The notes under the pieces: model-generated
What the model was told of the DNA's origin: nothing
The model's database searches: none
The model's input: the letters and a program-made list of their open reading frames with translations, nothing else
Position numbers and translations under genes: made by a program
NCBI RefSeq assembly: GCF_000317535.1
Contig: NC_019757.1
Span: 2,558,501-2,622,500 of the forward strand
Origin: Cylindrospermum stagnale PCC 7417
Lineage (GTDB): Bacteria; Cyanobacteriota; Cyanobacteriia; Cyanobacteriales; Nostocaceae
Direction: 5' to 3'
Length of the DNA stretch: 64,000 nt
Part shown: positions 1 to 64,000 of the stretch, one piece after another
How positions within the stretch are numbered: the first letter of the stretch is position 1
Layout: each line of letters begins with the position of its first letter

Positions 1-2
1 AC

Positions 3-1520
3 CGAAAACAGCAGATTTCTTGGTCTGATTATAAGGCGACAGTTGCTAACTATGGAGAATTAGTCAATTTACCTGTTGAAGGAAAAGCCTTTGTTGTTCA
101 TTTAAAAGAGTGGCTTTCTCAGGTAGCATCCCAGACAGATAAATCTTTTCCTAAAAATGAGTTTGTTCGCCTAGAAGATGGCAAACCAATTATTCAAAAA
201 ACTAACAAGAAGGTTAACCAGGAAAAAGTAAAATTGATTGAGTCTCTCATCAGAGAACGGCTGCACCCAGTTAACATACTGGATATTCTCACCGATACAG
301 AACTCTGGTTAAACTGGACTCGTTTCTTTCACCCAATTTCAGGATATGAAGCTAAAATCGACCATCCAATTGCTCGTTATCTAACTACCACTTTTTGTTA
401 TGGTTGTCATTTAGGAGCTTCTCAAACAGCCCGTTCTTTAGGAGCGTTTGACCATCGACAAGTGGCTTGGGTTAATCAGCGTCATATTACTGAAGAAACC
501 TTAGATAAAGCGATTACTTCAATTATTAACGCTTATAATCGGTTTTCTCTGCCTAAATTTTGGGGAACTGGAAAACGAGCTTCAGCCGATGGGACAAAGT
601 GGGATATTTATGAGCAGAATCTTTTAGCAGAATACCACATTAGGTATGGTGGTTATGGAGGCATTGGTTATTATCATGTTTCTGATACTTATATTGCCTT
701 ATTTAGTCATTTTATTCCTTGTGGTGTATGGGAAGCCGTTTATATTCTTGATGGTTTGTTAAATAATCAATCAGAAATTCAACCTGACGTTATTCATGCT
801 GATACTCAAGGTCAAAGTGCGCCTGTATTTGGGTTGGCTTATTTGTTGGGAATCAATTTAATGCCTCGCATTCGCAACTGGCATGATTTAAAGTTGTATC
901 GTCCTACTAAGGAGTCTCGTTACCACCATATTGATGGTCTCTTTTCTGATGTAGTCGATTGGGATTTGATTGAGACTCATTTGCCAGATATGTTACGGGT
1001 TGTTCTTTCAATTAAAGCGGGAAAATTTACCGCCTCAACCATTTTACGTAAGTTAGGAACTTATAGCAGACATAATCGACTCTATCAGTCATTCTCTGAG
1101 CTAGGGCTAGTGATTCGCACAGGATTTTTGTTGTCATATTTATCTGATGAAAAGTTACGCCTTACCATCCAAGCTGCATTAAATAAGAGTGAATCTTTTA
1201 ATGGTTTTACCAAATGGGTCAGTTTCGGTGGATCAGGTTTAATTCCTAGTAATAATCGAGATGAACAACGCAAGATGATTAAGTATAACCATTTGGTTTC
1301 AAATTGCTTAATTTTCTATAATGTCTTTGAAATGACGAGGATTTTGCAGGAATTAATTGCTGAAGGGTATGCCATTGATGAGGAGATTATGGGGGCGTTA
1401 AGTCCATATCTGACTAAACATATCAACCGATTTGGACGCTATAGCCTGGATTTAAATCGCAAACCCCCAGATGTTGATTATGATCTGTCTCTAATTCCCA
1501 TGGATGTAGATAATTCTTGA
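3..1520 (+). CDS. tnpA: Tn3-family transposase, C-terminal half (5' end beyond the window)
   Basis: The frame is open from the first bases of the window, giving about 505 residues, roughly the second half of a typical 950-1000-residue Tn3 transposase. It carries the DDE catalytic region: Asp in ASADGTKWD, Asp in HADTQGQ and Glu in NRDEQRKMIKYN, plus family blocks such as VFGLAYLLG, LMPRIRNWHDL and LYQSFSELG. It would catalyse replicative transposition by cutting the transposon ends. No internal stop or frameshift is seen, so the visible part looks functional. A TTG at 234 could be mistaken for a start, but the matching family sequence continues upstream of it. The gene ends 66 bp before the putative terminal repeat. 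Confidence 0.93.
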   Translation, partial: RKQQISWSDYKATVANYGELVNLPVEGKAFVVHLKEWLSQVASQTDKSFPKNEFVRLEDGKPIIQKTNKKVNQEKVKLIESLIRERLHPVNILDILTDTELWLNWTRFFHPISGYEAKIDHPIARYLTTTFCYGCHLGASQTARSLGAFDHRQVAWVNQRHITEETLDKAITSIINAYNRFSLPKFWGTGKRASADGTKWDIYEQNLLAEYHIRYGGYGGIGYYHVSDTYIALFSHFIPCGVWEAVYILDGLLNNQSEIQPDVIHADTQGQSAPVFGLAYLLGINLMPRIRNWHDLKLYRPTKESRYHHIDGLFSDVVDWDLIETHLPDMLRVVLSIKAGKFTASTILRKLGTYSRHNRLYQSFSELGLVIRTGFLLSYLSDEKLRLTIQAALNKSESFNGFTKWVSFGGSGLIPSNNRDEQRKMIKYNHLVSNCLIFYNVFEMTRILQELIAEGYAIDEEIMGALSPYLTKHINRFGRYSLDLNRKPPDVDYDLSLIPMDVDNS

Positions 1521-1554
1521 GATAGGCATAAGTGAGGAAAGAGTTATGGTATCG

Positions 1555-1962
1555 CTAAAACTCTCTCTGGGCAAGCGTTTCATGCGATATGGCGGAATTT
1601 TTCATGAATCGTTGCAATACCCCATCTTCAGTTGATTGATTTGTATTTTTTGCCCAAGCCCATAAACTAGCTGCTTTAAGCATTGCTTCTGTGTTTATGG
1701 GTAAATACATTAGTCCTTGTTTTCCTAAACTATCTAGCCTTTGTAATTTCTCAAGTCTAGTAGTTTCTTTTATTGGATCTTTATTGACACAAAGCAATTT
1801 CCGCCTAGACTCATAGTCTGCTATTTCTGGTACTACAACTGCAATATTATTAGCTACTAACTTTTTTACCCAACTTATGCAATCTAGTACTTGTGAGCTT
1901 TTTGGTCTTTCCACTAGGATAGATAAAATATTGGTATCTAATACAACTATTGCTGAGTTCAT
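1555..1962 (-). pseudogene. PIN-domain (VapC-like) ribonuclease gene, 3' end cut off by the Tn3 element
   Basis: The 135-codon frame starts with a PIN-domain N terminus (VVLDTNIL, Asp9) and an acidic EIADYE block near residue 45, features of VapC-type metal-dependent ribonucleases. The expected C-terminal part, with the last acidic metal ligands after the conserved STED region, is missing. About 113 codons are native (1624-1962); the last 22 (from GVLQRF) are read from the transposon terminal repeat, and the stop is inside the transposon. The protein is therefore probably inactive. The gene starts 14 bp after the stop of the 258-codon gene upstream, so the two were likely cotranscribed. Confidence 0.75.
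1586..1623. repeat. Putative right terminal inverted repeat of the Tn3-family element
   Basis: Read inward on the minus strand it begins GGGGTATTGCAACGATTC, the GGGG start usual for Tn3-family 38-bp ends. The conserved protein sequence of the interrupted PIN gene stops exactly here. The partner repeat is off the window, so the length of 38 bp is assumed from the family. Confidence 0.6.
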
Positions 1963-1976
1963 TTAATTTTGATTAA

Positions 1977-2753
1977 TTAATCTTCACCTAGCGAATGTAT
2001 TCTTTGTTTACTTTCTTTTAATAATTTTTCATAAGGATGTTCTCCTATTATTAAATCCCATGATTTATTTTCTGTAAATGTATTAGTATTTTTATCTTTA
2101 TCTAGTTCCCACAAAATTGCTTTGCAAGTGCTGTTTATTCTCTTAGCAATTGAAATATATCTCTCTGTATTCTTTTCTCTTGATTTGATGAACTTGTCTG
2201 AAAATTTTATTAGTTCAGAGACAAATGCATTAATAGATTCTAATTCTTTAAACGTTATTACGCTATAACATTTTTCTACTGCTACGAGTAGGTTTTCTGT
2301 AGCTTTTGAATATTTATCTAAAATCTTTTTTAACTCTAAATTTTGGGGATTTTCATTTGCTAGTTTAGAAACATCCTTTACTATTAATACGACTGTTATA
2401 ATTTTTTCTCCATATTCATGGAGAATTTCTAACTCTAGAGTATCCTGGAGGAGTTTATCATTGGTTATAAACTCACTATATTTAATTCTGAATTTATTTA
2501 ATTTTTGACTTAATTCACCATTTAATTTACTGATTGATTTCAAGCTTCTAGTTTTGCTTAATTTATTATATAGCTTATGTATTTCATCAAAATCTTGGTC
2601 TAATTCTTCTTTTTTAGCTGAGAGAAATATTTGTCCTTCATTGGTTTGAAAACTTTTCTCTAATTGAATCTTAATTTCATTAAAGTCTTCTTCGCTTGTG
2701 ATTTTATTTTCGGTAAATGCTTCTAAATTAATATTTTCAAACACTGAGTACAT
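1977..2753 (-). CDS. Uncharacterised helical protein, upstream partner of the PIN gene
   Basis: I do not recognise this 258-residue protein. It is Lys/Glu/Leu/Ile rich, has no obvious signal peptide or membrane segment, and looks almost entirely alpha-helical with coiled-coil-like stretches (for example residues 30-100). The start is placed at the ATG preceded by GGGAGGT seven bases upstream; a longer frame begins six codons earlier without a ribosome site. Its codons are much more AT rich than those of the housekeeping genes, which suggests accessory DNA. The 14-bp spacing to the PIN gene suggests one transcript, so a role tied to that nuclease (antitoxin or regulator) is possible, but nothing in the sequence proves it. 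Confidence 0.7.
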   Translation of the reverse strand: MYSVFENINLEAFTENKITSEEDFNEIKIQLEKSFQTNEGQIFLSAKKEELDQDFDEIHKLYNKLSKTRSLKSISKLNGELSQKLNKFRIKYSEFITNDKLLQDTLELEILHEYGEKIITVVLIVKDVSKLANENPQNLELKKILDKYSKATENLLVAVEKCYSVITFKELESINAFVSELIKFSDKFIKSREKNTERYISIAKRINSTCKAILWELDKDKNTNTFTENKSWDLIIGEHPYEKLLKESKQRIHSLGED

Positions 2754-2964
2754 ATTTACCTCCCTACTCACATATTTTTCCGGCTTGGCAGAATTAATAT
2801 ATGTTAATTCTGAGTACCTTATACTCCGTGAACATAACTAAACAGGGTACTTTTCAATTTATAGAGTTGTTCCCAAAAAAAGGTTAATTTTTGGCCAAGT
2901 GATAAACTTTATATTCTAATAATACTGTAAAGTCTGCCTTTGAAGCCCAGTGTCCAAGCAAACC

Positions 2965-3732
2965 CTAATCTAAATCAGGTTCAACGCCAAGCGATCGCAA
3001 TTGTGCAATTAATCTTTCTACCCGCCGTTGTTCCTGTTCTGTCCGTTGTCTTTCCTCTTCAGCCCGTTGTCTTTCCTCTTCGGCAGGTGTCAACACCCAG
3101 TTACCTGTGCCATCGTACCAACGTAACCAAGGCTGCTCAATATCTTGATAATTTCCCTGCCACACACCCAAGCCTAATTGTAATTCTGGTATCCAGAAGC
3201 GGGAATCTGACAGTGCCACCTCAGCATAATGCCCGCCATCTAACTTAAACATCCTAAACTCATACTTGTAGCGGTCAAAAACAGCGTAATAGGGAATCCG
3301 CAAAATCTGCTCATACACTTCCCATTTTCCTGGTGGTTGCTCAACATCTCGCAATGCTTGCCCTAAGTCTTCCCTTTCAGTACCGGGAGATAGCAATTCA
3401 ACCACAATATAAGGATTAACTCCCTCTTGCCAAACCACATAGCTTAAGCGTAAGTCCCGTTGTTCGTAGAGTCGGGGAACACCCAAAACAGCAAACCAAT
3501 CCGGGCGTTTATACCAGAGTGGATGATGCAAGTCATAATAAAGATTCAAATCACTGGCAACAAAAATGCGATCGCTAGGATAATTCGGCAGACGAAAGGT
3601 TTCATCCAAGAGACGCGGTTGCAACAAATGAAATTGATCAGGCAAACCAGGCTCCTCTGGATCTTCACTCTTGAGATCATACATGGTCGGGAATAGGTCT
3701 TTTGGGGAACGTGGCGGGTCAGTTTGATGCAT
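2965..3732 (-). CDS. Uma2-family (DUF820) putative endonuclease with charged C-terminal tail
   Basis: The 255-residue protein has the Uma2 layout: a VASDLNLYYD block, the Pro-Asp pair in YKRPDWFAV, the Glu in NPYIVVELLSPGTE and the tyrosine-rich IPYYAVFDRYKYE strand, which together make the PD-(D/E)XK nuclease-like fold. Residues about 215-250 form a Glu/Arg/Gln heptad-like helix (AEEERQRAEEERQR), common in cyanobacterial members. Such genes occur in many copies in filamentous cyanobacteria; their substrates are largely unknown. It stands alone, with about 200 bp before the neighbour at 2753. Two more Uma2 genes are in this window (41980 and 54427). Confidence 0.85.
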   Translation of the reverse strand: MHQTDPPRSPKDLFPTMYDLKSEDPEEPGLPDQFHLLQPRLLDETFRLPNYPSDRIFVASDLNLYYDLHHPLWYKRPDWFAVLGVPRLYEQRDLRLSYVVWQEGVNPYIVVELLSPGTEREDLGQALRDVEQPPGKWEVYEQILRIPYYAVFDRYKYEFRMFKLDGGHYAEVALSDSRFWIPELQLGLGVWQGNYQDIEQPWLRWYDGTGNWVLTPAEEERQRAEEERQRTEQEQRRVERLIAQLRSLGVEPDLD

Positions 3733-4341
3733 CTTGAAGCCGTCCTGACGATCAGACTCTCAGTTATATTATGGAGGGTAGATTTGTTTGCTGAATCCAA
3801 AAATCCTAAAAATCAGGTCGCTTGAGGCTAGAGTGAGATAATCTATATCTGTAGGTAGATGTGAACTCTACTTCCGAGCATTTATTTTTTATGTATGGAT
3901 AGTGTCCTAGTAAGCGAAATAATCACCTAGGGCTGTGCTAAAAGACGTAAACCCATAAAATTGCCGAATACACGCTTCAGCAATTTGTATAGCGCGTAAC
4001 ATATAAATTGGGCTGATGGGTGCGACACATGATGGTGTTGTCCCTCGGTGGTGTAGGCACTGCAACCCTTAACAGTAGTTTAAATAGTAGAATTTTTTTA
4101 ATTGATAGAAAGCTCCTAGTGGCGATCGCACTCCTGGCTGGAGAGGCGATCGCTCCTTTATTTCCATAGCACTTGACATTAATGGACAGTTTAGCCAAAA
4201 AGTTCTACAATTTGACTAATTGGAGTAAAATTACCTATTGTCCAATCCACCTAAGCATAGTAAAGATTTTCTAGTGATTCTGCCCGAATACAGAATCACT
4301 CAATTAATATAAAAAAGTCTTTAGTCAAGGACAGCAAAAAA
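3733..4341. other. Gene-free stretch
   Basis: Intergenic sequence between the divergent Uma2 gene and the small plus-strand gene. It holds two HIP1 octamers (near 4122 and 4146) and AT-rich stretches. A 73-codon minus-strand frame (3977-4198) runs through the HIP1 sites, lacks a ribosome site and resembles no family I know, so it is not called. Confidence 0.6.
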
Positions 4342-4464
4342 ATGGAAGTAAAGCTGATTTTAGCCGGATTAACAGTTATATTTACGCTTTCGTGCTTGTT
4401 TTTTGGCACGAAAAATGGCTTTTATGACTCAGATGACTATCATGGCAACGGTTCTGCACATTGA
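4342..4464 (+). CDS. 40-residue single-span membrane protein
   Basis: A 40-codon frame starts at ATG with AAGGA eleven bases upstream. Residues 3-22 are hydrophobic (VKLILAGLTVIFTLSCLFFG) and look like one membrane helix; the rest is a short polar tail rich in Asp, Gly and His (YDSDDYHGNGSAH). The clean layout of helix then polar tail, with a plausible ribosome site, supports a real gene. Small one-helix proteins of this type are common in cyanobacterial photosynthetic complexes, but no specific partner can be named. It lies on the same strand as the metallo-hydrolase gene 277 bp downstream. Confidence 0.55.
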   Translation: MEVKLILAGLTVIFTLSCLFFGTKNGFYDSDDYHGNGSAH

Positions 4465-4740
4465 GAAAAGTCTGTAGACGCGACTGCTGCTAACAACTTT
4501 CAGCACATCGGCTGATTAAATCCAGAAAACTTCCTTAGCCAATAGTTTGTGGGCTGCCGATTACGCAAATTTTCTGAACTAACTTGGTTTAACGATCGGT
4601 ATCCTCCCCAATCAAAAAACCGCATTCTCAGGGTGTAGGGGCGGATGATCAAACTTACCCCTAGGTCACAAAACCAAAATCCCTATAACTTTTGGCTTTT
4701 GGGATATATCCATGAATAAGAGGTATGAGGGGAGGAGAGC

Positions 4741-6396
4741 ATGAGGGATAGTGTGTCGTCATTCTCTCGCTCTGATGCTGGGGAAGCAGCTAGTGAATTA
4801 GAGTGCTTGCCCTATAGTGTACAGCATCAGGATGAGGGTGTATGTTTATTAGTGCGGATGGGACCACACCGCATCCTGCTAGACTGTGGTGTGGGAGATA
4901 TTTCAATGCTTGGGAAGGAACTAACGCAATCAACAAGCCTACCAGCAGATTTAGTCTTAATCAGTCATGCCCACCCAGATCATGCGAGAGGATCGCTGGC
5001 ACTACACAAAGCTTTTCCCCTATTGCCGATCTATGCCAGCGAAGTAACTAGCAAATTATTGCCGCTGAATTGGTTAGACAATGATCCCGAAGAAATTCCG
5101 TCATTTTGTCAGGCGCTACCGTTGCGATCGCCTGTAGAATTACAAGACGGTCTAGTGGTGGAATTATTTCCCGCAGGGCATTTACCGGGGGCTGTAGCCA
5201 TTCTGCTCACCTACACCACCCCAGAACGCGCTTACAAACTACTGTATACAGGGGATTTTTTCTTATCGAACTCCCGGCTGGTAGAAGGTTTGCGCTTAGA
5301 GGAATTGCGGGGATTAGAGTTGGATGTGCTGATTATTGAAGGTACTTATGGCACATCCCGTCATCCCCACCGCCGCAATCAAGAAAATCAATTAGCCGAG
5401 CGAATTAATCGGGCAATCGCCGACCATTGTTCTGTACTTATGCCCACACCCGCTTTAGGGCTAGGTCAAGAACTGCTAATGTTGTTACGCTCTCATCATC
5501 ACTTCACGGGACGGGATTTAGATATTTGGGTTGATGGTGCTGTCGCCATTGGGTGCGATGCTTATCTAGAACTGCTAACCCATCTCCCCCCTTCAGTACA
5601 GAACTTCGCCCGCCATCAACCTTTATTTTGGGATGAACGGGTACGCCCTCGCGTGCGGCGTCTACAGCCAGAATATCGGACTACAGTGGGCAAATCCCCC
5701 TGTATTATCCTTACCGACTCTACAAATGATTTGGGCAAATACTGCCAACCGGAAACAGGCCCTTGGCTGATCCTGCTCCCAGAAAAAATTGATATTAAAG
5801 TTAACAAAGAATATTTAGCACCTACCACCATTGAAAGCTATCTTCTCGCCCAGCATAGTGATGGACCGGGTACAACGCAGCTAATTCATAACTTACGACC
5901 CCAGCACGTCGTTTTTGTCCACGGCTTTGCCGCCTACTTAGCAGACCTGACCGGCTTGGAAGAGTTACAAAATCGTTACCACGTACATTCTCCAGCAGCG
6001 GGGATTTTAGTAGAACTGCCGATTGGCGACACATTTTTACAACCAGCAGCCCCAGAGGCTAACTATGAAGGTGAACTGACAGAGTTAGGAACAGTAATCA
6101 CAATTACTATCCCGGAAGCAATAACGGCAGATTCCCGTTGGCGGGAATTTGCCGATACAGGTTTAATTGAAGCCCGTTGGCAAGGACAAGAATTAGTATT
6201 GCGGGGGTTATCGCCAAGAGAACTGCTTAACCAAAATAGCGATCGCTATACATTGTCTGATGTAGATTGCTGCGGTACTTGCAGATACCAAAGAGGGCAG
6301 CGGTGTTGGAACCCCGCATCCCCCTTATATAACTTCAAAGTCACCCTTGAAGGTTACTGTCCTGCCTTTGAAGGCTTATCTAGTCCTGATTCTTGA
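4741..6396 (+). CDS. Metallo-beta-lactamase/beta-CASP-like hydrolase with C-terminal Cys cluster
   Basis: The 551-residue protein has the metallo-beta-lactamase signature HAHPDH at residues 76-81, a further metal-ligand His in AGHLPGA, the bridging Asp in YTGDFF, then IEGTYGTSRHP and a C-terminal HGFAAYL. The order resembles beta-CASP enzymes that process RNA (the CPSF73/RNase J group), so an RNase role is likely but not proven. Residues about 505-545 contain five cysteines (DCCGTCRYQRGQRCW, then YCPAFE), which could bind zinc or an Fe-S cluster and are not part of the catalytic fold. The start is supported by GGGGAGGAG directly upstream. Followed at 6397-6430 by heptad repeats. Confidence 0.8.
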   Translation: MRDSVSSFSRSDAGEAASELECLPYSVQHQDEGVCLLVRMGPHRILLDCGVGDISMLGKELTQSTSLPADLVLISHAHPDHARGSLALHKAFPLLPIYASEVTSKLLPLNWLDNDPEEIPSFCQALPLRSPVELQDGLVVELFPAGHLPGAVAILLTYTTPERAYKLLYTGDFFLSNSRLVEGLRLEELRGLELDVLIIEGTYGTSRHPHRRNQENQLAERINRAIADHCSVLMPTPALGLGQELLMLLRSHHHFTGRDLDIWVDGAVAIGCDAYLELLTHLPPSVQNFARHQPLFWDERVRPRVRRLQPEYRTTVGKSPCIILTDSTNDLGKYCQPETGPWLILLPEKIDIKVNKEYLAPTTIESYLLAQHSDGPGTTQLIHNLRPQHVVFVHGFAAYLADLTGLEELQNRYHVHSPAAGILVELPIGDTFLQPAAPEANYEGELTELGTVITITIPEAITADSRWREFADTGLIEARWQGQELVLRGLSPRELLNQNSDRYTLSDVDCCGTCRYQRGQRCWNPASPLYNFKVTLEGYCPAFEGLSSPDS

Positions 6397-6430
6397 ATTA
6401 TGAGTTATGAGTCTTGAGTCCTGAGTGGTA
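6397..6430. repeat. Short tandem repeat, heptanucleotide type (ATGAGTT/ATGAGTC variants)
   Basis: Just after the metallo-hydrolase stop codon, degenerate 7-bp units (ATGAGTT, ATGAGTC, TTGAGTC, CTGAGT) follow each other. This is the short tandemly repeated repetitive sequence type typical of heterocyst-forming cyanobacteria. Related fragments lie near 18721 and 20944. Confidence 0.6.
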
Positions 6431-6566
6431 CCCCATAGATAAATCAAGGTGATTTTGGGGCATTTTCTGCTGAGTGTAATTGTTAATTTGTTTACTCAGC
6501 ATACAATGGTCAGCACTCAGCACTCTTTTGATGACTCAATACTTATAATTCTGTACTTGGCACTGA

Positions 6567-6878
6567 TCAATCTGGATTCGAGTCAGTGTAATGGTTGCGG
6601 ATCCGCTCGGATTCAGGACAATCTTCAGTCGTTAGAGGTTCGACATTACCGCGTGGCACTGAAGCTAATTTTTGCGTTACAGCACCAATACTTTCGAGGC
6701 GAACCATTTCCTCCCAAGAACAAACCTCGTCCTCTTCATCTGTTTCATAGCGCAGGGTCACTAAATCCCCCTCTATATCGATGATGCGGGCACGCTCGAT
6801 CCAGCGTTGCTGGTCCCGCAAGAAAACACATACCTCCCGCCCGTCGCAACACAGTTGATAAATCTTGCGGTGTAGCAT
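6567..6878 (-). CDS. Conserved cyanobacterial 103-residue protein (DUF6679-like)
   Basis: A small soluble protein beginning MLHRKIYQLCCDGREV, with an acidic middle (TDEEDEVCSWEEM) and no membrane segment. It resembles a short protein family found throughout cyanobacteria (I believe DUF6679), but no function is known to me. It is monocistronic, converging on the metallo-hydrolase gene from which it is separated by 170 bp. An overlapping plus-strand frame (6449-6784) is its shadow. Family naming is from memory and moderate in certainty; that it is a real gene is more certain. Confidence 0.7.
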   Translation of the reverse strand: MLHRKIYQLCCDGREVCVFLRDQQRWIERARIIDIEGDLVTLRYETDEEDEVCSWEEMVRLESIGAVTQKLASVPRGNVEPLTTEDCPESERIRNHYTDSNPD

Positions 6879-7445
6879 GTACTGCTTCTGCCTTTTTAAA
6901 CAACGTAGTTAAACTTGTCAAAATCTGGGTCTTACCCTTGTAGATTACACCTTAAGAGATAAAATTCATAGTTCAGAACCAGTATGTCTCGTGACCCAAT
7001 CCAACAACAGAGTTGTAATTGTCAGAAATAGGGGAATCTTGGGTCAGAAAATTGTGGTTACTGCACCGGCTAAACTCAATCTCTTTCAGGTTTATTCTCT
7101 GTTCATGTCTACTTCATAGAAGTCAAACAATTCAGAAGTTGTCCTATCCAGGTTAATAGCTGTTGGTGAGTCCTTACTACCATCTTGTAATAAACAGTAC
7201 TCCGAAACAAGCAATGATTGCGGTTGTTTGAGTTGCCTACTTGTATTCATGGGCATTACTGGTAACTCTGGGGACTCGGCTTTACTTTTACCCCTAATGT
7301 ATTTGATCTTAACTCATTCTCTCGCCGACCTTCATGGTTTTCGACAACAACACCCGAATAGTTTTGCGTTTAGGGCTGTTGCTTGAGGTGACACGTCCGT
7401 CTTTAAATAGACAATACACCGACAGAGTCACCTGTTGCCGGGGTT
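6879..7445. other. Gene-free stretch upstream of the 103-residue protein gene
   Basis: About 570 bp without a supported gene on either strand. It should contain the promoter of the minus-strand gene ending at 6878. I see no repeat, RNA structure or gene relic in it that I can name. Confidence 0.5.
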
Positions 7446-7661
7446 CTAGAATGATTTGTCAGGTATGGGAAGGTCTATGAGCAGCTTTGAGGTTGCTTCT
7501 CGTTTAATTTTACCTGTGCGAACTGCATCGTATAGGGCGGCAAGATCAACCAAATCTTCTGGCTGATAGCACTTTGTTGTCAATACTTGGTGAAGTAGAC
7601 CCTCAGATTCAACACTAAGACATCCAGTTTGGAAAGCAGATTCAATGAGTGTGCGAATCAT
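7446..7661 (-). CDS. Small conserved cyanobacterial protein, 71 residues
   Basis: The protein (start MIRTLIESAFQTGCLSVESEG) is short, soluble and predicted helical, with a Leu/Ala-rich centre (EDLVDLAALYDAVRTGKI). Similar short proteins are annotated as hypothetical in Nostoc-type genomes; no function is known to me. A perfect TGTGA-N6-TCACA palindrome lies about 110 bp upstream of its start, suggesting control by a CRP-family regulator. Confidence 0.6.
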   Translation of the reverse strand: MIRTLIESAFQTGCLSVESEGLLHQVLTTKCYQPEDLVDLAALYDAVRTGKIKREATSKLLIDLPIPDKSF

Positions 7662-7770
7662 GATGATTAGGGCATAGTAAGCAATTTGTTGCTTCTATTG
7701 TGAAACACTTTACTACCCGACTACATTGATATAAAACATCTAAATTAAGTGATTATAGTTACAGGTTATT

Positions 7771-7786
7771 TGTGATCTATATCACA
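7771..7786. promoter_or_regulatory. CRP-type operator, TGTGATCTATATCACA
   Basis: A perfect 16-bp palindrome matching the TGTGA-N6-TCACA consensus of CRP-family regulators (SyCRP1 and AnCrpA in cyanobacteria). It lies in the 312-bp gap 7662-7973, upstream of the 71-residue protein gene on the minus strand and behind the Nif3-like gene, so the small gene is the only obvious target. Nothing else was seen in this gap. Confidence 0.6.
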
Positions 7787-7973
7787 AAGATGGATACAAA
7801 AATCCAGCAGATAAGCCCATTTGTTCGTATACTGAAGCAAAAATCATACTAATTGCTACTTTAATAAAGTTGATTGCCCGAAATTAGATGAATATCAAAA
7901 TATACAGTCAATTTTGAGAAAACCCGAAAGAAAAGCTGATTAAACTGCAATAAATCCAAAATATCTACTTAAA

Positions 7974-8762
7974 CTAAGGAAAAAATTGGCGGAAATCTTC
8001 ATCTTTTTGACTTAATTTCACCCAGTCTAAGTTTAAGGACTGAAATTTTTGTACCAAACGATCGCAAGCGGGGCGTTCGGTAGCATAATGTCCAGCGTCG
8101 ATTAAAATCAGTCCACAATCGCGGCTTTCTTGAAACTGATGGAACTTACAGTCAGAAGTCAGATAAGCTTCGGCACCAGTTTTGGCTACCTCTGGGATAA
8201 AACTAGCACCCGAACCACCCAAAACAGCCACTCGTGAAATTATCTGCTGTAAGTCAGCATTTGGTGACAAAATCAAATGTGGTGGAGTCAGTCGGGTATG
8301 AATTGTCGTGAGTAACTCCTGCAATGTCATCAAAGGCTCTAGCATTCCCACGCGCCCATATCCTAATCCCGGTTGGGTGGGTATTATGGGAGTGACTTGT
8401 TTGAGTTCTAAAATCTGAGCCAAAACATCAGCTGTACCATCCTGTACTTGGTCAAAATTTGTGTGGGCGCTGTAGATAGCGATATTGTGGGTAAAGGCTA
8501 ACCGGGCTATTTCCGCGATTTCCGAACCACTGCGTAGGGACTTCAGGGGATGAAAAATCAGCGGATGATGGGCAAAAATTAAATTAGCACTGCTGGCTTT
8601 GGCTTCTTGCATCACCGCTAAAGTTGGAGTCAAACACACCAACACCCGTGCTTTTTCCGGCAAAACTCCCGGTTCAATCTGCCAACCACAATTATCCCAG
8701 CCTTCACACCAAGCGGGATTTGCCCATTCTTCAAACCAGGTAATTAAATCAGCAACTTTCAT
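7974..8762 (-). CDS. Nif3-like dinuclear metal-centre protein (YbgI/NIF3 family)
   Basis: The 262-residue protein matches the NIF3 family in length and motifs: WCEGWDNCGWQIEPG at the N terminus, the double-His metal site FAHHPLIFHPL, SAHTNFDQVQDGTAD, and a C-terminal DAGHYATERP giving the remaining His and Glu ligands. Family members form a hexameric toroid with two metal ions per subunit; they are often labelled GTP cyclohydrolase 1 type 2, but the physiological substrate is uncertain. It appears monocistronic. The short TnpB-type hairpin element (8790-8842) sits only 28 bp upstream of the start codon and may disturb its promoter or leader. Confidence 0.9.
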   Translation of the reverse strand: MKVADLITWFEEWANPAWCEGWDNCGWQIEPGVLPEKARVLVCLTPTLAVMQEAKASSANLIFAHHPLIFHPLKSLRSGSEIAEIARLAFTHNIAIYSAHTNFDQVQDGTADVLAQILELKQVTPIIPTQPGLGYGRVGMLEPLMTLQELLTTIHTRLTPPHLILSPNADLQQIISRVAVLGGSGASFIPEVAKTGAEAYLTSDCKFHQFQESRDCGLILIDAGHYATERPACDRLVQKFQSLNLDWVKLSQKDEDFRQFFP

Positions 8763-8789
8763 TTATTTATTTTCTAGGTAAACTTTTAC

Positions 8790-8842
8790 AGGAATATCCG
8801 GTAAGCGTAAAGCTCAGTGGCTGTCTTCCCTGAGAGTGTCAA
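8790..8842. mobile_element. 53-bp solo hairpin element sharing both ends with the TnpB element at 23448
   Basis: The sequence directly follows TTAC (8786-8789). Its first part shares CCGGTAAGCGTAAA and CTCAGTGGCT with the left end of the TnpB element, and its last part, CTGAGAGTGTCAA, is identical to that element's right terminus. Between them is a single hairpin (CTCAG...CTGAG, 8813-8834). It has no coding capacity. It looks like a minimal derivative of an IS200/IS605-type element that could be moved in trans, inserted in the opposite orientation relative to the larger copy. The rest of the gap 8763-9094 shows nothing recognisable. Confidence 0.65.
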
Positions 8843-9094
8843 TATAGTTATTATCCATCTGACGATTACCCCAGTGATTTGTATTGAGCAAAAATGAGCC
8901 AGATAAAAAAAGGTATCTTCCTCAAGTGGATACATTTAGCTGGAGACATTTATAAATATTTACCAAACACAGCAGCATTACCTTGTCCAAATTGTTCCGA
9001 AATTTACCCATGTAAAACCAGATTAATAAAATTTACAACAGTATAGAAGCTTGCCTTGCAGTTTGGGAAATAAAAACTCACTTGCGAGTAGTGA

Positions 9095-9844
9095 TCAGCT
9101 TGTCTGTTGCGGAATATTAAGTTTTAATGATAGCTGTTCGCGCATTCTGTGGAAAGGTTTATTCCATATAGGTTGAGTATCCCAATTCCAAACAGCAACC
9201 GGGATAAGTTGTTTTTGAGCCAGATAAGTTAACAAACGGTATTCATCCTCCGGTTCGCGGGAGAAGCAAAAGGGATTGCGATAGCCTGTTTCTGAAAGTT
9301 TGTAAGCTGTTGTAACCTGATTGAGGCTAATTTTTTGGATTATTTCTTGACCTTTGCAAAGTAAATAATCCAAAAATATCAGACTAAAAGGCTCTATGTT
9401 TGCACGATTTTGTGGCTCTTTGTTTACCCATCTAGCCCATTCAAAGCCGTAAATAAAATCATGGACATAGCGAAAGCGGATTTCTGTTTTTCCGAACAAC
9501 TCCGTTATAGACACCATCTTTTTCCGAAAAGTATCTACAAATAAAACAGCGCCATCATTCTCTCTTAGAGCTTGTCTAAGCATACTACTGACCATAAAAT
9601 CAAAATCCCAGAATATATTTTCGGGAAAATTTTCTAATTGGGCATAGATAATAATTTCTAATGTCTCTCGTAGGTTTGTAATCAGTTGACTGTCAGTGGT
9701 TTTTTCAGCAATCAAATCTCCCAGTTCGGCAAAGCTGGTAGTTAAATTTTTACAGGGATTAAGCGACAATAGATTCACAGAGTGCTGGGACAGGATTTGA
9801 TCAAGCGTGCAGAAACAATTAGTTGACGCTGAGTTTGGCTCCAT
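9095..9844 (-). CDS. Hypothetical soluble protein, 249 residues
   Basis: I do not recognise a domain. The protein has no signal peptide or membrane helix. It is rich in aromatic residues in the centre (WDFDFMVSSMLRQ; YVHDFIYGFEWARWVNKEP) and near the C terminus (IPVAVWNWDTQPIWNKPF). The even amino-acid composition and absence of stops over 249 codons, with an ATG start followed by a credible N terminus, support a real gene. It is a single gene, with 250-bp gaps on either side. Confidence 0.65.
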   Translation of the reverse strand: MEPNSASTNCFCTLDQILSQHSVNLLSLNPCKNLTTSFAELGDLIAEKTTDSQLITNLRETLEIIIYAQLENFPENIFWDFDFMVSSMLRQALRENDGAVLFVDTFRKKMVSITELFGKTEIRFRYVHDFIYGFEWARWVNKEPQNRANIEPFSLIFLDYLLCKGQEIIQKISLNQVTTAYKLSETGYRNPFCFSREPEDEYRLLTYLAQKQLIPVAVWNWDTQPIWNKPFHRMREQLSLKLNIPQQTS

Positions 9845-10091
9845 AGTTAGTAAAATATAGCTGATGATAAATATTCAGTTTATATCTGATCGCATTTTTT
9901 TATTAAGTAAAAATATCAAAAATTAACTTTTACTTTACGAAAAGAATAAAATATTTATCTAATTTAGGGCTGGTGTAAATACTTTTTGGCTGGAGATTTA
10001 CCGCAGTTTAGATGGCAAAAACTGGGCGGAGATCATCTACAGAGTTACACCGATATTTATATTTAACTATTAACCAAACATTCACAAATCT

Positions 10092-10505
10092 CTACGCAGA
10101 AAGGTGAACTACCAACTCTCTCAGATGACTACGTTGGCGATGTTCCCAAATATAGATTCCTTGCCAAGTTCCCAGTACCAATTGACCGCGATTAATGGGG
10201 ATGTGTTCCGAAGTGTGAGTCAGGGCTGTGCGGATATGTGCTGGCATATCATCGGCACCTTCGGCATCATGAATGTATTTGCCGGATTCTGGCACGAGTT
10301 TGGCCATGAAGTTAGCTAAATCCACGAGTACATCGGGATCGGCGTTTTCTTGAATCACTAAACTGGCTGAAGTATGACGCAAAAATAAGGTACAAAGGCC
10401 AGTTTCCACCCCCGACTCGGTAACTATGGCGGCAACTTTTGGGGTGATGTTGTAAAAAGATTTGCCAATTGTGGGAATTCTCAGTAATTTTTGGTAATGA
10501 GTCAT
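10092..10505 (-). CDS. YjbQ/UPF0047 family protein (secondary thiamine-phosphate synthase)
   Basis: 137 residues, the usual family length. The signature blocks are present: LFLRHTSASLVIQENADPDV, DAEGADDMPAHIRTALTH and the C-terminal LGTWQGIYIWEHR with the conserved His residues HTSAS, HDAEG, HIR and EHR that make the active site. The family is annotated as having side-activity thiamine-phosphate synthase; its main physiological role is not settled. It probably stands alone: the glycosyltransferase stop at 10590 lies 85 bp upstream on the same strand, so it may be the last gene of a three-gene unit with the genes at 10590 and 11675. Confidence 0.92.
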   Translation of the reverse strand: MTHYQKLLRIPTIGKSFYNITPKVAAIVTESGVETGLCTLFLRHTSASLVIQENADPDVLVDLANFMAKLVPESGKYIHDAEGADDMPAHIRTALTHTSEHIPINRGQLVLGTWQGIYIWEHRQRSHLRELVVHLSA

Positions 10506-10589
10506 TTGTAATGACCGTTAATTCTCCGGCTAAAGAGAGTTTTTGAGGTTAATGCTTGCCTATTTGCATTATACGTCTCTGTTAGTAGT

Positions 10590-11672
10590 TTAAAGATTGC
10601 TCAAATAGTTGATGACAGCGTTAGCGATCGCTATATTCCCATCCTTAGCGATTGGATATTTTTGCTTTGGCGGTTGGGGTAACTGATAGAGAAAATCCCA
10701 AGTTCCTTGAAAAAAGTCAGATGGGGTCAGGATTTGATGCTGGTTGTAATTAGCAATCCCTTCTAAGAGAAAAGCTGCTTCGGCAAAGTCGTTACGGGGG
10801 ATGGTAACGATAGGGACTTGGAGTATTGAGGCTTCGGCAAAAGTGCTGTAACCAGGTTTAGAGACGACTCGCCCACAAATGGGCATAAAATCGACAGGAC
10901 GGTATTGACGATTTGTCACTTTCACTAAATTAGGTAACTCCGGTGCAGATTGATCAAAAACAATGAATTGCCAATCGGGAAAGTGCCGCAGGTTGTCGTA
11001 AGGAATTTGCTGCAAACCCAAACCGCCAAAGGTGAGGAGAATAGTTTTTTCTTTTTGTGCCGTTATCCCCCATGTAGCGCGCAGTTCATCGGCAGCAAAC
11101 CGGGGAGAACCACCGACTAAGCCGACATCTGTGATATTTGGAAAAGCCTGCATTGTTTCGTGGAAGGGAAGACGAAATAAGCGATCGCATTTTGAGTACC
11201 AATCACTAATCCAATCAGCAATGGCTGTAAACTCTCCGCCCCAATCTCGGTATATCAAGTCCCAACCAAAGTTACTGATCATCCAGCAGGGAATATTTGC
11301 CGCTTTCGCAAACCCAGAAGCCAGAAAGGGAATATCCGCCAAGATGAGATTTACACGGTTTTGGCGGATAAAATTGACTTCCGAGGCAATCAGCGAATTC
11401 TGACGCTTTTGAATCTCTCGCAACTTTGCCAAGGTGGTTTCTTGATCCATTGTCAAGCTATCTGCTTGGACTACACCCAAATCAAAAGCCCGCTGACGCA
11501 GGATAAAATCACCTTCTATGTAGCACTCTAGCAACCACCGGGGGGCAGTGGTCACCAAAATCAACAAAACTTCTGGATATAATTTTTGAATTGTTGCTGC
11601 GACAGATGCCGTGCGGGTAGTATGACCAAACCCGTGATTGGTCATGGCTATGTATAAAATTGGGCGTTCCAT
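10590..11672 (-). CDS. MurG-like glycosyltransferase family protein
   Basis: 360 residues from an ATG two bases after the stop of the upstream lyase gene; a TTG two codons earlier is less likely. The N terminus has the Gly-rich GT-B loop (YIAMTNHGFGHTTRTAS) and the C-terminal half has the nucleotide-sugar region ending in SKPGYSTFAEASILQVPIVTIPR, as in MurG and related GT1/GT28 transferases. The substrate cannot be read from sequence; a cell-surface or glycolipid role is a guess. The very tight spacing to the cystine-lyase gene implies translational coupling. Confidence 0.8.
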   Translation of the reverse strand: MERPILYIAMTNHGFGHTTRTASVAATIQKLYPEVLLILVTTAPRWLLECYIEGDFILRQRAFDLGVVQADSLTMDQETTLAKLREIQKRQNSLIASEVNFIRQNRVNLILADIPFLASGFAKAANIPCWMISNFGWDLIYRDWGGEFTAIADWISDWYSKCDRLFRLPFHETMQAFPNITDVGLVGGSPRFAADELRATWGITAQKEKTILLTFGGLGLQQIPYDNLRHFPDWQFIVFDQSAPELPNLVKVTNRQYRPVDFMPICGRVVSKPGYSTFAEASILQVPIVTIPRNDFAEAAFLLEGIANYNQHQILTPSDFFQGTWDFLYQLPQPPKQKYPIAKDGNIAIANAVINYLSNL

Positions 11673-11674
11673 AT

Positions 11675-12841
11675 TCAATTAATAATTTGGCCAAAACTGG
11701 CGATCGCCTCTACCAATTGGTTGATTTCCGATTCGAGAGTCAAGTAATGAACGCTAACCCGGATACAATGAGGATCGGCAATTGTCCGCGTTAATAATTT
11801 TTGTGATTCTAGAAATTGCACCAATTTAAGAGGCTGGTGATTGGTGAGTTGAAAGGAGACTATACCGCTTTCGGGTGGAGAAGTCCGCAAACACTGGACT
11901 TCGGGTAACGCCGTCAACCTTCTCCAGAGATATTCACTATTGCGGCAAATTTGCTGATAACGTTCCTGTGGGGTTCCCCATTGCCGATGAATGGCGATCG
12001 CTTCCCTTAACCCAACATAAAGCGGATAAGCTAATGTAGACACTTCGTATCTTCGCCCATCTGGTTGCCAACTCACAGGCTGTCCTTGACGATCAACGAC
12101 AATGCCATTCAAGCCAATAAACGTGGGTTTTAAGCTTTCGCGTACCTCTGGGCGGACATACAAGCCACCCACACCAGCCGGGCCACATAACCATTTGTGA
12201 CCGGTGAAAGCATAAAAATCTACCCCCAATTCAGTTAAATTTAAAGGTAAGGCACCAACTGATTGGGCAGCATCTACTAGAAGTAGGGAATGATTATTCC
12301 TGCATACTGCCACAATTTTGTCAAGCGGCAAAACTTGGCCCGTATTCCAAAAAACATGACTTAAGACTACGAGGCGAGTATTGGGGCGCAAGTGTTGGGC
12401 AATGACTTTTACAGGATCGCCCACGTTTAAAGTTGCCATCAAGGGGCAGGTGGTAACTTCCACAGCAAATCTCCGCCCGATTTCTTGGGCCGTAGCAATC
12501 ACTCCTGGGTGTTCGCAGTCAGAGAGTAGCAAATGGTCGCCATTGCGCCATTCGATCCCCCACATGGCAATATTACAGCCCACAGTCACATTTTCTGTGA
12601 GGGTGATTGCTGGAGTGGAGGCATTCAACTCTAATGCGATCGCATCTCTGGTAGCTTGGATCTGGGGTGCTATCCAGGCATAAGCCTCAGAGCCAAAGGG
12701 GCCAATGTGCTGGATATGAGCTTGAGTTTGAGTGATGACATCCATTGCCCCCTGGGGCATCGGCCCTTGGCCTCCATAGTTAAAATAAGTCTTATTCGCT
12801 AAAGCGGGAAATTGTTCTCGGTGGTGATGCAAGCTAGTCAT
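11675..12841 (-). CDS. PLP-dependent cystine/cysteine lyase, C-DES type (class V aminotransferase fold)
   Basis: 388 residues. The PLP lysine is in FTGHKWLCGPAGVGG, with the cofactor-binding Asp in LLVDAAQSVGALPL and the early TLTENVTVGCNIAMWGIEW block. These segments, and the C-terminal LLTRTIADPHCIRVSVHYLT, closely resemble the cyanobacterial L-cystine C-S lyase (C-DES) rather than IscS or SufS, which carry a distinct Cys-containing loop. The enzyme would release persulfide from cystine, a possible sulfur source for Fe-S assembly. The TGA stop is two bases before the ATG of the glycosyltransferase gene; the functional link between the two is unclear. Confidence 0.82.
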   Translation of the reverse strand: MTSLHHHREQFPALANKTYFNYGGQGPMPQGAMDVITQTQAHIQHIGPFGSEAYAWIAPQIQATRDAIALELNASTPAITLTENVTVGCNIAMWGIEWRNGDHLLLSDCEHPGVIATAQEIGRRFAVEVTTCPLMATLNVGDPVKVIAQHLRPNTRLVVLSHVFWNTGQVLPLDKIVAVCRNNHSLLLVDAAQSVGALPLNLTELGVDFYAFTGHKWLCGPAGVGGLYVRPEVRESLKPTFIGLNGIVVDRQGQPVSWQPDGRRYEVSTLAYPLYVGLREAIAIHRQWGTPQERYQQICRNSEYLWRRLTALPEVQCLRTSPPESGIVSFQLTNHQPLKLVQFLESQKLLTRTIADPHCIRVSVHYLTLESEINQLVEAIASFGQIIN

Positions 12842-12931
12842 ATCAATTTTGGATAGCTGTACTTTTAATCACAATAACTTTAGTAATCTGGGTTACTGCC
12901 AAAGCGTCCTAATTCTTGTTAGTTTAAAAGG

Positions 12932-14380
12932 ATGTTAATTAATGCTGAAATCCTACTGCAATATCAACGCTGTAAGCGGCGACCTTTTTTAGATACTCAT
13001 GGTGACAAAAGCCAGCGAAATGCTCCCAATGAGTTGCTGCTAAAAGTGCAGCAGGACAAAATCGCTCATCACCGGAGTGTTTTGGCACAGTTGACTTATC
13101 ACCAACCAGATTATCCACGAGGAAACTGGCAAGCAGGTGCAGCAGCAACTTTAGAATTGATGCAACAAGGAGTTGAGTACATTCGTAAAGGAGTGCTACT
13201 AACCACTCATTCTGAAGGATACACCTTATTAAGTCGTCCCGATTTACTTGTGAAACAGCCAGGGACATCCTGCTTTGGCGATTGGATGTATACTCCGGCA
13301 AATATTGAACTGGGTAAGCGCCCCAAACAAGAATACCAAGTTGTAGTTGCATTTCACGCCCAAGTTGTGGCAACAGTCCAGGAAGTTTTACCCGAAACAG
13401 GTTGGTTGATATTGCGTCATCAAAACCAGGGTTATGCGGTAGATTTAGGCAAATGGATACCACAAATGGAGCAGATTTTGGGGGAATTTACCCAAGTTAT
13501 CGAGTTACCCCATGCCCCAGAGATATTTATTTCCCGGCAAAAGTGCAATCTGTGCCATTGGTACAATCATTGTTATGCGATCGCACACTCTCAGCAACAT
13601 CTCTCTCTCTTACCAGGTGTAACACCCGTTCGCTACAATCAACTCCAAGCAATTTCTATCACTACACTAGAATCTCTCGCCCATACCAGTCCCAGTATCC
13701 TAGAAAACCTACCTGGTTTTGAAAGAGAAGTTGCACCCAAAATAGTATTACAAGCCCAATCTGTACTGGAAAAACGACCGTTTATCTTACCCAAAGCGCC
13801 ACCCGCCGAAACACTCACATTCACTGCCCCCATAGAGCTTTACTTTGATATTGAAGCTCAGCCAGACTTAGATTTACATTATCTCTTGGGGGTTTTGGTC
13901 GTTGACAGGCAAGCTAACACAGAGCAGTTTTATTCTTTTTTGGCAGAAAAACCAGCAGACGAAGGATTAATTTGGCAGCAATTTCTGGATTTGGTTTGGC
14001 AATATCCTGAAGCGCCCATTTATCATTTTTGCGTTTATGAATTTGATACAGTCAAACAAATGGCAAAGCTTTATCACACACCCAACGCCTCAGTAAAACC
14101 CGTACTAAATCGGTTTGTGGATGTGTATGAACAATTAATCCAAAGCGTCGCCTTACCAGTAGAGAGCTATGCCTTAAAAGCGATCGCCCGCTGGATGGGG
14201 TTTGAGTGGCGTGACAAAGAAGCTAGTGGTGCCAAATGTATCTATTGGTATGATCAGTGGCTAGAAACAGGCGATCGCACCTTACTAGAAGTTATCCAAC
14301 GCTACAACGAAGACGACTGCCGCGCCACACGCAATGTCAAAGACTGGCTCGTCAACTTTGTTCAAGATGAATATCGATAG
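12932..14380 (+). CDS. TM0106-type RecB-like nuclease with Fe-S cysteines and C-terminal RNase H-fold domain
   Basis: 482 residues. The N-terminal part (about 1-215) is a RecB-like nuclease: YQRCKRRPFLD, an Asp in SRPDLLVK, KQEYQVVVAFHAQ, and a Cys triplet CNLCHWYNHC which with the early Cys would hold a 4Fe-4S cluster as in Cas4/AddB. A helix-hairpin-helix-like linker follows (LPGV, LPGF). The C-terminal part has an RNase H/DnaQ-type DxE (YFDIEAQPD) and final YNEDDCRAT block, as in YprB-like exonucleases. It is likely a DNA-processing enzyme. The start ATG has AAAAGG seven bases upstream; the gene is divergent from the C-DES gene. Confidence 0.88.
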   Translation: MLINAEILLQYQRCKRRPFLDTHGDKSQRNAPNELLLKVQQDKIAHHRSVLAQLTYHQPDYPRGNWQAGAAATLELMQQGVEYIRKGVLLTTHSEGYTLLSRPDLLVKQPGTSCFGDWMYTPANIELGKRPKQEYQVVVAFHAQVVATVQEVLPETGWLILRHQNQGYAVDLGKWIPQMEQILGEFTQVIELPHAPEIFISRQKCNLCHWYNHCYAIAHSQQHLSLLPGVTPVRYNQLQAISITTLESLAHTSPSILENLPGFEREVAPKIVLQAQSVLEKRPFILPKAPPAETLTFTAPIELYFDIEAQPDLDLHYLLGVLVVDRQANTEQFYSFLAEKPADEGLIWQQFLDLVWQYPEAPIYHFCVYEFDTVKQMAKLYHTPNASVKPVLNRFVDVYEQLIQSVALPVESYALKAIARWMGFEWRDKEASGAKCIYWYDQWLETGDRTLLEVIQRYNEDDCRATRNVKDWLVNFVQDEYR

Positions 14381-14500
14381 ATGTCAGTATTTTAATCATG
14401 TAGGTAATTGAGAATTAGTAATCTCTTAACCTAAGTCAGATATTTTACAGGTTATTTTCACACTTTAGATTACCACTAAAGTATTTCGATACTAATTATC

Positions 14501-14622
14501 ATAGGACTTACGCATGAGTTAAGGAGTAACGTAGACGCGGAGCGGCGTGCCGCAGGCTACCGCTCCAGGCGCAGAAGACGCAGAGAAATGAGAGTTTGAG
14601 AGATATTTTGCGTAAGTCCTAT
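14501..14622. repeat. MITE-like element, 122 bp with 14-bp perfect terminal inverted repeats
   Basis: The ends are ATAGGACTTACGCA (14501-14514) and its exact reverse complement (14609-14622). The inside has no coding capacity and includes a GC-rich palindrome (GCGGAGCGGC...GCCGCAGGCTACCGC) of a sort scattered through Nostoc genomes. The outermost TA could be the target duplication of an IS630/Tc1-type transposase acting in trans. Part of the 765-bp gene-free gap 14381-15145. Confidence 0.7.
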
Positions 14623-14679
14623 ATCAGTTTCTTCCTTAGCAATTTAGCCTCGCGGGCTGTTACCTTAAGCAACATCTAG

Positions 14680-14778
14680 TTTATTGGACAAGCTACGTTA
14701 GCTACAGGATTATCCTTTCAAAAATCTGAATTGGGAGGCTTATCTGGAATTACCTACAACGCCAACAACGACCCTTAG
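14680..14778 (+). pseudogene. Possible relic of a phytase-like esterase gene
   Basis: A 32-codon stretch ending at TAG (14776) reads ...ATLATGLSFQKSELGGLSGI then TYNANNDP, which resembles the N-terminal GGLSGITYD block of secreted proteins with the esterase-like activity of phytase domain. Nothing recognisable follows the stop and no start with a ribosome site precedes it. The rest of the gap up to 15145 is AT rich and contains nothing I can name except, presumably, the promoter of the kinase gene. Confidence 0.35.
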
Positions 14779-15145
14779 TGGCTCCTTCCAGCATACCACT
14801 GATCAGGCTGCCGCTTTTTTCCTGTGTTAATGAAGCGGTAGAGCAATCATGTCTTTACGTTTATTTACGGCTACAAACAGGCAAATTAATTCAGAGTATT
14901 TGTATCTTTAGTATAATTACTTATAGGCGTCTATTTATAAATATGTTACACAGTAATTAAGAGATTTTGCTGACAAAGCAAATATACTTTCGTGAGAAGG
15001 TTACATTTTTTGTAGCCAATTTCATCGGAAATGATTGATTATCGGAAATAATTGATATTTTGATCTAAAGAATAATAGTAAAAGTTCCCTAAAAACCGAA
15101 TGTATTAAGTATTTTTCTAGAAAAAATTTGTAATATAGTAATTTC

Positions 15146-16750
15146 ATGCCACCAACTAAAGTTCAGGATATGGACAGGCAAAAAGCTGAGTTAGACATTT
15201 ACATTGGAAAATTTTTAAACAATCGCTATTTAATCAGAGATTTAATTGGCAAAGGGGGGATGGGTAGGGTTTACCTAGCAGAAGATGCAGCTAAAGGTGG
15301 CTTGCGAGTCGCCGTTAAAATTCTCTTGCTAAATCTAATAAATCAGCATATGTCACAACGCTTTGGCAGAGAAATTTTTATTGGCGCTCAATTGGGTCGA
15401 AAAAGTAAAAATATTGTCCGCGTATTGAGTTACGGAGTTACTGAAGAAAAAGTCCCCTTCTATGTCATGGAATATCTCGAAGGAAAAAACCTAAAACAAA
15501 TTCTCAATATTCAGCCTTTAACAATATCAAATTTTTTAGATATTTGTCAGCAAATATGTTTAGGTTTGCAATGCGCTCACCAAGGTATCAGCCTCAAAGG
15601 AGAAATTTATCCTGTTGTTCATAGGGATATTAAACCAGAGAATATATTTATCAATGATAATGCCAAAAAATCTGAGCTAGTGAAGATTCTTGATTTTGGC
15701 ATTGCCAAGTTTTTAACAGAGCGCAGTGGGATGACACTGACTGATTCTTTTATCGGCAGTTTACCTTACTCTTCACCAGAACACATGGAAGGACGAAAAC
15801 TATTGGATGTACGCTCTGATATTTACAGTTTGGGAGTACTGATGTTTGAGATGTTGACAGGAAAACATCCATTTCAACTCAAAAGTAACTCCTTTGGTAG
15901 TTGGTATCAGGCACATCGTTTTCAAGCTCCACCTACATTTGCAGAAGTGAATCCGCAAGCTCGAATTCCGCAGGACTTACAAAAATTGGTGATGAATTGT
16001 TTGGCTAAGGATACAAGCGATCGCCCCCAAAATATGGGTCAAATATTAGAAGTTTTAGTTCATGTTAAGGAGCAGCTTGAGGATGAACCTTCCATTAGTA
16101 ACATCGAGCAATATCTGCCTCCATCTCCAGTGCAATTAGTACCTGTAACAACATTTTCAGAAAAAGAGTGTTTGCAGAAGACTTGGCCTAAAAATAAACC
16201 AGTTGCCACGATTGGTTTTCCCCATTTATTGCATACTCCACAAGGTACAGTACCAACTTTTTGGGCAATGTTACCCAGAGAAGAAATTACTAAATTTTTA
16301 GACAAAACACATAGCACTGAATTTATTACTAAAATGAATTTATATCCTATGGTCTTGTGGGTAACAGTGCTATATGATGACAACTTTTCTCTGACCAGAT
16401 GGCTATCTTATTTCTTAGATCTCAAAGATAGTAGAGGGCAGAAATTAATGCATATTTTATCAGAAATAGGCTATTATCATCTGCTATTTTTCGCTATAGA
16501 AGAACCGACTAACTGCAACCATGTTATGACTTTTACTCTCACGGCTAGCCAGCGCCAACAACTCGCTGATTGTTTAGATATGAGTCAAAAATCAAATGAA
16601 TTAATTTCGCCCAACCAAGCCAAAACTATTCTGAAAACAGAATATGAAAAACTGAAGTTAGAAGTGAATCTAAAATTGGCAACGCCTCAAAAAAATGAAA
16701 CATTAGGTTTAAAAGCTTGGATAGCTAAATTATTTGATAATTTATTTTAA
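15146..16750 (+). CDS. Ser/Thr protein kinase with uncharacterised C-terminal domain (first of a tandem pair)
   Basis: 534 residues. Residues about 25-310 are a complete Hanks-type kinase: Gly loop GKGGMGRVYLAE, Lys in VAVKIL, catalytic VHRDIKPENIF, DFG in ILDFGIAKF, SPEH in place of APE, and RSDIYSLGVLMFEMLTG. Residues about 350-530 form a second region (from KPVATIGFPHLL to LTASQRQQLADCL) shared with the kinase encoded 94 bp downstream but unknown to me. There is no membrane segment, so the protein is probably cytosolic. No clear ribosome site precedes the ATG; another ATG eight codons in is possible. Confidence 0.9.
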   Translation: MPPTKVQDMDRQKAELDIYIGKFLNNRYLIRDLIGKGGMGRVYLAEDAAKGGLRVAVKILLLNLINQHMSQRFGREIFIGAQLGRKSKNIVRVLSYGVTEEKVPFYVMEYLEGKNLKQILNIQPLTISNFLDICQQICLGLQCAHQGISLKGEIYPVVHRDIKPENIFINDNAKKSELVKILDFGIAKFLTERSGMTLTDSFIGSLPYSSPEHMEGRKLLDVRSDIYSLGVLMFEMLTGKHPFQLKSNSFGSWYQAHRFQAPPTFAEVNPQARIPQDLQKLVMNCLAKDTSDRPQNMGQILEVLVHVKEQLEDEPSISNIEQYLPPSPVQLVPVTTFSEKECLQKTWPKNKPVATIGFPHLLHTPQGTVPTFWAMLPREEITKFLDKTHSTEFITKMNLYPMVLWVTVLYDDNFSLTRWLSYFLDLKDSRGQKLMHILSEIGYYHLLFFAIEEPTNCNHVMTFTLTASQRQQLADCLDMSQKSNELISPNQAKTILKTEYEKLKLEVNLKLATPQKNETLGLKAWIAKLFDNLF

Positions 16751-16843
16751 TTTTGATAAAATCCGGAAATCGATGGATAGCGGAGACAAATTTGTAGGTA
16801 AAAACTTTAGTTTTAAATTGCCTAATTAATAGAGGATATCGAA

Positions 16844-18370
16844 GTGAATACAAGCTCATTTTCATCTCCAATCAATACAGGATTGCTTGCCAACCGTTAT
16901 CAACTTAAGCAGATAATTGGTAGGGGTGGCATGGGTGAAGTTTTTTTAGCAAATGATGTTTTATTAGGAGGAGCACCAGTCGCCATCAAGTTTTTGTCTC
17001 AAACTATGTCAGATTACAAGTTGCAAGAAAACTTTGCTCGTGAAGCTCACATGAGTGCCGCTTTGAGTCAAAAAAGTCTACATATCGTGCGGGCTTATGA
17101 TTATGGCTTGAGTGAAAATGGTAAGCCATTTTACGTCATGGAATATTTATGTGGCAAGAGTTTAAAGGATTTAATTCCTCTGTCTGTACCCATGTTTATT
17201 AAACTCTCTCGCCAGATTTGTTTAGGTTTGCAGTGCGCTCATCAAGGGATTAACATTGATGGCAAAATTTATCCGCTAGTACATAGAGATATTAAGCCAG
17301 CTAATATATTAGTTATCCCAGATCCAATATTGGGGCAGTTAGTCAAAATTTTAGACTTTGGAATTGCCAAATTTTTAAATTATTCAGCAGTAGCTAGCAC
17401 AAATAAGGGTTTTAATGGTACTTTGCCCTACTGTTCTCCCGAACAACTCGAAGGGGGAGAATTAGACAGTCGCTCCGATATTTATAGTTTGGGTGTGATG
17501 ATGTTTGAGATGCTCACAGGTGAAAAGCCCTGGAAACCAGAAACCGACTACTTTGGAGCCTGGTATAAAGCACATCACTTTGAACAACCACAAGCGATCG
17601 CTAATGTGAGTCCCCAACTCAAAATACCTCAACAGATCAATGATTTAATCATGGACTGTCTTGCTAAACAAGCCTGCAACCGTCCCCAAAACATCGCCAA
17701 AATTCTCCAAATTTTGGAAAGTGTGGAGAAGTCAATCGGTTTGACTTTGCCCACAAGTTCAGCAGCCAAATCTACCCCTAGCAGTTCATTAGGTTCTGGA
17801 TTACCAACGAAAATCGCCGAAATTTGTCGGCAACTTGCATGGCCCCAAGATAAACCCATTCAGGAGATTGTGTTTCCCCAATTTTTAGACACCAATCCTG
17901 GATCTGTAGCTGCACTATGGTTGATGTTGCCTCAGCAAGAAATCAAGAACCGGGCCCTTTCAATCCGTCATAACGGGTTTATTTTTGTCACATCCCCTCA
18001 TCCAATGTTGCTATGGGTAACAGTACTCTACAATCGGGAACTAGGCCCTAAGTGGTTGCCATGCTACCTAGATTTGCAAAATTCCCAGAATCAGAGACTA
18101 GTGTGGTCATTGGCGGAAAATGAACACCACCCTTTGATTTTCTTTACTATGGAAGCACCCCACTCCTGCGTTAATGTTCTCAGTAGTCGCATTGCTGCCA
18201 CACAGCGGCAAATGTTGAAAACTTGGCTAAAACAGAGTCAGAAGCTACCACCCTCTTCTGTACCCCAATTGAGCAAAAATTTGTTAAAGCTACAGTATAA
18301 ACAGATGCAATCCCAGATATTACAAAATTTAGAATCTCAGGCTCAAGTTATAGCGACGAAACCAATTTAA
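16844..18370 (+). CDS. Ser/Thr protein kinase, paralogue of the preceding one
   Basis: 508 residues from a GTG with GAGGA nine bases upstream. The kinase domain (about 15-290) has GRGGMGEVFLAND, VAIKFL, VHRDIKPANIL, ILDFGIAKFL, SPEQ and RSDIYSLGVMMFEMLTG, so all catalytic residues are present. After a Ser-rich linker (TSSAAKSTPSSSLGSG) comes the same C-terminal domain as in the upstream gene (KPIQEIVFPQFL, PMLLWVTVLYN, LPCYLDLQNSQNQRL, IAATQRQML). The two genes are 93 bp apart on one strand and arose by duplication; they may work on the same pathway. Target proteins cannot be deduced. Confidence 0.9.
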   Translation: MNTSSFSSPINTGLLANRYQLKQIIGRGGMGEVFLANDVLLGGAPVAIKFLSQTMSDYKLQENFAREAHMSAALSQKSLHIVRAYDYGLSENGKPFYVMEYLCGKSLKDLIPLSVPMFIKLSRQICLGLQCAHQGINIDGKIYPLVHRDIKPANILVIPDPILGQLVKILDFGIAKFLNYSAVASTNKGFNGTLPYCSPEQLEGGELDSRSDIYSLGVMMFEMLTGEKPWKPETDYFGAWYKAHHFEQPQAIANVSPQLKIPQQINDLIMDCLAKQACNRPQNIAKILQILESVEKSIGLTLPTSSAAKSTPSSSLGSGLPTKIAEICRQLAWPQDKPIQEIVFPQFLDTNPGSVAALWLMLPQQEIKNRALSIRHNGFIFVTSPHPMLLWVTVLYNRELGPKWLPCYLDLQNSQNQRLVWSLAENEHHPLIFFTMEAPHSCVNVLSSRIAATQRQMLKTWLKQSQKLPPSSVPQLSKNLLKLQYKQMQSQILQNLESQAQVIATKPI

Positions 18371-18589
18371 CTATTTCGCGTAATGTTAAGAGGTTTTCTA
18401 CAAGCAGGGGAGGTAAGCGAGAGTCATTGCTTTTGACGCTTCATCTAGCCAACTTACCAAACACATCTGGAGGTGTGAGCACGACAGAGGTTATTGTTCT
18501 GCTGAAGTCAAAGCAGTTCATGATGCTATAGTATGGCGTAAGCAGCAAAAGAGCTTGGCAAAATTTTCAAACATTAGGCTCTAAACTAC

Positions 18590-18618
18590 TTGACAAGTAG
18601 AAAAAAAACAGAGATAAT
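18590..18618 (+). promoter_or_regulatory. Sigma-70 type promoter of the tRNA-Asp gene
   Basis: A consensus -35 box TTGACA (18590-18595) and a -10 box GATAAT (18613-18618) are separated by exactly 17 bp; the tRNA begins 20 bp after the -10 box. Confidence 0.7.
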
Positions 18619-18637
18619 TGGAAAAGCTGCAAATCGA

Positions 18638-18711
18638 GGGACTGTAGTTCAATTGGTTAGAGCACCGCCCTGTCACGGCGGAAGTTGCGGGTTCGAGCCC
18701 CGTCAGTCCCG
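18638..18711 (+). tRNA. tRNA-Asp (anticodon GTC)
   Basis: The 74-nt sequence folds as a standard tRNA: acceptor stem GGGACTG/CAGTCCC with discriminator G, D arm with GGTTAGAGC, anticodon stem CCGCC/GGCGG around CTGTCAC (anticodon GTC), and T arm GCGGG-TTCGAGC-CCCGT. CCA is not encoded. It lies directly upstream of gltX; the two may be cotranscribed, though gltX is 82 bp further on. Confidence 0.96.
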
Positions 18712-18792
18712 TTAAAAACCATGAGTCCTGAGTGTTATGATTTTATGCTCAGGATTCTTAACGTAAATATTTTGTGAAAGAGAGAATAAACT

Positions 18793-20238
18793 GTGACTGT
18801 TAGAGTCCGTATTGCTCCGAGTCCAACTGGGAATTTACATATTGGTACAGCTAGAACGGCTGTGTTTAACTGGTTGTTTGCCCGCCATCACGGCGGGACG
18901 TTCATTTTGCGGATTGAAGACACAGATCTAGAGCGATCGCGTCCCGAATATACAGATAATATCCTGGAGGGACTGCGCTGGCTGGGTTTGAACTGGGATG
19001 AAGGTCCATTTTACCAATCCCAACGCCTGCATCTCTACAAAGAAGCAGTACAAAAACTACTAGAACAGAAGTTAGCCTACCGCTGCTACACCACCTCTGA
19101 AGAACTAGAGGCGATGCGAGAAGCTCAAAAAGCGAGGGGCGATGCTCCTCGCTATGACAACCGTCACCGCAATCTCACCCCAGAACAACAGGCAGCTTTT
19201 GAAGCTGAAGGTCGCTCTTCTGTGATTCGTTTCAAAATTGAAGATGAGCGGGAAATTGTCTGGAATGACCTAGTACGGGGCAAAATGTCTTGGAAAGGTA
19301 GCGATCTCGGTGGTGATATGGTCATTGCTCGCGCCTCTGAAGATGGCATTGGGCAACCACTGTACAACTTTGTCGTTGTAGTAGATGACATTGATATGCA
19401 AATCAGTCATGTGATTCGCGGAGAAGACCATATAGCCAACACCGGCAAGCAAATTTTGCTCTATGAAGCGTTGGGTGCAAAAATCCCAGAATTTGCCCAC
19501 ACACCGCTGATTTTGAACATGGAAGGGCGCAAGCTTTCTAAACGGGATGGCGTCACTTCCATTTCTGACTTTCAGCAAATGGGTTTCACCGCCGAAGGCT
19601 TGGTGAATTACATGACATTGCTGGGTTGGTCTCCCCCAGACTCAACTCAGGAAATATTCACCTTAGATACAGCAGCTAAGGAATTTAGCTTTGAGCGTGT
19701 TAATAAAGCGGGGGCTAAGTTTGACTGGGACAAACTAGATTGGTTGAATAGCCAGTATCTCCACAGTATGCCAGTAGATAAACTCACAGATTTGCTCATA
19801 CCTTACTGGGAAGGAGCCGGGTATAATTTTGCTGGCGGCAGAGAGCGCCCTTGGTTAGAGGAGCTAGTTACATTACTGAGCGCTAGTCTGACTCGGTTGG
19901 TGGATGCTGTCGCGATGAGCAAACTGTTTTTTAGCGATGTCGTGGAATTTAGCGAGGAAGGAAGTACACAACTTCAACAAGCTGGTTCGGCTGCGGTGCT
20001 TCAGGGAATTCTCACAGCCTTGGAAGCTCAAACCCAATTGTCAGCAGACACCGCCCAAAACATGATTAAGCAGGTGGTGAAAGAGCAAAATGTGAAGAAA
20101 GGCTTGGTAATGCGATCGCTCCGAGCCGCTTTAACTGGAGATGTTCACGGCCCCGACCTGATCCAATCCTGGCTATTATTAAATCAGATTGGTTTAGATA
20201 AACCGCGCTTGAGTCAAGCGATCGCCGCAGCCAATTAA
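18793..20238 (+). CDS. gltX: Glutamyl-tRNA synthetase
   Basis: 481 residues, the normal size for bacterial GluRS. It joins glutamate to tRNA-Glu in the cytosol and, in cyanobacteria, normally also misacylates tRNA-Gln for later amidation. The class I signatures are present: HIGH as HIGT within [14 protein letters not shown] (residues 9-22) and KMSKS as KLSKRDG. The start GTG is followed at once by the conserved [11 protein letters not shown] stem-loop (20275-20300) follows the stop. Confidence 0.97.
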
Positions 20239-20274
20239 GGCACAGTAGCGGGTGCGAGGAAATATTTGAGATTT

Positions 20275-20300
20275 TAGGGGTACACATTTGTGTTCCCCTA
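20275..20300 (+). terminator. Stem-loop after gltX
   Basis: TAGGGGTACACA and TGTGTTCCCCTA pair with one T-T mismatch around a 2-nt loop, 36 bp after the gltX stop. There is no T run behind it, so it may be an end-processing or factor-dependent signal rather than a classical terminator. Confidence 0.4.
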
Positions 20301-20416
20301 TTCATCAAGTAGAGCCAAAGATCATCATCCCAAATATTAAATCGAAAATAAGTAGTCAATTCCTCTCATTTTGGGAACCTGGCGTGTAAAATTCATGTCT
20401 TCAAGAACACTTAGAA

Positions 20417-20929
20417 ATGAATGTAATTACAATGCCGAAAACAGCGCTCAATAGAGGGATAAGATTATCGTTCATGATAGTTACGCTCTTCATCACATCG
20501 GTAATTAATGCTGCTGCTGATGCTCAAGAAGCGCCACCGCCGATATTTGGAGATCTCACCATCAACCAGAAATTCTCCCCAGACCCCCTGACAGTTCGCG
20601 GGATGAGTGGCGGCTCTGTTCCTGGAAAACAGGTAGCTGGGAGGGCAGAAACACCCACTGGACCTTGTACTGGATTTGTTGATCAAGCACCAGACCATAC
20701 CCTAGAACTAACAAGTAAATTTGACTATCTGAAGTTGCAAATACAAAGCCCTAAGGACACCACTATCATCATCAAGGGGCCTGGCGGTACTTGGTGTAAT
20801 GACGATTTTAATGGCAAAAATCCTGGCATTGTTGGTGAATGGCTCAAGGGAACTTACCAAATTTGGGTTGGTTCCTACGACGAGGGCAAGTATTTCCCTT
20901 ACACTCTAGAAATTACAGAAGCGAAGTAG
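20417..20929 (+). CDS. Exported hypothetical protein, 170 residues
   Basis: The N terminus has a basic start and a hydrophobic stretch (RLSFMIVTLFITSVINAAADA) that ends in an AxA-like signal peptidase site near residue 35, so the protein is probably periplasmic. The mature part contains PCTGFVDQAPDHTLELT, IIIKGPGGTWCNDDFNGKNPG and GTYQIWVGSYDEG, a pattern like small beta-rich domains (similar to pre-peptidase C-terminal domains) seen in cyanobacterial exported proteins. The two cysteines could form a disulfide. Function unknown. An alternative ATG five codons downstream is possible. Confidence 0.7.
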   Translation: MNVITMPKTALNRGIRLSFMIVTLFITSVINAAADAQEAPPPIFGDLTINQKFSPDPLTVRGMSGGSVPGKQVAGRAETPTGPCTGFVDQAPDHTLELTSKFDYLKLQIQSPKDTTIIIKGPGGTWCNDDFNGKNPGIVGEWLKGTYQIWVGSYDEGKYFPYTLEITEAK

Positions 20930-20957
20930 GTCAAGGGCTTGCTGAGTGCTGAGTCCT

Positions 20958-21356
20958 CAGTGGGGGAGAAGAGGAAGGTATTTCTCCCCTAATTTCTCCT
21001 GCTTGCTCTGCTCTCAACAACCGCCCGATTTTTTTTGTAATGAAATATTGTATGAGAATTAAGTTAAATTTAGTTAAGATTATTGATAGGCTTGATGAAT
21101 CTACCGTAAGGCCTTTTTGGCTGTTTGGTGATGCATGAGCAAATATCAGATTAAAGAAAATGGATTTATAAACATCCGTTACACAGCACAGTGACTGAAA
21201 GATGAAAGATTAAGTATGAAAGATAAAAACAGGTCTCACGAACCGGGCATTTTAGCCGTTGGGCTAAAATGGAAAACTTTATACTTCACTCTTCATCCTT
21301 CCTTATTCGGTTACTAAGGCTGATGAATTTTACAGGCACTTAGAGGCAAATAAAAG
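20958..21356. other. Gene-free leader region upstream of ftsH
   Basis: It holds two stem-loops: GGGGGAGAA...TTTCTCCCC (near 20960-20990), a candidate terminator for the exported-protein gene, and a perfect 10-bp stem CATTTTAGCC/GGCTAAAATG with a GTTG loop at 21248-21271. The ftsH promoter must lie here; I cannot point to exact boxes. Confidence 0.45.
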
Positions 21357-23243
21357 ATGAAATTCTCCTGGAGAGTCGTAGCACTCTGGTCTACGCTGGC
21401 TTTGGTAATTGGCTTTTTCTTCTGGCAAGGGGCATTTGCAGGTGCGCCTGCGGACGCGACTAAGAATGCAGCCAATACCCGCATGACCTATGGTCGCTTT
21501 CTGGAATACTTGGACGCTGATCGCGTTTCCAATGTTGATCTCTACGACGGCGGTAGGACAGCAATTGTCGAAGCTGTGGATCAAGATATTGAGAATCGCA
21601 TCCAACGCTGGCGGGTGGATCTGCCTGCTAACGCCCCTGAATTAATCAATAAACTCAAAGAAAAGAGAGTGAGTTTTGATGCCCATCCGATGCGGAATGA
21701 TGGTGCAATCTGGGGATTGTTGGGCAATCTGGTGTTTCCAGTTTTGTTGATTACTGGGCTGTTCTTTTTGTTCCGCCGTTCTAACAACCTCCCCGGTGGC
21801 CCTGGTCAAGCGATGAATTTTGGCAAATCCAAAGCTCGTTTTCAAATGGAAGCCAAAACCGGAGTCAAATTTGACGACGTAGCAGGGATTGAAGAAGCAA
21901 AAGAAGAACTTCAAGAAGTTGTCACCTTCCTCAAACAGCCAGAAAGATTTACCGCCGTTGGCGCACGTATTCCCAAAGGAGTGCTGTTAGTTGGGCCTCC
22001 CGGAACAGGTAAAACTTTACTCGCAAAAGCGATCGCCGGCGAAGCTGGTGTACCTTTCTTCAGCATTTCTGGTTCAGAATTTGTGGAAATGTTCGTCGGT
22101 GTGGGTGCTTCCCGTGTCCGCGACTTATTCAAGAAAGCTAAAGACAACGCCCCCTGTATCATCTTTATTGATGAAATTGACGCCGTAGGACGGCAACGGG
22201 GTGCTGGTATTGGTGGCGGTAATGATGAGAGAGAGCAAACTCTCAACCAACTGCTGACTGAAATGGACGGTTTTGAAGGCAACACAGGGATTATTATTAT
22301 TGCTGCTACCAACCGTCCTGACGTACTAGACTCAGCATTGTTGCGTCCCGGACGCTTTGACCGCCAGGTAACTGTCGATGCACCAGATATTAAGGGACGC
22401 TTGGAAATCTTAGGCGTTCATGCTCGGAATAAGAAATTAGACCCCAGCGTTTCCTTAGAAGCGATCGCCCGGCGTACCCCCGGATTCACTGGCGCTGATT
22501 TAGCTAACTTGCTCAACGAAGCAGCTATTCTCACAGCCAGAAGACGCAAAGAAGCTATCACCCTCGGCGAAATTGATGACGCTGTGGATCGGGTAGTCGC
22601 AGGGATGGAAGGTACTCCCTTGGTAGATAGCAAGAGCAAGCGCTTGATTGCTTACCACGAAGTTGGACACGCCTTGGTGGGTACTTTGATCAAAGACCAT
22701 GACCCTGTACAAAAGGTAACTTTGATTCCTCGCGGACAAGCTCAAGGTTTGACATGGTTTACCCCCAATGAAGAACAGGGTTTGATTTCCCGTTCTCAGT
22801 TAAAAGCCCGGATTACTGGTGCTTTAGGTGGTCGCGCCGCTGAAGAGGTGATTTTTGGGGCTGCGGAAGTGACAACGGGTGCTGGTGGCGACTTGCAGCA
22901 GTTGTCGGGAATGGCACGGCAGATGGTGACTCGCTTCGGAATGTCCACTTTAGGTCCCTTGTCACTGGAAAGCCAACAGGGTGAAGTGTTCTTAGGTCGT
23001 GACTGGACAACCCGATCTGAGTATTCTGATGCGATCGCATCCCGCATCGATGGCCAAGTCCGCGCGATCGTCGAAGAATGCTATGACTTAGCTAAAAAGC
23101 TTGTCCGTGACAATCGCACTGTTACCGATCGCTTAGTAGATTTGCTGATCGAAAAAGAAACCATTGACGGCGCAGAATTCCGGCAAATTGTGGCTGAGTA
23201 CACCGAAGTACCAGAAAAAACCCAGTTTGTACCAACGCTGTAA
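21357..23243 (+). CDS. ftsH: FtsH ATP-dependent zinc metalloprotease
   Basis: 628 residues. The N terminus has a membrane helix (about 10-28), a lumenal/periplasmic loop and a second helix (about 118-140). The AAA+ module has Walker A GPPGTGKT (213-220), Walker B IIFIDEID (to 275) and the second region of homology ending in RPGRFDRQV (330-338). The zinc protease site HEVGH is at 434-438. Such proteases degrade damaged membrane proteins; in cyanobacteria several paralogues exist, some acting on photosystem II D1 protein. The start codon directly precedes a typical N terminus. Which paralogue this is cannot be said from sequence alone. Confidence 0.97.
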
Positions 23244-23447
23244 GCTTTTAACTAATCGTGAAAATTGACTGGGGATGGTAAAAACCGTCCCCCTTTTTTA
23301 TGCAAGATTTATACTAAAACTTACATTCTGTATTTTGCAGGTTGACGGGTTGAGCAATGGTATTTTAATTTCTAAGTGTATCAGCCAAGCTACTGCACTC
23401 TCAACCGTTTATTGGGGAGAATAATCAATATGAAACGAGCCTTATTA

Positions 23448-23600
23448 TTGACACTCTCAGGTCTAAAGACACTGAGATTCTTTAATCAAAGACATGACTT
23501 GCTCATGCAGGATTACTCCAGCATGAGTAGAGGACTCATCTCCTAAAGCGTTGCTTGCATCAAGTGCAAAGGTTCCGATATGCCCTACCGTACCCAATCC
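23448..23600 (-). ncRNA. Candidate omega RNA (guide RNA) from the TnpB element right end
   Basis: In characterised TnpB elements the guide RNA overlaps the 3' end of tnpB and the right end, with its guide taken from the flanking DNA. Here that would be the last part of tnpB plus the hairpin 23456-23476, and the guide would start TAATAAGGCTCGTTTCAT in the host gene. The upstream limit is a guess; no transcript start is visible. Confidence 0.4.
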
Positions 23601-24677
23601 CCGACTAAGGATATTTCTAGCTGCGTTTTCGTCCCTATCCATCACGCAACCACACTTACAAGAGTGTGTTCTGGTAGATAGAGTTTTTTTAACAACTTCA
23701 CCACAGCTAGAGCATTCTTGGGTTGTGTATTGCGGATTAACCGCAACCGTGACACGTTTAAATACGAGTCCAAAATATTCAATCCAGACACGAAACTGAT
23801 ACCAAGATGCATCGTTAATAGACTTGGCTAAACAGTGATTTTTCACCAGATTTTTCATCCTCAAATCTTCATAGGCTATCAAGTCGTTAGACTGAACTAC
23901 GCACCGTGCTAATTTCACAGCATGATCTTTACGTTGCCTACTTATTTTGAGGTGGCGTTTACCTAAATAAAGCCGTGCCTTACCCCGATTTTTTGAACCT
24001 TTTACCCTTCTCGAAACTCGACGTTGTGAACGCTTAAGAACCTTTTCTCCACTACGCAAAAACTTAGGGTTCTCAACCATCAAGCCGTCAGAGTCAGTGT
24101 AGTATTCCTTTAGCCCAACATCTAACCCGACAGTCTTGCCAGTTGGTTTAATATTTTCAGACCGATTAACATCAACACAAAATTGGACATACACCCCATC
24201 AGCACGCTTAACCAACCGAACCCGCTTAATTTGATTCATTTGGTAAAAGTGCAAATCACGAGTGCCTTTTAATTTAAGTCGTCCAATGCCTTTTTTGTCA
24301 GTAAAAGTTATAGACTTTCGGTCATCTGCAAGCTTCCATCCTGAAGTCTTGTACTCGACCGAGCGACAATCTTTTTGGAATTGAGGATACCCCTTTAAAC
24401 CCGGAATACCCTTCTTGCAGTTGTCATAAAACCTAGAGATAGAAGACCATGCTCGTTCAGCAGAAGCTTGTCTAGCCATTGAATTAAGTTCGTTTGCAAA
24501 AGGAAAGTTAGACGCAAGTACAGCACAATATTTCTGCAAATCATTTTTACCCGTATCTTTAACATCCATCCATAGCCGAATACAGCTATTGCGAATGAAC
24601 TTAGCAGTCCGAATTGCATCATCTATTGCGACTAGTTGCGCTGATTTCCCATAAGCTTTGAACTCAAAAACAAGCAT
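23463..24677 (-). CDS. tnpB: TnpB RNA-guided nuclease
   Basis: 404 residues, full length for TnpB. The RuvC-like catalytic residues are visible: Asp186 (VGLDVG), Glu270 (IAYEDL) and Asp347/349 (MDRDENAARN). A zinc ribbon lies between the last two (C322-x2-C325 and C340-x-C342). The start ATG has a strong AGGAGGT ribosome site. TnpB proteins cut DNA next to a short motif under guidance of an RNA made from the element's right end, which helps to keep the element in the genome. All key residues are intact, so activity is plausible. The stop codon lies inside the right-end hairpin, 15 bp from the element's edge. Confidence 0.95.
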   Translation of the reverse strand: MLVFEFKAYGKSAQLVAIDDAIRTAKFIRNSCIRLWMDVKDTGKNDLQKYCAVLASNFPFANELNSMARQASAERAWSSISRFYDNCKKGIPGLKGYPQFQKDCRSVEYKTSGWKLADDRKSITFTDKKGIGRLKLKGTRDLHFYQMNQIKRVRLVKRADGVYVQFCVDVNRSENIKPTGKTVGLDVGLKEYYTDSDGLMVENPKFLRSGEKVLKRSQRRVSRRVKGSKNRGKARLYLGKRHLKISRQRKDHAVKLARCVVQSNDLIAYEDLRMKNLVKNHCLAKSINDASWYQFRVWIEYFGLVFKRVTVAVNPQYTTQECSSCGEVVKKTLSTRTHSCKCGCVMDRDENAARNILSRGLGTVGHIGTFALDASNALGDESSTHAGVILHEQVMSLIKESQCL

Positions 24678-25352
24678 TAGTTATACCTCCTAATCTTATA
24701 CTACCATAGTTGGTATAAAAATTTGGCATTTCAGAAAGATTGAATGCGGTTAAAACCGCACGAGTCGCTTATATCTCAGGGCTGAAGCCACTGAGATTTA
24801 CGCTTACCGGCTAATTTGTAATCGATGTTCAGAATGAATATTTCACCGGTAAGCTACCAGTTACCTACCCATCAGGAACACTAGATAAAATTCTGCAAGT
24901 GATGAATATTGCTGGTGAACGGGGCATTCCAGTTATCGTTGTTAGACATACACAGCTAGCAGCAGATTCTCCCATTTTTAAACAGGGGAGTCAGGAATGG
25001 GAACTGCATCCTGAAATCGCTAAACATCAATATGATCTCCTAATTGAGAAAAATTTGCCAGGAAGCTTTACAGGAACTGAATTAGAGTCTTGGCTGAAAG
25101 AGAAGGGCATTGATACTGTAGTCATCTCTGGATATATGACTCAAATGTGTTGTGATACAACAGCTAGGCAAGCCTCCCATTTAGGTTTTTCTGTAGAGTT
25201 TCTTGCTGATGCTACAGGAACTCTTGCTTTTAAAAACGATGCAGGTGCTGTTACTGATGAAGAACTGCACCGGGCAATATTAGTTGCCCAAGATAACTTT
25301 ATTAGCAAGGTAATAAGTACCTCTAAATGGATTAACAATCTTGCAGATACAA

Positions 25353-25898
25353 ATGAAAACTAAAACTAACTTATTTGCTTTTTCTAGCGTTACTTTGACC
25401 TTTACTTATCTGACAGTCGGGGCAGTTCTTGCACAGGTGAAACTAACAAACCAGTCAAAATTAGCTATTAACGGGATTGGGCCTATTAGAGTTAGGATGA
25501 CTGTCCCTGAAGCGGCAAAAGCTGCTGGTACGCGGTTAGTTAGCGATCCACTTAATAATAATTGCTACTACATTAAACCTCAAGGTGAACCGAAAGATAT
25601 TGGGTTTATGGTGACACAAGGTCGCATTTCTAGGGTTGATGTGTGGCGAAATAAAAAAATTACTACCTTAAAAGGCGCAAAAATTGGGGATAGCGAAGCG
25701 CGAATTAAGTCTCTTTATCCAGGACAAATAAAAGTCTCCTTTCATAAATATGTTCAAGGTGGGCATTATCTAACTTTTGTTCCCAAAGACAGCGCTGACA
25801 AGAACTATCGCGTTGTATTTGAGACTGATGGTAAGCGTGTAGTCACATTTCGCTCAGGTAAACTGCCAGAAGTGGAATTTGTGGAGGGTTGTAGTTGA
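25353..25898 (+). CDS. Exported hypothetical protein, 181 residues
   Basis: The start is the ATG at 25353, which overlaps the stop of the split isochorismatase gene (ATGAAAACTAA), so the two genes were translationally coupled. The N terminus has a signal peptide (LFAFSSVTLTFTYLTVGAVLAQ). The mature part contains RVRMTVPEAAKAAGTRLV, NNCYYIKPQGEPKDIGFMV and the repeat-like GAKIGDSEARIKSLYPG, which suggests two copies of a small alpha/beta unit; Cys pairs may bridge. The domain pattern is seen in other bacterial exported proteins of unknown function. Insertion of the TnpB element upstream may reduce its expression. Confidence 0.75.
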   Translation: MKTKTNLFAFSSVTLTFTYLTVGAVLAQVKLTNQSKLAINGIGPIRVRMTVPEAAKAAGTRLVSDPLNNNCYYIKPQGEPKDIGFMVTQGRISRVDVWRNKKITTLKGAKIGDSEARIKSLYPGQIKVSFHKYVQGGHYLTFVPKDSADKNYRVVFETDGKRVVTFRSGKLPEVEFVEGCS

Positions 25899-26001
25899 GT
25901 TTCCTTTTTTAACAGGGCAATATTAGTTGTCCAAGATCACTTTATTTAGTTAGGTAATCAGTCGGCTGGAGTCCGAGGCCTTCCGACACCCGACAACCAG
26001 T

Positions 26002-26041
26002 AAAAAGAGGGATGGCGAACAAAGCGCCATCGCGCTCTTTT
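26002..26041 (+). terminator. Candidate terminator after the exported-protein gene
   Basis: AAAGAG/CTCTTT outer and GATGGCG/CGCCATC inner stems with a 7-nt loop, followed by a short T run, 100 bp after the stop at 25898. The rest of the gap 25899-26203 holds only further weak inverted repeats (for example around 25962-25988). Confidence 0.45.
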
Positions 26042-26203
26042 GTGAATCCCTTAGAAAAAAGTCATCTCAATTCTTCCGAGTTGAGAATTTTGGCTTGTCC
26101 ATTGCCATTTACCTTCATGGTAGACGAAACCCTTTATTTGCCAGGATTCCAATAGTCTAAGCGAAATGCCGATTAGAGTGTCAGCAATTTAAAATTGCTG
26201 CTA

Positions 26204-27667
26204 TTACTGAACAATACCTCTTTGCTTAATAGAGGTTTTCGTTGTCTGAGATAGGCTAGGCCAGGAGACAAAATTGAGCCGAAGAATTCGCTTTTTTCGG
26301 TCGGTATCCCAAATACTATAAAGATTTTTATAAGCTTCAAAAAAATATGGTTCTAAGCGTCCCAAAGTTTTCACTAAAGAGTAATAAACCAAATCTATCT
26401 TTTCTAGATCAAGATCAATATCTTGTATGGTTTCTAAATTAAATGATAGATACTGCTGATTTTCTTCGTAAACAATTGTGGCGCGGTATAATCCAGTGAG
26501 AATATCCTTTAGATCTTCATTTTTAACTGCTTCATCTAACATATATTCCATCAAATTTGCTGCACCAATGATCAGGCATCTATCAGCCCGACCTGTGATA
26601 GCTATTAGATCAGGAAGCCCCTCACTAGCTGATTGTAGAAGTTTCACCCAAGGTTCATCTTGAGGATTGAGATGAGGAGAGGAGAGAATAGCTTGTCTTA
26701 ATTCTCGCCAACTATATAGAGACACTCGGTCATAAAGAATGTAGCGCACCAGAGGAATTCCTTGCCAAAGAGTAACGCATAGGTTTCCGTTGACAATTTC
26801 CAAAAAAGTGTCTGGTGCAGCGAAATGAAAGAACTGGGGAATCGGGAATTCTATCCCTAATTCTCCAGTGAGAGCCTCATTTTGGCACAACAGTTTTCGC
26901 ACAGCGACAGAATAAAGTGATTCAAATCCAAGATTTCCAGTATCAGCACTGGCATAAATGGAAAGCATAAATGGGATATTGTCTGCCACCTCTGCCTGAT
27001 TTTGGAAGAAAATACGCAGTGTTTCTGGAAATGGTTCACCACCCACCAAATATCTAAGTTTTTTCACCGGAAGAGACTGTTTTAACTGACTGGCTCTCAA
27101 GTGAAGGTGAGCAATGGCGGAGGGGACAATCAGGAGAATAATCTGCTCGACAGAAGACTCTAATTGGCAGATTATTTTGATAATTTCATCAATATCATTG
27201 CCAGGACAGAGAACCCAGAAGGGATAAGGAGCATTGAGCGCCACATTTTTGAGGTTCCAGGAAGCAGATTCTCCCCCAATCCAGCCTCCAAGATTAAATC
27301 CAACAATAGCTAGTGTTTTTTTCTGCTCGATAGCAAATATGTCCTCAAAAAACTTTTTTCCTACTACAGGTGCAGAGCGATAAGTTGATTTTAGTTGTGG
27401 CCAATAAAAGCTGTTACCCGATGAGCCAGAAGAGCGAAACAAAGCAAAAATTTCTTCCGGCTCCCTTACCAGGATATCTTCATAGGGATAGACTAGGGCA
27501 TAGGATTTCTTATCTGAGGTTGGTAAATTTTCAAAAGGTTCACCAGGTTTTAAATCATGTGTTTCTAGATAGCGTTTATAAGCAGGTACAACCTGTTGAG
27601 CTTTTTGAGCTAACTTTTCTGCTGTCTCTTTTGAACCTAGACTGTTTTTCAAGAATGCTTTATTCAT
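26204..27667 (-). CDS. PaaK-like adenylate-forming enzyme (acyl-CoA ligase fold)
   Basis: 487 residues. The adenylation motif A3 is visible as FRSSGSSGNSFYWPQ (about 77-91), a divergent A5-like region as SIYASADTGNLGFES, the LVRYILYDRV strand, and the hinge-region TGRADRCLIIGAANL typical of phenylacetate-CoA ligase (PaaK/CapK) relatives. It should activate a carboxylic acid with ATP, but no partner carrier protein, thioesterase or synthase gene is adjacent, so product and pathway are open. The gene is isolated by gaps of about 300-400 bp. The ATG start is followed by a normal helical N terminus. Confidence 0.8.
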   Translation of the reverse strand: MNKAFLKNSLGSKETAEKLAQKAQQVVPAYKRYLETHDLKPGEPFENLPTSDKKSYALVYPYEDILVREPEEIFALFRSSGSSGNSFYWPQLKSTYRSAPVVGKKFFEDIFAIEQKKTLAIVGFNLGGWIGGESASWNLKNVALNAPYPFWVLCPGNDIDEIIKIICQLESSVEQIILLIVPSAIAHLHLRASQLKQSLPVKKLRYLVGGEPFPETLRIFFQNQAEVADNIPFMLSIYASADTGNLGFESLYSVAVRKLLCQNEALTGELGIEFPIPQFFHFAAPDTFLEIVNGNLCVTLWQGIPLVRYILYDRVSLYSWRELRQAILSSPHLNPQDEPWVKLLQSASEGLPDLIAITGRADRCLIIGAANLMEYMLDEAVKNEDLKDILTGLYRATIVYEENQQYLSFNLETIQDIDLDLEKIDLVYYSLVKTLGRLEPYFFEAYKNLYSIWDTDRKKRILRLNFVSWPSLSQTTKTSIKQRGIVQ

Positions 27668-28080
27668 GTTTCTTAGTTCTAAAGGTATCCACTTTTATTT
27701 ATTTTTGAACCAGATTTGCGTTCAGCCACTTTGAAATGGCTAGTTGCTATGCTGCTACTTGCAAACCTAGCTGGGTATAATAATCGGTTCTTAAACTCCC
27801 ACCAATACCAACAATTTTAAGTAGAATAGCATGATTAATTCACACTATGTCATTGCTGTAACCAGGCAATCCCAAGGGTTTTGGGTGATTTAAACTTTTT
27901 TATATCTTGATTAAAAGCAATAGGAGCAGTAACTATGGAGATAGGAAGATCATTTTAGTTAATATTTTTAAATAATTTTGCCAAAATTTGCAAAAATCTG
28001 CTCAATTGAATACTGTTGAGATATTGCACTTTCACTTCGGTGTATTCAAGATCCCCTGGACTTTAGGCAGGGGATTCGTT
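27668..28080. other. Gene-free stretch with a stem-loop at 28051-28075
   Basis: ATCCCCTG/CAGGGGAT pair at 28051-28075, just after the aminopeptidase stop codon on the minus strand; it probably ends that transcript, though the T run lies on the plus-strand side. The remainder is AT rich and should contain the promoter of the adenylating enzyme gene. Confidence 0.45.
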
Positions 28081-29391
28081 TTATTTTTCTACATCCTTCA
28101 CCGCTTTGGGAACTCCTGCTGTTAAAACTTCATTTCCATCAGGTGTAACTAACACATCATCTTCAATGCGAATTCCAATGCCCACCCAACGAGGGTCAAT
28201 TTCTGGCTGGTCTTCTGCGGGTTTGGTATCTGGAACAATATAAAGTCCTGGTTCTATTGTCAGCACTTGGCCGGGTTGCAAAAGTTGCGGTTTATCTTCA
28301 CCATGTTGGTAAAGACCGACATCATGAACATCTAAACCTAACCAATGACTGGTGCGGTGCATATAAAATGGCTTGTATTTTTCTTCTTCAATTAATTTGT
28401 CGATTTCTCCTTTGAGAATGCCAATTTCGACTAAGCCTTCTGTGAGGACGCGCACGGCTGTATCATGGGGTGCAGTGAAGGGGTTGCCTGGTTGCACTTG
28501 GGCGATCGCCTTTTCTTGCGCCTCTAAGACAATTTCATACAGAATCTTCTGCTCTGGGGTAAACTTACCATTGACGGGAAATGTCCGGGTAATATCGGAG
28601 TTGTAATAGCCGTAGGCACAACCTGCATCAATCAGCAGCAAGTCTTTATCCTGCATTTGGCAATTATTTTCGATGTAGTGCAAAACGCAGGCATTGGCAC
28701 CAGCAGCTACAATTGAAGGATAAGCTGGGCCCATGCCACCCCGCAGCCGAAAGATGTGTTCTATTTCCGCTTGGATTTCGTACTCGTAACGCCCTGGTGC
28801 AGCGATTTTCAGGGCGTGATTATGTGCCTCAACAGCGATCGCCACTGCTTGCCGCAGCAACTCTAACTCAGCTTGGCTTTTATACAGTCTCATGCTGTGC
28901 AAGATGGGGCCAGTATCTTCAATGGCAATTGGCCCAGTGCCGCGTTTGGGATAAGTCCGCAGTAAACTTTGGTAATGTCCCAGAATGTTGTCATTGAAAG
29001 CCCGATCGCGTCCTAAGTGGTAGTAAATGCGATCGCACTTTTCCAAATACTGCGGCAACTTTTCGCTCAACTCAGCAATCGGGTAAGCTTCATCAGCACC
29101 ATAAATTTCCTTCGCGGCATCTACCCCACAGCGATAACCACTCCATACTTCCTTTTCTCTATCCTTCGGTTGAACAAACAGCACAAACTGATGTTCTGGG
29201 TGATGTGGGGCTAATACTGCCACTGTCTGCGGTTCGTTAAAGCCAGTCAGGTAGAAAAAATCGCTCTCTTGGCGATAAACATACTCGACATCGTTGTGCA
29301 TCACTGCCATTGGCGCACTGCGAAAAATGGCTGTTCCATTGCCAATTTTTGCCATTAACTGCTCACGACGTTGCCGATATTCTGCTTGCAT
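28081..29391 (-). CDS. pepP: Aminopeptidase P family protein (Xaa-Pro aminopeptidase)
   Basis: 436 residues, the usual length. The pita-bread metallopeptidase domain shows all five metal ligands: Asp in LLIDAGCAYGYYNSDITRTF (two Asp), His in MHRTSHWLGLDVHDVG, Glu in TIEPGLYI and Glu in IRIEDDVLV. The N-terminal creatinase-like domain has the YVYRQESDFFYLTGFNEP block of PepP. It removes N-terminal residues before proline in peptides, in the cytosol. It stands alone; the divergent acyltransferase gene starts 174 bp away. Confidence 0.94.
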   Translation of the reverse strand: MQAEYRQRREQLMAKIGNGTAIFRSAPMAVMHNDVEYVYRQESDFFYLTGFNEPQTVAVLAPHHPEHQFVLFVQPKDREKEVWSGYRCGVDAAKEIYGADEAYPIAELSEKLPQYLEKCDRIYYHLGRDRAFNDNILGHYQSLLRTYPKRGTGPIAIEDTGPILHSMRLYKSQAELELLRQAVAIAVEAHNHALKIAAPGRYEYEIQAEIEHIFRLRGGMGPAYPSIVAAGANACVLHYIENNCQMQDKDLLLIDAGCAYGYYNSDITRTFPVNGKFTPEQKILYEIVLEAQEKAIAQVQPGNPFTAPHDTAVRVLTEGLVEIGILKGEIDKLIEEEKYKPFYMHRTSHWLGLDVHDVGLYQHGEDKPQLLQPGQVLTIEPGLYIVPDTKPAEDQPEIDPRWVGIGIRIEDDVLVTPDGNEVLTAGVPKAVKDVEK

Positions 29392-29565
29392 AGCTAATTT
29401 GTTTTTGAATTTATTGTGTTATTTTACACTTTTGTAACCTAGCGACTGCACAGATTATGCCTCTTCCTCAGTTGCCAGTTCTAAGTTATTCTAGCCAATA
29501 TTTATTTCACCTCAAGTCATAAATCCTCGCCCAATCAACATTTATTTAAATTATTAGAAATATTT

Positions 29566-30807
29566 ATGAAACAAAATAACCATTTAGATGCGCTGCTGGC
29601 GCTGCGGGGTTTTGCTTGTTTAATGGTAGTCATTCTCCATAGTAATCCTCCTAGAAATTCAATCGTTTATCGAGGTTATGACCTGAGTTGGCTAATATTT
29701 AGTCATGGCTGGGTAGCAGTTTGGATTTTTTTTGTTCTATCTGGCTACTTAATGGGGAAAGCCTTTTATGCCAACAGATACACCGCTGATGTTCCAGGAG
29801 TTATCAACTTTTGGCGTAATCGCCTTGTCAGAATTGTGCCCCTTTATTATTTTTCCATATTAATTTTAACTTTATTCGTTTATCCAAATTGGTTGAAAAT
29901 AGAAAACTGGGGTTATTTATTGCGGCTTTTTACATTTAGTTATGAGTTTTCAATAACTTCTCAACCAGGGATGAATTTTAATGTAGTTTTTTGGTCACTC
30001 TCCACCGAAGTTCAGTTTTATATTCTTGTTCCCTTTATTTTTAGCTATTTTAAACAGCGGTTTTCACAGCCGAAACAAGTTTATATTGCCGGAATTTTCA
30101 TATTTTTGATGATTTTTATCATCCGCTGTCTATTCTGGGTTTCCTTGAGAAGAGAAATTAGTGAGCAATTTAGCTATGTTGTTAAATATTGGTATACTCC
30201 ACTGCTCACAAATTTAGACCTGTTTTTGTGTGGTTTCTCAGTCAATGTTTGGCTGAATAGCCAACCTTTTAATTCACCGATAAAAAACAATAATAAGCTT
30301 GATAAAATATTCTATCTAGACAGGATTAATAAAAAGCATATAGCTGTGATTCTCATTGTCATCCTCTATTTATTCACAGCTTATTACTCATATCACAAAG
30401 AGCTAGCGAATTTACCAGAGATAGCTGGGAAAGGAATTAGAACTGCGACAACATTTTTTATCCTACCACCCTTCACTGCACTGATTACATCTTTTTTTGT
30501 TTGGGCATTTGAGTCAGATATTTATAACTCCCTGATTAAAAATGAAAAGTTATCATTTAGCACAATTTTGAGAAATCCGTTCAGAATTTTAGAAGTATTC
30601 GGTAATCTATCATACGGGATTTATATTTGGCATAAGCCAATCATGGAAAATATCACGCCTATTTTTACCTCAAAGATCCCAATTGAGGCATTTTATGCCA
30701 GACTGACTGCAACAACTATTTTATCAATCCTGTTGGCGACTGTTACCTACTACTTGGTTGAACTTCCATGTGCCAGATGGAAGATTTATCAGCAGACTGA
30801 ACAATAG
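29566..30807 (+). CDS. Acyltransferase family 3 (OafA/YrhL-like) membrane protein
   Basis: 413 residues with about ten hydrophobic helices. The N-terminal motif ALRGFACLMVVILHSNPP has the Arg and His residues of the family's active site, followed by WVAVWIFFVLSGYLMG and RNRLVRIVPLYYFSI, then WSLSTEVQFYILVPF, all standard. Such enzymes transfer acetyl or other acyl groups onto surface polysaccharides or lipids in the membrane. No glycan synthesis genes adjoin it, so the acceptor is unknown. Codons are AT rich compared with its aminopeptidase neighbour. Confidence 0.9.
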   Translation: MKQNNHLDALLALRGFACLMVVILHSNPPRNSIVYRGYDLSWLIFSHGWVAVWIFFVLSGYLMGKAFYANRYTADVPGVINFWRNRLVRIVPLYYFSILILTLFVYPNWLKIENWGYLLRLFTFSYEFSITSQPGMNFNVVFWSLSTEVQFYILVPFIFSYFKQRFSQPKQVYIAGIFIFLMIFIIRCLFWVSLRREISEQFSYVVKYWYTPLLTNLDLFLCGFSVNVWLNSQPFNSPIKNNNKLDKIFYLDRINKKHIAVILIVILYLFTAYYSYHKELANLPEIAGKGIRTATTFFILPPFTALITSFFVWAFESDIYNSLIKNEKLSFSTILRNPFRILEVFGNLSYGIYIWHKPIMENITPIFTSKIPIEAFYARLTATTILSILLATVTYYLVELPCARWKIYQQTEQ

Positions 30808-31082
30808 TCCACAACCTTAGAGGAAACTGGGGACTGGGAAAACTCTTAGCGATTACCAATTACCAATTACCCAACATAGGTATTGACCTACATAAAATAA
30901 CAATCCAATATTTGCCAATTGATTACGTAGGACTTTAAAAATATAAAAATCGTTTATGACGAATATATATATGTCTGCAAAAATTGATAATTATTAAAAA
31001 TTAATACTTATGAAGAAATGGTAAAGCTAATGTAAATGTTCTTTATTTACAGAATCTTCATAAATAAGAAAGTTAAATAAAG

Positions 31083-32351
31083 ATGACAACCAGCCATAAA
31101 AAAAAAACCATGATTGAAAGTAGAAATCTCTCAGGCTTATCTGCAAATACAAGCGGTTGGGCAGCAGATTCTCTCAACAAATCAGAAACTTTGACAACCT
31201 CACTTAATACAGAAAATTCTGATTCGTATCTGGGAGTTAGGAGTTCCTCACAACAAATACCAACTGACCTGTTAGGCGAGTCACCAATAGGGACAGGAAA
31301 CCCTAATCCTAATCCTTACTTAACTAGTGCAGCGGTGGCTCCTGATTTCAACGCTGATGGCAAAGTAGATAAATTTTGGGTTAATACTCAAACAGGTGAA
31401 ATTTTGCTTCGGTTGATGGATGGTACAAAGACCATGGAGCAGGGTTCTTTGGGTCAATATGACTTAACTGCCTATGATTACAAAATTGCCGATTTCAACA
31501 GTGATGGCAAGACCGACTTCTTATTACGCGATAAGACAACCGGTCAAAATACCATTGCGCTAATGGATGGAGTGAGAGTCGCTAGTGTGGCTTCTCTAGA
31601 CAAAGTTGATCCAAATTGGACTGCTAGCATTGGCGATTTCAATAGCGATCGCAAAACCGATATCTTCTGGCATAATGCTGAAACAGGTCAGAATGCTATT
31701 TGGCAAATGGATGGCACAACAGTTACAAGTGCAACGGTACTAGACAACACAGACGTAGCGTTGGCTCCTACCATCGTTGACTTCGACGGTAATGGCAAGA
31801 GTGATGTTTTCTGGCGCAATACCACAACAGGCGAGAACAGCGTTTGGTTTATGGATGGCACCCAAGCCACTAACTATGCGCTGCAATCACAGGATGCAGC
31901 CTGGACTTATAAACTTGGCGATTTCAACGGCGACTTCAAGACTGACATTTTGTGGAACAACTCACAAACAGGTGAGAACAAAATTTGGAACATGAATGGC
32001 ATCTTCGTCACAGAGGGCGCTCTACAAACCCTTGACTCAACCTGGACTTCCAGCATTGGTGATTATAACGGTGATGGCAAAACTGACATCTTCTGGCACA
32101 ATACAACCAGCGGCGAGAATAGTGCTTGGCTGATGGATGGCACCACTGTTAGTTCTGAAGCTTTCCTCCCCAGCAATAGCGCTTCTTTAACACCATCGTT
32201 TGGCGATTTCAACAACGATGGCAAAACCGACATCTACTGGCGTGATCAGCAAACAGGTGCAGACACCATCTGGACTATGGATGGCACAAAAGCGACTGAG
32301 ACAGCCGTAGCTGATGCAGATAAGCTAACCCCAGAGTGGTACACAGCTTAG
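31083..32351 (+). CDS. FG-GAP/VCBS repeat protein
   Basis: 422 residues without a clear signal peptide. From about residue 95 there are seven repeats of roughly 45 residues, each with a calcium-binding-type DxNxDGKxD loop (DFNADGKVD, DFNSDGKTD, DFNSDRKTD, DFDGNGKSD, DFNGDFKTD, DYNGDGKTD, DFNNDGKTD) and a W/F-WxNxxTGExxxWxMDG strand pair; they should fold as a beta-propeller with one blade per repeat. Such proteins are usually secreted or surface bound and bind ligands or partners. The Ser/Thr-rich first 90 residues may be a spacer. It is followed by two strong stem-loops. Confidence 0.88.
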   Translation: MTTSHKKKTMIESRNLSGLSANTSGWAADSLNKSETLTTSLNTENSDSYLGVRSSSQQIPTDLLGESPIGTGNPNPNPYLTSAAVAPDFNADGKVDKFWVNTQTGEILLRLMDGTKTMEQGSLGQYDLTAYDYKIADFNSDGKTDFLLRDKTTGQNTIALMDGVRVASVASLDKVDPNWTASIGDFNSDRKTDIFWHNAETGQNAIWQMDGTTVTSATVLDNTDVALAPTIVDFDGNGKSDVFWRNTTTGENSVWFMDGTQATNYALQSQDAAWTYKLGDFNGDFKTDILWNNSQTGENKIWNMNGIFVTEGALQTLDSTWTSSIGDYNGDGKTDIFWHNTTSGENSAWLMDGTTVSSEAFLPSNSASLTPSFGDFNNDGKTDIYWRDQQTGADTIWTMDGTKATETAVADADKLTPEWYTA

Positions 32352-32375
32352 GATTTAGTTAAATAATTGACTCTT

Positions 32376-32404
32376 GTTTGGGTTGTAGCCATTACAACCC
32401 AAAC
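32376..32404 (+). terminator. Stem-loop behind the FG-GAP gene
   Basis: A perfect 12-bp stem, GTTTGGGTTGTA/TACAACCCAAAC, with a 5-nt loop starts 24 bp after the FG-GAP stop codon. No long T run follows. Confidence 0.5.
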
Positions 32405-32460
32405 TATCAATATTTCTGGCGTTGCTGAAACTTCGTCAATATATCGTCGCATCAAAAACT

Positions 32461-32508
32461 AAAACGCTTGTGGTCAAGCACTTTCAGCTTTGATCCCACA
32501 AGCGTTTC
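32461..32508. terminator. Bidirectional stem-loop between convergent genes
   Basis: AAACGCTTGTGG (from 32462) pairs with CCACAAGCGTTT (to 32507), between the FG-GAP gene and the converging metallo-hydrolase gene whose stop is at 32527. Position and symmetry suggest it ends transcripts from both sides. Confidence 0.55.
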
Positions 32509-32526
32509 TTCAATTCATCCCTAAAC

Positions 32527-33294
32527 CTAAAACTTATAACTCAAAACCTGAATAGCCGAATTTTCTGGCAAATCCTTAGAGCTAATAGAAATACTATCGC
32601 TATTGCTACGGCGAACAGTTACGTCCGGCATCAAAGTGAGAAAATCATCCAGTGGTGAAATATCGCAAGCCGCAGTATCAGCCGCCTGTGTGCGGTAATG
32701 GGTGGGAATCACCAACTTAGGATTTAAAACTGCGATCGCCTGCTTTGCCTCCTGGGCATTGTAAGCCTTGGCACTACCCCCCACAGGAATAAACGCCACA
32801 TCAGGACGCCCCATCAGGATTTTTTGCTCAATGGAAATGGGTGCAGCAGCTCCCCCTAAGTGCAGGATAGTAATTCCCCCTTGTTTCCAGCCCCAAGCCG
32901 TATTTTTGCCAAACTGCTTGCCATTTTTGCGATCGTGGTCTGTAGAAATTCCCTGGAACTTAAGGCCCTGGAACTCATAAACTCCCGGTTCGTAGACTAG
33001 CTTTGGATTACCCGGTAGTTCTTCCACGCTGCCTTCGTCCAGTAGTTGACTGCTAATCAGTACTAAATCTGCCACAACTTTTGGCGGACGATACCCAGCA
33101 GTGCAGCCAACCGGCCGAAAGGGATTAACAAGAATTTTTGCACCGCCTCCAGTAAACAGAAAGCAAGTATGACCCAACCACCGAACTGATAAACCGCTAG
33201 ATTGTGCGTCAGCTTGAAGGTTGGAACCCAAGTTAGTCACCAAAGCTGTTGCTAAACCCGCCCCAGCATAGCCCATCAACTGTCGTCGTTTCAT
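32527..33294 (-). CDS. Tat-exported metallo-beta-lactamase-fold protein lacking the HxHxDH site
   Basis: 255 residues. The N terminus is a twin-arginine signal (MKRRQLMGYAGAGLATAL) ending near ADAQ, residue 31. The mature part aligns with the UlaG-like beta-lactamase-fold group: VRWLGHTCFLF, ILVNPFRP, PDVAFIPVGG and LVIPTHYRT. However, the place of the HxHxDH metal motif reads ADLVLISSQLLDEGS, and HLGD reads HLGGAAAP, so most zinc ligands are absent. Either it binds something without hydrolysis or uses other residues. Its ATG starts three bases after the stop of the amidotransferase gene, so the two are coupled. Confidence 0.8.
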   Translation of the reverse strand: MKRRQLMGYAGAGLATALVTNLGSNLQADAQSSGLSVRWLGHTCFLFTGGGAKILVNPFRPVGCTAGYRPPKVVADLVLISSQLLDEGSVEELPGNPKLVYEPGVYEFQGLKFQGISTDHDRKNGKQFGKNTAWGWKQGGITILHLGGAAAPISIEQKILMGRPDVAFIPVGGSAKAYNAQEAKQAIAVLNPKLVIPTHYRTQAADTAACDISPLDDFLTLMPDVTVRRSNSDSISISSKDLPENSAIQVLSYKF

Positions 33295-33297
33295 TCA

Positions 33298-33897
33298 CTA
33301 CTCTCTCGACTGTAATTGTTCCAGAAAATTTCGCAGTAACTGCTTTCCCGAAGATGTCAGGACACTCTCTGGATGAAACTGGACGCCCTGAATGTGAGGA
33401 AAGTTCCGGTGTCGGACTCCCATAATTGTGCCATCATCAACCCAAGCGGTAATTTCTAACACTTCGGGACAAGTCTCGCGGTCAATCACCAGACTATGAT
33501 ATCTGGTTGCAGTAATAGGATTTTCTAATCCCTGAAAAACCCCAACCCCAGTGTGAGACACCAGAGAAGTTTTGCCATGCATCAACTTTGAAGCAGAGAC
33601 GATTTTACCACCGAACACTTGACCAATGCTTTGATGACCTAAACAAACGCCCAAAATTGGCAACTCTTGCCCTAGTTGTGCAATCAAATCTAGGGAAATT
33701 CCCGCATCTTCCGGGCGACCAGGCCCAGGAGAAATGACCACCACATCCGGATTTAATGCCCGAATCTCATCTACGGTGATCTTATCGTTACGAAAAACTC
33801 TAAGGTCAGCTGCGACTGGGAAATCTGCCGCTAGTTCTCCCAGATATTGCACCAAATTATATGTAAAACTATCGTAATTATCGATGACTATGATCAT
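33298..33897 (-). CDS. Anthranilate/aminodeoxychorismate synthase glutaminase subunit (TrpG/PabA)
   Basis: 199 residues. The class I glutamine amidotransferase triad is present: Cys85 in GVCLGHQ and His/Glu in VQFHPES. The N terminus [20 protein letters not shown] and [13 protein letters not shown] are the TrpG/PabA signature. It supplies ammonia from glutamine to a chorismate-using synthase, either for tryptophan or for folate (TrpG and PabA cannot be told apart here, and one protein may serve both). The partner synthase is not in the window. It is the first gene of a two-gene unit with the Tat-exported protein. Confidence 0.93.
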
Positions 33898-34323
33898 ACT
33901 TAACCTATTTTCAATACTTTCAGATTACAATTGAACTATTTTTATTAACTTTCTAGTTATTATCCGAGGAATATAATCATAATTTTCACAACACTTATAA
34001 TAGCTAATGGCGATAAAGTTGAATTTTTGCCATACCTAAAGTCAGGGGATTGTTTCCCTCTGCGGCTCTAAGGAGCAAACCTAGACAGAGTTAAGTTAGG
34101 AATGAGGACAAAACCTCAAGCCAATGGACGAAGCCATAATGCTGACTACAAACATCTCCAAGTACCGCAGATACTTTCTACCTACGGATTTTATGGAGCT
34201 TACTCTATCTCAACGGCGATTAACATCACCTATGTCCTGATTAATACTCCTATCCGTTGGCACAGCCTGCCGCAGGCATAGCTATTTGCTCTACAGGCTT
34301 TAATTTTCGGTCACAAACCGCAT
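33898..34323. other. Gene-free stretch
   Basis: About 425 bp. A short frame from ATG near 34104 (58 codons) has no ribosome site or known homology and is not called. A CCTGCCGCAGGCATAG-like palindrome fragment, of the type dispersed in Nostoc genomes, lies near 34266. Confidence 0.5.
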
Positions 34324-34779
34324 CTAGAGGGCGGAAATGATTAAAGCCACTAGCGGGGGGAGTAGGAGAATAGCAGCTACCAACAACGCTACCAAAGCAG
34401 AAATAAGTACAGCACCAGCCGCACAGTCTTTGGCAATTTTTGCTAAATCGTGGTAAGTTTGCTTAACTGTTAAGTCCACGAGGGATTCGATAGCAGTATT
34501 CAGTAACTCTAAAGCTAAAACTAAACCACTAGTTATACCAATTACAGCTATTTCCACTGCTTGCAGTTGCAAAAAAACGCTTAAGCCAATAGCCAAAGCG
34601 CAGACACTTACATGGATGCGAAAGTTTCGTTGAGTCTGAAAACTATAGCTAATTCCAGCCCAGGCATACTTAAAACTCACAAATAAATTAGCGGCGACTT
34701 GCCAGGAAAATTCCCGTTCATTGGTCACAAGCGTTGGTAAGCGGTTTGGCGATGGTGGAGGCGAAACTTTTTGAGACAT
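34324..34779 (-). CDS. dgkA: Diacylglycerol/undecaprenol kinase family membrane protein
   Basis: 151 residues, with a cytosolic N-terminal extension of about 45 residues and three hydrophobic helices. The family signature ALELLNTAIESLVDL and the conserved RNFRIHVSVCALAIG are present, followed by KDCAAGAVLISA. In Gram-positive and cyanobacterial types the usual substrate is undecaprenol rather than diacylglycerol; here that is inference. The upstream neighbour on the same strand is ybeY, 143 bp away, an arrangement also common in other bacteria. Confidence 0.93.
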   Translation of the reverse strand: MSQKVSPPPSPNRLPTLVTNEREFSWQVAANLFVSFKYAWAGISYSFQTQRNFRIHVSVCALAIGLSVFLQLQAVEIAVIGITSGLVLALELLNTAIESLVDLTVKQTYHDLAKIAKDCAAGAVLISALVALLVAAILLLPPLVALIISAL

Positions 34780-34922
34780 AAACTTAAAAATACAAAAATA
34801 GAGGAGGGAAGGTGAGAGTCTTCGCCGATTTTAATGGCGCGATCTACTTTGAGGCAATTTTTTTACAGAAGTATTATAAAAGCATTACCCAAGATTAACA
34901 CTTGCAGACACGCGCACAACTG

Positions 34923-35456
34923 CTATTCTATGTCAATAGTAATACCTATTGAGTTCAGCAATACCACTTGTTGTTTTAACATTTTCATCAAACTCTCTTC
35001 ATCAGGATGATCCCAGCCCAAAAGATGCAATAAGCCATGAGCAGTTAACCATGCCAGCTCGCTTGCCAAACTATGCCCCTGCTGTTGGGCTTGACGCTTT
35101 GCCATATCTATAGACACAATAATGTCACCTAAATACAAAGGTAACGAGGCAAGCATTTCCTCACTTTGCGGCAAGTCTGCTTCTAAGGCAGCAAAGGCTA
35201 AAACGTCTGTAGGCTGATTCTGGTGGCGATACTCGGCATTTAGCGCCTGAATTTCCGCGTCGTCTGTCAACCGCAGCCCTATTTCATAACTTGGCGCTGG
35301 TGGAAGATGAGAATTAAGCATTTCCAACCAGCCATGAAACCAGTTTTCCCAGGTTGCAGTCGCAACTTGGGACTGAGAGTCACCCATATATACCACTTCA
35401 GATGGGGACGACTCGGAAAAACAATCCTCCACATATAGTTCGACTTTCAGGGGCAC
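34923..35456 (-). CDS. ybeY: rRNA maturation endoribonuclease YbeY
   Basis: 177 residues. The zinc motif H-x3-H-x5-H is HGLLHLLGWDH, followed by PDEE; QNQPTDVLAFA and YLGDIIVSIDMAKRQA are further family blocks. It acts in the cytosol in 16S rRNA 3'-end maturation and ribosome quality control. It lies just upstream of dgkA. The first 25 residues (PLKVELYVEDCFSESSPSEV) are less conserved than the rest, but an in-frame alternative start is not better supported. Confidence 0.94.
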   Translation of the reverse strand: MPLKVELYVEDCFSESSPSEVVYMGDSQSQVATATWENWFHGWLEMLNSHLPPAPSYEIGLRLTDDAEIQALNAEYRHQNQPTDVLAFAALEADLPQSEEMLASLPLYLGDIIVSIDMAKRQAQQQGHSLASELAWLTAHGLLHLLGWDHPDEESLMKMLKQQVVLLNSIGITIDIE

Positions 35457-35493
35457 AAAGCGAAGTCTCCTAGTTCGAGATTATGGCCTGTCA

Positions 35494-35664
35494 TTAGCGA
35501 GTTAGGTAAGCAAGACCGATGAGGGCGGCTAAAAGCCCTACAGCAGTCAGTGCAAAATGTTTCAAGGAAGTGCCACCTTTCCTCACCATGTTACGCATAG
35601 CGAGTTTCACGTAGCTAGGTTGAGGTTCTGTTGGTTGAGGTTTTGTTGAAGGAGAGTTGCTCAT
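35494..35664 (-). CDS. DUF3285-like small membrane protein, 56 residues
   Basis: A 57-codon frame begins MSNSPSTKPQPTEPQPSYVK and continues with LAMRNMVRKGGTSLKHF, then a single hydrophobic helix (ALTAVGLLAALIGLAYL) to the end. The proline-rich head, the basic MRNMVRKGG segment and the C-terminal helix match the short cyanobacterial DUF3285 family as I remember it. The function is unknown. It is 37 bp upstream of ybeY on the same strand and may share its transcript. Confidence 0.75.
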   Translation of the reverse strand: MSNSPSTKPQPTEPQPSYVKLAMRNMVRKGGTSLKHFALTAVGLLAALIGLAYLTR

Positions 35665-35714
35665 TATTGTTTGAACATATACTGCTATAGTTGCTAATTA
35701 TATGGACATTAAGC

Positions 35715-36035
35715 CTAACGCGATAAATTAATTGCGGCATTCAAATCTCTCTTAATAGAACCTCTATACTATGCAAAGTGTAGTACGTTCTTTCTGAATA
35801 ATGGCATTTTTTGTTGATGACCACAACAACTACAGATTTGAGACGATGGAAACCGTCTGTCAGCAACTATTATTTCACAACTAAATTTTTTAGCTTTGTA
35901 CTCAAGTTGGCGTTTAAATTCATAAAACCCACAATCAGCAATTACAGAAGCCAACTTTTCATTTTTCATTACCCCGGAAACATTCAAATTCTCTACTACT
36001 ATTTTTGCGGAGTTTTTACCTAAGTAAGTAGTGAG
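35715..36035 (-). pseudogene. Relic of a second TnpB gene (C-terminal third)
   Basis: The frame reads LTTYLGKNSAKIVVENLNVS and continues with VADRRFPSSQICSCCGHQQKMPL, then a degraded stretch, a TAG, and in the same frame KRDLNAAINLSR before the final stop. These are the RuvC-II Glu region, the zinc-ribbon CxxC and the RuvC-III RDLNAA block of an IS605-type TnpB, of a clearly different subgroup from the gene at 23463. The second CxxC is lost, and the N-terminal two-thirds are missing, so the gene is dead. Confidence 0.8.
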
Positions 36036-36047
36036 TCAACTTGCCGT

Positions 36048-36250
36048 CTACAGCCCTTCGGGCATCCTCCGGCGGGCGGTTTCCGTCACGTTCGCGTAGT
36101 GTCCCGGAGGGAACTCGGCAAAGTGGCGTTCACCGAACGCGAACAGCGTCTCGTAGAGAAGGTTTGCCGTCGGCATCACTCGAAGGGTAACTTGATGAGT
36201 GATATCTTTGCCGTAGCCCATCGCCAGTGAGAGGGAGATTTGCGTCATCG
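36048..36250. repeat. Mosaic of Nostoc-type dispersed palindromes
   Basis: This GC-rich stretch is built from short sequences (CCCTTCGGGCATCC, GTTCGCGTAGTGTCCCGGAGGG, GAGACGCTGTTCGCG and similar) that occur in many copies between genes of Nostoc-type genomes. A 71-codon minus-strand frame through it is in phase with the TnpB relic but has no protein-like character. Confidence 0.5.
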
Positions 36251-36333
36251 CGTCAATCTCCAAAATAGTAAAGAGCTAGTGAGTAATAGTAAAAACTTTT
36301 ACTTGGTAGCTCTAACATGTTGGGAATAAGTAA

Positions 36334-37456
36334 TTACGCTGGAGTACTATCTACCAGTTGGTTTTCTTGCCGCAGATAGGCTTGGATGAAAGGATCAAGT
36401 TCACCGTTCATCACGTCTATAATGCCCGTAGTTTCCGTATTTGTTCGTAAGTCCTTCACCATCTGGTAAGGGTGAAATACATAGTTACGGATTTGGTTGC
36501 CCCAAGAAGCTTCCACCATATCACCTCGAATTTCAGCAATTTCTTGGGCACGTTGCTCTTGGGCAATTACCAGCAACTTGGCCTTGAGGCGGGCGAGGGC
36601 TTTTTCTTTGTTTTGCAGCTGAGAGCGTTCTTCTGTACAACGCACTGCAAGACCCGTGGGCAGGTGAACAACCCGTACTGCTGTTTCTACTTTGTTGACG
36701 TTCTGCCCACCTTTACCACCAGACCTGGTTGTGGTGATTTCCAAGTCCTTATCTGGGATTTCTAGTTTTACGGAGCTATCTATTTGCGGCATCACTTCCA
36801 CGCCAGCAAAACTGGTTTGCCGTTTGCCATTAGCATTGAAGGGCGAAATCCGCACTAGGCGATGTGTGCCAGTTTCTGACCGCAAATAACCATAGGCGTA
36901 GCGACCAGTTATTTCCAGGGTTGCTGATTTAATACCTGCTTCATCACCCTCTGACTCTTCTGCTAAAGTCACCTTGTAGCCGTGATCTTCTGCCCAACGA
37001 GTGTACATCCGCATCAACATAAATGCCCAATCTTGAGCATCTGTGCCACCAGCACCAGCGTTAATTGTTAGCACTGCGCCTTTATCGTCGTAGGGGCCGG
37101 AGAGTAACTGTTGTAACTCCCATTGGTCAAGGTCGTGATTGAGCTTGGTAATGGTAGATTCCGCTTCTTGCAATAACGCTTCATCGGTTTCTAACTCTAA
37201 TAACTCAACTACTGCCCTAGTATCTTCCAGATTAGCTTGCCATTGATAATATTGCTGGAGGTGGTCTTTGAGGTCGTTAAGTTCTTGCAGCGTTTGTTGG
37301 GCTTGGTTTTGGTCGTCCCAAAATTCTGGTTGGGCTGCTATTTGTTCTAAATCTTGAATTTTGGCTTTGAGTGCAGGCACGTCAAAGATAGTCCTGGGTT
37401 TTACCCAGGCGGCCAGACAACGTTTCGATTTCGCGTTTGAGTTCTAGAACATCCAT
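36334..37456 (-). CDS. prfB: Peptide chain release factor 2, with programmed +1 frameshift
   Basis: The first part (start ATG 37456, [20 protein letters not shown]) ends at an in-frame TGA (37382-37384); the second part continues one base on with [20 protein letters not shown] to 36334. The join is the conserved CTT-TGA-C slip site, with AGG a few bases upstream as in other bacterial prfB genes. RF2 thereby controls its own synthesis at UGA. The peptidyl-hydrolysis motif GGQ is in [18 protein letters not shown]. An upstream in-frame extension to 37588 lacks protein character. The annotation needs a single joined CDS of about 372 residues. Confidence 0.95.
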
Positions 37457-37632
37457 ATTGCTTGCTCTGGTTGAGAGCGCTGCTAATTTTTCGAGATTGC
37501 TTTTTATTCTATTACTACATATCGTATTAGCAAAATTGCGTTTCCGTCTCATCTGATAAAAAAGCCGTGGCTGCTTTAGTGCAACCACGGTTGAATATTG
37601 TTTATTTTTCTGTTTCTTCTGCCTATCTGTGC

Positions 37633-38361
37633 TTAATCACGGCCATTGATCGCAATGAGCAACCGCAAGATAAAGATGAATAGGTTGATGTAGGTTAGGT
37701 ACATCGATAAAGCTGCTGGCAGATACTCGTCATTGCGATAAGTTCGGGGCAAGATGTAGAAATCGACGACTGACACTCCTACGAACAAAAATACTCCTAG
37801 TCCGGAGATGCCAATTTCTAACCAACTGGGGGTGTATACACCAAATAAGGCAAACACAAATTGGGTCAGGCAGACAACCACCAAGGCAATCATGCCGAGA
37901 GAGATGGTTTTCGTTAAAGCCATGCCGTCTGATTCCGAGAGATTGGAACCAATTTGACGAGCGACAATAAAGGTGACGCCACAACCAAGAGCAGCGATAC
38001 CAATACCTTGAATGCCAACACCTTGGGTTCTCAAGGCGACAAATACTAAGCCGCTGAGTGTGTATCCAGATAAAAGGCTGTAAATTCCCAGTAGGGGCAA
38101 GGCAAGAGCTTTGTTACCTTTTGAGGCTACATTCTGGGCGACGAAGAACAGAATCAACTCGAGAATCATCGCACCAATGAAGGTGGGGAAGAATAGCCCG
38201 GGGTTAGTACGGATAATTCCCAAACCGCCATAGGTTCCTAATGCTGTTAGCACCAGGCCACCACCGACGTAGGGGAGGGCGTTGGCAATCACATTGGGGC
38301 CTACGAGGGCTTGAGATTGTGCCTCGCGGAAAGCTTGACGAAAATTGCTGGTATTGCTCAT
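37633..38361 (-). CDS. Bax inhibitor-1 (BI-1/YccA) family membrane protein
   Basis: 242 residues from the ATG at 38361 (MSNTSNFRQAFREAQSQ); an upstream extension to 38505 reads through non-protein-like sequence. There are seven hydrophobic helices (from NALPYVGGGLVLTALGTYG to INLFIFILRLLIAI), and the C-terminal INLFIFILRLL is the family's typical end. Members are membrane proteins linked to calcium leak and stress tolerance, and their role in cyanobacteria is not established. It is 177 bp upstream of prfB on the same strand, but with its own gap. Confidence 0.88.
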   Translation of the reverse strand: MSNTSNFRQAFREAQSQALVGPNVIANALPYVGGGLVLTALGTYGGLGIIRTNPGLFFPTFIGAMILELILFFVAQNVASKGNKALALPLLGIYSLLSGYTLSGLVFVALRTQGVGIQGIGIAALGCGVTFIVARQIGSNLSESDGMALTKTISLGMIALVVVCLTQFVFALFGVYTPSWLEIGISGLGVFLFVGVSVVDFYILPRTYRNDEYLPAALSMYLTYINLFIFILRLLIAINGRD

Positions 38362-38853
38362 AAGTAAAAACTGGTTATTCAGCATAATGTCCTGCTGATT
38401 ACCATTCTTACCAATATTCGCGGCTAGAAGCGAGGGGGATATCTGGATATAAATATCTTTATAAGTGCGCGAGCTCGCCAACAGCGGGCGTTTCGCCGTC
38501 GACAAACCTAACAGGCAGTTGTGTTACACAAAATCTGAGTGATCGGCTTCCGAGAATTCCACAATTATTCTCAGGTTATCTAGTTTTTCTGAGTCTTAAT
38601 GCAACAGTGAACTATGTTTTGCTTTACTTAGCAAGTAACCGTAGCATAAATTCAACATTGTTCAGCACAAATAGCTAAGTTTTATGACATAAGCAGGGAT
38701 TATTCGCAATCAAGACTGTTGTCTAGAACACAGAAATTACCTGAAACAGGCAGGAGGAGGAAATTGTGCGTGTAATTACTGAATAATGTACTGAGACCCC
38801 TCATAAGTTCAGTAAAACGACGATGGCTTATTCAGCCTTGACTAAGGAGAATA
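38362..38853. other. Gene-free region between the divergent BI-1 and sigF genes
   Basis: About 490 bp that must hold both promoters. No operator or RNA motif stands out. The sigF end carries a strong AAGGAG ribosome site (38844-38849). Confidence 0.5.
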
Positions 38854-39708
38854 ATGACAGCTTTGAAGAGAGTATACGCAACTCCATTCTTCAGGAAAAG
38901 GAGTTACTACAAAGGAATTTATATGGCTGCGAGTGAGTCCTCTGTGCGATCCGATGGTATGGAGCTATTACACTTATACCACCAAAATCCTTCTATTAAA
39001 CTTCGTAACCAACTAGTACAGTTACATACTGGCTTAGTGCGGAAGATGGCTCATAAATTCAGCCATCAATGTAATGAACCTTATGAAGATTTAGAACAAA
39101 TCGGTTATTTTGGTTTGATTAGGGCGATTGAGCGCTTTGACCCCAGCCAAGGATATGCTTTTAGTTCCTTTGCTGTGCCATATATTCGCGGTGAGATGCT
39201 GCATTTTTTGCGCGATCGCAGTACGCTATTAAAAATTCCCCGTCGTTGGCAAGAACTTTACAATGAGGGGCAAAAGGTTCGCAAAGAATTGGCAATGACT
39301 TTGGGACGTCCTCCCAAAGACGCTGAAATTGCCAAGAGGCTCCAGATATCTCTACAAGAATGGCAAGAAACCAAGTTAGCGGCTCAAAATCGCATGCCTT
39401 TGAGTTTAGATGCTACCGCAGTTCATTATGTTGACTGCCAGATAACTTTGGGTGAGGCGCTTCCTTGTCCCCGTTCTCATATTCTCCAGCAACAAGAAGA
39501 AGAACGGCAACAACTCCAAGGGGCAATCAGTCTGTTAGAAGATAAGCCCCGTATGGCAGTTGAGTTGGTATTTTTGAAGGAATTTTCCCGCAAGGATGCT
39601 GCTAAGAAGATTGGCACCAGCCCCATGACTGTAACGCGGTATTTGCAAAAAGGCATTCAAGATCTGATTTGCTATTTGCAACCACAGATAATGCCAACAG
39701 GATCATAG
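38854..39708 (+). CDS. sigF: RNA polymerase sigma factor, group 3, SigF-like
   Basis: 284 residues from the ATG that follows AAGGAGAATA. Region 2 has the core-binding and -10 segments EDLEQIGYFGLIRAIERFDP and FSSFAVPYIRGEMLHFLRDR; region 3 has RRWQELYNEGQKVRKEL; region 4 ends with a helix-turn-helix SRKDAAKKIGTSPMTVTRYL. The sequence resembles cyanobacterial SigF more than the principal or group 2 factors (no long region 1). SigF controls motility, pilus and outer-envelope genes in several cyanobacteria; here the target set is not visible. A second in-frame ATG (MAASESS) has no ribosome site. Confidence 0.85.
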   Translation: MTALKRVYATPFFRKRSYYKGIYMAASESSVRSDGMELLHLYHQNPSIKLRNQLVQLHTGLVRKMAHKFSHQCNEPYEDLEQIGYFGLIRAIERFDPSQGYAFSSFAVPYIRGEMLHFLRDRSTLLKIPRRWQELYNEGQKVRKELAMTLGRPPKDAEIAKRLQISLQEWQETKLAAQNRMPLSLDATAVHYVDCQITLGEALPCPRSHILQQQEEERQQLQGAISLLEDKPRMAVELVFLKEFSRKDAAKKIGTSPMTVTRYLQKGIQDLICYLQPQIMPTGS

Positions 39709-39817
39709 GCAATTTAAAATTCAAAAGCGAACCAGTGGCAGGCATCCTGATTAGTAACTGTATGGAAATTAAATGAGCGATCGCCTGCTTGAGTGCTGAG
39801 TCAAAAGTCAACAAGTT

Positions 39818-39853
39818 AAACTAATAACTAATGACTAATGACTAATGACTAAT
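39818..39853. repeat. Short tandem repeat, heptad AATGACT
   Basis: Five to six copies of a 7-bp unit (ACTAATA, then repeated ACTAATG) just after the chlD stop codon and before sigF's 3' flank. Same family as the repeat at 43833-43876. Confidence 0.7.
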
Positions 39854-41890
39854 TTATCTAGATTTTAAATCGGCGATCGCTCCTCTAGTCATAGCAGCGA
39901 TCGCTTGTTCTGTCGCTTTTGGCAAATGATAATATTTGCCTCCTGCTGTTTGGGCTAATTCCTTAGCAAAACCAGTTGATACAAACTTGCTTTCCGTATC
40001 AATTACCAAAAGTTGTATCCCTAAAGCCCGGATTCTGGCGGCAATTTCTAGCAATTCTGCTTTGATATCTGGCTTTTCACCTGGTTCTAGCTGTTCACCC
40101 AACGAACGCGCCAAGGGAATATTCCCCCGCCCATCAGTTATTGCCACAATCACAACTTGCCCGATATCACCACTCATCTGGGCATTTACACCGACACGAA
40201 CAGCTTGGGTTAAACCATGCGCTAGGGGTGAACCACCACCACAGGGTAACCTTTCCAAACGATTACGTGCTAAAGCAATCGAACGTGTTGGAGGTAATAA
40301 TACCTCTGCCTGTTCTCCCCGAAAGGGTATTAAAGCTACTTGGTCGCGGTTTTGGTAAGCTTCTGTTAAAAGTTGCATGACCGCACCTTTAGCTGACTGC
40401 ATCCGGTTTAGGGCCATGGAGCCGGAAGCATCGACGACAAACACGACTAAGGCCCCTGCTTTGCGTACCAAGCGCTTGGAGCGGATATCTGCCTGTTCGA
40501 CAATGACTTTTTTGCCTGGGTTTCTCTCTCGCCGTGATTTTTGATACGGAGCCGCTGCTCTGAGTGTGGCATCTACGGCAATCCGTCGGGCCTTCCCCTT
40601 GGGCAACATTGGCTTAATGTAGCGTCCCCGGTCGTCGGAGAAGATAATACTGCGACTGCCCGATTTACCCTGCCGCTTTGCCATTTGGGTAAAATAAAGC
40701 ACGGTTGGATCAAGAATTACTCCTTCCGGGTCAAAGATGAATTCTTCTGGGAGGCTGGGGGGTTCTTGCTCTTGCTGTTCTTGTTCTTGCTCCTCTTGAT
40801 CTTCTTCCTCTTCTTGTTCTTCCTGCTCCGACTCGTCTTGATTTTGGGGAGGGGGGGGAGGTGGTGGTGGTTGTTGTTGTTCGGGTGGTGGTGTTTGGAC
40901 GATGGTCGCTCGTGGGACAATTACCAATTCAACGGCACGGCGTAAATCTTCAGCATTTACAGTGTTACGTCCTTCCAAGGCTGCTGCTGCTTTAGCGACG
41001 CGGACTGCAAATAACTCAGCGCGATGTCCTTGAACTCCGCCGCGAATTGCTTCATTTACGAGGTAGGCAATTTGTTCTTGGGTAATGCAGACATCTTTGA
41101 GCCATTCCCGTGCAAGGATAATTTGGGTTTTGAGTCCGTCTAAGTCTTCGCTGTACTGCTGAAGGAATTCTGTGGGAGACTGGGAATAGGCGATCGCTTG
41201 TTCAACTGCTTCTACTCTTTGATCTAAACCGAGAACTCCGTCTGCTGAAAGTGCGATCGCAATTCTATCCATCAAATGCTCCCGCAAACCACCTTCTTCT
41301 GGGTTGTAGGTCGCAATAAACAAAGATTTACAGGGATGCTGAAAACTAATCCCCTCCCGCTCAATCTGGTTCCGTCCCTCAGATAATACAGTTAAAAGTT
41401 GATTTGATATTTGGTCATCTAATAAATTAATTTCATCCACATACAACACACCCCGGTTAGCTGTAGCGAGTAACCCAGGCTGAAAAACTGTATCCCCTTG
41501 TTTTACCGACTTCTCCACATCCACAGAACCCAAAAGTCGGTCTTCTGTTATCCCTAACGGTATTTGCAAAAAAGGCGCAGGGATGATTTCTGTCGGGATA
41601 TCTTGAATATCTTTATCTGCAAACTCCGCCGAAAGTAGGTCATCCCAATCTTCTGGGTGGTTGGGGTCGCAGTTGCTAATAGAGCCTTTGACAACTTCAA
41701 TTGGTGGTAGTAGAGCGTGGATAGCGCGAGCCATCACCGATTTTGCCGTACCGCGACGGCCTGCAATCACAACTCCCCCCAACCCCGGATCGACCGCTGT
41801 TAACAGCAAGGCTAATTTTATCGCTTCTTGACCGACTACGGCTGTCAGGGGAAAGGCAGTGATAGTAGGGGAGATAGTAGGCGCAGGCAT
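39854..41890 (-). CDS. chlD: Magnesium-protoporphyrin chelatase subunit D
   Basis: 678 residues. The N-terminal AAA+ domain has Walker [16 protein letters not shown] (about 41-55) and [19 protein letters not shown] proline-rich, then very acidic linker (residues about 335-390, runs of P and of E/Q) joins it to a C-terminal integrin-I/VWA domain with the metal-binding [15 protein letters not shown] and AITDGRGN. With ChlI and ChlH it inserts magnesium into protoporphyrin IX, the first committed step of chlorophyll synthesis. Neither partner gene is in the window. The poly-Pro coding stretch is a run of G on the plus strand (40852-40866). Confidence 0.97.
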
Positions 41891-41979
41891 TGTTTCCTTA
41901 ATAGTTCTCAGCTTTTAGCATATCAACTTCTGGCACATTTAGAATAAGTATTATGACAACTCCTCTAGGAGCAAGATTT

Positions 41980-42555
41980 ATGAGCATGACTCAGGCTAAA
42001 CGCTTCACCCTAGCTGAATACCACAAACTTACAGAATTAGGCTTTTTTCATGAAGATGACCATATTGAATTAGTCAATGGAGAAATTATTGAAATGGTAG
42101 CAAAAGGTAGAGCACATGAAACTTGTTTACGAAAATTATGGAAGGAACTACCAAAACTCGTAGGAGACCGGGCAACTTTACAATCTCAAGCCCCAATTAC
42201 TCTACCACCTAAAAGCGAACCTGAACCAGATTTTGCAATTGTAAAAAACCGAGATGATGATTATTTATCATCTCATCCTCAAGCCGCTGATGTTTTGTTA
42301 GTGATAGAAGTTGCAGATTCATCTTTAGGTTATGACCAAAATATAAAAATTCCTCTGTATGCTCAAGCGGGTATTGCTGATTATTGGATATTTAATTTAT
42401 TCGACAATCATCTGGAATGTTACAATACACCTTATCAAAATCATCAAGGTAAACATGGTTATTTAAATAAGCGAATTGTCTTATCCAACCAGATTATATC
42501 TTTGCCTGGTTTCTCAGACTTGCTGCTTGATTTAAGTAGAATTTTACCTACATAA
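41980..42555 (+). CDS. Uma2-family (DUF820) putative endonuclease
   Basis: 191 residues from the ATG at 41980, chosen because AGGAG lies eleven bases before it; a frame nine codons longer lacks a ribosome site. Motifs: FTLAEYHKLTELGFF, DHIELVNGEIIEM, PEPDFAIVK, VLLVIEVADSSLGYDQNIKIPLYA and the final GIADYWIFNLFDNHLE, which together give the PD-(D/E)XK core (Asp, Glu, Lys). The enzyme activity has not been demonstrated for the family as far as I know. It is divergent from chlD by 90 bp and monocistronic. Confidence 0.9.
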   Translation: MSMTQAKRFTLAEYHKLTELGFFHEDDHIELVNGEIIEMVAKGRAHETCLRKLWKELPKLVGDRATLQSQAPITLPPKSEPEPDFAIVKNRDDDYLSSHPQAADVLLVIEVADSSLGYDQNIKIPLYAQAGIADYWIFNLFDNHLECYNTPYQNHQGKHGYLNKRIVLSNQIISLPGFSDLLLDLSRILPT

Positions 42556-42748
42556 TATCCTCAGTTTATCAAAGAAGTTGGGATATACAGCAGATTGCAA
42601 CTTGGTGAGGTACAGATTATCGTAGACAACAATGTTGTGCCCCTACCCGTGTATTTCATTTACCTGAAAAATGCTGTATAATAGGTATTTGGCCGATATC
42701 AGATGAAACTGTAACAATAAGGAAGGAAACCGCATTGAGTCATACCCT

Positions 42749-43798
42749 GTGAACCTTCCAACCAGCACCTCAGCGCAAACTCAGAATCGCAAAGCTGATC
42801 ACATCCGCATCTGTCTAGAAGAAGATGTTCAGTGTCAGCAAGTCACCAATGGACTAGAAAGCTATCGCTTTACTCATTGTTGCTTACCAGAATGCGATCG
42901 CAATGATATCGATATTAGCAGCAATTTTTTCGGCAGAAACCTCGGTGCACCCTTGTTAATCTCTTCCATGACTGGGGGAACCGAACAAGCGGGAATCATT
43001 AACCAGCGTTTAGCAGCAGTCGCACAACACTACAAATTAGCGATGGGTGTTGGTTCCCAGCGTGTAGCAGTGGAAAAACCCCAAGTTGCTGATACCTTCG
43101 CTATCCGCAGATATGCCCCCGATGTGCTGCTGTTTGCCAACTTGGGCGCTGTACAACTTAATTATCAGTATGGTGTAGATGAATGTCTGCGAATCATCGA
43201 CATTCTTGAAGCTGATGCCTTGATTTTGCACCTCAACCCCCTACAAGAATGCATTCAAACTAAAGGTGATACTAACTTTCGGGGTTTGCTTGACAAGATA
43301 TCTAAATTATGTAATCAATTACCAGTGCCTGTAATTGCTAAAGAAGTCGGTAATGGTATTTCCGCCACAATGGCAGAAAAACTAATTGCAGTGGGAGTAG
43401 CAGCAATTGATGTGGCTGGTGCGGGTGGTACCTCTTGGGCCAAGGTAGAAAGCGAACGGGCAGAAAATGCCTTGCAGTACCGTTTGGGGAGGACGTTTGC
43501 TGATTGGGGTTTACCGACAGCCGAGTGTATTACCGGAATTCGCGCGATCGCACCAAAAATACCTTTAATCGCTTCTGGAGGTTTGCGTCATGGACTAGAT
43601 GCAGCAAAAGCGATCGCCTTAGGAGCAGATCTCGCTGGTTTAGCAATGCCTTTCCTCCAAGCAGCAGCCGACTCAGAAGCCGCAGTTTACGAACTAGCCG
43701 AAGTGTTAATCGCCGAAATCACCACAGTATTATTCTGCACTGGCAACGCTAACTTGTATCAGTTAAAGCACACTGGCAGTTTACAACGCCTACAATAA
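42749..43798 (+). CDS. fni: Isopentenyl-diphosphate delta-isomerase, type 2 (FMN-dependent)
   Basis: 349 residues. The TIM-barrel isomerase has [49 protein letters not shown] and a phosphate/FMN-binding [20 protein letters not shown]. It interconverts IPP and DMAPP for carotenoid, phytol and other isoprenoid synthesis. The start is taken as GTG at 42749; an AAGGAAGG ribosome-like site lies further upstream than usual (about 20 bp), so an earlier non-standard start cannot be excluded. It is a single gene. Confidence 0.95.
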
Positions 43799-43832
43799 AG
43801 AAGTCACCGTTCGTTAGTCATTTGTTTTGTCT

Positions 43833-43876
43833 CAATGACTAATGACCAATGACTAATGACCAATGACTAATAACTA
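43833..43876. repeat. Short tandem repeat, heptads CAATGAC/TAATGAC
   Basis: About six 7-bp units (ATGACTA/ATGACCA variants) run right up to the sppA start codon, so that the normal ribosome-site position is occupied by repeat sequence. Confidence 0.75.
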
Positions 43877-45706
43877 ATGAATAATTTTCTTAAACAAACT
43901 TTTGCTAGCTTAGTTGGCAGCTTACTCGGACTAACTATTTTTGCCGGTATCGGTACTACTGGATTATTTATACTCCTGCTAGCTGCTGTGTCCTCCAAAG
44001 ATACCGGGCCAGAAGTTAAAGATAAGTCAGTACTGGTTTTTGACTTGTCGATGAAAATCACCGATAGTACACCCAATTCTACTAAACTACTTCAGAGAGC
44101 ACTATCAGGTGTAGATGAAGATAGAATCACACTCCGCAAAGTTGTGGAAACCTTGGAGAAAGCCAGTGGAGATCCGCGAATTGTGGGTATTTACCTGGAT
44201 GGAACCCATGCAGAACAAGCTAGTAACATCGGCTATGCTTCCCTCAAAGAAATCCGCCAAGCCCTAGAAAAATTCCGTGCATCTGGCAAAAAGATTGTCG
44301 CTTATGGACAGGACTGGAGTGAACGGGAATATTACCTGGGTTCGGTGGCTAATAGCATCGTCCTTAATCCTGTGGGAGTGATGGAAGTCAACGGATTGAG
44401 TTCACAACCGATGTTTTTGGTGGGAGCATTGGACAAATATGGCATTGGTGTTCAGGTTGTGCGGGTAGGGAAATTTAAGGGAGCAGTAGAACCGTTTATT
44501 CTCGATCAACTGAGTCCAGAAAACCGCCAACAAACTCAGAGATTGTTAGATGATGTGTGGGGAGATTGGCGCACGGCTGTGGGAGTTAGTCGGAAACTTA
44601 AACCAGAACAGTTGCAGGCGATCGCAGATAATCAGTCATTATTAGAAGCCAAGGAAGCTAAAACCAGAGGTTTGGTTGATCAAGTACAATACATCGATCA
44701 AGTAGTCGCTGACCTCAAAAAGTTAACAGCTAGCGAGCAGAAAGACAAAACATTCCGGCAAATAGACCTGAGTAACTACGCCCAAGTTCCCGATAAGAGT
44801 GGAGAAAAGAAATCACAAAATAAAGTTGCCGTTGTTTATGCTGAAGGTGAGATGGTCGATGGTAAAGGTGATGACGGCGAAATCGGTGGCGATCGCTTTG
44901 CCAAAATCTTCAACAAACTGCGGCAAGATAATGATGTCAAAGCAGTTGTGTTGCGAATTAACAGTCCCGGTGGTAGCGCTACCGCAGCTGAAGTTATGCA
45001 GCGAGAAGTAAAATTAACTCGTCAGGTAAAACCAGTTGTCGTCTCAATGGGTGATGTCGCCGCTTCTGGTGGTTATTGGATTGCTAGCGACTCCAACCGA
45101 ATTTTTGCCGAACCCAATACCATTACAGGTTCTATAGGCGTGTTTGGCTTGCTGTTTAATGGTCAAAAGCTGGCGAATGACAATGGCATCACTTGGGATA
45201 CAGTCAAAACCGGGCGCTATGCCGATACACAAACGGTTTCCCGTCCCAAATCACCCCAAGAGTTGGCAATTTATCAGCGCAGTGTCAACCGTATTTACTA
45301 TATGTTTTTGAATAAAGTTTCTCAAGGTCGGAAATTGCCAACACAGAAGGTAGCAGAAATTGCCCAAGGAAGGGTTTGGTCAGGTATTGCGGCTAAAGAA
45401 ATTGGTTTGGTGGATGAAATTGGCGGTCTGAATAGTGCGATCGCCTACACTACCAAGCAAGCGAAGTTGGGCAATGATTGGGAATTGCAAGAGTATCCGC
45501 GCCCTAGTAGCTTCGGACAACGCTTTTTCGGACGGGCTGCTCAAGAAACGCGGGCAACTTTCGGGATTGAGAAGTCCCAACTCAAACCAGCCAACCCCCT
45601 CACCGCTGAATTTCAGAAACTACTACAGGAAATGGAAATTCTCCAAAAAATGAACGACCCCCAAGGCGTTTACGCCCGTTTACCTTTTAACTTGAAAATT
45701 GATTAG
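43877..45706 (+). CDS. sppA: Signal peptide peptidase SppA, long (67-kDa) form
   Basis: 609 residues. One N-terminal membrane helix (about 10-38) is followed by two repeated ClpP-like domains, as in E. coli SppA. The catalytic Lys is in VGKFKGAVEPF of the first domain; the Ser is in SMGDVAASGGYWIAS of the second, with INSPGGSATAAE and GSIGVFG nearby. It degrades leftover signal peptides in the membrane; in cyanobacteria an SppA is linked to light acclimation. The start codon is embedded in a heptad repeat without a ribosome site. Confidence 0.95.
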   Translation: MNNFLKQTFASLVGSLLGLTIFAGIGTTGLFILLLAAVSSKDTGPEVKDKSVLVFDLSMKITDSTPNSTKLLQRALSGVDEDRITLRKVVETLEKASGDPRIVGIYLDGTHAEQASNIGYASLKEIRQALEKFRASGKKIVAYGQDWSEREYYLGSVANSIVLNPVGVMEVNGLSSQPMFLVGALDKYGIGVQVVRVGKFKGAVEPFILDQLSPENRQQTQRLLDDVWGDWRTAVGVSRKLKPEQLQAIADNQSLLEAKEAKTRGLVDQVQYIDQVVADLKKLTASEQKDKTFRQIDLSNYAQVPDKSGEKKSQNKVAVVYAEGEMVDGKGDDGEIGGDRFAKIFNKLRQDNDVKAVVLRINSPGGSATAAEVMQREVKLTRQVKPVVVSMGDVAASGGYWIASDSNRIFAEPNTITGSIGVFGLLFNGQKLANDNGITWDTVKTGRYADTQTVSRPKSPQELAIYQRSVNRIYYMFLNKVSQGRKLPTQKVAEIAQGRVWSGIAAKEIGLVDEIGGLNSAIAYTTKQAKLGNDWELQEYPRPSSFGQRFFGRAAQETRATFGIEKSQLKPANPLTAEFQKLLQEMEILQKMNDPQGVYARLPFNLKID

Positions 45707-45724
45707 ATTTTCGCAAAAAACACT

Positions 45725-45752
45725 GTAGAGACATTGCATGCAACGTCTCTAC
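45725..45752. repeat. 28-bp near-perfect palindrome (GTAGAGACATTGCATGC...)
   Basis: It reads GTAGAGACATTGCA then TGCAACGTCTCTAC, 18 bp after the sppA stop. Nearly the same palindrome occurs at 54983-55010, and a related one at 49575-49603. These are dispersed intergenic palindromes; here it could also act as a terminator. Confidence 0.7.
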
Positions 45753-45871
45753 ATTCCGAGGGAAATGTTCTCAGCCACCCAATTAAAATTGCATATCAGC
45801 TGACAGAAAGCCCCCAGATGTGTAAAGTAGTTGAGAACCAATTACCCCTCCTCTATTTAACGCATCCACCT

Positions 45872-46111
45872 ATGGATAGAAAAACCAAGCGCTTATTACT
45901 ACTTGTTGTTTCTTGTAGCGTCACTGGTGTAATTTTAGGCGGTACCGCCAGTTGGGCAGAAAGCACTATGTGCTTGCAAGCCAGTCAAGTCACAAGCGAG
46001 TGCCTGACCCAAGACCCAGTGCAAAAAACTATCCAAGGCATGAGTACCGGATTGTTAGCTGGGGCTGGGGCGGCTTGCGCTGCTGTCTGGAATTTACGGC
46101 AAGAACATTAA
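45872..46111 (+). CDS. Small membrane protein, 79 residues
   Basis: Starting at the ATG at 45872 (MDRKTKRLLLLVVSCS) the protein has an N-terminal hydrophobic helix ending in GTASWAES, possibly a cleaved signal, a short middle with two Cys (MCLQASQVTSECLTQD), and a C-terminal Gly/Ala-rich hydrophobic segment (TGLLAGAGAACAAVWNL). A longer frame from 45734 begins inside the palindrome and is not credible. The stop codon overlaps by four bases the stop of the convergent gene 46108-46818. The function is unknown to me. Confidence 0.6.
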   Translation: MDRKTKRLLLLVVSCSVTGVILGGTASWAESTMCLQASQVTSECLTQDPVQKTIQGMSTGLLAGAGAACAAVWNLRQEH

Positions 46112-46818
46112 AAGCGATAATTGCGATCGCGCACCCACATACTAACTGGCACAGCTTTACCTTGAGGATCTACCTTCACTTTCACCACTATTGGTGGTAG
46201 CCTCCCGTCTCTGGTTCGCTGTGCCTGCATCACATCATTATTAATTTGCTGGCGTTGGTCGTCGGGAATGTAATAGTTTTCTAAACCGTAGTTGATGGCG
46301 CCATCTTCATAAGCACCTTTTAAAGCTACTTGATTGTTTGGCAGCGAATAGGGGCGATCGCTACTCACGCGCACCGGTCTCCAAGCCCTAGGAATACCAC
46401 GACCAAAAGATTGTTGCTCTTGCAAAATCAAGTATAAGGTGCTGCCAGCAGCCACTTGTCTATTCCTCTGAGAATTTTTCCGTACCCACTCCCGCCAACC
46501 CGGCAGTCTTCTCAAAGTTGAGGTACGAGATATATTATAGTCAAGGTTCAAAGAGTAGCCCTGCAACACATTATCAGGGTTTACAGGCACAGTTTGCAAA
46601 ATTACTGTCTTGCCCGTTAAGTCTGTGTACAGCGCTTGGGCTGGTACGGCGAGAATAAGCCCTATTTGCAGCAATAAGGGCGCCACTAGTCGATACAAAG
46701 GTAAAGGCTTATTTGCTTTCTGTTCAGTCGCTATCAGGTAATCCCGAAAAGTCAATTTTTCGGAAAATTCCTTTTCTGGAGATAAGGATTTATTCGGTTC
46801 AGGAGAATTACTTTTCAT
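46108..46818 (-). CDS. GDYXXLXY-domain membrane-anchored protein
   Basis: 236 residues. A cytosolic N-terminal segment of about 40 residues leads into one hydrophobic helix (LYRLVAPLLLQIGLILAVPAQ). The extracytoplasmic part has VLQGYSLNLDYNIS, the place of the motif that names the GDYXXLXY family; here the Gly-Asp of the motif reads Gly-Tyr. It is encoded directly after a DUF2157 membrane protein (87 bp apart, same strand), which is the usual pairing for this family. The role of the pair is not known. Confidence 0.8.
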   Translation of the reverse strand: MKSNSPEPNKSLSPEKEFSEKLTFRDYLIATEQKANKPLPLYRLVAPLLLQIGLILAVPAQALYTDLTGKTVILQTVPVNPDNVLQGYSLNLDYNISRTSTLRRLPGWREWVRKNSQRNRQVAAGSTLYLILQEQQSFGRGIPRAWRPVRVSSDRPYSLPNNQVALKGAYEDGAINYGLENYYIPDDQRQQINNDVMQAQRTRDGRLPPIVVKVKVDPQGKAVPVSMWVRDRNYRF

Positions 46819-46904
46819 GGAGGTAGTCCGAAACAGGAGGAGGAATTGGGTAATAGAAACGCAGATATACGCAGAGATTCAGGATCATATATGGTTGCAA
46901 GTTG

Positions 46905-48350
46905 CTACTTAGCTATATTCTTATTAGCAGAACTAGATGCAGCAGATAAACGGCGTTCAAACCAAAGCCCGGAGGAAATTAGGGCAGAACCGCACAAGAT
47001 GAAGACCAAGGACTTAAATAGTAAATCGGTATTGTACTCCAACACCCGACTGATAATTTGCAGCGTGAACAACAGCATCCCGCCCCAAAAAGAACGTCTG
47101 TCGCGTAACTTCAAGCCTTCTTGAATCAGTCCCCAAGCTAATAGTCCTAAAAGAACATTGAAAATAAAAATCCCCAAATCAGCAATGCGACTAATAGCTT
47201 GATGCCAAAAAGGTACTACAGTTAGAAAGGCCAGAAAAGTAGTAATTACAGCGAGGGTGAAAACTACTTCCCGACGAGGCGGGTTGTTTCTCTGACGCAG
47301 CAGATACAACCATTGCAACACCGCCAAACCGCTGAGAATCCCTAAATCAATTATCGGCGCGGATCGCAATGCATTTGAGAAATTCGTTGGCGAATCATAA
47401 CCATAATCTAGCGGTAGCCACTGCCAACGGAAAGACAGGAGATAAAAGAAGATGCCAAAACACACCAACGCTAAACTACGGGCTAAGGGTTGAAATAACC
47501 TGTAATTAATCGTCGGGAAAAGCAAATCGTCATAACTCCAGAATAATGCAGATGGCAGGGCGAAGGCGAAAGGCGCCACCCAAGGCGCTAGATCACCAGA
47601 AGTTAGCAGTGGTAGTGGAGTCAGGTTTAATTGCAAAGAAGTAGCAAACGCGATCGCCCCCATGCCAAAAATCCAGCGCGATCGGCAAAAATAAGCTAAA
47701 GGCACAAACAACAACCACGACAGCAGCGGCATATGTTGCACCACAAACCGCGCCCAGGTTAATTCACTAGACCCGTTCCACAAATCTCTCAGTCCAATCC
47801 AATAGCCGATTTGCACCAAGACAATTGCCAGAACTCCCAAAGAATTTATAGACAACCCATAAGCCATCACTAACACACCCAACCCCCAAGCCAAAAAAAG
47901 CTCAGAAGTTGAACCGCTAACATTGAAAATCTGGGACATCAGCAGTAAATTTGCCCCTAAAATAAAAGCGCTGAGAATTAGCAACGCCTCTCCCAATATC
48001 CGTTTGCCTTCTTGTGACTTCTTTGCTTCCGCCTTAGCTAGAGTAGGTTCTCTCCAAGTGTAAAAACCAGTGATCGCAGTAGACAGAAACAAACTCATTA
48101 ACAAGATAAACTTGACTTCTCGCGTCCATGTCTGCCAATTTGCTGCTACAAAAGTAATTACACCTAACCCCAAAAGTATGCCGCCAATACCAATCACAAT
48201 AAAGACAAAACGTTCGCGGGTAGCAGCTTCCAGTTTATTAAATTGATAACGGTCTGCTAGTTGTTGGTGCTGTGAAGAACTAATAAGTCCTTCATCCCGC
48301 CAGAGTTGCGCTTCTTGGCGCAATTTTCGCTGAAAATTATCTAATATCAT
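46905..48350 (-). CDS. DUF2157 polytopic membrane protein
   Basis: 481 residues. A soluble N terminus (LRQEAQLWRDEGLISSSQHQQLADRY) is the DUF2157 head, followed by about twelve hydrophobic helices (FVFIVIGIGGILLGLGVITFVAANW to LVFILCGSALISSGLWF). It forms a two-gene unit with the downstream GDYXXLXY protein. The family's function is unknown; the constant pairing suggests a membrane complex. The strong conservation of an acidic/tryptophan head and many helices argue for a channel or sensor, but this is speculation. Confidence 0.88.
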   Translation of the reverse strand: MILDNFQRKLRQEAQLWRDEGLISSSQHQQLADRYQFNKLEAATRERFVFIVIGIGGILLGLGVITFVAANWQTWTREVKFILLMSLFLSTAITGFYTWREPTLAKAEAKKSQEGKRILGEALLILSAFILGANLLLMSQIFNVSGSTSELFLAWGLGVLVMAYGLSINSLGVLAIVLVQIGYWIGLRDLWNGSSELTWARFVVQHMPLLSWLLFVPLAYFCRSRWIFGMGAIAFATSLQLNLTPLPLLTSGDLAPWVAPFAFALPSALFWSYDDLLFPTINYRLFQPLARSLALVCFGIFFYLLSFRWQWLPLDYGYDSPTNFSNALRSAPIIDLGILSGLAVLQWLYLLRQRNNPPRREVVFTLAVITTFLAFLTVVPFWHQAISRIADLGIFIFNVLLGLLAWGLIQEGLKLRDRRSFWGGMLLFTLQIISRVLEYNTDLLFKSLVFILCGSALISSGLWFERRLSAASSSANKNIAK

Positions 48351-48550
48351 GACCTTCTCCGGTGCAATAGGTAGTTTGGCTAGCGTCCAAACACAGTTAG
48401 CTTCCAGTCAAAAACTAGAAGCCGCGAATCGAACGCAATCTGAACGACGGTCATTATATTTTCAGTATGATGCCAAAACTATTGATTGCATTGTTCTGCT
48501 GTAACAGTTTCATTAGTGTTCTAAACCAACATAATTCTTGAAAAAATTAT

Positions 48551-49510
48551 ATGGAAAAACCATCAAATTTATTACTTAAAGTCTCCCGGCGTTTGTTTAC
48601 CAATCCAGATGAACAAGCAAGCTTTACTGATGCTTTAATGAATCCTCAGCCTTTCTCACCTTGCATACTTTGGTGTCAAGAAAAACCAGAAGTTTCGCCC
48701 TTTACTGTAGAAATACCAACTACTTGGCAACCGGAATTTGTAGACCGTTTATACCTGGGAGAAAAACCAGGTCAACATCCCCTACATCAACAGGGATATT
48801 TTTATTGTTTAGATTTTTCTTCGGTATTTGCCGCAGGTATTTTATTAACAATTCCGCAGCCAGTATCTTTAGTTTTTGATATGTGTGCCGCACCAGGAGG
48901 AAAAAGTGTTTTTGCTTGGAAAGCATTAAAACCTGACTTACTCATCAGCAATGAAGTAATTGGTAAACGCCTAGGAATGCTAATTTCTAACTTGAAGCGT
49001 TGCCAAATTAAACCTAGCGGCGTAGTAAATCGAGATTCTAGTATCTTTGCAGAAATGTTTCCAGCATCTAGTAACTTAGTCATAGTAGATGCTCCTTGTA
49101 CTGGACAATCTTTACTTGCTAAAGGAGAAAAAGCCCCTGGATGTTTTCACCACACGGCGATTAATAAAAGTGCCAATCGCCAAAAACGTATTATCGCCAA
49201 CTCAGCGCAAATAGTTGCCCCTCAAGGCTATTTAGCTTATATGACTTGCACCTACTCACCAGAAGAAAACGAGCAGGTTTGTGAATGGTTTTTAGAACGC
49301 TTCCCCCAATTTGAGCCGGTGGAAGTTAGTCATTTATCAAAATATCAATCTCATTTAACCACCATGCCTTGTTATCGAATATTTCCTCAAGATAGGTTAG
49401 GCGCTGGTGCATTTACAGCATTATTTAAAAATACCACAGAGCTTGAGGAAGTAAAAGTAAATTTAGATACTTTATTTTCTATGTGCAAATACTCGACTCT
49501 TTCACAATAA
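48551..49510 (+). CDS. RsmB/NOP2-type RNA 5-methylcytosine methyltransferase
   Basis: 319 residues. The SAM-binding motif I is VFDMCAAPGGKSVFAWKA; the two catalytic cysteines are in VIVDAPCTGQSLLA (motif IV) and LAYMTCTYSPEENE (motif VI). The N-terminal RNA-binding extension is shorter than in RsmB, so the target may be tRNA or rRNA and cannot be named. It is AT rich for this window and stands alone, divergent from the DUF2157 gene. Confidence 0.92.
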   Translation: MEKPSNLLLKVSRRLFTNPDEQASFTDALMNPQPFSPCILWCQEKPEVSPFTVEIPTTWQPEFVDRLYLGEKPGQHPLHQQGYFYCLDFSSVFAAGILLTIPQPVSLVFDMCAAPGGKSVFAWKALKPDLLISNEVIGKRLGMLISNLKRCQIKPSGVVNRDSSIFAEMFPASSNLVIVDAPCTGQSLLAKGEKAPGCFHHTAINKSANRQKRIIANSAQIVAPQGYLAYMTCTYSPEENEQVCEWFLERFPQFEPVEVSHLSKYQSHLTTMPCYRIFPQDRLGAGAFTALFKNTTELEEVKVNLDTLFSMCKYSTLSQ

Positions 49511-50032
49511 AAAATTATTTAATCAGCGTTAGATATAGATTTAAGGGACTTCCAATAAAAAAAATATCCAATCGGTAGGGACACAGCATTGCTGTGTCCC
49601 TACAAGTCTATGATTACTGGATAATTTATTTTTTGGTATTCCCTAAGTGTAACTTTATCTGCCAAATTAGCTGAAAATTAATGATCATACGTTAATTTTC
49701 TCAACCGAGTTGATTTGGTATGCAAGTAACATCTATAACTGATTTCTGTAAGTATGTGACAGTTGAGACTGCGGAATAGAGGCTATATTCGCCATCATTT
49801 GACATGATATAAAACAAATATCACCTACCAAAATAATAATTAAGCGAAACATCTTGAGCTAGGTTTACAAGCCAGATGTTTGGCAAATATTTGTTTGGAA
49901 ATATAAGTGAATGTTCATTTTCTAGTCATTCATGAATGACAGAGTATTTATCTATAAAATACTCTATTTTGCTGTGCTTATTGATTTCCTTTCGCTACGG
50001 TCAATACTAAACTGTTTAAACTGAGGAATTTG
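49511..50032. other. Gene-free stretch with one dispersed palindrome
   Basis: A 29-bp perfect palindrome (GTAGGGACACAGCA-T-TGCTGTGTCCCTAC, 49575-49603) of the type scattered in cyanobacterial intergenic DNA. The remainder is AT rich, with the promoter of the PEP-CTERM gene presumably near its end; no further motif is recognised. Confidence 0.6.
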
Positions 50033-50650
50033 ATGTCTATTTCAACTGTGATCAAAAAAGTATCGATGGCTGTTGCAGGAACTGCATTTATTTCTCTGGG
50101 ATCTGCCATACCATCAATGGCTGTTACAATTAACTTCGAGAGCGATACGGCGACGGGCCAAACTTGGAATCGTCCCAATCCCAATGGGAATAACCCTCCT
50201 ACGAGTCTTAGCGGATTTGCAACTGCTACTCAATATACCTCCCAACAGTTTTTTGTCGATACCAGTGGGTTATACAACTTCTTTAGTAAATCTATTTCTC
50301 CTGATAGCTGGGATAACTATACGTACCTATACCAAAACAGTTTTAACCCAACTACCCCACTTGCTAATCTTCTGATTGGGAATGATGATTTCTCAAATAC
50401 AACAGGTCAATCCGGTTTCAATAACGTGTCTCTAACAGCGGGGACACAATACTTTTTCGTAAATACTGGATTTACAAACAACGATTTCGGTACTTTTACT
50501 TCTAGTATTACTGGTTCTGGTAATATTACTCTTGGTAATGTTGCAGACGTTCCCGAACCTGTAAGCATTTTAGGCACGTTGATAGGGACTATTTATGGTG
50601 TCGGTTTATCCCGAAAATACAAGCACCTGAAGAAGACTACTAAAGTTTAG
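50033..50650 (+). CDS. PEP-CTERM sorting-domain protein
   Basis: 205 residues, ATG preceded by GAGGAA. A signal peptide (VIKKVSMAVAGTAFISLGSA, cut near AVT) is followed by a Thr/Asn/Gly-rich beta-type body, and a C-terminal VPEPVSILGTLIGTIYGVGL then a basic KYKHLKK tail: the PEP-CTERM signal recognised by exosortase. Such proteins go to the outer surface or to extracellular polymer, often with an exopolysaccharide. No exosortase gene is in the window. The body has no domain that I recognise. Confidence 0.88.
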   Translation: MSISTVIKKVSMAVAGTAFISLGSAIPSMAVTINFESDTATGQTWNRPNPNGNNPPTSLSGFATATQYTSQQFFVDTSGLYNFFSKSISPDSWDNYTYLYQNSFNPTTPLANLLIGNDDFSNTTGQSGFNNVSLTAGTQYFFVNTGFTNNDFGTFTSSITGSGNITLGNVADVPEPVSILGTLIGTIYGVGLSRKYKHLKKTTKV

Positions 50651-50828
50651 TCCTGACAAGATATTACAGCAATTTTCATTGATTGAGGTAGATACTGTAG
50701 GGAGGCAAAAAGCGGTGTGGATGTTCCTCCCGCTTTATTGCCGTTGTGTTACGACTTCCGTAACGCACCGAAAACCGGAAATAGTTCATGCTGTGTTACG
50801 CTAACGCAGTAACACACCCTACAGCTAT

Positions 50829-53612
50829 TCACCCTTGCAGCAATGCTTGAAACCGTGAATCATTGCGAATGCTATCAAAATCAGGGTTAGTTTTCGCTTC
50901 CCTCCGACATCGACGAGGATTGATATTAATTGCCTGTTGCAGATTTTTAAGGGCTAAATCAACATCACCTTGCAAGACATAACAGCAAGCTTTGCCATAA
51001 TAACCACCTTCATCTTGCATTTCTAGTACTAGAGCTTTTTCGCAATTATCTAGAGCTTCTTGATAGCACCCCGCGCGAGCTAATATAATACCCTTGTTAG
51101 CCCATAAGACAGGCTTTTTTGGTTGGATTTTTAAAGCTTTTTCGAGGTTTGCCAGTGCTTCATCATAACGGCATAATAAACTCAGTGTTAAACCTTTACT
51201 GTTCAAAATATTAGGTTTATCTGGTTGAATCTTTAAGCCTTTATCAAAGCTAATTATCGCCTCTTCATAACGATGTAATGTATTCAGCGTATCGCCCCGA
51301 TTACCCCAAACATCGGCAAAGTCGTTTTTAATAGCTAAGGCTTGGTCATAGCTAACTAGCGCTTCTTCATTTTGCTCTAATTTCTCTAGCGCTATACCTC
51401 TCTTATTCCAAGCTTCGGCGAAGTCATCTTTAATAGCCAAGACTTTGTCACAGCTAGCTAGTGCTTCTTCAGAACGCTCTAATTTTAGTAACGCCCCACT
51501 TCGATGATTCCAAGCTTCGGCAAAGTCATCTTTAATAGCCAAGGCTTTGTCAAAACTATTGAGTGCCTCTTCATTTCGCTCTAAGTTTAGCAGCGACACA
51601 CCCCGGTTATCCCAAGCTTCGGCGAAGTCATCTTTAATAGCTAAGGCTTTGTCAAAACTATTGAGTGCCTCTTCATTTTGCTCTAATATCCCCAGCCTAT
51701 AACCCACATTAAAAAATAGATTGCTGCTGAATTCAGGATAACTATCAGTTGCAATTTGTTCAGCTTTTGCTTTTGCCTGTTGCAGCAAATCTACTTGCTG
51801 ACTTGAGCGACTGCGTAGAGTTTTGTACAAAATTCCTGCATATTTACCCAACCCCTCTAAGAAATCAACTTGACTAAGACAAGTTTTGACAGATGCCTCT
51901 ATTTGTGACTTTAGAGAACTATCATTTTTAATTTCATAATTATTTGGATCTCGACTTAATAGCCTGCCAAACTTCAATGCTAGTTTTATATCTTCGAGAA
52001 ATTTTCGTGTATCAGGGGGTAAGAGTTCGTTATTCTCAAATTCTCCTTCAGCAGCAACAGCAACATAGGCAACTACTACCACATCCATTTTCTTGAGGTA
52101 GACACCAGCAAATAAATGAGTGAGTAACAGCCGTTGAGCTTTAGTACGTTCAAATAAGGCATGATAAAGAGATTCAGCCGTATATTGACGCCATTGGGAA
52201 TTCTCGTACTTTTCTGGTTCTGGATTCCCTGGGTGTACTTCTCCATCTGCCAGTTTCTCAAAGTACTTAGCTATCAAGCCATGATTATCACGAAATTTTT
52301 CTTGATTAGCTTTAAAATGAGAGCGCCGCAAAATATCTCTTACCACATCGTGCAGACGGAATTGGTTTTCTTCTACAACTAATTCTCTCTCAATTAACCA
52401 TTCAAACCAGTTGATTTTTTCATCTTTATCAATGCCGTTAGCTGTCACTAATTTCTGAATTAATGCCTCATCAAACCAGCGACAATAAGCTGCTAGATGC
52501 ATCACCTGTTTTTGGTTAGAAGTTAAACCTTCTAGTAATCTGTCAACAAGTTCTTTATTATCCCGCGAACAGTTAATATCTCTACCTTCTTCCTTCTGCT
52601 GTCTAATCAAATCTAGATGAAAAGGAAAACCATCGGTAGCTTGATATATTTGGCGAATTTGTTTAGTATCAGTAATACTAATCTTTTTTAAATATTCTTC
52701 TGTTTGCTTGTTATCAAATTTCTCTAACTGCCGCTCAAAGATTAAATCCCGCTCTCTGGATGCTTGCTTTCTTAAAGAATATCTACCAGCTACCACAATC
52801 CGAATCGGTTGGGATTGCAATCCACTTTGTTTGAGCAGATATTCAACTAGCCATGAATTTAAATCAGAAGCTGCTTTCTCATAATGATCTAGCACCAAAA
52901 TAATCGGCTTTTTTGGTGAATTTGGTAGTCGTACTAATCGAGCATTTTGATTTTGAATTAATCCCTCTACAAATGCCTTAGTCAATTCTGGTATGGGTTC
53001 CAGCATCAGTTCTTGCAATTTTTTATTCTGCTTTGTGGCTGGATGTTTTAACAGCAGATTATCTTTAATTGCTCCAACTCCTGATACCGTTCCTTTTGTT
53101 GTTTCAGCAATAGCCGATACTCCCAAACTAATTGCACTCACAGGTTCAACTGGAGCTAGAAAAAATGCACCTAAACCATACACCGCTGCGGAACCTAAAT
53201 CTTTTACAAGGTCGCGTTGGTCTTTCTCAACAGTTTTCTTACCCTCAATTGGTGTAGTCGTCAGTTCTTCTAATGTCCCCTGATACTGTTCACAAAGCCT
53301 GATAAAGGGGTCAGATTTAAATAAATCTTGTTTTAAAATCCCAGGTTGAGGTATTTGCTCATATAGCTTATTCATGACCTTCAGCGGGGTTTCATTACTC
53401 AGTGTCTTTCCAGTGAAGTCAAATTTGACAATATGAGCTTGGTGGCTATGTGTTTCTTCCAATGTATCCAGCAGGGTACTTTTGCCGATACCACCAATAC
53501 CATAAACATGAAATAGCAGCGGGTGAGATTCTGGCTCTTTTAAGGCTTTAGCAAAGGTTGTCAGAAATTCCTCAGCAGGTTTGCGGGAAATGTAGTATTG
53601 CTGGCTCGTCAT
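50829..53612 (-). CDS. P-loop NTPase (STAND-like) with C-terminal TPR repeats, 927 residues
   Basis: The N terminus (MTSQQYYISRKPAEEFL) leads into an NTPase with Walker A VYGIGGIGKSTLLDTLE (about 37-53) and Walker B PIILVLDHYEKA (about 240-252), then VVAGRYSLRKQA and a winged-helix-like region (to about 440): the layout of STAND/NB-ARC regulators. A short hydrophobic patch (AAVYGLGAFFLAPVEPVSAIS) interrupts the domain. From about residue 640 come eight TPR units, the first four nearly identical. No recognised effector domain is fused. STAND proteins are signalling or immune switches; a defence role is possible but unproven. Confidence 0.85.
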   Translation of the reverse strand: MTSQQYYISRKPAEEFLTTFAKALKEPESHPLLFHVYGIGGIGKSTLLDTLEETHSHQAHIVKFDFTGKTLSNETPLKVMNKLYEQIPQPGILKQDLFKSDPFIRLCEQYQGTLEELTTTPIEGKKTVEKDQRDLVKDLGSAAVYGLGAFFLAPVEPVSAISLGVSAIAETTKGTVSGVGAIKDNLLLKHPATKQNKKLQELMLEPIPELTKAFVEGLIQNQNARLVRLPNSPKKPIILVLDHYEKAASDLNSWLVEYLLKQSGLQSQPIRIVVAGRYSLRKQASRERDLIFERQLEKFDNKQTEEYLKKISITDTKQIRQIYQATDGFPFHLDLIRQQKEEGRDINCSRDNKELVDRLLEGLTSNQKQVMHLAAYCRWFDEALIQKLVTANGIDKDEKINWFEWLIERELVVEENQFRLHDVVRDILRRSHFKANQEKFRDNHGLIAKYFEKLADGEVHPGNPEPEKYENSQWRQYTAESLYHALFERTKAQRLLLTHLFAGVYLKKMDVVVVAYVAVAAEGEFENNELLPPDTRKFLEDIKLALKFGRLLSRDPNNYEIKNDSSLKSQIEASVKTCLSQVDFLEGLGKYAGILYKTLRSRSSQQVDLLQQAKAKAEQIATDSYPEFSSNLFFNVGYRLGILEQNEEALNSFDKALAIKDDFAEAWDNRGVSLLNLERNEEALNSFDKALAIKDDFAEAWNHRSGALLKLERSEEALASCDKVLAIKDDFAEAWNKRGIALEKLEQNEEALVSYDQALAIKNDFADVWGNRGDTLNTLHRYEEAIISFDKGLKIQPDKPNILNSKGLTLSLLCRYDEALANLEKALKIQPKKPVLWANKGIILARAGCYQEALDNCEKALVLEMQDEGGYYGKACCYVLQGDVDLALKNLQQAININPRRCRREAKTNPDFDSIRNDSRFQALLQG
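51408..51720. repeat. Tandem 102-bp repeats within the TPR-coding part
   Basis: The segment AAGCTTCGGCGAAGTCATC recurs with a period of 102 bp near 51410, 51512 and 51614, each unit coding one 34-residue TPR. The high DNA identity points to recent internal duplication or gene conversion. Confidence 0.75.
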
Positions 53613-53821
53613 CTGGTATGATTACAAACGCTTTTATGTATCTATTGTAGTTTATACAACAAGCTTTAGTGGCTGAAATTTGCTTATCTGCTTGATTTTT
53701 AACAAAATTGGCTGTTTTTGATGATTGATAATACTTGTTTAACTAAATTGCGATCGCTCTCCTAGTGTGGGTTGTGGGATGCGATCGCCTATAATAAAGA
53801 TATACATAGTAACTAACTTGT

Positions 53822-54112
53822 ATGAGGTTAAAATTTGAATGGGACGATAATAAAGCACAAATCAATCTGGATAAACACGGTGTGAGTTTTGTTGAATCAA
53901 AAACCGTATTTGATGATGCGTTAGCTTTAATATTTGATGATCCGACTCATTCTTTTGGTGAACAAAGAGAAATTATTATTGGTTATTCTGCTCAAAACCG
54001 TTTACTTCTAGTTTGTTTCACCGAAAGAGATAATAATTTAATTCGGATTTTTAGTTCTCGTTTAACCACTAAAAAAGAACGACAAAATTATGAACAAAAC
54101 ACCCAACGTTGA
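53822..54112 (+). CDS. brnT: BrnT-family toxin (ribonuclease)
   Basis: 96 residues, the family length. Signature pieces: FEWDDNKAQINLDKHGVSF at the N terminus, AKTVFDDALALIFDDP-like FDDALALIFDDPTHS, EQREIIIGYSA and RIFSSRLTTKKERQNYE at the C terminus. BrnT is an RNase-fold toxin that stops growth and is neutralised by the BrnA antitoxin. A TATAAT box lies about 30 bp before the start, next to a HIP1 site. The gene overlaps the downstream antitoxin gene by 23 bp. It sits in a patch with the STAND-type gene and a Uma2 gene. Confidence 0.92.
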   Translation: MRLKFEWDDNKAQINLDKHGVSFVESKTVFDDALALIFDDPTHSFGEQREIIIGYSAQNRLLLVCFTERDNNLIRIFSSRLTTKKERQNYEQNTQR

Positions 54113-54311
54113 ACAAAATTCATTTGAATCGGATGATTTATTACCTGAATATAATTTCGACTATAGCAAAGCTCGTCCTAATCGTTTCGCACCAACGCCA
54201 GAAAACAGGATTACTGTCACCCTTGATCCTGATGTTGCTAGAGTGTTTCAAACTTCAGAAGCAGTGAATCGTGCTTTACGATGTTTACTATCCGCTATCC
54301 CTGAAGCATAA
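54090..54311 (+). CDS. brnA: BrnA-type antitoxin
   Basis: 73 residues, starting within brnT as usual for this pair. The first part (FESDDLLPEYNFDYSKARPN) is the toxin-binding region; the C-terminal part (RITVTLDPDVARVFQTSEAVNRALRCLL) resembles a ribbon-helix-helix DNA-binding domain, which would repress the operon. No frameshift is visible, so the module looks intact. Confidence 0.85.
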   Translation: MNKTPNVEQNSFESDDLLPEYNFDYSKARPNRFAPTPENRITVTLDPDVARVFQTSEAVNRALRCLLSAIPEA

Positions 54312-54426
54312 GGAGATTGCCTTTGGTATGCTACACAATCGCTTGTCTGTGGCTGTCAATGAGAGAGCGATTCAGTATTGATGGATGAGTTACAATTAGA
54401 TCAATCACTCTAGGGAAATATTAACT

Positions 54427-54903
54427 ATGAGGTGGGAAGAAGTTTGTGAACACAAAGAGTTACAAGATTTACCCTTTAAAATCGAATTAAATAAATGGGG
54501 TCAAATTGTAATGAGTCCCGTAAAAATTAAACATTCTTTTTATCAAGGAAGAATCCAACGTTTATTAGAATCTTTCTTGCATACAGGAGAAGTTATGCCA
54601 GAATGTGCTATCAACACATCAGATGGGGTTAAAGTTGCTGATGTTGTCTGGTGTTCAGCAGAAAGATTTGCACTAATTGAAGATGAAGTATCAGCGTCTA
54701 TTGCACCAGAAATTTGTATAGAAGTTAAGTCTAGCGGTAATACTTGGGACGAAATGGAATTTAAAAAGAATTTATATTTAGAAGCTAAAGCTATAGAAAT
54801 TTGGTTATGTAATGAACAAGGTGAAATGAAATTTTATAATGAACAAGGTGAATTAGATAAATCTTTGTTAGTCCCTGAGTTTCCACAGAAAATAGAACGG
54901 TAA
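54427..54903 (+). CDS. Uma2-like restriction-endonuclease-fold protein
   Basis: 158 residues. Beginning MRWEEVCEHKELQDLPFKIE, it has VMSPVKIKHSFYQGRIQRLL, KVADVVWCSAERF, IAPEICIEVKSSGNTWDEME and LEAKAIEIWLCNEQGEMKFY. The Asp of ADVVW and Glu-x-Lys of IEVKS are the PD-(D/E)XK catalytic set, so nuclease activity is plausible. It is shorter than the Uma2 proteins at 2965 and 41980, and belongs to a separate branch. It follows the brnTA pair on the same strand after 115 bp. Confidence 0.85.
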   Translation: MRWEEVCEHKELQDLPFKIELNKWGQIVMSPVKIKHSFYQGRIQRLLESFLHTGEVMPECAINTSDGVKVADVVWCSAERFALIEDEVSASIAPEICIEVKSSGNTWDEMEFKKNLYLEAKAIEIWLCNEQGEMKFYNEQGELDKSLLVPEFPQKIER

Positions 54904-54982
54904 ATAATTAATTAGATTGTCCTGATCTGGTTGTGAATAATAGACATCTCCGAGAATTAAATATGCGTTATCTGGAACCCTT

Positions 54983-55010
54983 GTAGAGACGTTCCATGGA
55001 ACGTCTCTAC
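54983..55010. repeat. 28-bp perfect palindrome, twin of 45725-45752
   Basis: GTAGAGACGTTCCA then its exact reverse complement, between two convergent genes. It differs from the copy at 45725 only in the middle of the arms, with paired changes. Confidence 0.75.
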
Positions 55011-55092
55011 TCTACATTCTTTTTCGGAGATGTCCAATAAAAAGCGATCGCGAAATGCGATCGCCATTTATCTCTGCAACCAAATAGGCGAC

Positions 55093-56040
55093 TTACAAAA
55101 GAGCAAACTTATCTGTATAATCAATCAAAGCGCTGCGTATCCCTGGTTCACTCATCGAGTGTCCAGCATCAGGAACAACAATAAATTCAGCCTCCGGCCA
55201 AGCTTGGTGTAATTCCCAAGCCGATATCATCGGACAAACCACATCATAGCGTCCCTGAACAATTACAGCCGGAATGTGACGGATGCGGGATACATTCAAA
55301 AGTAATTGATTTTCTGATTCTAAAAATCCCTTATTCATAAAATAATGGCATTCTATCCGCGCAAAAGCCGCAGCAAATTTATCATCACCAAACTTTTGCT
55401 TGAGTTCTGGATCTACAAAAAGCTTACTTGTACTCCCCTCCCAAATTGACCAAGCACGCGCTGCTTCTAGTTGAATTTGCAAATCTGGACTAGTCAAGCG
55501 TTTATAATAAGCTGAAATCATATCCTCCCGTTCATCAAGAGGAATTGGTTTAAGATATTCTTCCCAAGCATCAGGAAAAATATAGCTAGCACCCTCTTGA
55601 TAAAACCAGCGCAATTCTTTTTGTCTCAACATAAAAATGCCACGCAGAATTAAACCTGTGCAGCGAGAGGGATGGGTTTGACTGTAGGCTAATGACAGCG
55701 TACTCCCCCAACTACCACCAAATAATACCCACTTTTCAATACCTAAATATTCCCGCAATTTTTCGATATCACCGACTAAATCCCAAGTGGTATTTTCTCG
55801 CAATTCAGCATGGGGTTTACTTTGGCCACAACCGCGTTGATCAAACATTATCAAACGCCATTTTTCTGGGTGGAAATATTGCCGATAAAAGGGTGGACAT
55901 CCACCACCAGGTCCACCATGTAGTAAAACAATTGGCTGTCCTTGGGGATTACCTGATTCTTCAAAATGAATAGTGTGGAGGTCAGAAACCTGTAAATTAC
56001 CTTCTCGGTAGGGTTCGATTAATGGGTAAAGTTCTCGCAT
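55093..56040 (-). CDS. pip: Prolyl aminopeptidase (proline iminopeptidase)
   Basis: 315 residues from the ATG at 56040 (MRELYPLIEPYREGNLQV); a TTG seven codons upstream is less likely. An alpha/beta hydrolase: oxyanion HGGPGGGCPPFYRQYF, nucleophile Ser in LFGGSWGSTLSLAYS, Asp in VQGRYDVVCP and His in PDAGHSMSEPG. The pattern is that of the S33 family of prolyl iminopeptidases, which remove N-terminal proline from peptides in the cytosol. It stands alone. Confidence 0.95.
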   Translation of the reverse strand: MRELYPLIEPYREGNLQVSDLHTIHFEESGNPQGQPIVLLHGGPGGGCPPFYRQYFHPEKWRLIMFDQRGCGQSKPHAELRENTTWDLVGDIEKLREYLGIEKWVLFGGSWGSTLSLAYSQTHPSRCTGLILRGIFMLRQKELRWFYQEGASYIFPDAWEEYLKPIPLDEREDMISAYYKRLTSPDLQIQLEAARAWSIWEGSTSKLFVDPELKQKFGDDKFAAAFARIECHYFMNKGFLESENQLLLNVSRIRHIPAVIVQGRYDVVCPMISAWELHQAWPEAEFIVVPDAGHSMSEPGIRSALIDYTDKFALL

Positions 56041-56346
56041 TTTAGAGATGTCGCTAAACAAGATATAGCAACAATTTATTCACAGATTTTTTATTTTTGC
56101 AATACAAAACCGCTCTAGGGTATCCCTAAAGCGGCTTTGTCACCAGACGTTATCTCAGAGGGGGTACATCTATCTGATGCCCTGCTTTCTGTATAAATGG
56201 TTCAGTATATAGCCCTATTCAATAAAATTTTGGCTGTTCCGGCAAAATTTCGGCATAACAAAAAAACTAGCTTGCGAAAATCCCCTGAGAAAGTTAAGTT
56301 ACTCTAAAAACAGATTCCTCAATGGTTGCATTCCAGAGTTAGTGCC
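56041..56346. other. Gene-free divergent promoter region with a hairpin at 56106-56137
   Basis: Between pip (minus) and the aspartoacylase gene (plus). AAACCGCT-TAGGG and CCCTA-AGCGG-TTT pair with single bulges around a 3-nt loop. It has the shape of a terminator, but no gene ends here; it may be a leader or attenuator of one of the two genes. Confidence 0.4.
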
Positions 56347-57234
56347 ATGATGAACAAGATTAATCGAGTGGCAATTGTTGGCGGAACTCATGGCAATGAG
56401 TTCACCGGAGCTTATCTAATTCAAAAGTTTGCCCAGTTTCCTAAGCTAATTACCAGACCTAGTTTCGAGACTGTAACCCTGCTAGCAAACCCTAAAGCTT
56501 TTGCCGCCGGGAGACGATACATAGATCAAGATTTAAACCGTTGTTTTCTCCAGCAAAAACTGCAAGATCCAACTCTAGGAAGTTACGAAGAATTGCGAGC
56601 TAAATCAATTCAAAATATGCTGTTATCAAATCGAGATAAACAGGTAGATTTTATTTTAGATTTACACAGCACTACAAGTAATATGGGGCTGACAATTATT
56701 CTGGTAAACAGCCATCCCTTCAACTTGAAACTAGCTGCTTATTTGAGCCATGTCAACCCGTTAGTTAAAATTTATCGCTGTTCTTTCTCATCAGTTGTAG
56801 AAAATCCCTTCCTTAATTCCTTGTGTGAATTGGGTTTTGCAATAGAGGTTGGCCCTATTGCCCAAGGCATTTTAAAAGCAGATTTGTTTCAACAAACAGA
56901 AGAACTGGTGCATCAAGTTCTAGACTATCTTGAGCGGTTCAACGAAGGCAAAATTTTATCAACGGGGGAAACACTGTCAGTCTATCACCACTTGTCGAGC
57001 ATAGACTACCCAAAACAAGAGGATGGTTCCATTTTGGGGATGATTCATCCACAACTGCAAGACAGAGATTATGAACCATTGAGTCCAGGAGAGCCAATGT
57101 TTCTCACCTTTGAGGGTAAAACGCTTGTTTATGAGGGAAAATCAACAGTTTGGCCTATTTTTATCAATGAAGCAGCTTATTACGAAAAGCTAATTGCTAT
57201 GTGTTTAACTCAGAAACAGCAAATCAATCTCTAG
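56347..57234 (+). CDS. Aspartoacylase-like zinc amidohydrolase (AspA/AstE family)
   Basis: 295 residues from the ATG at 56347; the next ATG is one codon on. Zinc ligands: His and Glu in [14 protein letters not shown] and His in [12 protein letters not shown]; substrate-binding Arg in [12 protein letters not shown]; catalytic Glu in IEVGPIAQG. These match aspartoacylase, which cleaves N-acetyl-aspartate and related N-acyl amino acids; the substrate here is unknown. It stands alone. Confidence 0.9.
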
Positions 57235-57377
57235 GAAGTTGAAAAGTATTCTGCCCTATATCTTCAGAATGATTTACGAACTTAATTTGACCCATCCTTT
57301 AGATGGAGGGAACAGATTTGTAAACAAGATTTATTTATATATAGACTAGTCAGCTATTCCAATGTCTTTGTTCAAAG

Positions 57378-57404
57378 CCTCCGGTGATTTCCCTTCTCCG
57401 GAGG
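57378..57404. terminator. Stem-loop between the aspartoacylase gene and the next minus-strand frame
   Basis: CCTCCGG (57378) and CCGGAGG (to 57404) with a 13-nt loop; a T-rich stretch (ACTTTTT) follows some 10 bases later on the plus strand. Confidence 0.45.
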
Positions 57405-57418
57405 TCATTCTTCACTTT

Positions 57419-57658
57419 TTAGCTCCCCTTTTCAGGGCGATTGAGGGTAAGGTCTATATTGAACTCAACTGCAAACTTCTCTTCTATAGAAATCAACGAG
57501 AAATTATTAGGTATGATTTCTCGTTCTTGGTAGACTGTTTGTTTGCCAAAAGTTAGATCAGAGTTAAATTCTTTACTATCACTAAATAATTTCCGCAGTT
57601 GTGTAGATAATGCACCCATGATCGAGATATCCACTTGTCGAGGGCAGGGCTGTTTCAT
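57419..57658 (-). CDS. Possible small protein, 79 residues, unrecognised
   Basis: A frame with even composition (Leu, Phe, Asn, Glu), beginning MKQPCPRQVDISIM and ending FAVEFNIDLTLNRPEKGS, closed by the stem-loop 57378-57404 just downstream. There is an alternative ATG at 57619. No ribosome site is clear at either start and I recognise no family, so it may be real or chance. The region 57659-57914 contains nothing that I can name. Confidence 0.3.
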   Translation of the reverse strand: MKQPCPRQVDISIMGALSTQLRKLFSDSKEFNSDLTFGKQTVYQEREIIPNNFSLISIEEKFAVEFNIDLTLNRPEKGS

Positions 57659-57914
57659 TCGACAAGCGGGGAGGCTTTGTCAATATCATTAGTGATAAAT
57701 TTCGGGAATAAAATTCGGGAAAAACCTCCATTTCAACCCAGAAAATTAAAAGCAACCGCTAAGATCAACCCTTGACATTATGAGCCTTTGAATAAAGGAA
57801 ACAGCCCTGCTATCCAAGGAGGGTTGGGGAGAATCTGCTTTAGCTTTTCATCACTAACCGAAAAGTATTGGGTGGTGTATTAGATATTTGCACCAACGGT
57901 CTGTTGACTGAAAT

Positions 57915-58574
57915 TTATTCATCAATACAATTGGGAATACCCAAGACAGCGCAGGGGAAATTAGCACCTAATGTCTCAATCATCGGATGAGTAACAGATT
58001 TACAGCCCATAAACAGGATATCGGCAGCTTCTGATTCAACAACTTTTTTAAGTTCTGTACTAATACAGCCAAACCGCAAATGAGACTGGAAACCACCCTG
58101 CCATTCTTCAGCTAGAGTTCGTGCTTGCCAGAGAATTCTATCAGCTTGTTTGATGGGAGTTAAAGATTCTCGTTGTAGATGCGTGGCAATTGCCGTTAGT
58201 TTTGGTTGAGTTAGAACCTGTGTGACCGACTTTGAGATATCGCTAACCGGACACTCTAATGGCAATTGATTTTTGTCAAAGCTGAAGATATCTAAATACT
58301 GATTGCTAGGATTTTCTTCTACTACATAAACGGCTTGAACTGTGACCTGAGCGTTGGTAGCTAAACGCGTTTGATGAGCAATCCAAAAAGCGATATCTAG
58401 GGCTGTGTGACTGTTGGGTGAAGCATCGTAGGCAACAATTAAGTTGACTGATTTTGCTTTCGAGGTTCTTTTAGAAAAAGGTTTTTTTGGCTCAGGCAGC
58501 AATACCATTTGTTCAATTAAGTCATCTCGACCTATGGCACTTTGCAAGCGCGCTAACATTGGCTTAATTTTCAC
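57915..58574 (-). CDS. Universal stress protein (UspA fold)
   Basis: 219 residues from a GTG with AGAGAGAAG about ten bases upstream. After an N-terminal extension of about 40 residues comes the Usp domain: VNLIVAYDASPNSHTALDIAFWIAH, ending with ADILFMGCKSVTHPMIETL and CAVLGIP. The ATP-binding G-x2-G-x9-G(S/T) signature is incomplete (MGCKSVTHPMIETLGANFPC), so nucleotide binding is uncertain. It is the last gene of the putative transporter operon and is preceded by its own ydaO-type riboswitch (58736-58850). Confidence 0.85.
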   Translation of the reverse strand: MKIKPMLARLQSAIGRDDLIEQMVLLPEPKKPFSKRTSKAKSVNLIVAYDASPNSHTALDIAFWIAHQTRLATNAQVTVQAVYVVEENPSNQYLDIFSFDKNQLPLECPVSDISKSVTQVLTQPKLTAIATHLQRESLTPIKQADRILWQARTLAEEWQGGFQSHLRFGCISTELKKVVESEAADILFMGCKSVTHPMIETLGANFPCAVLGIPNCIDE

Positions 58575-58681
58575 AGCTTTAACTTCTCTCTATGAAATGA
58601 ATAACGAACGAGAAGCAGGCCAACCAATTATAGATTTTGGATTAAACGAAATAAACCGTAATCTAAAATCTCAAATTGATT

Positions 58682-58733
58682 AAGGAAACCCCAATAAAAA
58701 CTGATATTACAGCCACTATTTTGGGGGTTCCTT
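58682..58733 (-). promoter_or_regulatory. Long hairpin between the second riboswitch and the stress-protein gene
   Basis: On the minus strand AAGGAACCCCCAA pairs with TTGGGGTTTCCTT (12 of 13 positions), three bases after the riboswitch core ends. There is no U run behind it, so it may form part of the expression platform or stabilise the mRNA end rather than terminate. Confidence 0.45.
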
Positions 58734-58735
58734 CC

Positions 58736-58850
58736 ATTGCCGACGGAGTTAGCTGACGGGCTAAGACTGGAAGGTGTCTCTCATTAAGATTAGCCCCATA
58801 TTTTGGTTCCTCCGCTTCAAATTTAGATTTGATAAATTTGAATTAGGCTA
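58736..58850 (-). ncRNA. ydaO/yuaA-type (c-di-AMP) riboswitch before the universal stress protein gene
   Basis: On the minus strand the order is GCCTAA, a perfect 10-bp AT-rich hairpin (TTCAAATTTA/TAAATTTGAA), GCGGAGGAACC, TGGGGCTAATC and the long conserved tail AGCCCGTCAGCTAACTCCG ending in GGC. The same core elements occur in the leader at 62456-62630. These blocks (GGAACC, GGGG-ATC, CCGTCAGCTAAC-TCG) are those of RF00379. It begins only about 25 nt downstream of the ATPase stop codon, so it is probably inside the operon transcript. Ligand is inferred from the family. Confidence 0.78.
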
Positions 58851-58874
58851 CCCACTTAAAAATGATAATCCATT

Positions 58875-59711
58875 TTACTCATCTTGAGTAAAATATCGGT
58901 CAAGAAAATTCAAGGCGTGGTTGCGAAGGTCAAAATATTCTTTTGTGTTTCGCATGGCACTACGATCGCGTGGACGCTCAAAGGGAACTTCTAAAATTTC
59001 TCCTATGTTAGCAGCTGGCCCATTGGTCATCAAAACGATGCGGTCAGACATATAAATTGCTTCGTCTACATCGTGAGTAATCATCATCACAGCTTGGCGA
59101 TGATTTTCCCAGATATCCAATACCTGCCGCTGCAATTTAGAGCGAGTTAGTGCATCCAGTGCCCCGAAAGGTTCATCCATCAATAACATTTTTGGACGAA
59201 TTGCCAAGGCTCTAGCAATACCCACCCGTTGTTTCATACCTCCAGAAATTTCATCGGGATACTTATCGGCTGCCGCTGTTAAGTTTACCATTGCCAAGTG
59301 TTCATTTACAAGGCTAATTTTTTCGGCACGACTAGCCTTTTTTATCACTTCATCTACAGCTAACCGGATATTTTCTCGCACAGTTAACCAAGGTAGCAGC
59401 GAATAATTCTGAAATACCATCATCCTCTCTGCACCTGGCTTGCGGATTTCTTTTCCATCTAGCCTTACTGAGCCAGAAGTAGCTTTTTCAAAACCGCCAA
59501 TAATCTTAAGTAGTGTTGATTTGCCACAGCCAGAGTGACCAATGACAGAAATATACTCATCTTCATTAATTGTAAGATTCACACCATTGAGAACGACAAA
59601 ATCATCTTTGTCTGGTGTCGGATATGACTTGATCAAATCTTCAATTTCTAAAAATCCATTACGGGTCATAACTTCTTGATAAGTATCTTCTGGAAATGAG
59701 GTATATTTCAT
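58875..59711 (-). CDS. ABC transporter ATP-binding subunit, NrtD/CmpD/TauB-like
   Basis: 278 residues from the ATG at 59711, with GGAGAA before it; a TTG two codons earlier is possible. Motifs: Walker A GHSGCGKST, Q-loop MVFQNYSLLPWLT, signature SGGMKQRVGIARAL, Walker B MLLMDEPFGALD and H-loop MITHDVDEA. The sequence is of the type that pairs with NrtA/CmpA binding proteins and TauC-like permeases. It energises uptake of a small anion or related solute. It is followed at once by the second riboswitch. Confidence 0.94.
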   Translation of the reverse strand: MKYTSFPEDTYQEVMTRNGFLEIEDLIKSYPTPDKDDFVVLNGVNLTINEDEYISVIGHSGCGKSTLLKIIGGFEKATSGSVRLDGKEIRKPGAERMMVFQNYSLLPWLTVRENIRLAVDEVIKKASRAEKISLVNEHLAMVNLTAAADKYPDEISGGMKQRVGIARALAIRPKMLLMDEPFGALDALTRSKLQRQVLDIWENHRQAVMMITHDVDEAIYMSDRIVLMTNGPAANIGEILEVPFERPRDRSAMRNTKEYFDLRNHALNFLDRYFTQDE

Positions 59712-59763
59712 GATCAAATTCTCCGGAAAAATTTAGTTATTAGTCACTATTGGCACTTGATAC

Positions 59764-61206
59764 TTAAGACATGAATAAGCGAGTGGGCGCGTTAGCCCTG
59801 ATGGTAAAACTATTGAGATATCCCACTGGATCACTGGGGTCAAAGCCTTTGTTATCGATGAATACTTCTGGAGGTTCGACTTTATAATCATTCTTGGGAC
59901 ACTCAATTCCCATTTCAGCGGCTATTTCCCGATATAAATCTGTTCTCCAGCCTTTTTCAGCTACTTCATTGGCATTTTTGGGAACAGTCTTGATCTGTCC
60001 CCAGCGAGCTGCTTGAGTCATCAGCCAGATACTTCTGGATCTCCATAAAAATGTTGAGTGTTCTCCTGGCTCTTGGGCGACGTTGCTAGGTATATCAAAG
60101 AAAATTGTCGTGTCAGCAGCTTTGATAGTGCGGTCTTTGCCATCAAACCCACCATAGTTGTAATTACCAAGAATTCCGGGAGCGGTAAACTTGGTGATGG
60201 GGTCGCCTGGATTTTTGGGTTTTGCACCGGTAAAGGAGCGGCCTGTAATCAGTTCGGCTACTTCTTGGCGGTTTTCCGGTTTGCTGCAATACTGGCAAGC
60301 TTCAATCATCGCCTTGACTAGGGAACGATAGGTTTTGGGATAGTTGTCGATGAAAGATTCCATCACCGCTAGCAGTCGATCTGGGTGTCCTGCCCAGACT
60401 TCTTTTCCTTGGGCAAAGGTGAAACCAATACCTTCATTACCTGTAATTGCTCTGGTGTTCCAAGGTTCCGCCACCATGTAAGCCTGCATCGCGTCGATTC
60501 TCATGTTGGTGAGCATTTGCGGTGGGGAAACGATAATCACCCGAAATTCCTTCAGGGGATCGACACCAGCGGCGGCGGCTACGTAGCGGACAAAGTATTC
60601 GTAAATGGCAGAACTCAGCACTACTGCCCAGATTTTTCTTTCTGGGGGCTGCTTGTCAAAGTAGTTCCGGAAATCGCGCCCAAAGGCTTCCAGCGCTCCA
60701 TCACCATACTTTTGTTGGTATTCGTACCAGGGGCGTATCCCAAAATTCCACATATCTTTGTTCATCGTCATGGCGTTACCGTGGCGGTGAATTACCATAG
60801 CTGCACAAAGGGGGGCACGGCGTGCGCCTTCAGCACCAACTCTGGCATTGGTGACGGCACCGGATACTACAGGTGCAGCATCCAGACGACCAAAAATCAG
60901 CCCGTCGCGGGAGGTAGCCCAACTGGCTTCCCGATTGAGTTGGACGTTTAAACCGTATTTGCGGAAAAAACCTTTTTTCCAGGCGATCGCAAATGGCGCA
61001 CAATCATTAACAGGCACATAACCAACGCTAATGTTGGGTTTTTCTAAGTCTTGGGGTCTGACTACTGGTTCCACAGCTAAGGCTTGTTCAGTTAGTCCTT
61101 TAACAGATTTATCTCCTGATATTCCACAAGAGGATAGGGATATTCCCGCTGTTGTTGCTCCTATTGCCTGAATAAAGTCCCGTCGAGTCCAATTATTTTC
61201 ACTCAT
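59764..61206 (-). CDS. ABC transporter substrate-binding protein, NrtA/CmpA family, Tat-exported
   Basis: 480 residues from the ATG at 61206. The N terminus is a twin-arginine signal (NNWTRRDFIQAIGATTAGISL) followed by a lipobox-like LSSCG. The mature part follows NrtA/CmpA: NISVGYVPVNDCAPFAIAWKKGFF, WATSRDGLIFGRLDAAPVVSG, AAMVIHRHGNAMTMNKDMW, MVAEPWNTRAI and the long C-terminal half. Nitrate, bicarbonate and related anions are the known ligands in the family. I cannot assign the ligand; the region GKEVWAGHPDR differs from the nitrate type as I remember it. The 286-bp gap to the permease gene holds direct repeats (CTCCTTTAAAAG). Confidence 0.9.
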   Translation of the reverse strand: MSENNWTRRDFIQAIGATTAGISLSSCGISGDKSVKGLTEQALAVEPVVRPQDLEKPNISVGYVPVNDCAPFAIAWKKGFFRKYGLNVQLNREASWATSRDGLIFGRLDAAPVVSGAVTNARVGAEGARRAPLCAAMVIHRHGNAMTMNKDMWNFGIRPWYEYQQKYGDGALEAFGRDFRNYFDKQPPERKIWAVVLSSAIYEYFVRYVAAAAGVDPLKEFRVIIVSPPQMLTNMRIDAMQAYMVAEPWNTRAITGNEGIGFTFAQGKEVWAGHPDRLLAVMESFIDNYPKTYRSLVKAMIEACQYCSKPENRQEVAELITGRSFTGAKPKNPGDPITKFTAPGILGNYNYGGFDGKDRTIKAADTTIFFDIPSNVAQEPGEHSTFLWRSRSIWLMTQAARWGQIKTVPKNANEVAEKGWRTDLYREIAAEMGIECPKNDYKVEPPEVFIDNKGFDPSDPVGYLNSFTIRANAPTRLFMS

Positions 61207-61221
61207 GGTTATAGCTATCAA

Positions 61222-61492
61222 TTATTTATAAATAGGCTCGCGCCCAATACGGTTCAGATAAGATACCCCACGGGTTGACCCCCTTTTAAAGGAGCTAATG
61301 GAATCAAATATTTCCCCTTTTCAATGAGGTAATGAAACAATTTAGCCCCCTGCTTTTAAAGGAGAGTCAGTTGAAGAGCGTATTTTCCTAAGGTAGCCGC
61401 TTACTCATGTGACCAAAGTTGTGCGGACTGCCGAGAGAGTTGTACGAGCTGGCGTGGGTTGGAAGAATCATCTTGGCATCAGACAAATTTTG
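61222..61492. other. Intercistronic gap in the transporter operon
   Basis: 271 bp with two copies of CTCCTTTAAAAG followed by GGGG (near 61293 and 61359) in direct order. No promoter or terminator is clear, so the operon may be continuous across it. Confidence 0.4.
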
Positions 61493-62344
61493 TTATTTAG
61501 AAGTTTTCGGACGGTGGGTGACTAACTCTTCAATTTTCCCCACAGCAAAATCCAGAATTAACCCAGTTACGCCAATTACCAACACAGCGAGAAAGACTGA
61601 ACTAAGATTTAAACGGCTCCATTCATCCCAGACAAAAAAGCCGATTCCAACACCGCCGGTGAGCATTTCTACGGCGACAATTACCAACCAAGCAATTCCT
61701 AAACTAATTCGCAAACCTGTAAAAATATATGGCAAACTCGCTGGCCAAATAATTTTAGTAATCCGCCGCCAACTGGGCATTTCTAACACCCGTGCCACAT
61801 CTAAATAATCTTGAGAAACGCTAGAAACTCCCAAAGCAGTATTAATAATTGTCGGCCAAAGGGAGGTAATGAAGATGACAAAAATAGCTGAAGGGTCTGC
61901 TAAATTGAAAATGGCTAAAGATATCGGCAACCAAGCTAGGGGCGATACGGGTTTAAAAATCTGAATGATCGGATTGAAAGCTAGCATTGCTTGTCTAGAC
62001 ATACCAATGCAGAATCCCAGGGGAATAGCAACTACTGCACCCAACAGAAACCCCACTAATACCCGCCGCAAACTTGCTATTAATAACCAACCAATTCCCA
62101 AGTCTCCCGGGCCTCGTTCGTAAAACGGGTTTAAAATGTAGTCCAGATTAGCAATTAGAGCTTCTGGTGGAGTGGGCATTACATCGTGATTGGCAAGTGC
62201 TACCACCCACCACAACAAAATTATTCCCAAAAATCCTAAGACAGGAAATAAGAAGACATCCCGAAAAATCACAGGTTTTGCCTTTTTCCATGCAAATTGT
62301 CCAGCAACCGCCACGATTGCAGCTAAATTAAGTTGAAATACCAT
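61493..62344 (-). CDS. ABC transporter permease, NrtB/CmpB/TauC-like
   Basis: 283 residues with six hydrophobic segments: residues about 7-20, 30-52, 105-130, 140-175, 210-235 and 245-275. The binding-protein-dependent transport signature is in DVARVLEMPSWRRITKIIWPASLPYIFTGLRISLGIAW, with the EAA loop. First gene of the operon permease, binding protein, ATPase, stress protein. The ATG has GAGG seven bases upstream and is preceded by a leader of about 290 nt holding the riboswitch. Confidence 0.93.
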   Translation of the reverse strand: MVFQLNLAAIVAVAGQFAWKKAKPVIFRDVFLFPVLGFLGIILLWWVVALANHDVMPTPPEALIANLDYILNPFYERGPGDLGIGWLLIASLRRVLVGFLLGAVVAIPLGFCIGMSRQAMLAFNPIIQIFKPVSPLAWLPISLAIFNLADPSAIFVIFITSLWPTIINTALGVSSVSQDYLDVARVLEMPSWRRITKIIWPASLPYIFTGLRISLGIAWLVIVAVEMLTGGVGIGFFVWDEWSRLNLSSVFLAVLVIGVTGLILDFAVGKIEELVTHRPKTSK

Positions 62345-62375
62345 TTACAACCTCAACAGATCAAAGCGCGGGTAC

Positions 62376-62432
62376 AAAAAAAACCGAACAGTACGGGCGT
62401 TGGACACTGATGAGATCGGAATATTAAAAAAA
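62376..62432 (-). terminator. Candidate expression-platform terminators of the transporter leader
   Basis: Two U runs follow the aptamer on the minus strand: seven U at 62432-62426 right after a possible GACGG pairing with the CCGTC of the aptamer tail, and eight U at 62383-62376 right after a hairpin with CCGA/TCGG and CAGT/ACTG stems (62384-62419). Both lie before the permease ribosome site, as expected of a transcription-terminating switch. Confidence 0.5.
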
Positions 62433-62455
62433 TACCGTCTCTTCAGTCTCCCCTC

Positions 62456-62630
62456 AATGCTTACGAAGTTAGCTGACGGGCTAGGGCTGAGAGATGCCCC
62501 TCTCTTGAGAGTGGTGAGTCAAATATTTCCTAACTACTCAATTTTGACTCTTAACTTGCCACTTTCTAGGAGATACGCCCCACAATTGGGTTCCTCCGCT
62601 CCAGTGCTACGCAATGCACTGGATTAAGCT
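62456..62630 (-). ncRNA. ydaO/yuaA-type (c-di-AMP) riboswitch before the transporter operon
   Basis: On the minus strand: AGCTTAATCC, a perfect hairpin TCCAGTGC/GCACTGGA, GGAGCGGAGGAACCC, GTGGGGCGTATCTCC, a variable middle, and the tail CCCTAGCCCGTCAGCTAAC then TTCGTAAGC. GCTTA at the start pairs with TAAGC at the end to close the RNA. The blocks fit the ydaO family, which senses cyclic di-AMP. The second copy at 58736 keeps the same blocks while its stems carry different, compensating bases. About 110 nt separate it from the permease start, holding two U runs. Confidence 0.83.
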
Positions 62631-63070
62631 GACTAACTCTAAAGATGGATAATGACAAATCAATTATAACATTTATGTGCCGTAAAAGCATCTGGATGAA
62701 TGATAATTTTTATTTACTTCAATCCAAAAATTTAGTAATTTTCGTCGGTTTTCGGTAATTAGTAAAGGCTATACATCCGGTTGTAGTGTGACTGAATCTC
62801 TTGTCATGGTACAGATACATATACTATAGAGAGAGAGCCAGCAAGCATGAAATGAAATTTTGCTGAGTATGATTTTTAACTATATAATCTGTATGCTATA
62901 AAAATATTTAATTCGTGGCTAGTCAATTCAGCAGGCTGATCTATAGATACAATCTATTTCGTTCTATTTCGTTCGGTGAAATGTCTATATAGTTTTGGAA
63001 GTAAAATCCTACTTACTAAACTAATTGCACATACAATCTGATTCAGACACTACTCAGCAAATGTAAGATA
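62631..63070. other. Gene-free stretch upstream of the transporter leader and of the histidine kinase gene
   Basis: About 440 AT-rich bp that must contain both divergent promoters. It includes short repeats (TTTCGTTCTATTTCGTTC near 62955) and no operator that I can recognise with confidence. Confidence 0.5.
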
Positions 63071-64000
63071 ATGGATTTTAGTCAACTACTGGCTGAAAAA
63101 ATTGATACTATTCTAGATAAATGGGTGGTAGCAGTTCGCAAAGATCGGCGAATTGAAAGCGCTGATGACCTATCCTACGGCGCGATTAAAGATCACATTC
63201 CCAATGTGTTGGAAGCGATGGTAACAGTACTTTCAAAAACTCAGGGTAATGATATTCAGTCGATAGTAACTGCCAGTTGGCAACATGGGGCTATTCGAGC
63301 TATACAAGGCTTTGATCCAGAAGAAATTGCTAGGGAATATCATCAGTTGCGAATAGTAATATTTGATGCAATAGAAGCGGATTTATTGCAGGGAACACCA
63401 ACTGAGATCATTCGTGCTTTTAGATTGATTAATGTTGTGATCGATGAAGCGATCGCTAGGTGTTTTAATAGTTATGTTAAAGAACGTTTAAGAGAATTAG
63501 AGCATCTGCATTCCTCACTGACGCTGCACAATGAGGAACTAACTCGCTTAATTAACGCTAATCGAGAGCATCTTTCCCACCTAGCCCACGATTTGAAACA
63601 TCCTCTATCTTCAATTATTGGTTACTCAGATTTGTTTTTACGGGAACAACGTAAAAAAATTGAGGGAAAAGAAACCTATGCCAATGTAGAACATATTGAG
63701 CGTGTACTACGCAATGGTAGACACTTACTCCGTCTGATCAATGATTTACTAGAAATATCACGGTTTGATACAGGGAAGATCAAACTCGAACTAGCACCCA
63801 CAGATGTATGTGAATTAATAAATAATGTCTATCAAATGTTGGAGCCTTTAGCTGCTGGGAAAAGTTTACAAATTGTGGTGGATTCTGTCCAACCTCCCAA
63901 ACCGTTTATCACAGATTCTTTTCAATTACAACAAGTTGTGACAAATCTTGTGAGTAATGCGATTCGCTATACAGAGTCGGGGACTATTAATATAGTATTT
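63071..64000 (+). CDS. Sensor histidine kinase with RsbRD-like N-terminal domain (3' end beyond the window)
   Basis: The frame is open from ATG 63071 to the window end (310 residues seen). Residues about 1-140 resemble the RsbRD N-terminal sensor-type domain (LLAEKIDTILDKWVVAVRKD; VLEAMVTVL). A coiled segment (RELEHLHSSLTLHNEEL) leads to the dimerisation/phosphoacceptor box HLSHLAHDLKHPLSSIIGYSD, where the His of AHDLKHPL is the phosphorylated residue, then the N box QQVVTNLVSNAIRYTESG. The rest of the ATPase domain is off the window. There is no membrane helix, so the protein is likely cytosolic. The signal and response regulator are unknown. Confidence 0.9.
   Translation, partial: MDFSQLLAEKIDTILDKWVVAVRKDRRIESADDLSYGAIKDHIPNVLEAMVTVLSKTQGNDIQSIVTASWQHGAIRAIQGFDPEEIAREYHQLRIVIFDAIEADLLQGTPTEIIRAFRLINVVIDEAIARCFNSYVKERLRELEHLHSSLTLHNEELTRLINANREHLSHLAHDLKHPLSSIIGYSDLFLREQRKKIEGKETYANVEHIERVLRNGRHLLRLINDLLEISRFDTGKIKLELAPTDVCELINNVYQMLEPLAAGKSLQIVVDSVQPPKPFITDSFQLQQVVTNLVSNAIRYTESGTINIVF

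Follow-up and report, generated by a model that had tools for sequence, protein, structure and literature searches.

Two c-di-AMP-class riboswitches three genes apart: a widespread arrangement in a transporter and universal stress protein unit of Nostocaceae

We analyzed a stretch of 64,000 nucleotides from Cylindrospermum stagnale PCC 7417 (NC_019757.1, positions 2,558,501 to 2,622,500), here called the window. Its minus strand carries, in this order, a riboswitch aptamer (RS1), the genes of an ABC permease, a substrate-binding protein and an ATPase, a second aptamer (RS2) and the gene of a universal stress protein (USP) (Table 1). RS1 and RS2 are about 3.6 kb and three genes apart, and the earlier note on this DNA was right to place both in a single transporter/stress-protein unit. 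The listed start codons of the binding protein and the ATPase are TTG, with in-frame ATG codons at 61206 and 59711, respectively; the USP gene starts with GTG at 58574. The gap of 271 nt between permease and binding protein genes leaves room for another promoter.

Table 1. Positions in the window of the genes and RNA elements of the unit.
Feature	Positions	Strand	Basis
RS1 aptamer	62443..62640	-	leads transporter genes; RF00379 68.3 bits
RS1 pseudoknot 3' strand GAGGGG	62450..62455	-	complementary to CUCUC loop
RS1 antiterminator hairpin	62402..62451	-	58 leaders, 91.9% of cells paired
RS1 terminator-like hairpin	62384..62419	-	58 leaders, 87.0% of cells paired; upper helix 95.6%
U-run, 8 T, after RS1 terminator-like hairpin	62376..62383	-	sequence
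ABC permease gene	61493..62344	-	BPD_transp_1; NCBIfam ntrB 235.7 bits, cut-off 209.05
ABC substrate-binding protein gene	59764..61221	-	NMT1_2 207.7 bits
ABC ATPase gene	58875..59717	-	ABC_tran; NCBIfam ntrCD 369 bits, cut-off 291.8
RS2 aptamer	58726..58850	-	intercistronic, leads USP gene; RF00379 56.8 bits
RS2 pseudoknot loop CCUUCC	58769..58774	-	complementary to GGAAGG 58730-58735; pattern kept across copies
RS2 hairpin H1	58682..58733	-	36 leaders, 88.6% of cells paired
Anti-Shine-Dalgarno strand CUUCUC	58610..58615	-	35 leaders, helix 97.1% paired
Shine-Dalgarno region GAGAAG of USP gene	58583..58588	-	partner of 58610-58615; 8 nt 5' of GTG 58574
USP gene, 219 aa	57915..58574	-	Pfam Usp (PF00582) 35.6 bits, cut-off 24

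The transporter resembles the cyanobacterial Nrt and Cmp systems in that its permease and ATPase pass the nitrate-type models ntrB and ntrCD; among solved chains, those nearest to the binding protein are the nitrate/bicarbonate-type NrtC/CmpC, followed by NrtA and a bicarbonate transporter. It differs from them in the binding protein itself, which passes no curated NCBIfam cut-off (SsuA_fam alone was listed, at 22.8 versus 163.5 bits) and is set apart by identity, i.e., its orthologues reach down to 63% and the next matches, which gave no names, lie at 44% or below. The NrtA/CmpA-like function proposed in the earlier note is hence not upheld for the binding protein. Nor did we find support for the proposed link of c-di-AMP to carbon supply, because the matches, among them no nitrate/bicarbonate model for the binding protein, do not allow the transporter substrate to be assigned.

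In a cmscan search of the whole window, RS1 (E 9.9e-14) and RS2 (match 58726-58844, E 1.6e-10) both exceeded the Rfam gathering threshold of 38 bits for RF00379, the ydaO/yuaA leader, and both spanned the full model (1-134 of 134). They are thus c-di-AMP-class aptamers by covariance model, as the earlier note had suggested when proposing this scoring, and would be expected to bind c-di-AMP. The core blocks shared by the two segments lie where the earlier note had seen them, and the variable hairpins pair perfectly as described, i.e., UCCAGUGC/GCACUGGA with 8 bp in RS1 and the AT-rich UUCAAAUUUA/UAAAUUUGAA with 10 bp in RS2. The Rfam alignment misplaces P1 of RS2 inside this AT-rich hairpin. 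When 31 copies are aligned, the RS2 segment begins with GCCUAAU, its GCC at 58848-58846, and we therefore prefer the limit 58850 of the earlier note to Rfam's 58844. The RS1 DNA in L175 scored 121.4 bits with the purpose-built model R1. The whole 7.6 Mb genome holds three RF00379 matches, two of them being RS1 and RS2 on one strand; with so few matches and the same spacing in relatives, artefact or chance is a poor account of the pair. The genome also encodes a diadenylate cyclase (DAC) domain (129.1 bits).

In published structures of c-di-AMP riboswitches, a hairpin loop forms a pseudoknot with a strand 3' of P1. Complementary windows of this kind are found in both aptamers, CUCUC/GAGGGG in RS1 and CCUUCC/GGAAGG in RS2, an additional agreement with the class that the earlier note had not mentioned. 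In the commonest aptamer classes the best windows were 6/6 complementary, where strands were picked as the best complementary windows and without shuffle control.

The leaders 3' of the two aptamers are of different types. In RS1, the pseudoknot 3' strand overlaps the 5' half of an antiterminator hairpin, whose 3' half is in turn the 5' half of a conserved terminator-like hairpin. Among 58 leaders, 32 cells of the antiterminator had changed on both sides compared with 10.7 in shuffles, and none of 500 shuffles reached its covariation score or its both-sides-changed count. Covariation of the terminator-like hairpin in the same 58 leaders was not above shuffles. The U-run that follows it is shorter or interrupted in some relatives, and the copy in the window folds weakly (-5.4 kcal/mol) with a different pairing. 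A terminator scan of the window listed none at either the RS1 or the RS2 leader. Our in-house terminator finder was positive in 9/94 RS1 and 7/82 RS2 leaders and therefore does not separate the two platforms. With ligand, a crude two-state folding model gave lower accessibility of the RS1 Shine-Dalgarno region in 45 leaders and higher in 20 (n=90); for RS1 of the window it gave a rise from 0.09 to 0.20.

In the RS2 leader, hairpin H1 uses part of the pseudoknot strand, and farther 3' an anti-Shine-Dalgarno strand pairs with the Shine-Dalgarno region of the USP gene. Both helices outdid their shuffles on three counts, namely how many cells pair, how many have changed on both sides, and the covariation score. 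For H1, 16 cells changed on both sides compared with 6.5 in shuffles (36 leaders), and four pairs changed on both sides, a number matched by 83/500 shuffles. Both-side changes in the Shine-Dalgarno helix fell on one pair only (13 cells), and 479/500 shuffles reach one pair. We modeled the effect of ligand with the two-state folding model, which is crude and was applied to 79 USP leaders that include type-1 leaders: predicted Shine-Dalgarno accessibility was lower by more than 0.1 in 12, changed by at most 0.1 in 67 and rose by more than 0.1 in none. In the window it dropped from 0.59 to 0.20. A version of the model in which nothing but the pseudoknot strand was blocked failed to account for RS2, with 4 leaders down and 1 up of 76.

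The paired arrangement is common in Nostocaceae and not a single case. The order RS1-transporter-RS2-USP occurs in 37 of 99 Nostocaceae genomes, and in this set RS1 precedes 62 of 64 transporters. Each of the 76 USPs found has a same-strand c-di-AMP riboswitch 5' of it; for 13 this is RS1 alone. These operon counts leave out G076, in which two contigs each carry part of the binding protein, and miss the riboswitch of G393 that one survey lists, since the region examined starts too late. In the window the RS2 model match begins 15 nt past the ATPase stop; the median distance in 40 doubles is 17 nt.

RS1 and RS2 are separate lineages. Within one genome they share a mean identity of 71% (maximum 0.79, 37 doubles), whereas identity among genomes averages 85% for RS1 and 89% for RS2 (200 random pairs), and we reject a recent tandem duplication on this ground. 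On a tree of 185 aptamers, the label transporter or USP needs nine changes. Type-1 leaders were found in 9 of 86 USP leaders; L192 and L241, with a CUUCC loop, are of type 2.

On balance, we lean towards reading the unit as an operon under serial c-di-AMP control, with RS1 as an OFF switch and RS2 acting on the ribosome-binding site of the USP gene. Judged from sequence, c-di-AMP most likely lowers the operon at transcription and then the USP again at translation. Bound c-di-AMP would keep the RS1 aptamer and its pseudoknot strand together, so that the antiterminator could not form; the terminator-like hairpin would then take its place and less of the transporter and of all genes beyond it would be transcribed. 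RS2, between ATPase and USP, would work on transcripts that have passed RS1. It may govern the opening of the USP ribosome-binding site, and the likeliest effect of bound c-di-AMP would be to close this site further. With RS1 and RS2 in series on a presumed common transcript, the transporter would stand under one brake and the USP under two, possibly for an osmotic purpose. We offer a bolder version only as a speculation that we think improbable: the unit as a two-tier decoder, in which one mRNA would read the same molecule twice through separately descended sensors on different platforms. The USP response might then be steeper or later, and the USP might itself bind c-di-AMP, like the USP domain of KdpD, and act on the transporter.

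A common transcript would be lost if RS2 simply formed the 5' leader of a USP transcript of its own, started from a promoter inside the ATPase gene, with two units that only came to lie side by side. The USP stands alone with its own type-2 leader in 35 of 115 USP rows and the USP tree calls for at least 17 changes of adjacency, so that RS2 and USP behave as a module that could bring its own promoter. The tight junction to the ATPase gene, i.e., at most 26 nt from its stop to the RS2 model match in 30/40 doubles, speaks against this, and we consider a separate transcript possible but clearly not probable. A sigma-70 scan is uninformative here, since it found no minus-strand site just upstream of RS2 or of RS1 and its 8 sites were not above shuffles (10.7). 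Another view is that RS2 is a redundant leftover, under weak selection once the USP lies inside the RS1 operon and in the course of being lost. An own riboswitch is indeed absent from 25 of 68 operon-borne USPs, compared with 4 of 47 solitary ones (43/68 versus 43/47 present, Fisher p 0.0005, with genomes treated as independent and relatedness uncorrected; we count this contrast in favour of serial control as well), and a TnpB-like gene sits within RS2 of G129. However, most operon-borne USPs retain RS2, which varies less from genome to genome than RS1 does and has kept both the pattern of its pseudoknot and the helix at the Shine-Dalgarno region, and we regard such decay as unlikely.

The direction of RS2 could also be the reverse. 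As an ON switch, RS2 would have its pseudoknot strand pulled into the aptamer by c-di-AMP, preventing H1. Left to form, H1 would end transcription or mask the start of the USP; with RS1 shutting the transporter, the two parts of the unit would respond in opposite ways. H1 and the aptamer do compete for this strand, and in a few relatives (G425 and G431) a T-rich stretch 3' of H1 gives it a terminator-like look and a positive call in the terminator finder. In the window, however, no U-run follows H1, not one of the USP leaders gained more than 0.1 in predicted accessibility with ligand as noted above, and a terminating RS1 upstream would deprive RS2 of its transcript. We therefore hold an ON switch to be quite improbable, and keep serial OFF control as the preferred reading.

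RS1 and RS2 agree with RF00379 in conserved core, hairpins and pseudoknot, and differ from it in layout, with two copies per gene unit, three genes between them and unlike leaders 3' of the aptamers. According to a published survey (PMC9481103), 77 c-di-AMP riboswitch doublets occur within the same leader, and gaps above 300 nt were excluded. The earlier note had held two copies in a single unit to be undescribed; this does not stand for same-leader doublets, and for gene-separated pairs we found no description in the literature searched. The tandem, pseudo-cooperative doublets treated in that survey likewise put a pair of same-class sensors in series, but in one leader and with at most 300 nt between aptamers, a spacing that RS1 and RS2 exceed. 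Because RS1 and RS2 are separated by 3.6 kb that hold three genes, they can act on different gene sets. In the Na+-I/c-di-AMP tandem systems of the same source, the c-di-AMP riboswitch also comes second in series, where it is read as terminating; the first ligand is a different one and both sensors share a leader. A further cyanobacterial c-di-AMP riboswitch lies on a transporter gene, Synechocystis slr0753 (PMC10117731), which differs in being a putative chloride efflux gene outside an ABC operon, with one riboswitch mentioned. In the layout of RS1 and RS2 we see a known riboswitch class in an arrangement that is new and widespread.

The arrangement ties a USP of unassigned role and an ABC transporter to c-di-AMP across Nostocaceae. 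Genomes with RS1 only, with RS1 and RS2, or with split loci form a natural set for comparing what a second reading of one signal is worth. Transporter and USP are also linked to a family-4 glycosyltransferase gene as a third riboswitch target, so that the functions involved become testable as one regulon.

Searched against all Rfam families at the gathering threshold, the whole window gave three matches, i.e., one tRNA and two copies of RF00379, the c-di-AMP (ydaO/yuaA) riboswitch aptamer. The earlier note had proposed two c-di-AMP-type riboswitches here, and this was borne out, as both copies scored above the gathering score. The minus-strand gene order is RS1, permease, substrate-binding protein, ATPase, RS2 and universal stress protein (USP), with one aptamer (RS1) leading the ABC transporter genes and an intercistronic one (RS2) leading the USP gene. 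The Rfam alignment placed P1 of RS2 within an AT-rich hairpin, and alignment with 30 other cyanobacterial copies put its standard GCCUAAU start at 58848. The 31-copy aptamer alignment predicts 28 pairs, and at 15 of them one or more sequences carried a compensatory change.

Features of the c-di-AMP riboswitch loci (window coordinates unless a contig or locus is named)
Feature	Position	Strand	Remarks
RS1	62443-62640	minus	RF00379, 68.3 bits (gathering score 38)
RS2	58726-58844	minus	RF00379, 56.8 bits (gathering score 38)
Divergent gene upstream of RS1	63071-64000	plus	RsbRD_N and HisKA domains; runs off the window
Third RF00379 riboswitch of the home genome	L002, C2:1715453-1718668		leads a 425-aa family-4 glycosyltransferase (GT4) gene
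TnpB-like gene in genome G129	L304:1572-3332		inside RS2, which it splits

Doublets of c-di-AMP riboswitches within one leader are already published; that survey left out pairs more than 300 nt apart (PMC9481103). In the literature searched, accessible in part and taking in few subscription papers, we found no description of gene-separated c-di-AMP riboswitch pairs in one operon. We rate this arrangement as new, the riboswitch class itself being known.

RF00379 was present in 196 of 388 Cyanobacteriia and 89 of 99 Nostocaceae genomes, under stricter filters that lost some weak matches; the home genome holds three matches, RS1, RS2 and one before a GT4 gene. Binding protein and USP were searched in 145 genomes of the class and the 99 of the family, and the 158 regions fetched were scanned with our own model built from 31 cyanobacterial aptamers. 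Because the window RS2 and copies from some of the genomes surveyed went into this model, their matches to it are built in; for the window itself the evidence is the Rfam score.

Within Nostocaceae, 64 of 99 genomes had the transporter, scored by its binding protein with an E-value of at most 1e-150, and 76 had the USP (E-value of at most 1e-30). RS1 preceded 62 of the 64 transporters and was absent at those of G136 and G178. The USP adjoined the transporter in 50 of 64 genomes, with RS2 in 37 (referred to as doubles) and without it in 13; a tabulated family count of 38 doubles includes G129 from the class survey. All 76 USPs had a same-strand c-di-AMP riboswitch upstream: 37 lay in doubles, 13 inside the RS1 unit without RS2 and 23 at other sites that had a riboswitch no more than 1.2 kb away, including G434, where the USP follows a decayed transporter; in G424 and G457 the USP followed RS1 and a decayed transporter by about 1.5 kb and in G393 an RF00379 match lay 2.4 kb upstream; for the 13 without RS2 and these four genomes the link assumes read-through. 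At six loci (L239, L245, L255, L257, L260, L262) tblastn indicated apparently decayed or shortened transporter genes, with riboswitch and USP kept.

Outside the family, 39 transporters (binding protein at least 63% identical; G076, split over two contigs, omitted) were taken from 137 genomes of the class survey. Four were cut by contig ends; of the 35 with upstream DNA, 34 (all but G108) had a riboswitch at most 2.5 kb ahead of the permease. The distance exceeded 300 nt in three of the 34 (G084, G021 and G127, the last with a GT4 gene in between). Among 37 genomes with a USP match, two had doubles (G053, G127), eight had the USP next to the transporter but no RS2 (upstream sequence cut in three; one of the eight, G066, also has another USP with a separate riboswitch), 23 had it at another site with a riboswitch no more than 1.2 kb away, and four had no riboswitch by the USP. 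In 69 named loci found by their USP, which favour close relatives and overlap the same species as the main survey, an aptamer core lay no more than 450 nt from the USP in 68 and another 2.5-5.6 kb upstream in 57.

Judged by sequence, RS1 and RS2 form two lineages. The window copies share 75% identity across 122 aligned bases; in 37 doubles, compared with the insert removed, mean identity was 0.71 between RS1 and RS2 of one genome, 0.85 among RS1 and 0.89 among RS2. The pseudoknot loop was by pattern of the CUCUC type in 96 of 99 transporter leaders (three unclassed); in USP leaders it was of the CUUCC type in 77 of 86, after correction of two misread rows, and of the transporter type in nine. 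Solitary USPs under a transporter-type leader occurred at L307, L315, L316, L317, L325, L329, L331 and L332. On a tree of 185 aptamers, with few columns and many open forks, the transporter/USP label needed nine changes; a quick USP tree of 115 rows with long branches needed at least 10 for RS2 presence and at least 17 for adjacency.

In RS1, the strand that follows the pseudoknot pairs with sequence farther downstream as a putative antiterminator (91.9% of cells paired in 58 leaders, those of 95 that were distinct and had a recognisable motif around GUACUG). Here 32 cells were changed on both sides versus 10.7 in shuffles (0 of 500 as high), as were seven pairs (6 of 500 shuffles), with a sharp peak against slid registers. 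Its 3' half doubles as the 5' half of another hairpin, which ends at a U-run; this was 87.0% paired, no higher than shuffles because the columns are conserved. Antiterminator and U-run hairpin would thus compete for a common strand, and the arrangement is consistent with a classical OFF attenuator, strength of attenuation aside.

In 40 doubles, the median distance from the ATPase stop to the start of the RS2 model match was 17 nt, and in 30 of them it was 26 nt or less; the 1621 nt in G129 are due to the inserted TnpB-like gene, which scored 84.8 bits with NCBIfam guided_TnpB (cut-off 100) and had no Pfam match. A terminator scan of the window found none at RS2. Our own finder flagged 7 of 82 RS2 leaders, much like 9 of 94 for RS1, so intrinsic termination at RS2 may occur in some relatives. 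A 7-bp helix over the USP ribosome-binding site (97.1% paired) and hairpin H1, which uses the RS2 pseudoknot strand (88.6% of cells paired), were tested in 35 and 36 leaders, respectively, from 73 distinct ones. Thirteen of the 35 have CG in place of UA, all at one pair, and this may be a single event inherited by one clade. In a crude two-state folding model, ligand lowered accessibility in 12 of 79 USP leaders and raised it in none. From the start-site helix, H1 and this shift we favour translational repression, its level and direction being predicted: c-di-AMP would make the USP ribosome-binding site less open and lower translation.

Downstream genes were sampled at 62 riboswitch loci, namely the best-scoring matches and all three from the home genome. 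Of the 54 with a clear gene, 28 led the permease, 15 a membrane protein group, four the GT4 enzyme, four the USP and three others. The home GT4 resembles the MshA and sucrose-phosphate synthase models and scores under their cut-offs; its product was therefore not assigned. According to published work, c-di-AMP riboswitches are tied to osmoprotectants in cyanobacteria (PMC5986932, PMC4284465), one at slr0753 is verified (PMC10117731), and the USP domain of KdpD binds c-di-AMP (PMC8214093); by analogy with the latter, the USP is a candidate c-di-AMP receptor. Next to RS1 in G395 and G408 (L215, L216) lies a divergent riboswitch that leads a GT4 gene sharing 79-80% identity with the home GT4, so that the G395 locus has three c-di-AMP riboswitches. 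In G127 (L276), riboswitch, GT4 (67.5% identical to the home GT4), transporter, RS2 and USP form one unit.

Follow-up and report, generated by a model that had tools for sequence, protein, structure and literature searches.

Introduction

Riboswitches of the ydaO/yuaA class (RF00379) form, in the solved structures, a pseudoknot that joins the last loop to the 3' tail, and in the characterised members high c-di-AMP leads to lower expression. The ydaO/yuaA c-di-AMP riboswitch was reportedly the subject of Nelson et al. 2013, the supplement of which may contain some of the gene contexts considered here.

Few c-di-AMP effectors have been identified so far in cyanobacteria, according to an excerpt of a review that describes a c-di-AMP riboswitch of Synechocystis (PMC10117731). 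Like RS1 below, this switch is cyanobacterial and precedes a transport gene; however, that gene, slr0753, encodes a putative chloride exporter, and the excerpt mentions neither a universal stress protein (USP) nor a second switch. In the available part of another study, a c-di-AMP riboswitch of Bacillus thuringiensis likewise lies before a transporter operon, but kdpFABC is a potassium pump and the phylum is a different one (PMC6488665). A link between a USP and c-di-AMP is also on record, in that the USP domain of KdpD is a c-di-AMP receptor where the protein itself binds the ligand (PMC8214093, excerpt). Finally, 77 tandem c-di-AMP riboswitch doublets are reported in the accessible portion of PMC9481103, and these also place two switches of the same class in one gene cluster. 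Both members of a doublet share a single leader, whereas three genes (~3.6 kb) intervene in the locus described here, which is not a tandem in the sense of two aptamers that share a leader and act on the same genes.

Here we analysed a 64,000-nt stretch of the Cylindrospermum stagnale PCC 7417 genome (NC_019757.1, 2,558,501-2,622,500), referred to as the window; all feature coordinates are window positions. A preliminary description of this DNA knew of no report of two copies in one unit of this composition. This holds in part: the riboswitch class is already known, doublets have been published and neighbouring RF00379 copies recur within the host's order, but no paper on the spaced two-switch arrangement was found in the open-licence literature, as far as its text was available. 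The accessible sections of PMC3766115, PMC5897029 and PMC5386190 contain nothing on this locus.

Results

Two RF00379 aptamers in one gene cluster

On the minus strand of the window, the order is RS1, permease, binding protein, ATPase, RS2 and USP (Table 1). As proposed in the preliminary description, an NrtA/CmpA-superfamily ABC transporter and a stress protein follow the leaders; the best PDB sequence matches of the binding protein were the C-terminal domains of NrtC/CmpC, followed by NrtA and CmpA with similar scores. These matches point to no particular substrate, and the link to carbon supply drawn in the preliminary description is a tentative one. Scoring with the Rfam covariance model, which that description had called for, assigned both leaders to the ydaO/yuaA class, since RS1 and RS2 both exceeded the gathering score of 38 bits, and both matched model positions 1-134. 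The shared core blocks were present where they had been placed, and the perfectly paired variable hairpins differed as described, with 8 bp in RS1 (TCCAGTGC/GCACTGGA) and 10 bp in RS2 (TTCAAATTTA/TAAATTTGAA). Furthermore, RS1 carries a peripheral loop of 61 nt, compared to 6 in the consensus, and RS2 differs from RS1 in its signature and in its downstream tail. In the model alignment RS2 starts at 58844, whereas the leader conserved in relatives begins at about 58855 (GTGGGTAGCCTAAT). This longer leader would include GCC (58848-58846) as the 5' half of the closing stem, opposite GGC (58741-58739), and as the model start leaves GCC out the score of RS2 is possibly an underestimate.

Table 1. 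Features of the two-riboswitch locus (window positions)
Feature	Position	Strand	Evidence or detail
RS1, RF00379 c-di-AMP riboswitch aptamer before transporter genes	62443..62640	-	68.3 bits, E 9.9e-14
RS1 pseudoknot	62450..62494	-	loop 62494-62487 (UCUCUCAG) with 3' strand 62457-62450 (UUGAGGGG)
RS1 tail: aptamer 3' end, long hairpin, U8 run, reaching start codon at 62344	62345..62470	-	-37.1 kcal/mol, z -2.54
ABC transporter permease, NrtB-type	61493..62344	-	TIGR01183 235.7 bits vs cut-off 209.05; PF00528
Substrate-binding protein, NMT1_2 family, NrtA/CmpA superfamily	59764..61206	-	PF13379 E 3.2e-61; PDB relatives NrtC/CmpC, NrtA, CmpA
ABC transporter ATPase, NrtC/D-type	58875..59711	-	TIGR01184 369 bits vs cut-off 291.8
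Candidate -10 box TATCAT, putative internal promoter for RS2-USP	58862..58867	-	just behind ATPase stop; no evident -35 box
RS2, RF00379 c-di-AMP riboswitch aptamer before USP gene	58726..58844	-	56.8 bits, E 1.6e-10
RS2 pseudoknot	58730..58774	-	loop 58774-58768 (CCUUCCA) with 3' strand 58736-58730 (UGGAAGG)
RS2 downstream hairpin re-using pseudoknot 3' strand (AAGGAA..CCCC / GGGGUUUCCUU)	58682..58733	-	-25.1 kcal/mol, z -2.56 (58740-58640)
Possible hairpin over USP Shine-Dalgarno	58582..58616	-	GCUUCUC 58616-58610 with GAGAAGU 58588-58582
Universal stress protein, 219 aa, GTG start	57915..58574	-	PF00582 35.6 bits vs cut-off 24

Both aptamers retain the pseudoknot of the class. With G-U pairs counted, every one of the 133 distinct RS1 leaders can form an uninterrupted run of 5 or more pairs; this set includes a few wrongly cut leaders and also underlies the RS1 pattern counts below. 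In the 94 distinct RS2 leaders the run was 6 or longer without exception. The letters of the pseudoknot differ between RS1 and RS2, adding covariation to that listed in the preliminary description. Native combinations of loop and tail averaged 7.8 and 7.0 pairs, compared to 3.9 and 5.3 when loop and tail were swapped between the two types (400 draws each), with exceptions in which 8-9 pairs were kept (33/400 draws of RS2 loop with RS1 tail) or 7-8 (18/400 draws of RS1 loop with RS2 tail).

A promoter-like box precedes RS2

Of 84 RS2 leaders examined (10 of the 94 were left out as their 5' motif did not match), 71 had the sequence TA[TC]NAT ahead of the switch, compared to a mean of 20.8 and a maximum of 30 in shuffles; these leaders are related and represent 41 distinct stretches, 32 of which have the box. 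A scan for sigma-70 promoters gave no hit ahead of RS2, and its total of 7 lay below the shuffle mean of 10.3. In standalone RS2-USP copies, a TTGACT...TAATA-like promoter was seen by eye.

RS2-USP separates from the transporter in relatives

Genome searches for relatives were run with strict filters, and the following counts are among the matches listed; the named and numbered genome sets overlap, and the counts are not additive. Switches in relatives were identified by core-block pattern rather than by covariance model, by which divergent copies may be missed, as was L226, with one changed core base, by a stricter version of the pattern. Searching through the USP gave 69 named loci, of which 58 contained all six elements, some of them with fragmentary genes (e.g. 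L197, L209, L227), and RS2-USP stood without transporter genes in the upstream flank examined in 6/69. In genus g4, RS2-USP was apart from the transporter in all 9 genomes. The transporter locus itself was found in 8 of these 9, with RS1 at 6/8 and not found by the core-block pattern at the other 2/8, and within the stretch examined none of the 8 had a USP behind the transporter. In other families, 23 of 59 transporter loci had RS1 and a nearby USP without RS2. By eye, RS2 is a decayed copy in L123, and in L118, L136 and L143 short remnants of it are left.

The USP was also observed behind either type of switch, with RS1-type directly before it in L274 and RS2-type in L275. It persists where the transporter has decayed, as in L273 (RS1, ATPase remnant, intact USP), and where the transporter is missing alongside, as in g4 and in L240, in which no transporter intervenes between RS2-USP and the neighbouring divergent histidine kinase.

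The USP itself matched no NCBIfam family and, up to E = 1, no PDB sequence. The motif of ATP-binding (FG-type) USPs, G-X2-G-X9-G(S/T), was missing in 8/8 aligned USP relatives, G190 being kept and the second G replaced by S193; in contrast to KdpD, the 8 also lack the motif (A/G/C)XSXSX2N(Y/F) (both motifs from an excerpt of PMC8214093).

Structures downstream of the aptamers

We next considered the sequences between each aptamer and its gene. The downstream hairpin of RS2 is nearly invariant in the family, with 795 of 840 cells paired (94.6%; shuffles mean 94.0%, max 94.4%) and 3 two-sided cells, inside the shuffle range (max 5); covariation in this platform is thin because the sequences hardly vary. 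The hairpin over the USP Shine-Dalgarno (SD) had 560 of 568 cells paired, and its 6 two-sided cells exceeded those of the shuffles (mean 0.7, max 3). Its fragment folded no better than shuffles (z -0.14), and it was absent from the fold prediction of the window's full leader (probability 0.01). Two-state folding did not couple RS2 to the ribosome site of the USP gene, the mean helix probability being 0.64 free and 0.68 bound in 84/94 leaders (8 were skipped by pattern and 2 were over length) and 0.01 and 0.00 in the window leader. The letters had also suggested that the RS2 pseudoknot strand might pair with the anti-SD strand, but this was rejected, as the predicted probability of such pairing averaged 0.01 (84/94 leaders). 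By a crude measure (at least 6 contiguous pairs), SD pairing was found in 55/94 versus 2/26, a rough contrast that depends on SD motif length because 5-letter motifs cannot reach 6 pairs.

No terminator-like site was called behind RS1 or RS2 by a scan limited to loops of 3-8. A possible RS1 terminator that combines CCGA/UCGG with CAGU/ACUG ahead of the U8 run fits the window but was poorly kept, with all four outer pairs in 21 of the 65 leaders (of 133) that matched its pattern, and in the 93/133 RS1 leaders with a GUAC..GUACC stretch the longest U-run in it ranged from 2 to 8. Downstream pairing of the RS1 pseudoknot strand was not above shuffles (mean 3.52 vs 3.88; 132 leaders). Automatic consensus folds of the leaders were weak, and that of RS1 was discarded since its set contained a few leaders cut at the wrong place. 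In the window, an open frame for a small peptide starts within the RS2 pseudoknot strand (ATGGAAGGAACC...). This candidate gene was also rejected: close relatives show 1-base indels (e.g. L097, L107, L185; by eye), which favours RNA structure over a peptide gene.

Discussion

Our best reading, to which we assign a probability of roughly 0.7, is that the locus consists of two adjacent c-di-AMP-controlled units, RS1-transporter and RS2-USP, perhaps linked by read-through. The preliminary description had proposed one operon; the gene order agrees with this, but we prefer two units, because a promoter-like box precedes RS2 and RS2-USP moves without the transporter in relatives. 'Two switches, one operon' is probably too simple a description, in view also of the 23 of 59 other-family transporter loci that have RS1 and a USP close by but lack RS2. 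If instead all transcripts started at RS1, RS2 would re-sample c-di-AMP on the same mRNA and give the USP a steeper or lower response than the transporter. Consistent with such a single operon, the RS2 core block begins 65 nt past the last ATPase codon in the window, a distance that stays within 63-69 nt in 23 of the 29 family-type loci that have RS2. The terminator scan also called nothing between ATPase and RS2, and the gene order is retained in most of the named loci; however, the -10-like box and the separate RS2-USP throughout g4 and in the six named loci argue against it, and we consider it unlikely.

That RS2 is a non-functional duplicated relic of RS1 seems very improbable. Its absence from the 23 other-family loci that keep RS1 and have a USP close by, together with the decayed copy and remnants, would fit this explanation, but core and pseudoknot are kept in the family, the downstream hairpin is nearly invariant, and signature and tail are unlike those of RS1. 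We give equally little credence to one or both RNAs being variant aptamers for another ligand. Although a ligand is not provable from Rfam scores, both RNAs carry the RF00379 consensus core blocks and the member of the class from Synechocystis has been described as a c-di-AMP switch (PMC10117731, in part). Moreover, one diadenylate cyclase domain encoded in the genome passes the Pfam cut-off with 129.1 bits, another, weak match lying below it, and hence c-di-AMP can be made.

In the two-unit reading, RS1 would govern the permease/binding-protein/ATPase unit and RS2 would be the leader of the USP gene, for which we infer a promoter just past the ATPase stop that is most likely also used. This promoter would allow USP to be set by c-di-AMP independently of the transporter, and transcripts reading through from upstream would meet RS2 as a second checkpoint. 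Binding of c-di-AMP would lock the pseudoknot of each aptamer, which in RS2 would preclude the downstream hairpin that otherwise uses the same strand. By analogy with the characterised members, both switches would be OFF switches, with expression falling at high c-di-AMP. The output of RS1 may be premature termination at the U8 run, while that of RS2 would not be a standard terminator and perhaps acts on USP translation.

More tentatively, the locus may represent an ancient regulatory circuit of filamentous cyanobacteria. In this view, c-di-AMP would act on the uptake system and on the stress protein alike from a single gene cluster, using two switches of unlike construction, of which the inner would have a promoter of its own; the USP would be the stable core of the regulon and might itself report or buffer c-di-AMP. 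For c-di-AMP in heterocyst-forming genera, the conserved RS2-USP unit is a clean candidate target, and another candidate is the NrtA-like transporter. Species with split, rearranged or decayed parts of the locus provide natural tests of the target of each switch.

Two c-di-AMP-class riboswitches at a transporter and stress-protein locus

Covariance scoring placed both minus-strand leaders, RS1 ahead of the transporter genes and RS2 ahead of the gene for a 219-aa universal stress protein (USP), in the RF00379 (ydaO/yuaA) class. The two-riboswitch observation of the preliminary description thus holds, and on firmer ground than it was put, given the Rfam scores and a separate pseudoknot in each aptamer. 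The whole genome contains three RF00379 matches and a single diadenylate cyclase domain that clears the Pfam cut-off, another match being too weak to do so. The third riboswitch copy (L193, G000:C2:1716953-1717168, 58 bits) has an RS1-like tail by eye; it is followed by a glycosyltransferase-like gene, under all NCBIfam cut-offs shown, and farther downstream by a phosphoribosyltransferase-like gene. Upstream of RS1 lies a divergent gene (63071-64000, plus strand) with RsbRD_N and HisKA domains, a histidine kinase.

Features of the locus in transcription order (window coordinates)
Feature	Position	Strand	Remark
RS1	62640-62443	-	RF00379, above Rfam threshold; first
Permease	62344-61493	-	second, after RS1
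Substrate-binding protein	61206-59764	-	third, after permease
ATPase	59711-58875	-	fourth, after substrate-binding protein
Candidate -10-like box TATCAT	58867-58862	-	TA[TC]NAT match behind ATPase stop
RS2	58844-58726	-	RF00379, above Rfam threshold; conserved leader from ~58855; fifth
USP	58574-57915	-	last, after RS2

The permease and ATPase scored above curated nitrate-type model cut-offs. Among solved structures, by contrast, the binding protein best matched by sequence NrtC/CmpC chains, followed by NrtA/CmpA with similar scores. Neither the ATP motif of FG-type USPs nor the KdpD c-di-AMP motif was present in USP or seven aligned relatives.

The arrangement is conserved in the family

Under strict filters, RF00379 was above cut-off in at least 89 of 99 genomes of the family and at least 178 of 291 of the order. 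The full order, RS1, permease, binding protein, ATPase and RS2 before USP, was found in 58 of the 69 loci encoding a USP relative, some of these 58 containing fragmentary genes. RS2 was detected by pattern in 68 of the 69, and in the remaining locus (L226) it has one core base changed. Among 80 transporter loci (21 in the family, 59 in other families), RS1 preceded the permease in 19/21 and 51/59, respectively (3/59 were too short to judge); RS2 lay between ATPase and USP in 10/21 family loci versus 6/59 elsewhere; 23 of these 59 had RS1 and a nearby USP without RS2. By eye, RS2 is decayed in L123 and short 5' remnants of it persist in L118, L136 and L143, which suggests loss of RS2 there rather than late gain elsewhere.

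Further copies and insertions were also seen. In several other families (L128, L130, L132, L142, L143, L146, L148, L151), an additional RF00379-like copy precedes RS1 by ~1.8-2.1 kb, in the same orientation; L168 (G086, 854-6063) has three copies in ~5.2 kb before the permease, two of them ~540 bp apart and possibly a true tandem; and divergently oriented copies at most ~0.7 kb apart occur in L241 (1413-2278), G311:C225 and G298:C33. By eye, peripheral loops of some aptamers contain small dispersed-repeat-like insertions of tens of bases, in the window (~62501-62571) and in L106, L111 and L177.

Each aptamer forms its own pseudoknot

The pseudoknot between the last aptamer loop and the 3' tail is spelled differently in the two copies: UCUCUCAG/UUGAGGGG in RS1 and CCUUCCA/UGGAAGG in RS2. 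The longest contiguous pairing, G-U allowed, was 5-9 pairs in all 133 distinct RS1 leaders and 6-9 pairs in all 94 distinct RS2 leaders. Swapping loops and tails between types reduced the mean from 7.8 and 7.0 pairs to 3.9 and 5.3 (400 draws each), with exceptions: an RS2 loop with an RS1 tail still formed 8-9 pairs in 33/400 draws, and an RS1 loop with an RS2 tail 7-8 pairs in 18/400.

The two riboswitches differ in their downstream structures

Behind RS1 stands a long hairpin, then a U8 run (z -2.54); in relatives the U-run measured 2 to 8 (93/133 leaders). Competition between the RS1 pseudoknot and downstream pairing was not above chance. By analogy with characterised members, the c-di-AMP switches would act as OFF switches.

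At RS2, a downstream hairpin (58740-58640; -25.1 kcal/mol, z -2.56) takes its 5' half from the 3' strand of the pseudoknot; in the window no U-run stands behind this hairpin. At least four of the first eight strand bases paired downstream in the predicted folds of 94/94 leaders versus 150/188 shuffles (mean pairing 6.29 versus 4.89). The ligand-bound aptamer and the hairpin would therefore be mutually exclusive. Two-sided changes in the hairpin (3 cells versus up to 5 in shuffles) were too few to serve as proof. The alignment also preserves a hairpin that covers the ribosome site of USP (560/568 cells paired; 6 two-sided cells versus up to 3 in shuffles), and by a cruder measure, at least six contiguous pairs, it was found in 55/94 leaders with RS2 versus 2/26 without. 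The window's own ribosome-site fragment folded no better than shuffles (z -0.14), and blocking the RS2 pseudoknot strands in folding left this hairpin unchanged. By eye, AT-rich repeat-like hairpins lie between the RS2 hairpin and USP in many relatives.

RS2 and USP separate from the transporter in some relatives

The preliminary description placed both riboswitches in one operon. They do share a gene cluster; a separable RS2-USP pair and a candidate -10 box favour two linked units instead. In g4, a genus of the same family, RS2-USP was apart from the transporter in 9/9 genomes, its leaders being 88-100% identical to those of Dolichospermum/Anabaena loci L247-L251; the transporter locus was present in 8/9, RS1 was kept in 6/8, and the stretch covered behind the transporter had USP in 0/8. 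L240 encodes, ~0.4 kb from its RS2 core, a relative of the window's divergent histidine kinase (68% identity across 308 residues). Transporter genes do not intervene there and thus seem simply to be absent from their usual position. In L273, from another family, USP is intact, but the interval from RS1 to USP contains a broken ATPase remnant (E 7e-30) and little if anything of the permease (E 0.014); no binding-protein remnant was found. By eye, an RS1-type switch in L274 and an RS2-type switch in L275 stand immediately 5' of USP relatives (49% and 42% identity). Together with the other-family loci without RS2 and the RS2 remnants, these cases suggest that each switch serves the gene or genes that follow it.

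Directly 3' of the ATPase stop, TA[TC]NAT occurred in 71/84 leaders versus a mean of 20.8 and a maximum of 30 in 200 shuffles, a count that includes a few standalone leaders and is inflated by kinship; it was present in 32 of 41 distinct stretches behind that stop. Transcription from the window's TATCAT would start at the RS2 5' end. No -35 box was evident by this candidate -10, and a consensus promoter scan made no call at the site.

The c-di-AMP riboswitch class is known, including one cyanobacterial case (PMC10117731), and PMC5986932 and PMC4284465, both citing Nelson et al. 2013, tie osmoprotectant genes to cyanobacterial c-di-AMP riboswitches. The earlier statement that no description was known of two copies in a single unit of this kind narrows: PMC9481103 reports 77 doublets within single leaders, whereas the window's two switches are spaced by three genes, an arrangement of which the available open-licence text yielded no description, nor one of this USP as a c-di-AMP riboswitch target. 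The RS1/RS2 arrangement is real and conserved in the family, and is more probably a pair of linked units than an operon of novel logic. The split and decayed loci also suggest that USP has a lasting place in the c-di-AMP regulon.
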